13,987 bases of DNA from contig JACKBR010000086.1 of assembly GCA_020634495.1 (NCBI GenBank), forward strand, positions 1-13,987, given 5' to 3'. Under the pieces are notes generated by a model. That model did no database searches, had not been told where the DNA came from, and saw only the letters and a program-made list of their open reading frames with translations. Positions 1-13,987 of the stretch are shown one piece after another. Origin of the DNA: Ardenticatenaceae bacterium (GTDB lineage: Bacteria; Chloroflexota; Anaerolineae; Promineifilales; Promineifilaceae). The translations under genes and the position numbers were made by a program. How positions within the stretch are numbered: the first letter of the stretch is position 1; each line of letters starts with the position of its first letter.

Positions 1-704
1 TCTCGCGCACCATTGCTGCTGGGATCATACTCAAAAATATGCTGTCCATAGGCAGGAGCCTCGCTTAGACGAACGTTGTATCGTATCGGTTGGCAGACAG
101 CTTCGCCAAAATATCCATCCAGTTGCGGCAATATTTCTTCTGTCTGCTTTACACGCCGGTCCAACGCTGTGGGTAGAACATATCTTAATTCGACTTGGTG
201 GTAGCGACTAACCTCCTTAATGCGGTGTGTAAATTCAATTAAACCATCCAGGCTTAGCACCTCGAGGTTAACCGGTGTTAATATCTCCTGGGCAAAAAAC
301 ATGACATTAATTTGCAGATTATCCCAGCCTGGAGACGTATCCAAAATGACGTAATCATAATATTTTGTGTAGGGGGCCAACGCATGGGCCAAGGTCTCTT
401 CCTGGCGCATATCCGCTTCGGCAATGACCTGTTTTACTGCTGCCAATCTGTGGCCTCCAGACAATAGATGGAGGTTGGGCCTTGCCTCAACAAGCGCTTG
501 CTCAAATTCAGCGTTACCGAGTATAAAATCTGCAAGTCCGATTTCAGGCCGAACACCCAGTGCCTTGCCCGCCTGCGCCTGGGTGTCGGTATCAATTAAC
601 AGTACGCGCCGTCCAGAAATGGACAGCGCAGCCGATAAATTTACAGCAGTAGTAGTTTTTCCTACACCGCCTTTGGACAGAGAGATCGATAATATTCTTG
701 CCAT
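1..704 (-). CDS. parA: ParA/Soj-family partition ATPase (3' end cut by window edge)
   Basis: A deviant-Walker ATPase of the ParA/Soj/MinD class, which drives segregation of chromosomes or plasmids together with a ParB-type DNA-binding partner. The frame is open from the ATG at 704 to the window edge, giving 234 codons. Residues 10-18 (SKGGVGKTT) carry the Walker A with signature Lys11 and Lys16. LLIDTD (35-40) is the A' motif, and YDYVILDTSPG (116-126) holds the Walker B Asp122. The last visible residues (NVRLSEAPAYG, then YDPSSNGA) match the usual ParA C-terminus, so little is missing. I see no Shine-Dalgarno before the ATG. No parB is visible; if present it would lie downstream, left of base 1. 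Base composition is lower in GC than the polymerase operon and the gene has no ACGGCCGT site, which could mean a plasmid-like or transferred origin. The family call is firm. Whether it serves the chromosome or a mobile replicon is unknown. Confidence 0.95.
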   Translation of the reverse strand, partial: MARILSISLSKGGVGKTTTAVNLSAALSISGRRVLLIDTDTQAQAGKALGVRPEIGLADFILGNAEFEQALVEARPNLHLLSGGHRLAAVKQVIAEADMRQEETLAHALAPYTKYYDYVILDTSPGWDNLQINVMFFAQEILTPVNLEVLSLDGLIEFTHRIKEVSRYHQVELRYVLPTALDRRVKQTEEILPQLDGYFGEAVCQPIRYNVRLSEAPAYGQHIFEYDPSSNGAR

Positions 705-737
705 GCGCGAACTGTACCACAAAACGGTTTACTGCGC

Positions 738-769
738 TACGTATACCAGCATATACCAAAGTATACGTA
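738..769. promoter_or_regulatory. Triple GTATAC box array / 9-bp inverted repeat upstream of parA
   Basis: TATAC occurs at 742-746, 752-756 and 762-766, exactly 10 bp apart, so all three lie on one face of the helix. The outer boxes extend into a perfect 9-bp inverted repeat: TACGTATAC at 738-746 and GTATACGTA at 761-769. The array ends 34 bp upstream of the parA start. ParA operons are often autoregulated by ParA or ParB at such operators. This is a candidate operator, inferred from position and symmetry. Confidence 0.5.
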
Positions 770-1627
770 CAATCGAAAGTAAACATAATCTATTAGCCGA
801 GGGTCCCGATCAAAATTGTGTCTACAGCTCAGAAATTTATATCCTCACATATCTAATGCCCCATAAATATTGACCCTCTGATAAAATCGATGGCATCATA
901 GCTGTTTCCCCAAACCACCTCTTTTGCATCATCATTAGCAATACACAACTCTCACTGCGACAAACCCGATCAATGTACCGGACACCCAAATTCAGCTCCA
1001 ACCGGATCTCGATTAAAGCGCACGCGACATAAGAGGCTCAGCATCAGTTTCCTGCCTTTGAGCAACATCCAAAAACAACAGCTAAACGGCCGTATTCAGG
1101 AGAGCAGGGGGCTCTACGAAAAACAACGGCCGTTTACCACCGCCACCCATTCCCTACCCACGCCAGCACAACCGGGGCAGGGCTCTCGCCACCAGTAGAT
1201 GTAAGCGATGTTGGGGGCTTGCAGACAGCTTCCTTAGCCAACACTGTGGCCCAAGCCATGCTTCAGGCCCTCCCAATGCCCTGCTGGACGAGGTTGAGGC
1301 TAATGACTATGTCGCCGATTCCGGCAAAGAGGGTGCCCTGCGCACAAGTGAGAACAAACTTGCCCAAGGAGTGGAGCGGCCGTTTTTTAGATTGAAACTT
1401 GGCTACAGTTGGTTGTTGGTGAGGTGATGCAGGCTGAAGGGTAGGTACAAAGCGGGTGGGGAAGTTGCCATGAGCGTATGAGCTGTAGAACAAGCCCAAG
1501 GTTTGGTTTGCTTGATTGCTGCTGGCGACAGGGGAAGCTGGGCAACGCTAGATAGACGACGCAGACATGGGCCTATCGACGAGTACATGGCCGCTTACGT
1601 GATGGCGGTTGGTGAATGGGGCCGAAT
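770..1627. other. Gene-poor stretch, possibly containing decayed coding sequence
   Basis: No ORF here has a recognisable domain. Two ACGGCCGT palindromes lie exactly 40 bp apart at 1086-1093 and 1126-1133. On the plus strand, 1190-1430 reads as protein-like sequence but only by switching frame near the ATG at 1258: one frame gives GGLQTASLANTVAQAML, and the next gives ALLDEVEANDYVADSGKEGA followed by a stop near 1427. Neither part matches a family I know. It may be a frameshifted gene remnant or chance. Confidence 0.3.
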
Positions 1628-2554
1628 TCATTTAACCGGTGGCCAGTTGTTCATCTGGCGGTGTGCTGCCAGGGCCAGCTGCACCGTCTGAAACTGAATC
1701 TCGACCGTTTCGTGAATAACCAGACCGTATCCGCCGGCCATCGTTACGGCAACCGGCAGTTGATCCTGCCGACACCGGGTCAGGACTAGCTGGTCACGCG
1801 CGGCGATGCCAGCTTTAGTCAGCGCCAGCCGCCCCAGGCGATCCCGCTCATACACATCTGCGCCAGCCAAATAGACAACCATGTCTGGGCGGGACAAAGC
1901 GAGAGCGCTGTTCAGCCCAGTGCGCAGCGCGGTCAGATAGGCGTCATCCCCTGTCTTGTCCGGCAGCCCGATATCTAGGTCACCGGGAATTTTTCGGTAG
2001 GGGAAATTCTTTTCACCGTGAATAGAGAAGGTAAAGATGGTCGGGTCTCTCTGAGCGATTTCGGCCGTGCCGTTCCCCTGATGCACGTCGCAATCCACAA
2101 CCAGCGCTCGCCGGATGCGCCCTTCCGCCTGCATCACTCGCAGGGCCACCATGACGTCGTTGAACATGCAAAAGCCTTGCCCCTCCGCCCGGCAGGCGTG
2201 ATGGGTACCGCCTCCCAGGGAGACAGCGATGCCTTCCTGCAGGGCGAAATGGCAAACGGCCGTTGTGGCTCCTATCGAGTAGCGCACCCGTTCGACCAAT
2301 TCCGGTGACCAGGGCAGACCGACGCGGCGGATTTCTTCGCGAGAGAGACGCCCGTTGAGAACACGATCCACATATTCGAGCGTGTGCGCTTTATACAAAT
2401 GGGGTAGGGGAGCTGGGGAAGGGGGATGCAGATCGATGCCGGTCAAGCCGTTGGCGGCCGTGATGCGCTGGCGCAGCAGGCTGTATTTTTCCACCGGGAA
2501 ACGATGTCCAGCGGGCAGAGGGAAAGTGACATGGTCGTAGGTGAATATCTTCAC
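1628..2554 (-). CDS. Histone deacetylase family protein (class IV/AcuC-like amidohydrolase)
   Basis: A zinc-dependent deacetylase of the arginase/deacetylase fold. Bacterial members remove acetyl groups from lysine side chains or small amines in the cytoplasm; the substrate here is unknown. Numbering from the GTG start, it shows the His pair GGGTHHA (H118, H119), the zinc ligands D154 and H158 in VDCDVHQGNG, the third ligand Asp in AGADVYERD (230-238), and MAGGYG (272-277). At 308 residues it has normal length. I chose the GTG at 2554 because family members begin at the KIFTYDHVTFPLPAGHRFP segment; a longer frame from a TTG at 2608 adds 18 residues that look unrelated. No strong ribosome-binding site precedes either start. 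It stands alone, with the decayed mobile patch upstream and the gene-poor stretch downstream. It carries an ACGGCCGT site at 2256, like the resident genes. The family is sure; the biological role is not. Confidence 0.92.
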   Translation of the reverse strand: MKIFTYDHVTFPLPAGHRFPVEKYSLLRQRITAANGLTGIDLHPPSPAPLPHLYKAHTLEYVDRVLNGRLSREEIRRVGLPWSPELVERVRYSIGATTAVCHFALQEGIAVSLGGGTHHACRAEGQGFCMFNDVMVALRVMQAEGRIRRALVVDCDVHQGNGTAEIAQRDPTIFTFSIHGEKNFPYRKIPGDLDIGLPDKTGDDAYLTALRTGLNSALALSRPDMVVYLAGADVYERDRLGRLALTKAGIAARDQLVLTRCRQDQLPVAVTMAGGYGLVIHETVEIQFQTVQLALAAHRQMNNWPPVK

Positions 2555-2714
2555 AGGTTTGTCTGGAAGCAATAATTTATATTTGAGCGTCGTTAATAAA
2601 ATAAGCAACTCTTCGGGAAGCTAGTCGCCAATCGTCTTTTCACCAGGCGAAAGGGAACTTGCAGGAAGTATAATTCAATTTAATGAGAACCTAGGGTATC
2701 AAAATTTAGAATGG

Positions 2715-3110
2715 ATGATCACTAGTCTGACTTTGCAGCCAGTCATTCAACTTCATGGCGCTTGGCAAGAAATCCAGGCACCATTGACACAGCCTTGACC
2801 GCCCAGCTAATCTGGGCAGCCTACGCTTTAGTGACATGTTCACCCTCTATAGCTGATTCCGGCTGATCCAGACGCTTACCAAACTCCGCTATTTGTTCGC
2901 CATGCTCAGTTAGTGTGGTATTTTGCCGCGTCTCTAGAATCATCTGTTGTCTGGCCATGTGCACGTCAGCTATCGCCATCTAGTAAGCTTGTGTTGAGGG
3001 AGAGAATCTTGTGTCAGAAGCTCCTTAATGTCTAATTCCGCTTCCAGGGTCAAACGTCCGTCTTGAAATGCTTCAGCCAGAGCCTTGTAACATTCACGTT
3101 GTATCGAATG
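2715..3110 (-). pseudogene. Remnant of phage antirepressor gene (C-terminal half)
   Basis: Read on the minus strand, this stretch matches the intact antirepressor at 4012-4851 from about its residue 119 to its residue 260. RECYKALAEAFQDGRL corresponds to RCYRVLHEAFQEGRL, MARQQMILETR to MARQQLLLESR, and AAQISWAVKAV to AMQISQAIKTI. The match needs a frame change near 2985 and passes in-frame stops, one a TAG just before the MARQQ block and one a TAG at 2821-2823, so the copy is dead. Its N-terminal half is missing and a truncated transposase occupies that place. The 170-residue frame at 2970-3482 is an artefact joining the two. It points away from the intact copy, so the pair was head to head. 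Confidence 0.8.
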
Positions 3111-3443
3111 AGTCGCTACCAACTGCTCCAATCCAGGGCTGCAAGCCCGATCCCCACCGACCATTGCGTGATGGTATGCTGGGCAATGACAACTATCTCT
3201 GCGATGACCAGTAGGGCAACCCGCTGAAAGGCCCGTTCCTGTCTGAAAATATGCTGATGTGCCAGAAGTAATTAGGCAGGCTTTTACCAAAGTCAGTTCT
3301 ACTGACAGAAAGACGCAAAGGCTACCGCCTGGAATCTTTGCTCCTTCGCGTGAAATTTTCTTGCGATTTACTATTTTTGGTAAAAGCGTAAGTAATTGGG
3401 CTAAATGCTTGAGATGATTTTCATTCTGAGAGATAGTTATCAT
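3111..3443 (-). pseudogene. Truncated transposase N-terminus (copy A), interrupted by a 112-bp insertion
   Basis: The frame starts at the ATG at 3443 with MITISQNENHLKHLAQLL, close to MTTIPQNENLLKHLPQLF of copy B. It is broken by the mini-element at 3278-3389. Removing that element plus one 12-bp repeat (124 bp) joins the two halves in frame, restoring FRQERAFQRVALLVIAEI and then ITQWSVGIGLAALDWSSW up to a TAG at 3116-3118. That pattern resembles the N-terminal region of DDE transposases I recall from Chloroflexota; the IS family is not certain. The catalytic region is absent because the sequence runs straight into antirepressor remnant near 3110. Non-functional. Confidence 0.65.
3278..3389. 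mobile_element. MITE-like 112-bp element with terminal inverted repeats and 12-bp target duplication
   Basis: The ends are AGGCTTTTACCAAA (3278-3291) and TTTGGTAAAAGCGT (3376-3389), inverted repeats matching at 13 of 14 positions, with the inner 11 perfect. They are directly flanked by AAGTAATTAGGC (3266-3277) and AAGTAATTGGGC (3390-3401), a 12-bp direct repeat with one mismatch. The related copy B lacks the insert and keeps a single version of the site (near 3805-3825), so the empty site is visible. The interior has small inverted repeats (GTCAG...CTGAC at 3292-3306; GCAAAG...CTTTGC) and no ORF. It must rely on a transposase encoded elsewhere. Target duplications of 10-13 bp are typical of some IS4-group elements, which is only a hint. 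Confidence 0.75.
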
Positions 3444-3529
3444 GGGAAGTGCCTTATTTGGTTTATATTTGATTGAAATCAACAGTAAACGAGTACACGT
3501 CCTTTTTTAAAAAATAGCCACACTATAGA

Positions 3530-3554
3530 GTGCGTGGCCATAACGGCCACGCAC
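3530..3554. repeat. Perfect 10-bp inverted repeat at the junction of IS copies A and B
   Basis: GTGCGTGGCC (3530-3539) and GGCCACGCAC (3545-3554) are perfect reverse complements around ATAAC (3540-3544). The left arm is the upstream terminus of transposase copy A and the right arm is the terminus of copy B, so this is best read as two IS ends meeting back to back across a short target sequence. No T-run follows, so it is unlikely to be a terminator. Confidence 0.6.
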
Positions 3555-3964
3555 CCATACTTTTGTATTTTAAAGAAGCCTCGTGCAGTTGCGTGCGCTT
3601 CTTTTGTTCAAAATGGGCAAGAAAGGGCTGATAATTGTCAGGCAAGGGCGGCTTAGGTAGACAAGCTGAATCCAATGAAACCTCTCTTGGTCAGCGAGAG
3701 TTAGGATTAATTGGGTAAAACGGTCTGCCAGGCAAAAACGGCTATCTCTGCGATGACCGGCAGATTTATCCGTTGGAAGACTTGTTCCTGTTTGAATATT
3801 GGGCATTGGGCTTGAAACAATTGGGGCAAATGCTTGAGAAGATTTTCGTTTTGAGGGATAGTTGTCATAGGAAGCAACTCGTTTTGTTTGTTTTTGGTCG
3901 AAACCTACATTAAACGGATACACTTCCTTTTTCAAAAAAGGCAACCTACAGGATGGGTGCGCGT
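3545..3964 (-). mobile_element. 420-bp deletion derivative of an insertion sequence (copy B)
   Basis: The two ends share inverted sequence: CGCACCCAT near the left end (3551-3559 region) and ATGGGTGCG near the right end (3953-3961). The element is bordered by ATAAC at 3540-3544 and again at 3965-3969, a possible 5-bp target duplication. It contains only the start of a transposase. Its right-hand 120 bp, from AAATGCTTGAGAAGATTTTC to the end, is homologous to the right end of copy A, including a TACAC-TCCTTTTT block. It is too short to be autonomous. Confidence 0.55.
3570..3868 (-). pseudogene. Transposase N-terminal fragment (copy B), frameshifted
   Basis: From the ATG at 3868 the frame reads MTTIPQNENLLKHLPQLF, then FQRINLPVIAEIAVFAWQ, and stops at 3707. 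The neighbouring frame continues with RFTQLILTLADQERFHWIQL and on to a stop at 3570. Placed after AWQ, that segment fits the ITQ...GLAALDWSSW part of copy A, so one frameshift around 3720 breaks the gene. The rest of the transposase is missing. It sits just upstream of, and divergent from, the intact antirepressor gene. Confidence 0.6.
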
Positions 3965-3982
3965 ATAACACGTGCTCCCATC
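3952..3982. repeat. Imperfect inverted repeat at the right end of IS copy B
   Basis: GATGGGTGCGCGT (3952-3964) and ACGTGCTCCCATC (3970-3982) are inverted repeats at 11 of 13 positions, again around ATAAC (3965-3969). The left arm is the end of copy B. The right arm looks like a worn IS end of the same type. It ends 29 bp before the antirepressor ATG and may lie in that gene's leader. Confidence 0.5.
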
Positions 3983-4011
3983 AAAGAAAGACGAAAGCAA
4001 GAGACAATATT

Positions 4012-4851
4012 ATGGCAGAAAAAGCATTAGTGCCCGTTGAGCAAAAAGAGGTGCTGTTCTATGATGATGAAATCCCGGCTGTTCTCATTCAGATGGGGGA
4101 TGAACAGGACATATATATTCCACTTCGCCCTATCTGCGATCATCTTGGTCTTGACTGGTCTGCTCAAACACGTCGTGTCCGTCGTGACCCGATCCTGAGC
4201 AAGTATGTCAGGTTTGTTGCCATTACAGCAACAAACCCCGAAGATGCCCAAAAAGGTGGCAATCCGAACATGCTCTGTCTTCCGCTTGATTACCTGAACG
4301 GTTTTCTCTTTGGCATTTCGGCAAACCGCGTCAAGGATGATCTGCGCGACCGCGTCTTGTTATACCAGGAACGATGCTATAGAGTGCTGCATGAGGCGTT
4401 TCAGGAGGGTCGGCTGACAGCGGTAACGGAGTTCGAAGAGCTGCTGTCGAGCGATACACCAGCCGCTCAAGCGTATAAAATGGCGCAGGCAATTATGCAG
4501 ATGGCCAGGCAGCAGCTACTCCTGGAATCTCGCCTGGAAGCGCAAGATAATCAGCTAATTGACCATGAGCAGCGCCTGGAAGAACTGGAGGCGACGCTGG
4601 GAGACACCGGCCGTTTCGTTACCCCTGATCAGGCAATGCAAATTAGCCAGGCAATCAAGACCATTGCCGGTGAAATCCAGAAGCGTACAAAGCAAAATGA
4701 ATACGGAAAGATTTACGGGCAACTGTACCGGCAGTTTGGTATTACCAGCTATAAGCAGCTGCCGGCCAGTAAATTCAATGATGCAATGATGTGGCTAACG
4801 AACATGTTTCGCAACATCACTGGCGCGACGGGAGACGAAGTGCCGTTTTAG
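4012..4851 (+). CDS. Phage-type antirepressor protein (P22_AR_N plus ORF6C-like)
   Basis: A 279-residue protein with the two-part build of phage antirepressors, which bind and inactivate prophage repressors or act in phage gene control. Residues 13-130 fit the P22 antirepressor N-terminal domain, with IPLRPICDHLGLDW (36-49), the RRVRRDP segment (54-60), LPLDYLNGFLFGI (90-102) and YQERCYRVLHEAF (118-130). Residues 160-197 are rich in E, L and Q and look like a coiled coil. Residues 202-265 (VTPDQAMQISQAI, YGKIYGQLYRQFGITSYKQLP, FNDAMMWL) fit an ORF6C-type C-terminal domain. The ATG at 4012 follows AAGCAAGAGAC, a weak ribosome-binding site. It is the only complete plus-strand gene in the window. 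No other phage genes surround it, so it is an orphan rather than part of a visible prophage. The decayed partner copy at 2715-3110 is its paralog. Whether it is expressed behind the IS debris is unknown. Confidence 0.88.
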   Translation: MAEKALVPVEQKEVLFYDDEIPAVLIQMGDEQDIYIPLRPICDHLGLDWSAQTRRVRRDPILSKYVRFVAITATNPEDAQKGGNPNMLCLPLDYLNGFLFGISANRVKDDLRDRVLLYQERCYRVLHEAFQEGRLTAVTEFEELLSSDTPAAQAYKMAQAIMQMARQQLLLESRLEAQDNQLIDHEQRLEELEATLGDTGRFVTPDQAMQISQAIKTIAGEIQKRTKQNEYGKIYGQLYRQFGITSYKQLPASKFNDAMMWLTNMFRNITGATGDEVPF

Positions 4852-5353
4852 GTAGTTGTCTCGCCATACCCACTTGGTACACGTTACGCTTGTGCAGCAA
4901 GCCCTAGAAGTGATTTGTCTGCGGCTCAAGTTCATTCATGGTTGCTGCAAGCTCTTTTCCGGTACGTTTGCTCTTGAAAAGTGTGAAGTGCCGACCCAAA
5001 GGTGACCCAATTCATTACCCCCAAACTGCAAGCTATAGTAGATACGGTTTAACAGTATCCTGACCGATTCTCTCGCAGCAGGCTGGCGAAGATGCTGGCA
5101 GGGGCAAAATTCTGGAAAGACACAAGCTTTTCGGAATACGGCCGTTTTGCCAGCCCCACAAAAAAGAACAACGAACATAGAAGTCTTGGTGCAGCTGGGC
5201 TAAACGGCCGAAACCAACTTATAGTCCGTCAACGCCCGTTGGAAGAAACTGGGTAGTCGGGTGGCAGTAACGATTTCGCATAGTAGTTCGATACTCGCGG
5301 CACACCTTTCTCTAGAAGTATGAGTCAATGACAACCCCCTTTCCCACAAAATA
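4852..5353. other. 502-bp stretch with no convincing gene
   Basis: No ORF has a recognisable domain or start. An ACGGCCGT site lies at 5138-5145 and another CGGCCG near 5205. Short inverted pairs are present, for example GCAGCAA near 4895 and TTGCTGC near 4942, but nothing forms a strong terminator after the antirepressor stop at 4851 or after the minus-strand gene ending at 5354. Confidence 0.4.
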
Positions 5354-6100
5354 TTAAGAATTTCCATATTGGCAATAGGCAGCTACAGGGCAGACGGAGG
5401 CCACCGGACAGGTTGGCTGGTTGCTTGGCCGTCGCTTACACCCCAGACGCCCCAAAGCATCCAAGGCGGGGAAGATTTCGGCTGACACTTTGTCCCCATC
5501 AATCATAAAGGCATTGAGTGCCCGGCTGGCCGCCTTTGAAACCGGCACGGGGAGACGATCTGCCCCCTTGATGGGTTGGTCGCCTGCCTGCGCCAGCCCG
5601 TGCAGCCAGCGAGGTGCCGTCTGCGGGCCAGATAATACGGGGAAAGTTGTTTTGCTTTCCTGAAGCATTGCCAGCAGTGCTGGGGCATCATAAGCATGAT
5701 CGTCTAGCAGCTGCCGGACTGAGCCACCGGCTCGCATCACCAGCGCCTGCCCCAGCCGCTGCCAGACGGTGACGTCGCTCTTCTTACGGGCAATTCCTGG
5801 CTGCTGCAGACGGTCGGCGAAGTCAGCTGGTTTGGCATAAGCCAGGAACTGGGGTGCAAAAAGTTCTGGGTCGGTAACGGCCGTTTGCCGGGCCGCCTGC
5901 CACAAAGGAACTGGGTCGCGCCCTCCGCTAAGGCCAAAGACAAGTGTCAGATAAGCCAGGTGGCGATCTTCACCCCGCGCCATGCCCGCTGGTAGAGGCC
6001 AGGTGGGGTCTGCCTCTCCCCAGAGAGCGCCGCTATCGTAGGCAGCCAGCAGGGTGGTGCGAATGGCTTGACGCGCTTTAGCTGAATCAGGGATGCTCAT
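5354..6100 (-). CDS. Four-cysteine protein, possibly HhH-GPD DNA glycosylase-like
   Basis: A 248-residue cytoplasmic protein that I do not recognise with certainty. Four cysteines close the chain at 221, 231, 237 and 243, in a C-X9-C-X5-C-X5-C pattern within GCKRRP...CPVASVCPVAAYC. This recalls the C-terminal iron-sulfur loop of endonuclease III/MutY-type glycosylases, whose usual spacing is C-X6-C-X2-C-X5-C. Residues 152-170 (TFPVLSGPQTAPRWLHGLA) and 183-190 (LPVPVSKA) resemble the region before the active site in helix-hairpin-helix glycosylase-like proteins. No clear catalytic Lys/Asp signature is visible, so activity is open. Its ATG at 6100 lies inside the end of the lipoprotein gene (14-nt overlap), suggesting translational coupling in one transcript. 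QTAV at 72-75 is encoded over an ACGGCCGT site. A plain zinc- or Fe-S-binding structural tail is the main alternative. Confidence 0.6.
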   Translation of the reverse strand: MSIPDSAKARQAIRTTLLAAYDSGALWGEADPTWPLPAGMARGEDRHLAYLTLVFGLSGGRDPVPLWQAARQTAVTDPELFAPQFLAYAKPADFADRLQQPGIARKKSDVTVWQRLGQALVMRAGGSVRQLLDDHAYDAPALLAMLQESKTTFPVLSGPQTAPRWLHGLAQAGDQPIKGADRLPVPVSKAASRALNAFMIDGDKVSAEIFPALDALGRLGCKRRPSNQPTCPVASVCPVAAYCQYGNS

Positions 6101-6701
6101 GGGATTGGTTTGTGAGGAACTCTGCCTGCGGCGATTCCTTAACGAGATCGGCCTGCACCCACCCTAGCGTGCCGTCTTCTATGGCCTGGACCAGCCACCA
6201 GCCACCGTCATCGGGCTGCTTAACCGCCACTGGCGAGATGTTGGGCAGTTGGGCAACTTCCTGGCCGGCCGGTGCCGCAAACAAGGGCACTGTTTCACGG
6301 TCAGCCTGGTAAAGATACGCCACCCGCCGCACGTAATAGTCGGAAATCCAGCCGGTGTCGCCATTGACCGTTTCGACCCGGTAAAAGCGCTGCAAATTTT
6401 GCGGGCCGCCATGCCGGATTTCCAGCACCGCTGCCGGGATGCCCGTATGGACAATGGCCCCAGGAGCTGCCGCCGCATCTGGCTCTTGCAGCAGCGTCAG
6501 TTCGTGCTCGGCGATAAGGCCATGCTCATCAACGCCGCTGAGCAGCACCCACAGCGAACCTTCCTGCTGGGCTAGCGTTTCTCCTGAGGAGTCGGAGATG
6601 GCAACGGCCGTTGGAATTGGGGTGGGGACAGCCGTTTCGACATCGGTACAGCCAGCCAGAAAAGCGGTACAGAGTAAGAATAATGATAAAAACTGTTTCA
6701 T
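6087..6701 (-). CDS. SH3-domain lipoprotein
   Basis: A 204-residue exported lipoprotein of unknown function. From the ATG at 6701 it begins MKQFLSLFLLCTAFLAGC, a signal peptide ending in a clear lipobox (LAGC), so Cys18 should be lipidated. A longer frame from 6743 adds 14 residues ahead of the signal and is unlikely. A short Thr/Pro-rich linker (TAVPTPIPTAV) follows. Two SH3b-like segments then appear: one around FYRVETVNGDTGWISDYYV and one around GGWWLVQAIEDGTLGWVQADLV, with the Gly-Trp-Ile/Val pattern of bacterial SH3 repeats that bind peptide or cell-wall material. The ribosome-binding site is poor. The gene overlaps the downstream four-cysteine gene by 14 nt and follows the lamin-tail gene by 89 nt across an 18-bp inverted repeat. 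A shared process with the cytoplasmic neighbour is not obvious. Confidence 0.75.
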   Translation of the reverse strand: MKQFLSLFLLCTAFLAGCTDVETAVPTPIPTAVAISDSSGETLAQQEGSLWVLLSGVDEHGLIAEHELTLLQEPDAAAAPGAIVHTGIPAAVLEIRHGGPQNLQRFYRVETVNGDTGWISDYYVRRVAYLYQADRETVPLFAAPAGQEVAQLPNISPVAVKQPDDGGWWLVQAIEDGTLGWVQADLVKESPQAEFLTNQSHEHP

Positions 6702-6711
6702 GGGGATTCGG

Positions 6712-6764
6712 GTGAGGCGTGAAACGTGATTTCGTTTTGTCATGTCTCACGTTTCACGCCTCAC
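6712..6764. repeat. 18-bp perfect inverted repeat between lipoprotein and lamin-tail genes
   Basis: GTGAGGCGTGAAACGTGA (6712-6729) and TCACGTTTCACGCCTCAC (6747-6764) are perfect reverse complements with a 17-nt loop. Its unit, CGTGAAACGTGA-like, is typical of small dispersed intergenic repeats. It lies 27 bp after the lamin-tail stop and 11 bp before the lipoprotein start. Without a T-run it is not a standard terminator, but an RNA hairpin here could limit read-through or protect the upstream message. Confidence 0.7.
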
Positions 6765-6790
6765 GGCCGTTGTATAAATGCCGCCTTAAC

Positions 6791-9496
6791 CTACGGATTT
6801 GCCGCGCCTTTTGTCGTATTTGTTGTCATGCTGCCCGCCCAGGTGCCCCCGTCCGGTGTACGATACCAGGATCTATTTTTTGCACTGCTGCCAAAGGTGT
6901 AGCTGTCTACTACCGTACTGCCGTCCGGCAGCAGCAGACGCGCATCGTCACCGCCATTATTGAAGACATTGCTGGTATCCAGGGTCCAGTAGCCCCCAGC
7001 CGTAATCGTGGTGCTGGCTGGAACCTGGATGGGCGAGGCACCGCCTCCGGCAATATCATCCAGCCACATGCCGGAAATTTCAATGTCCTGGGGTGTGGGA
7101 TTATACAGTTCCACCCATTCTGGGGTGCTGCCATTGGGATTGGGCATGATTTCATTAATGACAATGTCATCCATACCGTAGGCCGAGGCCGGGTCGCTGG
7201 CAACGTAAGCATTGCCATTAATGGTGTAGTTAACCCCATCCGACGATTGCAGAATAATGTCGCCGTCCACAATCACCGTGCCGGTGTAATCTGTTGCCGT
7301 GGTGCAATAGTTGGTTAGATAGACATCGCCAGTTCCCGTAAGTGCATCTACCACCCGCTGCGATGGATGACCAAAGGTATTGCTGCCGCAAGAAATGGCC
7401 GAAGCGTCGGGGTTGAGCGTGTCAACGTAAGCCTGGCTGGTCGAGTGATTCGAGCCATGATGGTTGGCCCGCAGCACGTCTACCTGGCCAAAGCGTCCGG
7501 CCAGAACCGCCTCCACGTTGTTATAGGTATAGCCAAACTGACTGGTGGCGTATTCGCCATCGGAGTCGCCAGCGGTGGCGTAATCGATCAGGCCATAGCG
7601 AATCTTGAGGCCGATAGAGTAATCGTTCTCGCTGGGCGGCGTTGCGTCGCCGGTGTGGTCGCCTTGAATTGGCGTAATACCATCCACCAGGGTGACGCCG
7701 TCACCATCCACCTGGACAATTTCCACCAGAGCCCCCGTATCAGGCGGGTCGATCTGGGTGGTGGAACCCAGCTGAGCCAGTTCGTGAATGGGATAGATAT
7801 TGCTGTTGGCCGGATTGGTCGCGTAGCAGATCCAATTGCGGCTGGTGCCTGAGCTGGTGCCTGCATTGTGCCACTCAATTTCCAGGTCGGGGTCGCACAG
7901 ACCATCAACGGCCCCGCCGTTTAGCCCGTCTACCCATACACCGGCGTCACGATCAACAATTTTATCAAAGGTGATACCTTCCGTTTCGATCAGCCCCCAG
8001 ATGCCACCATAACCGGCGTAACCAATATGATCCAGGTGATGGTGGGAGAGAATGCCAACATTCACATGACTGCCACCAGTGATGGCCCGAATCTTCTGGG
8101 CAATCAAGGCGGCCCCGGCGCCGCTGTTCCAGTTCGCTTCGCGCACGTCGATGAGGATGCTGTAGCCAGAGGGAAAGATGATGAGCTGGCTGTCGCCCTG
8201 TTCGACATCAAAAATGCGGACTTCAAACGTGCCTGGCGTCCACGGGGTATCTCCGGTGCCCACGTTGGGCGAGCCTTTGGTGGGGGTGTCGCTCTCCACG
8301 CCGCTCCAGGTGCCGCCATCGGGGAACCGGTAATAGGAATAGTCCGCCGTGGCCGAGCCGTAGCTGGTGCTGTCTAAGACGGTTGTTTGGCTGGGATCGA
8401 TGAAGCGCACGTCGTCCCCGCCATTGTTGAGCAGGCTGCTGAACTCCAGCACGTAGAAGCCCCCGGGGCCAATGACCGTGCCGGCAGGAATCGGCTTGGG
8501 CGCACCGCCGCCAGCGGCGATGTCATCAATGTAATGGCCGGAAATGTCTAGCGCGGTGGTAGTGTTGTTGTACAGTTCCACCCACTCAGTGGCGCTGTTC
8601 GCCACGTATTCGTTGATAACCACCTCCCCGACACCTGGGGGTGGGGTATTGCTGCTCCCTTTGGTGGGCGTGTCGGTCTCTTCTCCGCTCCAGGTACCGC
8701 CGTCAGGTGTACGGAACCAGGAATGTTCGCCAGTGGCCGAGCCGTAGCTGGTACTGTCCAGCACCGCTTGGGACGGGTCGAGGAAGCGGACATCATCGCC
8801 TCCGTTGTTGAGCAAGTTGGTAAACTCCATAACATAGAAGCCACCGGCGGGTATAACGGTGCCGGGCGGAATGGCCTGAGGCGCGCCACCGCCACCGGCC
8901 ACATCGTCGATGTAATGGCCGTCCAGGTCCAGATCGCTGCCGGTGGTATTGTACAGTTCCACCCATTCGGTGACGCTGCTGTTGGCAACATATTCGTTGA
9001 TAAGCACATCACCGGGGCCAGGTGGGTTACCGCCACCGGGATTCGCTGCGCCTTTAGTTGGTGAACTGCTCTCGGTGGGGCTCCAGGACCCACCGTCAGG
9101 GGAACGATACCAGGAATAGTCAGCTGTGGATGAGCTGTAGCTTGTGCTGTCCAGTGCGGTTTGGGCCGGATCCAGAAAGCGCACGTTGTCACCGCCGTTG
9201 TTGAGGAAGCTGCTGAATTCCATCACATAGTAGCCACCAGCAGGGATAATGGTGTTGCTGGGGATTACTTTAGGCGCACCGCCACCGCTGGCGATGTCGT
9301 CAATGTAGTGACCGGATAGATCCAGGTCAGTGCCGGTAGTGTTGTACAGCTCTACCCATTCCAGGCTGCTGTTGGCCACATATTCGTTGATGAGGACGTC
9401 GCCAGCGCCAGGTGGATTGGCTGCGGAGACAGCGGGGATGGATAAAAAGAGGATCGCGATGAGGACAGCGGTGGAAGTCAGACGCCGGTTAATCAT
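6791..9496 (-). CDS. Secreted lamin-tail / ComEC-like metallo-beta-lactamase protein
   Basis: A 901-residue exported protein. Residues 1-25 form a signal peptide ending in SAVSA-like sequence (PAVSAA). Three lamin-tail domains follow at about 29-155, 159-282 and 286-410, each starting with VINEYVAN/EWVELYN and ending SWYR-PDGG-W and TPTKG. A metallo-beta-lactamase domain spans about 424-770 with SHHHLDHIG (484-492), NDYSIGLKIRYG (624-635), TAGDSDGEY (641-649) and ANHHGSNHST (677-686), the pattern of the ComEC/Rec2 C-terminal hydrolase. A fourth lamin-tail domain (773-901) ends the chain. Family members of this hydrolase type are linked to DNA or phosphoester hydrolysis; lamin-tail domains in bacteria accompany secreted nucleases and phosphatases. 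AAGGAG lies 9 nt before the ATG at 9496. No membrane anchor or sorting signal is seen, so release or surface binding through the lamin-tail domains is inferred. No ACGGCCGT site occurs in its 2.7 kb, unlike the neighbours. Confidence 0.9.
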   Translation of the reverse strand: MINRRLTSTAVLIAILFLSIPAVSAANPPGAGDVLINEYVANSSLEWVELYNTTGTDLDLSGHYIDDIASGGGAPKVIPSNTIIPAGGYYVMEFSSFLNNGGDNVRFLDPAQTALDSTSYSSSTADYSWYRSPDGGSWSPTESSSPTKGAANPGGGNPPGPGDVLINEYVANSSVTEWVELYNTTGSDLDLDGHYIDDVAGGGGAPQAIPPGTVIPAGGFYVMEFTNLLNNGGDDVRFLDPSQAVLDSTSYGSATGEHSWFRTPDGGTWSGEETDTPTKGSSNTPPPGVGEVVINEYVANSATEWVELYNNTTTALDISGHYIDDIAAGGGAPKPIPAGTVIGPGGFYVLEFSSLLNNGGDDVRFIDPSQTTVLDSTSYGSATADYSYYRFPDGGTWSGVESDTPTKGSPNVGTGDTPWTPGTFEVRIFDVEQGDSQLIIFPSGYSILIDVREANWNSGAGAALIAQKIRAITGGSHVNVGILSHHHLDHIGYAGYGGIWGLIETEGITFDKIVDRDAGVWVDGLNGGAVDGLCDPDLEIEWHNAGTSSGTSRNWICYATNPANSNIYPIHELAQLGSTTQIDPPDTGALVEIVQVDGDGVTLVDGITPIQGDHTGDATPPSENDYSIGLKIRYGLIDYATAGDSDGEYATSQFGYTYNNVEAVLAGRFGQVDVLRANHHGSNHSTSQAYVDTLNPDASAISCGSNTFGHPSQRVVDALTGTGDVYLTNYCTTATDYTGTVIVDGDIILQSSDGVNYTINGNAYVASDPASAYGMDDIVINEIMPNPNGSTPEWVELYNPTPQDIEISGMWLDDIAGGGASPIQVPASTTITAGGYWTLDTSNVFNNGGDDARLLLPDGSTVVDSYTFGSSAKNRSWYRTPDGGTWAGSMTTNTTKGAANP
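8267..9412 (-). repeat. Three tandem lamin-tail domain coding repeats (about 375-380 bp each)
   Basis: The coding units lie at about 9032-9412, 8651-9022 and 8267-8641, with a more diverged fourth at 6794-7180. Similarity is visible in DNA as well as protein: near-identical blocks encoding LNNGGDDVRF and ALDSTSY recur in each. This points to fairly recent internal duplication and makes the region prone to copy-number change and misassembly. Confidence 0.8.
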
Positions 9497-9505
9497 AAAA
9501 AACTT

Positions 9506-9511
9506 CTCCTT
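9506..9511 (-). promoter_or_regulatory. Ribosome-binding site AAGGAG of lamin-tail gene
   Basis: AAGGAG on the minus strand with a 9-nt spacer to the ATG at 9496. It is one of the two strongest Shine-Dalgarno matches in the window and fixes the start that gives a complete signal peptide. Confidence 0.75.
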
Positions 9512-9911
9512 ATTGTCGAACTGCTAAAGAAAAGGTCACGCGCACAGGCGTGATTTTACAAAACTAAGCAAGTGTGGCGTTGTAAGTTACTTCGCGTGTG
9601 GACTTTAGACGCACGCTGCCCGAATGAATGCCGCAGGACGGCCGTCGTGGGGCGTTCATCTGAAGGATTAAAAAACTCTGTTTGATGATAGTAGCGAGCA
9701 TCGCCAACAGTGTAGCATATTTTTGCAAAAGGGATAACGTAACAAATAAGGCTGTGGCGTATTGTGCTTGTATGAACAAATGAGCAAACTTTCATTGGAC
9801 AGCCACTTATGACTTTGTTATCATATTTGCGTGGCCATACCTCCCCCAAACTGGCACGAGAGAAACGCGACTGGAACATACTATCCACTGTTGGCCACAG
9901 GTGGGTGGTGA
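9512..9911. other. Intergenic stretch with no gene seen
   Basis: A 142-residue minus-strand frame crosses this region and runs into the polymerase 3' end, but it has no recognisable motif. An ACGGCCGT site lies at 9638-9645. A short imperfect palindrome (GCGTGTGG...GACGCACGC, about 9594-9616) resembles dispersed intergenic repeats. The promoter of the lamin-tail gene should lie near 9520-9600, but I cannot place -35 and -10 boxes with confidence. Confidence 0.4.
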
Positions 9912-9948
9912 AACGAGGTAAGATTGGCGCCCGCCACCTTGCCTCGTT
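9912..9948 (-). terminator. Hairpin just downstream of the polymerase gene
   Basis: AACGAGGTAAGAT (9912-9924) and ACCTTGCCTCGTT (9936-9948) form an inverted repeat pairing at 11 of 13 positions. On the minus strand it begins 2 nt after the polymerase stop codon. No strong T-run follows, so it is a candidate terminator or mRNA 3'-end stabiliser for the three-gene operon. Confidence 0.45.
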
Positions 9949-9950
9949 CG

Positions 9951-12254
9951 TTATTTGGTAGACGAACACCATGAGGTAACACAAGCAAACACATTCTCCT
10001 GATATATAGATAAGGGAAGTTGGTTGGCTTCCGCAAGTACCGCCAGCCGCAGGTCTGCTTCAGACAGGTTTAATGGCTGTGCAACGGCACTAGCCGCCCG
10101 CAGCAGCAACGTAACATAGCGGTCTGTATCCAGCACGGCCGTATCCACCCCCACCGCTAAATCCCAGGCATGAACCCTCGCCTCGCCCCGCACGTACCAA
10201 AAGCGAATCCGCTGCCCCGGACGGCGCGGCTTGCCAATGGCCGCTAGCTGCATCGCTGCCCGGCAGGCCGGGGAGGGTGTACGGTACGCTTCAATCTCCC
10301 GGCTGAGCCGTTGGGAAACCAGCAGATGTTCCAGAGGAATACGGCCGTTCCGCAAATCATCCACCTGCTGGCGAAGGAAGGCAATCAGGTCAGGCAGCGC
10401 CGTGGTGAGCGGCTGCCCGTTGGGGAGTTTGGCCAGCCGCTTAATCATGGCCAGCTGCACCTGAGCAATCCAGGGCGGCGTGTCATGCCGCCGGGTTTCA
10501 ATGCCCCGCGTCTTAATCTCCCCGCTTTGGAACACGCCAAAATAGCGGTTGGCCACCGGCACCCGCTCATCTAGTCGAGAGGGCAGAAACGCCACCCATT
10601 TGTAAATGCCCTCCAACGCAATGGGCAGGCCCGTGCGCCGGGTAATTTCCGCCAGCAACGGCCGTACCTGTCCGTTTTGGTTCACCCCCGGCTTTTTCAC
10701 CCACAGACCATCGACATACATGTGCAGCACGTCATAGCCCAAATCTTCGGCCGCTTCCTTGGCCCGCAGCAAACACTCCCGGCCGAAAGCCGTCACCGCC
10801 TCATGAGACTCAATCCGGCCAAAGCGAGCGTTTTTGTAACCCAGGTAGCCAAAGCAAACCACCAGCAGCCACTTCAGGGCAGCGGCCCGCGCCTTCAGCG
10901 CCGGATAGCGGCAGTCCAGGGCGCTCATCCCGGCCAACTGCTCCTTGATGGCCATCCGCTTCACCAGCAACGGCCGTAACGTGCGCGGCACCAATCCCAC
11001 CCTGGACAAATCTACCGGCACGTCCAGTTCAGGAATCTGTTCACTGCTCTCATTCGCTACCCCCACCGTTTCTGGAGAGACGTTGAAACGCACCATGATG
11101 CTGGGATACATCGAGACAAAATCAATCTCCACCACCTCCTCGTGCAGGCCGATGGTGGGCTGGTAGACCAACCCGCCCCGGTCTGACCGGATGAGCTGGG
11201 CGGCGGTCTTGAACCCTTCCGCCTGCTGCTTCTGGTACGGCACCAAAATGCCCCGCCGCAGCGCCGCCTGCATTTGCAAGGCCGTCACGCCAGAGCCAGG
11301 CGATTTACGAGCCATCTCCTGCACCGGCAGCCCCGTCACCCGCGCCTGCTCAAACGCCCCGTGCAAACCATATTCGCCATACATCATGGCGTTGTGCTGG
11401 TCGATGTGATAACGGCCGTGCAAATGCACCTGCTGCCCCCGGTAGACCACCTGACCATAGGTAAAGTAGCTGTTTGCCTGCCGGTGGATAACCGGCTTGT
11501 TCTCATCCCGATTCAGGTTGAACCAGTCTGCCCCCAGCGCAACGGCCGTTTCCAACAGCAGCGGCAAGAGCCAGGTGTCGCCAAAGCGGGTGAGGATGAC
11601 ATCCGGGTCTACCCGTTTGACGGTGGCCTGAAGGCTGGTTAACAACAAGTTTAAGGGATGCACGGGAAGCTGGCGGCGAGAACGGCCGTCATCTATCCAA
11701 AGAAACGTTGGTTCCCGGTGGCTGGGGTCTTCATTGGGTTCGATGGTCAAACTCTTTAATGGCGGCTGGCTGGGGGCTACGTCCCAGCGGGATTCCAGGG
11801 GCGTGATCTGCTGGATACGGCCGTTCTCGTCCACCACAACCTCGCAGTGGCACAAAGGGAAAATGTTGAAAACGGCCGCATAGCGCAGCCCCAGCGGAAT
11901 GTCGGCGTCGTAATAAGTCAGGTCGGGGAAGCGACGTGCCACCTGGCGAAACAGGCGGGGCTGAAGCGCAGGATTGGCCACCTCAACCGCCAGCACATCC
12001 AGCGGCCCGGCAAACAAATCTTCGCGTCTGACGCGGCTGAGGCTGAGCTGGCCCGGTGGGACACCAGCCAGCGCCTCCCGCTGCAAAAAACGCCACAGCT
12101 CACGCAGCCGGGGAAACGGCCCGTGGGCGTAAAAGGTGATGGGAAAGCGCTGGGTCAGCCGCAGGCGACGGCCGTTTTCTGCCAGCAGCCACAGCACCAG
12201 GCCATCGGCCTCAGCGGCGTAGACATCCAGCAGCCAGCCGCGCTGTTCATTCAT
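9951..12254 (-). CDS. polB: Family B DNA polymerase with degenerate active-site motifs (PolB2-like)
   Basis: A 767-residue family B DNA polymerase-like protein. Motif A is DFVSMYPS (378-385), with the catalytic Asp and the steric-gate Tyr kept. Motif B is K461...FGYLG (461-472): Lys is present but the usual NS-Y-G reads VV-F-G. Motif C is HMYVDGLW (511-518) where YxDTD is expected, so one Asp remains and the second is Leu. The exonuclease region (about 165-330) is also altered: LTIEPNE in place of the Exo I DIE, and FGDTWLLP in Exo II without the second Asp. YKW (551-553) and GIETRRHDTPPW (584-595) fit later palm and thumb motifs. Such erosion is known in the PolB2 branch of archaeal and bacterial family B enzymes, often suspected of a repair or lesion-bypass role. 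The ATG at 12254 overlaps the 81-residue gene by 8 nt. Nine ACGGCCGT sites lie in the gene. Family B is certain; the PolB2 assignment is from memory. Confidence 0.9.
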   Translation of the reverse strand: MNEQRGWLLDVYAAEADGLVLWLLAENGRRLRLTQRFPITFYAHGPFPRLRELWRFLQREALAGVPPGQLSLSRVRREDLFAGPLDVLAVEVANPALQPRLFRQVARRFPDLTYYDADIPLGLRYAAVFNIFPLCHCEVVVDENGRIQQITPLESRWDVAPSQPPLKSLTIEPNEDPSHREPTFLWIDDGRSRRQLPVHPLNLLLTSLQATVKRVDPDVILTRFGDTWLLPLLLETAVALGADWFNLNRDENKPVIHRQANSYFTYGQVVYRGQQVHLHGRYHIDQHNAMMYGEYGLHGAFEQARVTGLPVQEMARKSPGSGVTALQMQAALRRGILVPYQKQQAEGFKTAAQLIRSDRGGLVYQPTIGLHEEVVEIDFVSMYPSIMVRFNVSPETVGVANESSEQIPELDVPVDLSRVGLVPRTLRPLLVKRMAIKEQLAGMSALDCRYPALKARAAALKWLLVVCFGYLGYKNARFGRIESHEAVTAFGRECLLRAKEAAEDLGYDVLHMYVDGLWVKKPGVNQNGQVRPLLAEITRRTGLPIALEGIYKWVAFLPSRLDERVPVANRYFGVFQSGEIKTRGIETRRHDTPPWIAQVQLAMIKRLAKLPNGQPLTTALPDLIAFLRQQVDDLRNGRIPLEHLLVSQRLSREIEAYRTPSPACRAAMQLAAIGKPRRPGQRIRFWYVRGEARVHAWDLAVGVDTAVLDTDRYVTLLLRAASAVAQPLNLSEADLRLAVLAEANQLPLSIYQENVFACVTSWCSSTK

Positions 12255-12492
12255 TTAACAGATGGAGCAGCTGATCTATTTGCTTCTGCTGTTCCAAGAG
12301 CATGGCCAGCAGCACCGCCTCAAAAGGCAGGGCGTGGTTGGCCTGGCTAATGGCGGCCGTATGCAGGCGGGCAGCGGCGAAGAGAGCGTCAAAGTGGCGC
12401 TGGTCTGCCCGGCGCAGGGTGCGGCGAAAGTTGGCAAACGCCGTTTGCTCTTGCTGAATGAGTTGGGTGGTGGTTTGTAAGGTTCTACCCAT
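12247..12492 (-). CDS. Small alpha-helical protein of unknown function in polymerase operon
   Basis: An 81-residue, probably all-helical protein with no motif I can name. The first half (MGRTLQTTTQLIQQEQTAF, then RRTLRRADQRHFDALF) is basic and polar. The second half (LPFEAVLLAMLLEQQKQIDQ) forms an amphipathic leucine-rich helix that could mediate binding to a partner. The start is well supported: AGGAG at 12500-12504 lies 7 nt before the ATG at 12492. It overlaps the RecA-like gene by 8 nt (ATGGGTAG) and the polymerase gene by 8 nt (ATGAATGA), so the three are almost certainly translated together. By position it may bridge the RecA-like protein and the polymerase, but that is inference. Confidence 0.8.
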   Translation of the reverse strand: MGRTLQTTTQLIQQEQTAFANFRRTLRRADQRHFDALFAAARLHTAAISQANHALPFEAVLLAMLLEQQKQIDQLLHLLNE

Positions 12493-13039
12493 TCAACCGC
12501 TCCTGAAAGAGTGCGGGCTGGTGTACGGCCGTTTCCCCCGCTTCCCGTATGAGAAGATGATCGGCAATCTTTTCTAATGGATGGCGCAATCCAGCCCGGT
12601 CTGGCTGCTGGGCTGGCGGTGGCCGCAGCGACACGATGACGGGAGCCAGGCGGCGCAGACGGTGCAAATGGCAGACAACCTGCCGCAGGAGGCGGTGGGC
12701 TTCCTGGAGATCGACGCTTTCATCATAAAAGGTAGCCAGCAGGTCTAAAATGAGGGTGGGCTGGGCCGAAACGGCCGTTTGTTCCAATAAAGTAACCACC
12801 TGATAACAGGTGAAAGCACGGGCAAGCTGGATGCGATTGAGCGTTTCGGTGAGCTGCACCGTCTGGCGGCGCACGTACCGCGCCACGTACAGCGCATTGT
12901 AGCTGTTGCCGCCGTCCAGGACGCGCACCGGCCCCTGCAAGGCCAGACGCGCCGACAGCTCCAGCATCGTCATGCGTTCGGCCCGCGGGCCAACAACAAG
13001 ACCAATTTGGCCGGGAATGAGTTCAGGTAGCAAGGACAT
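12485..13039 (-). CDS. RecA/RadA-like protein with inactivated Walker A
   Basis: A 184-residue, single-domain RecA-fold protein. It starts LPELIPGQIGLVVG, as RecA/RadA cores do. The P-loop at 17-24 reads GPRAERMT, with Arg and Met where Gly and the catalytic Lys should be, so ATP hydrolysis is unlikely. TLNRIQLARAFTCYQVVTLL (66-85) matches the RadA/Rad51 style, and TLILDLLATFYDE (95-107) holds a Walker B-like Asp. It is much shorter than RecA and lacks the C-terminal domain and any clear L2 loop. I chose the ATG at 13039, preceded by GGTGG, because the core begins there; a GTG at 13114 would add 25 unrelated residues across the box array. First gene of the operon, overlapping the next by 8 nt. 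ImuA, the degenerate RecA-like partner in bacterial mutasomes, is a functional analogue rather than a proven relative. Confidence 0.75.
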   Translation of the reverse strand: MSLLPELIPGQIGLVVGPRAERMTMLELSARLALQGPVRVLDGGNSYNALYVARYVRRQTVQLTETLNRIQLARAFTCYQVVTLLEQTAVSAQPTLILDLLATFYDESVDLQEAHRLLRQVVCHLHRLRRLAPVIVSLRPPPAQQPDRAGLRHPLEKIADHLLIREAGETAVHQPALFQERLNG

Positions 13040-13083
13040 GCTGCCACCATAGCAGCGGCGGGATGGGGCGACAATCGCTTTTA

Positions 13084-13125
13084 GGGTGATTGTGGGGTGA
13101 ACTGTGGGTGTCACCCTATGGGTGA
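13084..13125. promoter_or_regulatory. GGGTGA box array upstream of the RecA-like/polymerase operon
   Basis: GGGTGA occurs at 13084-13089, 13095-13100 and 13120-13125, with a variant GGGTGT at 13106-13111. The first three are 11 bp apart, one helical turn. The last forms a perfect inverted repeat TCACCC-TAT-GGGTGA (13111-13125), and GGGTG-T-CACCC (13106-13116) is another. The array fills the gap between the LuxR-type stop codon and the operon, 45-86 bp before the RecA-like start. It is a likely operator; the binding protein is not known. Confidence 0.5.
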
Positions 13126-13581
13126 TTACCGCATATCTGGATAGGTATGCGGCGAGGAGTCCAGATGTGGGTCTTCTCTTTTCCAGTCAGAAAAATTCCA
13201 AGAAGCGAGGAGCAACTGCAATTCTCCCTTACTCCCAGCAGCAAAGGTTTGTAGAACTTGCCGGAGATGGCTCTTGATGGTGTTGACCGAAACTGACATC
13301 TTCTGCGCGATTTCCATGTTGCTGTAGCCCAGGCAGGCATAAGCGGCCGTATCCTGCTGGCGGGGTGTCAACGTTTCCCAACGCAGCAGATTGTCGGTGG
13401 TGGCGTGGTGTTCGCCAATGGCAAAGGAAAGCAGGCGGTTGACCGTCTCGGCGATGGTCAAGCCTTCTTCATGGGCAATGTCTTCTATTAGGGGGATGAG
13501 GTTGGGGTCGACTTCGGCAAAGCTTTCTGGCCGAATATAGCCATTTTGCTTGAGGAAATTATCGAAGAGCTGTGGGGACAT
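13126..13581 (-). CDS. LuxR/GerE-type HTH transcriptional regulator
   Basis: A 151-residue regulator. Residues 69-128 form a LuxR-type helix-turn-helix: ETLTPRQQDTAAYACLGYSN, then MEIAQKMSVSVNTIKSHLRQVLQ as the recognition part. The N-terminal 65 residues (LFDNFLKQNGYIRPESF, then IPLIEDIAHEEGLTIAETVNRLL) are helical and are not a standard receiver or PAS domain; the segment around 38-55 may itself be a short ribbon-helix-helix- or HTH-like unit. GGTGAG lies upstream of the ATG at 13581. It is in the same direction as the RecA-like/polymerase operon and ends where the GGGTGA array begins, so it may control that operon or itself. The protein family is sure; the target is inferred from position. 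A CGGCCG site sits near 13345. Confidence 0.88.
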   Translation of the reverse strand: MSPQLFDNFLKQNGYIRPESFAEVDPNLIPLIEDIAHEEGLTIAETVNRLLSFAIGEHHATTDNLLRWETLTPRQQDTAAYACLGYSNMEIAQKMSVSVNTIKSHLRQVLQTFAAGSKGELQLLLASWNFSDWKREDPHLDSSPHTYPDMR

Positions 13582-13600
13582 ACATTTCTCACCAAGATGG

Positions 13601-13624
13601 GGTAGCAGTGCGCCTGCTGCTACC
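13601..13624 (-). promoter_or_regulatory. Hairpin in the leader of the LuxR-type gene
   Basis: GGTAGCAG (13601-13608) and CTGCTACC (13617-13624) are perfect reverse complements with an 8-nt loop. The structure lies 20-43 nt before the LuxR-type start, next to its ribosome-binding site. It could be an operator for a dimeric regulator or an RNA element that affects translation. Confidence 0.4.
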
Positions 13625-13768
13625 GGTTGCTCTAAAATTAGAATGTATGTTCCGCACCCACCGGGTCGGGACTATATCACAAGGTAAAGAATTCTCGCCG
13701 TGAAGGGAACGTGAAGTTTGGTATTGAGATATTAGAAGGGGATTGATTTTATTTTGGAAAAGCTCAGT

Positions 13769-13987
13769 TTAACTTGCTAATTTCTTTATCAAACGTACCC
13801 AAGACTGTGTTTTGATCCAACCACTATTTTGTAGTTTTTCAATGATTGATACCCGATTAATTGGCACACTTAATTGTATTGCCGTTTTATTTAGGCCATT
13901 TAACCAGGCCGTTGCTTCGTGTAGCATGGGAGCTAGGTAATCGATATGTTTATCTAGAACCAATGGTCGGCCAATAGTCCCTTTGTT
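13769..13987 (-). CDS. Unrecognised AT-rich gene, 3' end only
   Basis: The frame is open from the right window edge to the stop at 13769, giving 72 residues, so this is the C-terminal part of a longer protein that begins outside the window. It reads GTIGRPLVLDKHIDYLAPML, then AWLNGLNKTAIQLSVPINRV and SIIEKLQNSGWIKTQSW. The GRP start followed by a helical stretch and TAIQLSVPINRVSIIEKL has the feel of a helix-turn-helix, as found near the start of some transposases or in regulators, but no family is recognised. The stretch has far lower GC than the operon next to it and lacks the iterated palindrome, which suggests transfer. No terminator is evident downstream. Confidence 0.5.
   Translation of the reverse strand, partial: NKGTIGRPLVLDKHIDYLAPMLHEATAWLNGLNKTAIQLSVPINRVSIIEKLQNSGWIKTQSWVRLIKKLAS

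Follow-up and report, generated by a model that had tools for sequence, protein, structure and literature searches.

A PolB2 mutasome operon from a Chloroflexota bacterium and its proposed SOS control through a dedicated LuxR-type activator

The closest described counterpart of the locus analyzed here is the PolB2 mutasome of Timinskas et al. (January 2025; PMC11791011), who draw a parallel between it and the RecA-containing mutasomes. In their account the complex, whose formation is modelled, is a heteropentamer that includes a trimer of PPB2, a small helical protein starting with MGRT. PolB2 mutasomes are known by sequence and by models, with function shown in archaea: archaeal PolB2 is active despite the absent DxD aspartate, is needed for targeted mutagenesis and belongs to an operon that is damage-inducible in Sulfolobales (PMC11791011). 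The archaeal PolB2/Dpo2 operon of Sulfolobus (arCOG07300 and an inactivated RadA; PMC4104785) consists of three genes homologous to those described below, but the archaeal damage response is linked to Orc1/Cdc6 homologues (PMC11791011), whereas LexA and a LuxR-type protein would take that place here. As the neighbors of the PolB2 operon, the portions of PMC11791011 considered here name lexA, SRAP, DUF72 and orc1/cdc6, with LuxR not among them, and they describe the switching on of the bacterial mutasome only as a lexA neighborhood. No description of a LuxR-type gene accompanying PolB2 was found in the literature searched. The ImuA-ImuB-DnaE2 and Pol V mutasomes share with this locus a RecA-like partner, a low-fidelity polymerase and SOS control, but they use polymerases of families C and Y.

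The window, i.e. the whole stretch of 13,987 nucleotides under analysis, carries three open reading frames on its minus strand: iRadA, an inactive RadA/Rad51-like mutasome subunit of 184 aa (12485–13039); PPB2, the partner of PolB2, of 81 aa with an MGRT start (12247–12492); and PolB2, a family B (G2 group) DNA polymerase of 767 aa (9951–12254). Adjacent genes overlap by 8 nt at both junctions (12485–12492 and 12247–12254), and the Shine-Dalgarno sequence AGGAG of PPB2 (12500–12504, minus strand; CTCCT on the plus strand) lies 7 nt before its ATG, so that the gene layout and the strong ribosome-binding site of the middle gene are as the initial annotation had read them. It had also suggested that the degenerate RecA-like protein and the polymerase may belong to a PolB-based mutasome. 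The locus certainly encodes a bacterial PolB2 mutasome, iRadA-PPB2-PolB2, and that suggestion is correct, yet the system as such is already known from PMC11791011. Both have in common the gene order, the MGRT start of PPB2, the D(K/R) motif, the loss of the first DxD aspartate, a dead exonuclease, an inactive RadA homologue that lacks its N-terminal domain and a clamp motif in iRadA; what sets the window apart from the published description is an additional, proposed dedicated LuxR-type regulator with a putative operator of its own. Membership of the ImuA-ImuB-DnaE2 systems was rejected, as the products of the operon include PPB2 and a polymerase of family B but neither ImuB nor DnaE2 and no UmuD homologue.

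Pfam DNA_pol_B matches the polymerase at 5e-30; the two best NCBIfam models for it scored under their cut-offs. Alignment with E. coli Pol II revealed a retained motif A aspartate (DFVSMYP) and a motif C (DxD) in which the first aspartate is replaced by tyrosine (HMYVDG). Of the five exonuclease residues of Pol II, D156, E158, D229 and Y331 are replaced by E, N, L and R, and D335 is the only one kept. The D(K/R) motif before the palm reads SDRGG; D[KR] is present in 18/54 aligned rows, most of the others keeping the aspartate followed by Q, M or L. In a tree of 26 rows the polymerase clusters with archaeal PolB2 and apart from Pol II; the split from Pol II and HVTV-1 is supported at 100/100, but the branches of these two are very long and PolB1 and PolB3 lie outside the tree. 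Assignment to the E. coli Pol II group was rejected on account of the replaced exonuclease residues and DxD. The polymerase had been read as eroded, which holds for the loss of motifs but needs correction as to function: it is probably catalytically active, because archaeal PolB2 shows activity without that aspartate (PMC11791011).

The AF2 model of iRadA (pLDDT 92.3) has RadA, Rad51 and BCDX2 as its best Foldseek matches (E 1e-7). The protein is a RadA/Rad51 core without the N-terminal domain and without an ATPase site, and a Walker A motif (GxxxxGK[ST]) is absent from its translation, which bears out the eroded motifs reported earlier for the RecA-like protein as well. Near the C-terminus lies the beta-clamp binding motif QPALF (12506–12520, minus strand), an instance of the pattern Q..[LMI][FLM], which was found within the last 30 residues of 27/47 iRadA proteins versus a mean of 3.4 and a maximum of 10 in 500 shuffles. 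PPB2 of the window begins MGRTLQTT, and its profile matches 48 of 54 loci tested. Among 51 related loci drawn from GTDB species genomes (HMYVDGLW being one search seed), 45 carry all three genes in the order iRadA-PPB2-PolB2 on one strand, and a contig end cuts four of the six that do not; the trio is not found apart in most relatives. The 8-nt overlap at the iRadA/PPB2 junction is not typical, occurring among the loci measured only in the window and L026. For iRadA, PPB2, PolB2 and the upstream gene described next, each compared with four close relatives, dN/dS was 0.07–0.30 in 15/16 comparisons; in the sixteenth dS was saturated and pN/pS was 0.14. The three genes of the operon are confirmed as real, intact and under purifying selection.

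The three-gene picture stands for the trio but had left out a regulatory gene directly upstream, which belongs to the mutasome picture and forms the layer that was not found in print. It encodes a LuxR/GerE-type HTH protein of 151 aa (13126–13581, minus strand), proposed to be an SOS-induced activator dedicated to the mutasome promoter. Its GerE HTH domain scores 36.1 bits against a curated cut-off of 23.5, and all 33 members of the family match GerE at E<=1. The structure comparison of the protein covered mainly residues 63–131; a ribbon-helix-helix N-terminus, suggested by eye, found a Pfam RHH_1 match in 3/33 members (best E 0.0037). The HTH gene lies directly upstream of iRadA in 35 of the 43 related loci with room for it, and in all 23 genomes with a LuxR-bearing locus (25 searched) the top HTH match is the one at the mutasome. 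Of 199 genomes sampled across the class, seven have the HTH protein (E<=1e-40, with at most 21 candidates scored for it) and 15 have PolB2, all seven falling within the 15 (p 3e-9); three of the seven (G002, G006, G019) came from a set chosen by PolB2, and without them 4/4 HTH genomes have PolB2 (p 8e-6). Two genomes, G028 and G229, have the HTH gene on a different contig from the mutasome, behind a LexA box. There are LuxR/NarL-type activators that bind near -42. The HTH protein resembles them in its fold and in a putative site over the -35 at about -43, but no sensor or receiver domain was found in it, and its proposed input is its own synthesis under LexA control. A looser parallel is DdiA of Myxococcus xanthus, likewise a transcription factor that promotes an error-prone polymerase (dnaE2) in damage, but of the XRE type, induced independently of LexA and with several targets (PMC12288472).

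In front of iRadA, a -10 hexamer TATGGT (13046–13051, all promoter elements being on the minus strand) ends 6 nt before the ATG and is separated by a 17-nt spacer from a weak -35-like hexamer, TTGTCG (13069–13074). The 6-nt gap is exact in 28/31 promoters measured by a best-of search near the ATG, which excluded the near-identical L011, L021 and L027 and also L035 (no start codon in place). Because the -10 ends so close to the start codon, the iRadA transcript is predicted to be leaderless. The putative operator CCACAATCACCCTAAAAGCGATTG (13072–13095) spans -56 to -33 from the ATG and overlaps the -35, the palindrome of the family consensus being centered at about -43. A second palindrome, TCACCCATAGGGTGA (13111–13125), is a putative second regulator site of the form TCACCC N0-6 GGGTGA. 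This strict form was rejected as the general operator, as it occurs in just 5/35 intergenic regions (window, L001, L002, L003 and L046), and an EM motif was adopted instead; a looser TCNCCC/GGG element is present in the consensus of a 28-row alignment.

The EM motif, built without the near-identical L011, L021, L027 and L046, reached a log-likelihood of 250 versus 68.5–82.1 on 20 shuffled sets given the same number of starts. The window operator has a leave-one-out score of 19.1 (p 0.0033); p<0.01 was obtained in just 25/35 such tests, and L009, L010, L011 and L050 match the motif weakly. Searched against whole genomes with at most 150 candidates scored in each, a 93-nt promoter model (excluding L009, L011, L012, L021, L027, L035 and L050) recovered the mutasome promoter in 21/23 LuxR-bearing genomes, 20 of which had contributed their own promoter to the model, and in 0/3 LuxR-less ones; it missed the promoter in G025 and G034. 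Five LuxR-carrying genomes lay outside the motif set: L042, L114 and L121 score, and L112 (1.1) and L113 (6.1) fail. L042 (G028, score 13.8) and L114 (G229, 11.1) are the two cases in which iRadA has the operator and no adjacent LuxR gene. Operator and HTH gene largely occur together, even in the two genomes with the gene on another contig.

A predicted LexA (SOS) box, GAACATACATTC (13641–13652, minus strand), lies upstream of the HTH gene with one mismatch to GAACNNNNGTTC. Such a box (GAACN4GTTC, <=1 mismatch) was found within 350 bp upstream of the HTH gene in 36/36 LuxR-bearing loci, the window included, 30 of them exact, and random pieces of the same loci contained one in 28/3370 (exact) or 335/3370 (<=1 mismatch) cases. 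In the relatives' genomes the same box precedes lexA in 19/20 regions (exact) and recA in 17/20 (<=1 mismatch, four exact). The 35 gaps between HTH gene and iRadA, from which L019 is left out for its shared reading frame, hold no exact box and a one-mismatch box in three (1.0 expected). On these boxes, SOS control of the locus is very likely and damage control of the mutasome is supported. LexA is present in 27/29 genomes; lexA as an operon neighbor was rejected, as by contig and coordinates none of these genomes' best LexA matches falls within the fetched mutasome stretch. L022 and L024–L027 have repeats resembling GAAAATATTTTC (two mismatches) at a constant position in the spacer from -35 to -10, and one-mismatch forms occur in L030 and L050. 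LexA may also act directly on the mutasome.

We consider it likely, from the sequence comparisons, that the PolB2 mutasome is under a private two-step SOS relay from LexA to the LuxR-type activator and on to the mutasome. DNA damage would cause LexA to leave its box at 13641–13652, upon which the small LuxR-type protein would be made, bind the CCC/GGG operator over the iRadA -35 and activate the leaderless iRadA-PPB2-PolB2 transcript. The onset of mutagenic repair would be delayed and threshold-like, beginning only after sufficient activator has accumulated from the first SOS wave. The mutasome itself is predicted to be a translesion extender with an architecture as modelled in PMC11791011: PolB2 would perform synthesis, iRadA would sit on it like a neighbor in a RadA filament and hook the beta-clamp, and the PPB2 trimer would insert an MGRT arm near the active site. 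Somewhat less firmly, we favor extending the relay to Chloroflexota, with the sensor-less activator having the leaderless mutasome promoter as its only genomic target and lineages that lose the activator rewired to direct LexA control. A one-target relay would be a clear case of mutagenesis timed by one regulator and one operator, for which genomes with a LexA-like box at the mutasome itself and genomes with the regulator in trans offer natural controls.

The LuxR-type protein could instead be a repressor, a brake over the -35 that limits the mutasome after SOS induction (an incoherent loop), since repressors also use the position that the operator overlaps. A repressor would need no weak promoter, but the -35 of LuxR-bearing loci has one to five matches to TTGACA and is perfect in 0/31, whereas it is strong in four of the six loci with a LexA-like box at iRadA (L029, L039, L041 and L049, with a perfect TTGACA-17-TATAAT in L029 and L049; not in L033 or L045). 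The trans loci L114 and L042 furthermore keep the operator without a nearby LexA box at iRadA (for L042, the closest box with a single mismatch lies at a distance of 425 bp). We thus infer activation, and regard repression as improbable.

It is equally improbable that LexA alone controls an otherwise ordinary PolB2 mutasome, with the HTH gene and promoter motif as lineage inheritance free of any regulatory tie. LexA-like boxes do occur at iRadA in six of the eight loci without a nearby HTH gene (L029, L033, L039, L041, L045 and L049; two exact, four with one mismatch), and in L107 and L115 a LexA-like box is present there in addition to an operator-like site; published bacterial operons, moreover, adjoin lexA (PMC11791011; PMC4104785). 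In LuxR-bearing loci, however, the box is at the HTH gene and none of the 35 gaps before iRadA holds an exact one, and operator and HTH gene stay together in trans and mostly vanish together: none of those six LuxR-less loci has an operator in position, L033, which belongs to Ornatilinea apprima, and L045 showing off-position scores of 6.5 (p 0.04 and 0.06). At locus L040 there is no HTH gene, operator or LexA box.

It is very unlikely that the LuxR-type protein is a fourth, DNA-binding mutasome subunit and no regulator. The HTH gene is a conserved neighbor, and in L019 it shares one ORF with iRadA, which could point to a structural role; the WDFSxW tail that is otherwise usual is missing where the two are joined, however, so a frameshift is possible. 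A subunit role would also leave the link between operator and HTH gene unexplained, and in G028 and G229 the gene is on another contig. That the operon is decaying or non-functional, as the lost motif C aspartate, exonuclease residues and Walker A might suggest, is scarcely credible given the low dN/dS, which upholds the earlier reading of selection over decay, the same replacements throughout relatives, and an archaeal PolB2 that is active and needed for targeted mutagenesis (PMC11791011).

The operon was not called phage-borne, because a P22-type antirepressor (4012–4851) is the only clearly phage-type family over cut-off among the nine window proteins scanned. A tblastn search with PPB2 against a phage collection gave no match; PHROGs families match PPB2 (8.9e-9) and iRadA (9.4e-6). 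Three viral contigs were found, of which L054, with only a short stretch at 28%, was dropped from all analyses. A related PolB2 is present on the other two, L052 and L053, and records of Leptospira phages contain an iRadA-PPB2-PolB2 cassette.

Three overlapping genes on the minus strand of the window encode iRadA, an inactive RadA/Rad51-like subunit (12485-13039), PPB2, the partner of PolB2 (12247-12492), and PolB2 (9951-12254), which Pfam assigned to DNA polymerase family B. Both top NCBIfam models for PolB2 were "type B DNA-directed DNA polymerase", each under its cut-off, and the Pyrococcus abyssi family B enzyme is among its solved relatives. No Pfam family matched iRadA or PPB2 above cut-off; the predicted model of iRadA has a RadA/Rad51 core (pLDDT 92.3; Foldseek E 1e-7). 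The nearest protein bearing a source name, at 86% identity, comes from an Ardenticatenaceae MAG, which makes Chloroflexota the most probable origin of the window. The same operon was described in archaea and bacteria by Timinskas, Timinskas and Venclovas and modelled as a PolB2-iRadA-(PPB2)3 mutasome (PMC11791011). That paper reports iRadA-PPB2-PolB2 as the sole order in bacteria, an MGRT N-terminus of PPB2, absence of the first Asp of DxD in most PolB2, a dead PolB2 exonuclease and a frequent beta-clamp motif in iRadA. Because the window matches every one of these traits, the initial annotation of a possible PolB-based mutasome proved right: the operon is the PolB2 mutasome already in print, to which the window adds one more case.

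Scanning one genome for each species gave 58 matching stretches, 51 of which encode a relative; because exact peptides, HMYVDGLW included, served as seeds, selection partly accounts for how uniform that motif is. All three genes are adjacent in 45 of the 51 related loci (L-numbers); L006 is without PPB2, L016 is without both partners, and contig ends truncate L018, L031, L034 and L043. For four genes, each compared with four close relatives, dN/dS was 0.07-0.30 in all but one of 16 comparisons; in that one dS was saturated. In L040 the PolB2 open frame (6001-8991) carries a proline-rich insertion and spans about 998 aa. One MAG holds two PolB2 operons (L001, L046), and a short ORF at L046:10967-11395, fusing parts of the HTH gene and PolB2, is apparently left over from a mutasome operon since deleted.

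Directly upstream of iRadA and likewise on the minus strand lies a gene for a 151-aa LuxR/GerE-type HTH protein (13126-13581), whose predicted model is a canonical NarL-type HTH and in which Pfam showed no sensor domain. Upstream room was available in 43 of 46 iRadA-bearing loci, and the HTH gene was present in 35 and absent from eight (L029, L033, L039, L040, L041, L042, L045, L049). Among 25 genomes searched whole, with contig ranges compared, the top HTH match was the mutasome locus in all 23 with a LuxR-bearing locus; other matches in the same genome were at least nine orders of magnitude weaker in E, except the second operon and remnant in genome G001. In a class sample of 199 genomes, the HTH protein occurred in eight at E<=1e-20 and in seven at E<=1e-40, a limit chosen after the list was seen; all seven fell among the 15 PolB2 genomes (p 3e-9), and with three genomes already in the PolB2-chosen set removed, 4/4 had PolB2 (p 8e-6). 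The eighth (G086) is by eye a receiver-domain response regulator in a genome with no PolB2. A single ORF spans HTH and iRadA in L019 (734-1807), where the WDFSxW tail motif of the HTH is missing at the joint, indicating a fusion or a frameshift. More distant loci carry a different LuxR-type HTH before iRadA, with an apparent N-terminal membrane helix (L115, L116, L120), or another divergent HTH protein (L117). In L107, a long gene (1269-2768) whose N-terminus looks B12-binding radical SAM-like by eye, preceded by an exact LexA box (2811), separates the HTH gene from iRadA.

Every one of 36 loci, the window included (predicted box GAACATACATTC, 13641-13652), has the LexA box GAACNNNNGTTC with at most one mismatch in the 350 bp preceding the HTH gene, and 30 have it exactly; of 3370 random pieces taken from these loci, 28 contained an exact copy and 335 a copy with no more than one mismatch. 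In the relatives' genomes it precedes lexA exactly in 19/20 regions, and recA in 17/20 with at most one mismatch (four exact). Within the HTH-iRadA gaps, no exact box occurred in 35, and one-mismatch boxes numbered 3 vs 1.0 expected.

That gap, of median 105 nt, yielded an EM motif with a log-likelihood of 250 vs 68.5-82.1 for 20 shuffled sets; leave-one-out analysis with close relatives removed chose the same site in 32/35 (p<0.01 in 25/35). The putative operator lies in the window at -56 to -33 from the iRadA start codon, and the consensus palindrome is centred at about -43. Of the 31 promoters measured, 28 have a -10 element that ends exactly 6 nt before the iRadA ATG, which predicts a leaderless transcript. 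The -35 element is weak, matching TTGACA in 0/31 and sharing three or four positions in 26.

If this operator is the binding site of the HTH protein, it should be missing wherever the HTH gene is. The operator was absent from seven of the eight LuxR-less loci; the exception is L042 (score 13.8, p 0.0033), whose genome encodes the HTH protein on a separate contig, where an exact LexA box precedes the gene. In a second such trans case, G229 of the class sample, the HTH gene and a one-mismatch LexA box are on contig C2, and iRadA on contig C5 has the operator at -57 and no nearby LexA box. Six LuxR-less loci carry a LexA-like box at iRadA itself, exact in L041 and L045 and with one mismatch in L029, L033, L039 and L049; in these six genomes HTH profile matches were only weak and generic (best E 4e-8 to 1e-16). 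A perfect TTGACA-17-TATAAT surrounds the box in L029 and L049. A 93-nt promoter model, which did not include G028, recovered the mutasome promoter in 21/23 genomes with the HTH gene and 0/3 without (26 genomes); the remaining matches, among at most 150 candidates scored per genome, all had E>=0.02.

We propose that a dedicated relay, in which LexA would control a LuxR-type activator and this in turn a leaderless mutasome operon, is the new part of the system; no description of it was found in the literature searched. The HTH protein probably activates the promoter rather than represses it, since the site at -43 overlies a weak -35, and a strong -35 occurs in four of six LexA-direct loci (L029, L039, L041, L049). 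The likely benefit would be delay, mutagenic synthesis following once error-free repair has had its chance.

Several results run against the relay. Direct LexA control may persist in L022, L024-L027, L030 and L050, judging from LexA-like repeats between -35 and -10: a two-mismatch form at one fixed place in L022 and L024-L027, and a one-mismatch form in L030 and L050. This recurrent inverted repeat is GAAA-N4-TTTC-like, possibly a LexA box that degenerated in one clade. L107 and L115 combine an operator-like site with a LexA-like box at iRadA, and the operator motif is weak in L009, L010, L011 and L050. Among HTH-gene genomes held out of the motif, L042, L114 and L121 score 13.8, 11.1 and 11.1, and L112 and L113 fail at 1.1 and 6.1. 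L040 lacks an HTH gene at the locus, operator and LexA box alike; L122 has no operator or box within about 160 bp, its upstream region being too short to judge the HTH gene, and no iRadA was recovered in L118, L119 and L123. The joint HTH-iRadA ORF of L019 and the differing HTH proteins of L115, L116, L117 and L120 also count against it.

The neighbourhoods of L052, L053 and L040 hint at phage-borne mutasomes in Chloroflexota. In viral contigs L052 and L053, PolB2 (with PPB2 in L053) adjoins possible phage structural genes; the L052 neighbour matches a minor tail protein PHROG (E 6e-13), the L053 neighbour has no PHROG match and looks structural by eye only, and L040:4088-4795, beside PolB2, is a possible structural gene with a weak match (E 0.003). 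Leptospira phage records KF114878 and KF114879 (L055, L056), annotated "DNA polymerase family B", contain the full iRadA-PPB2-PolB2 cassette, with both small genes annotated hypothetical. Elsewhere in the window, 4012-4851 encodes a P22-type antirepressor (P22_AR_N + ORF6C), and adjoining ORFs within 2970-4851 duplicate segments of such a gene and may be a decayed copy. A predicted 901-aa protein (6791-9496) has four lamin-tail domains and a centre that is metallo-beta-lactamase-like by eye.
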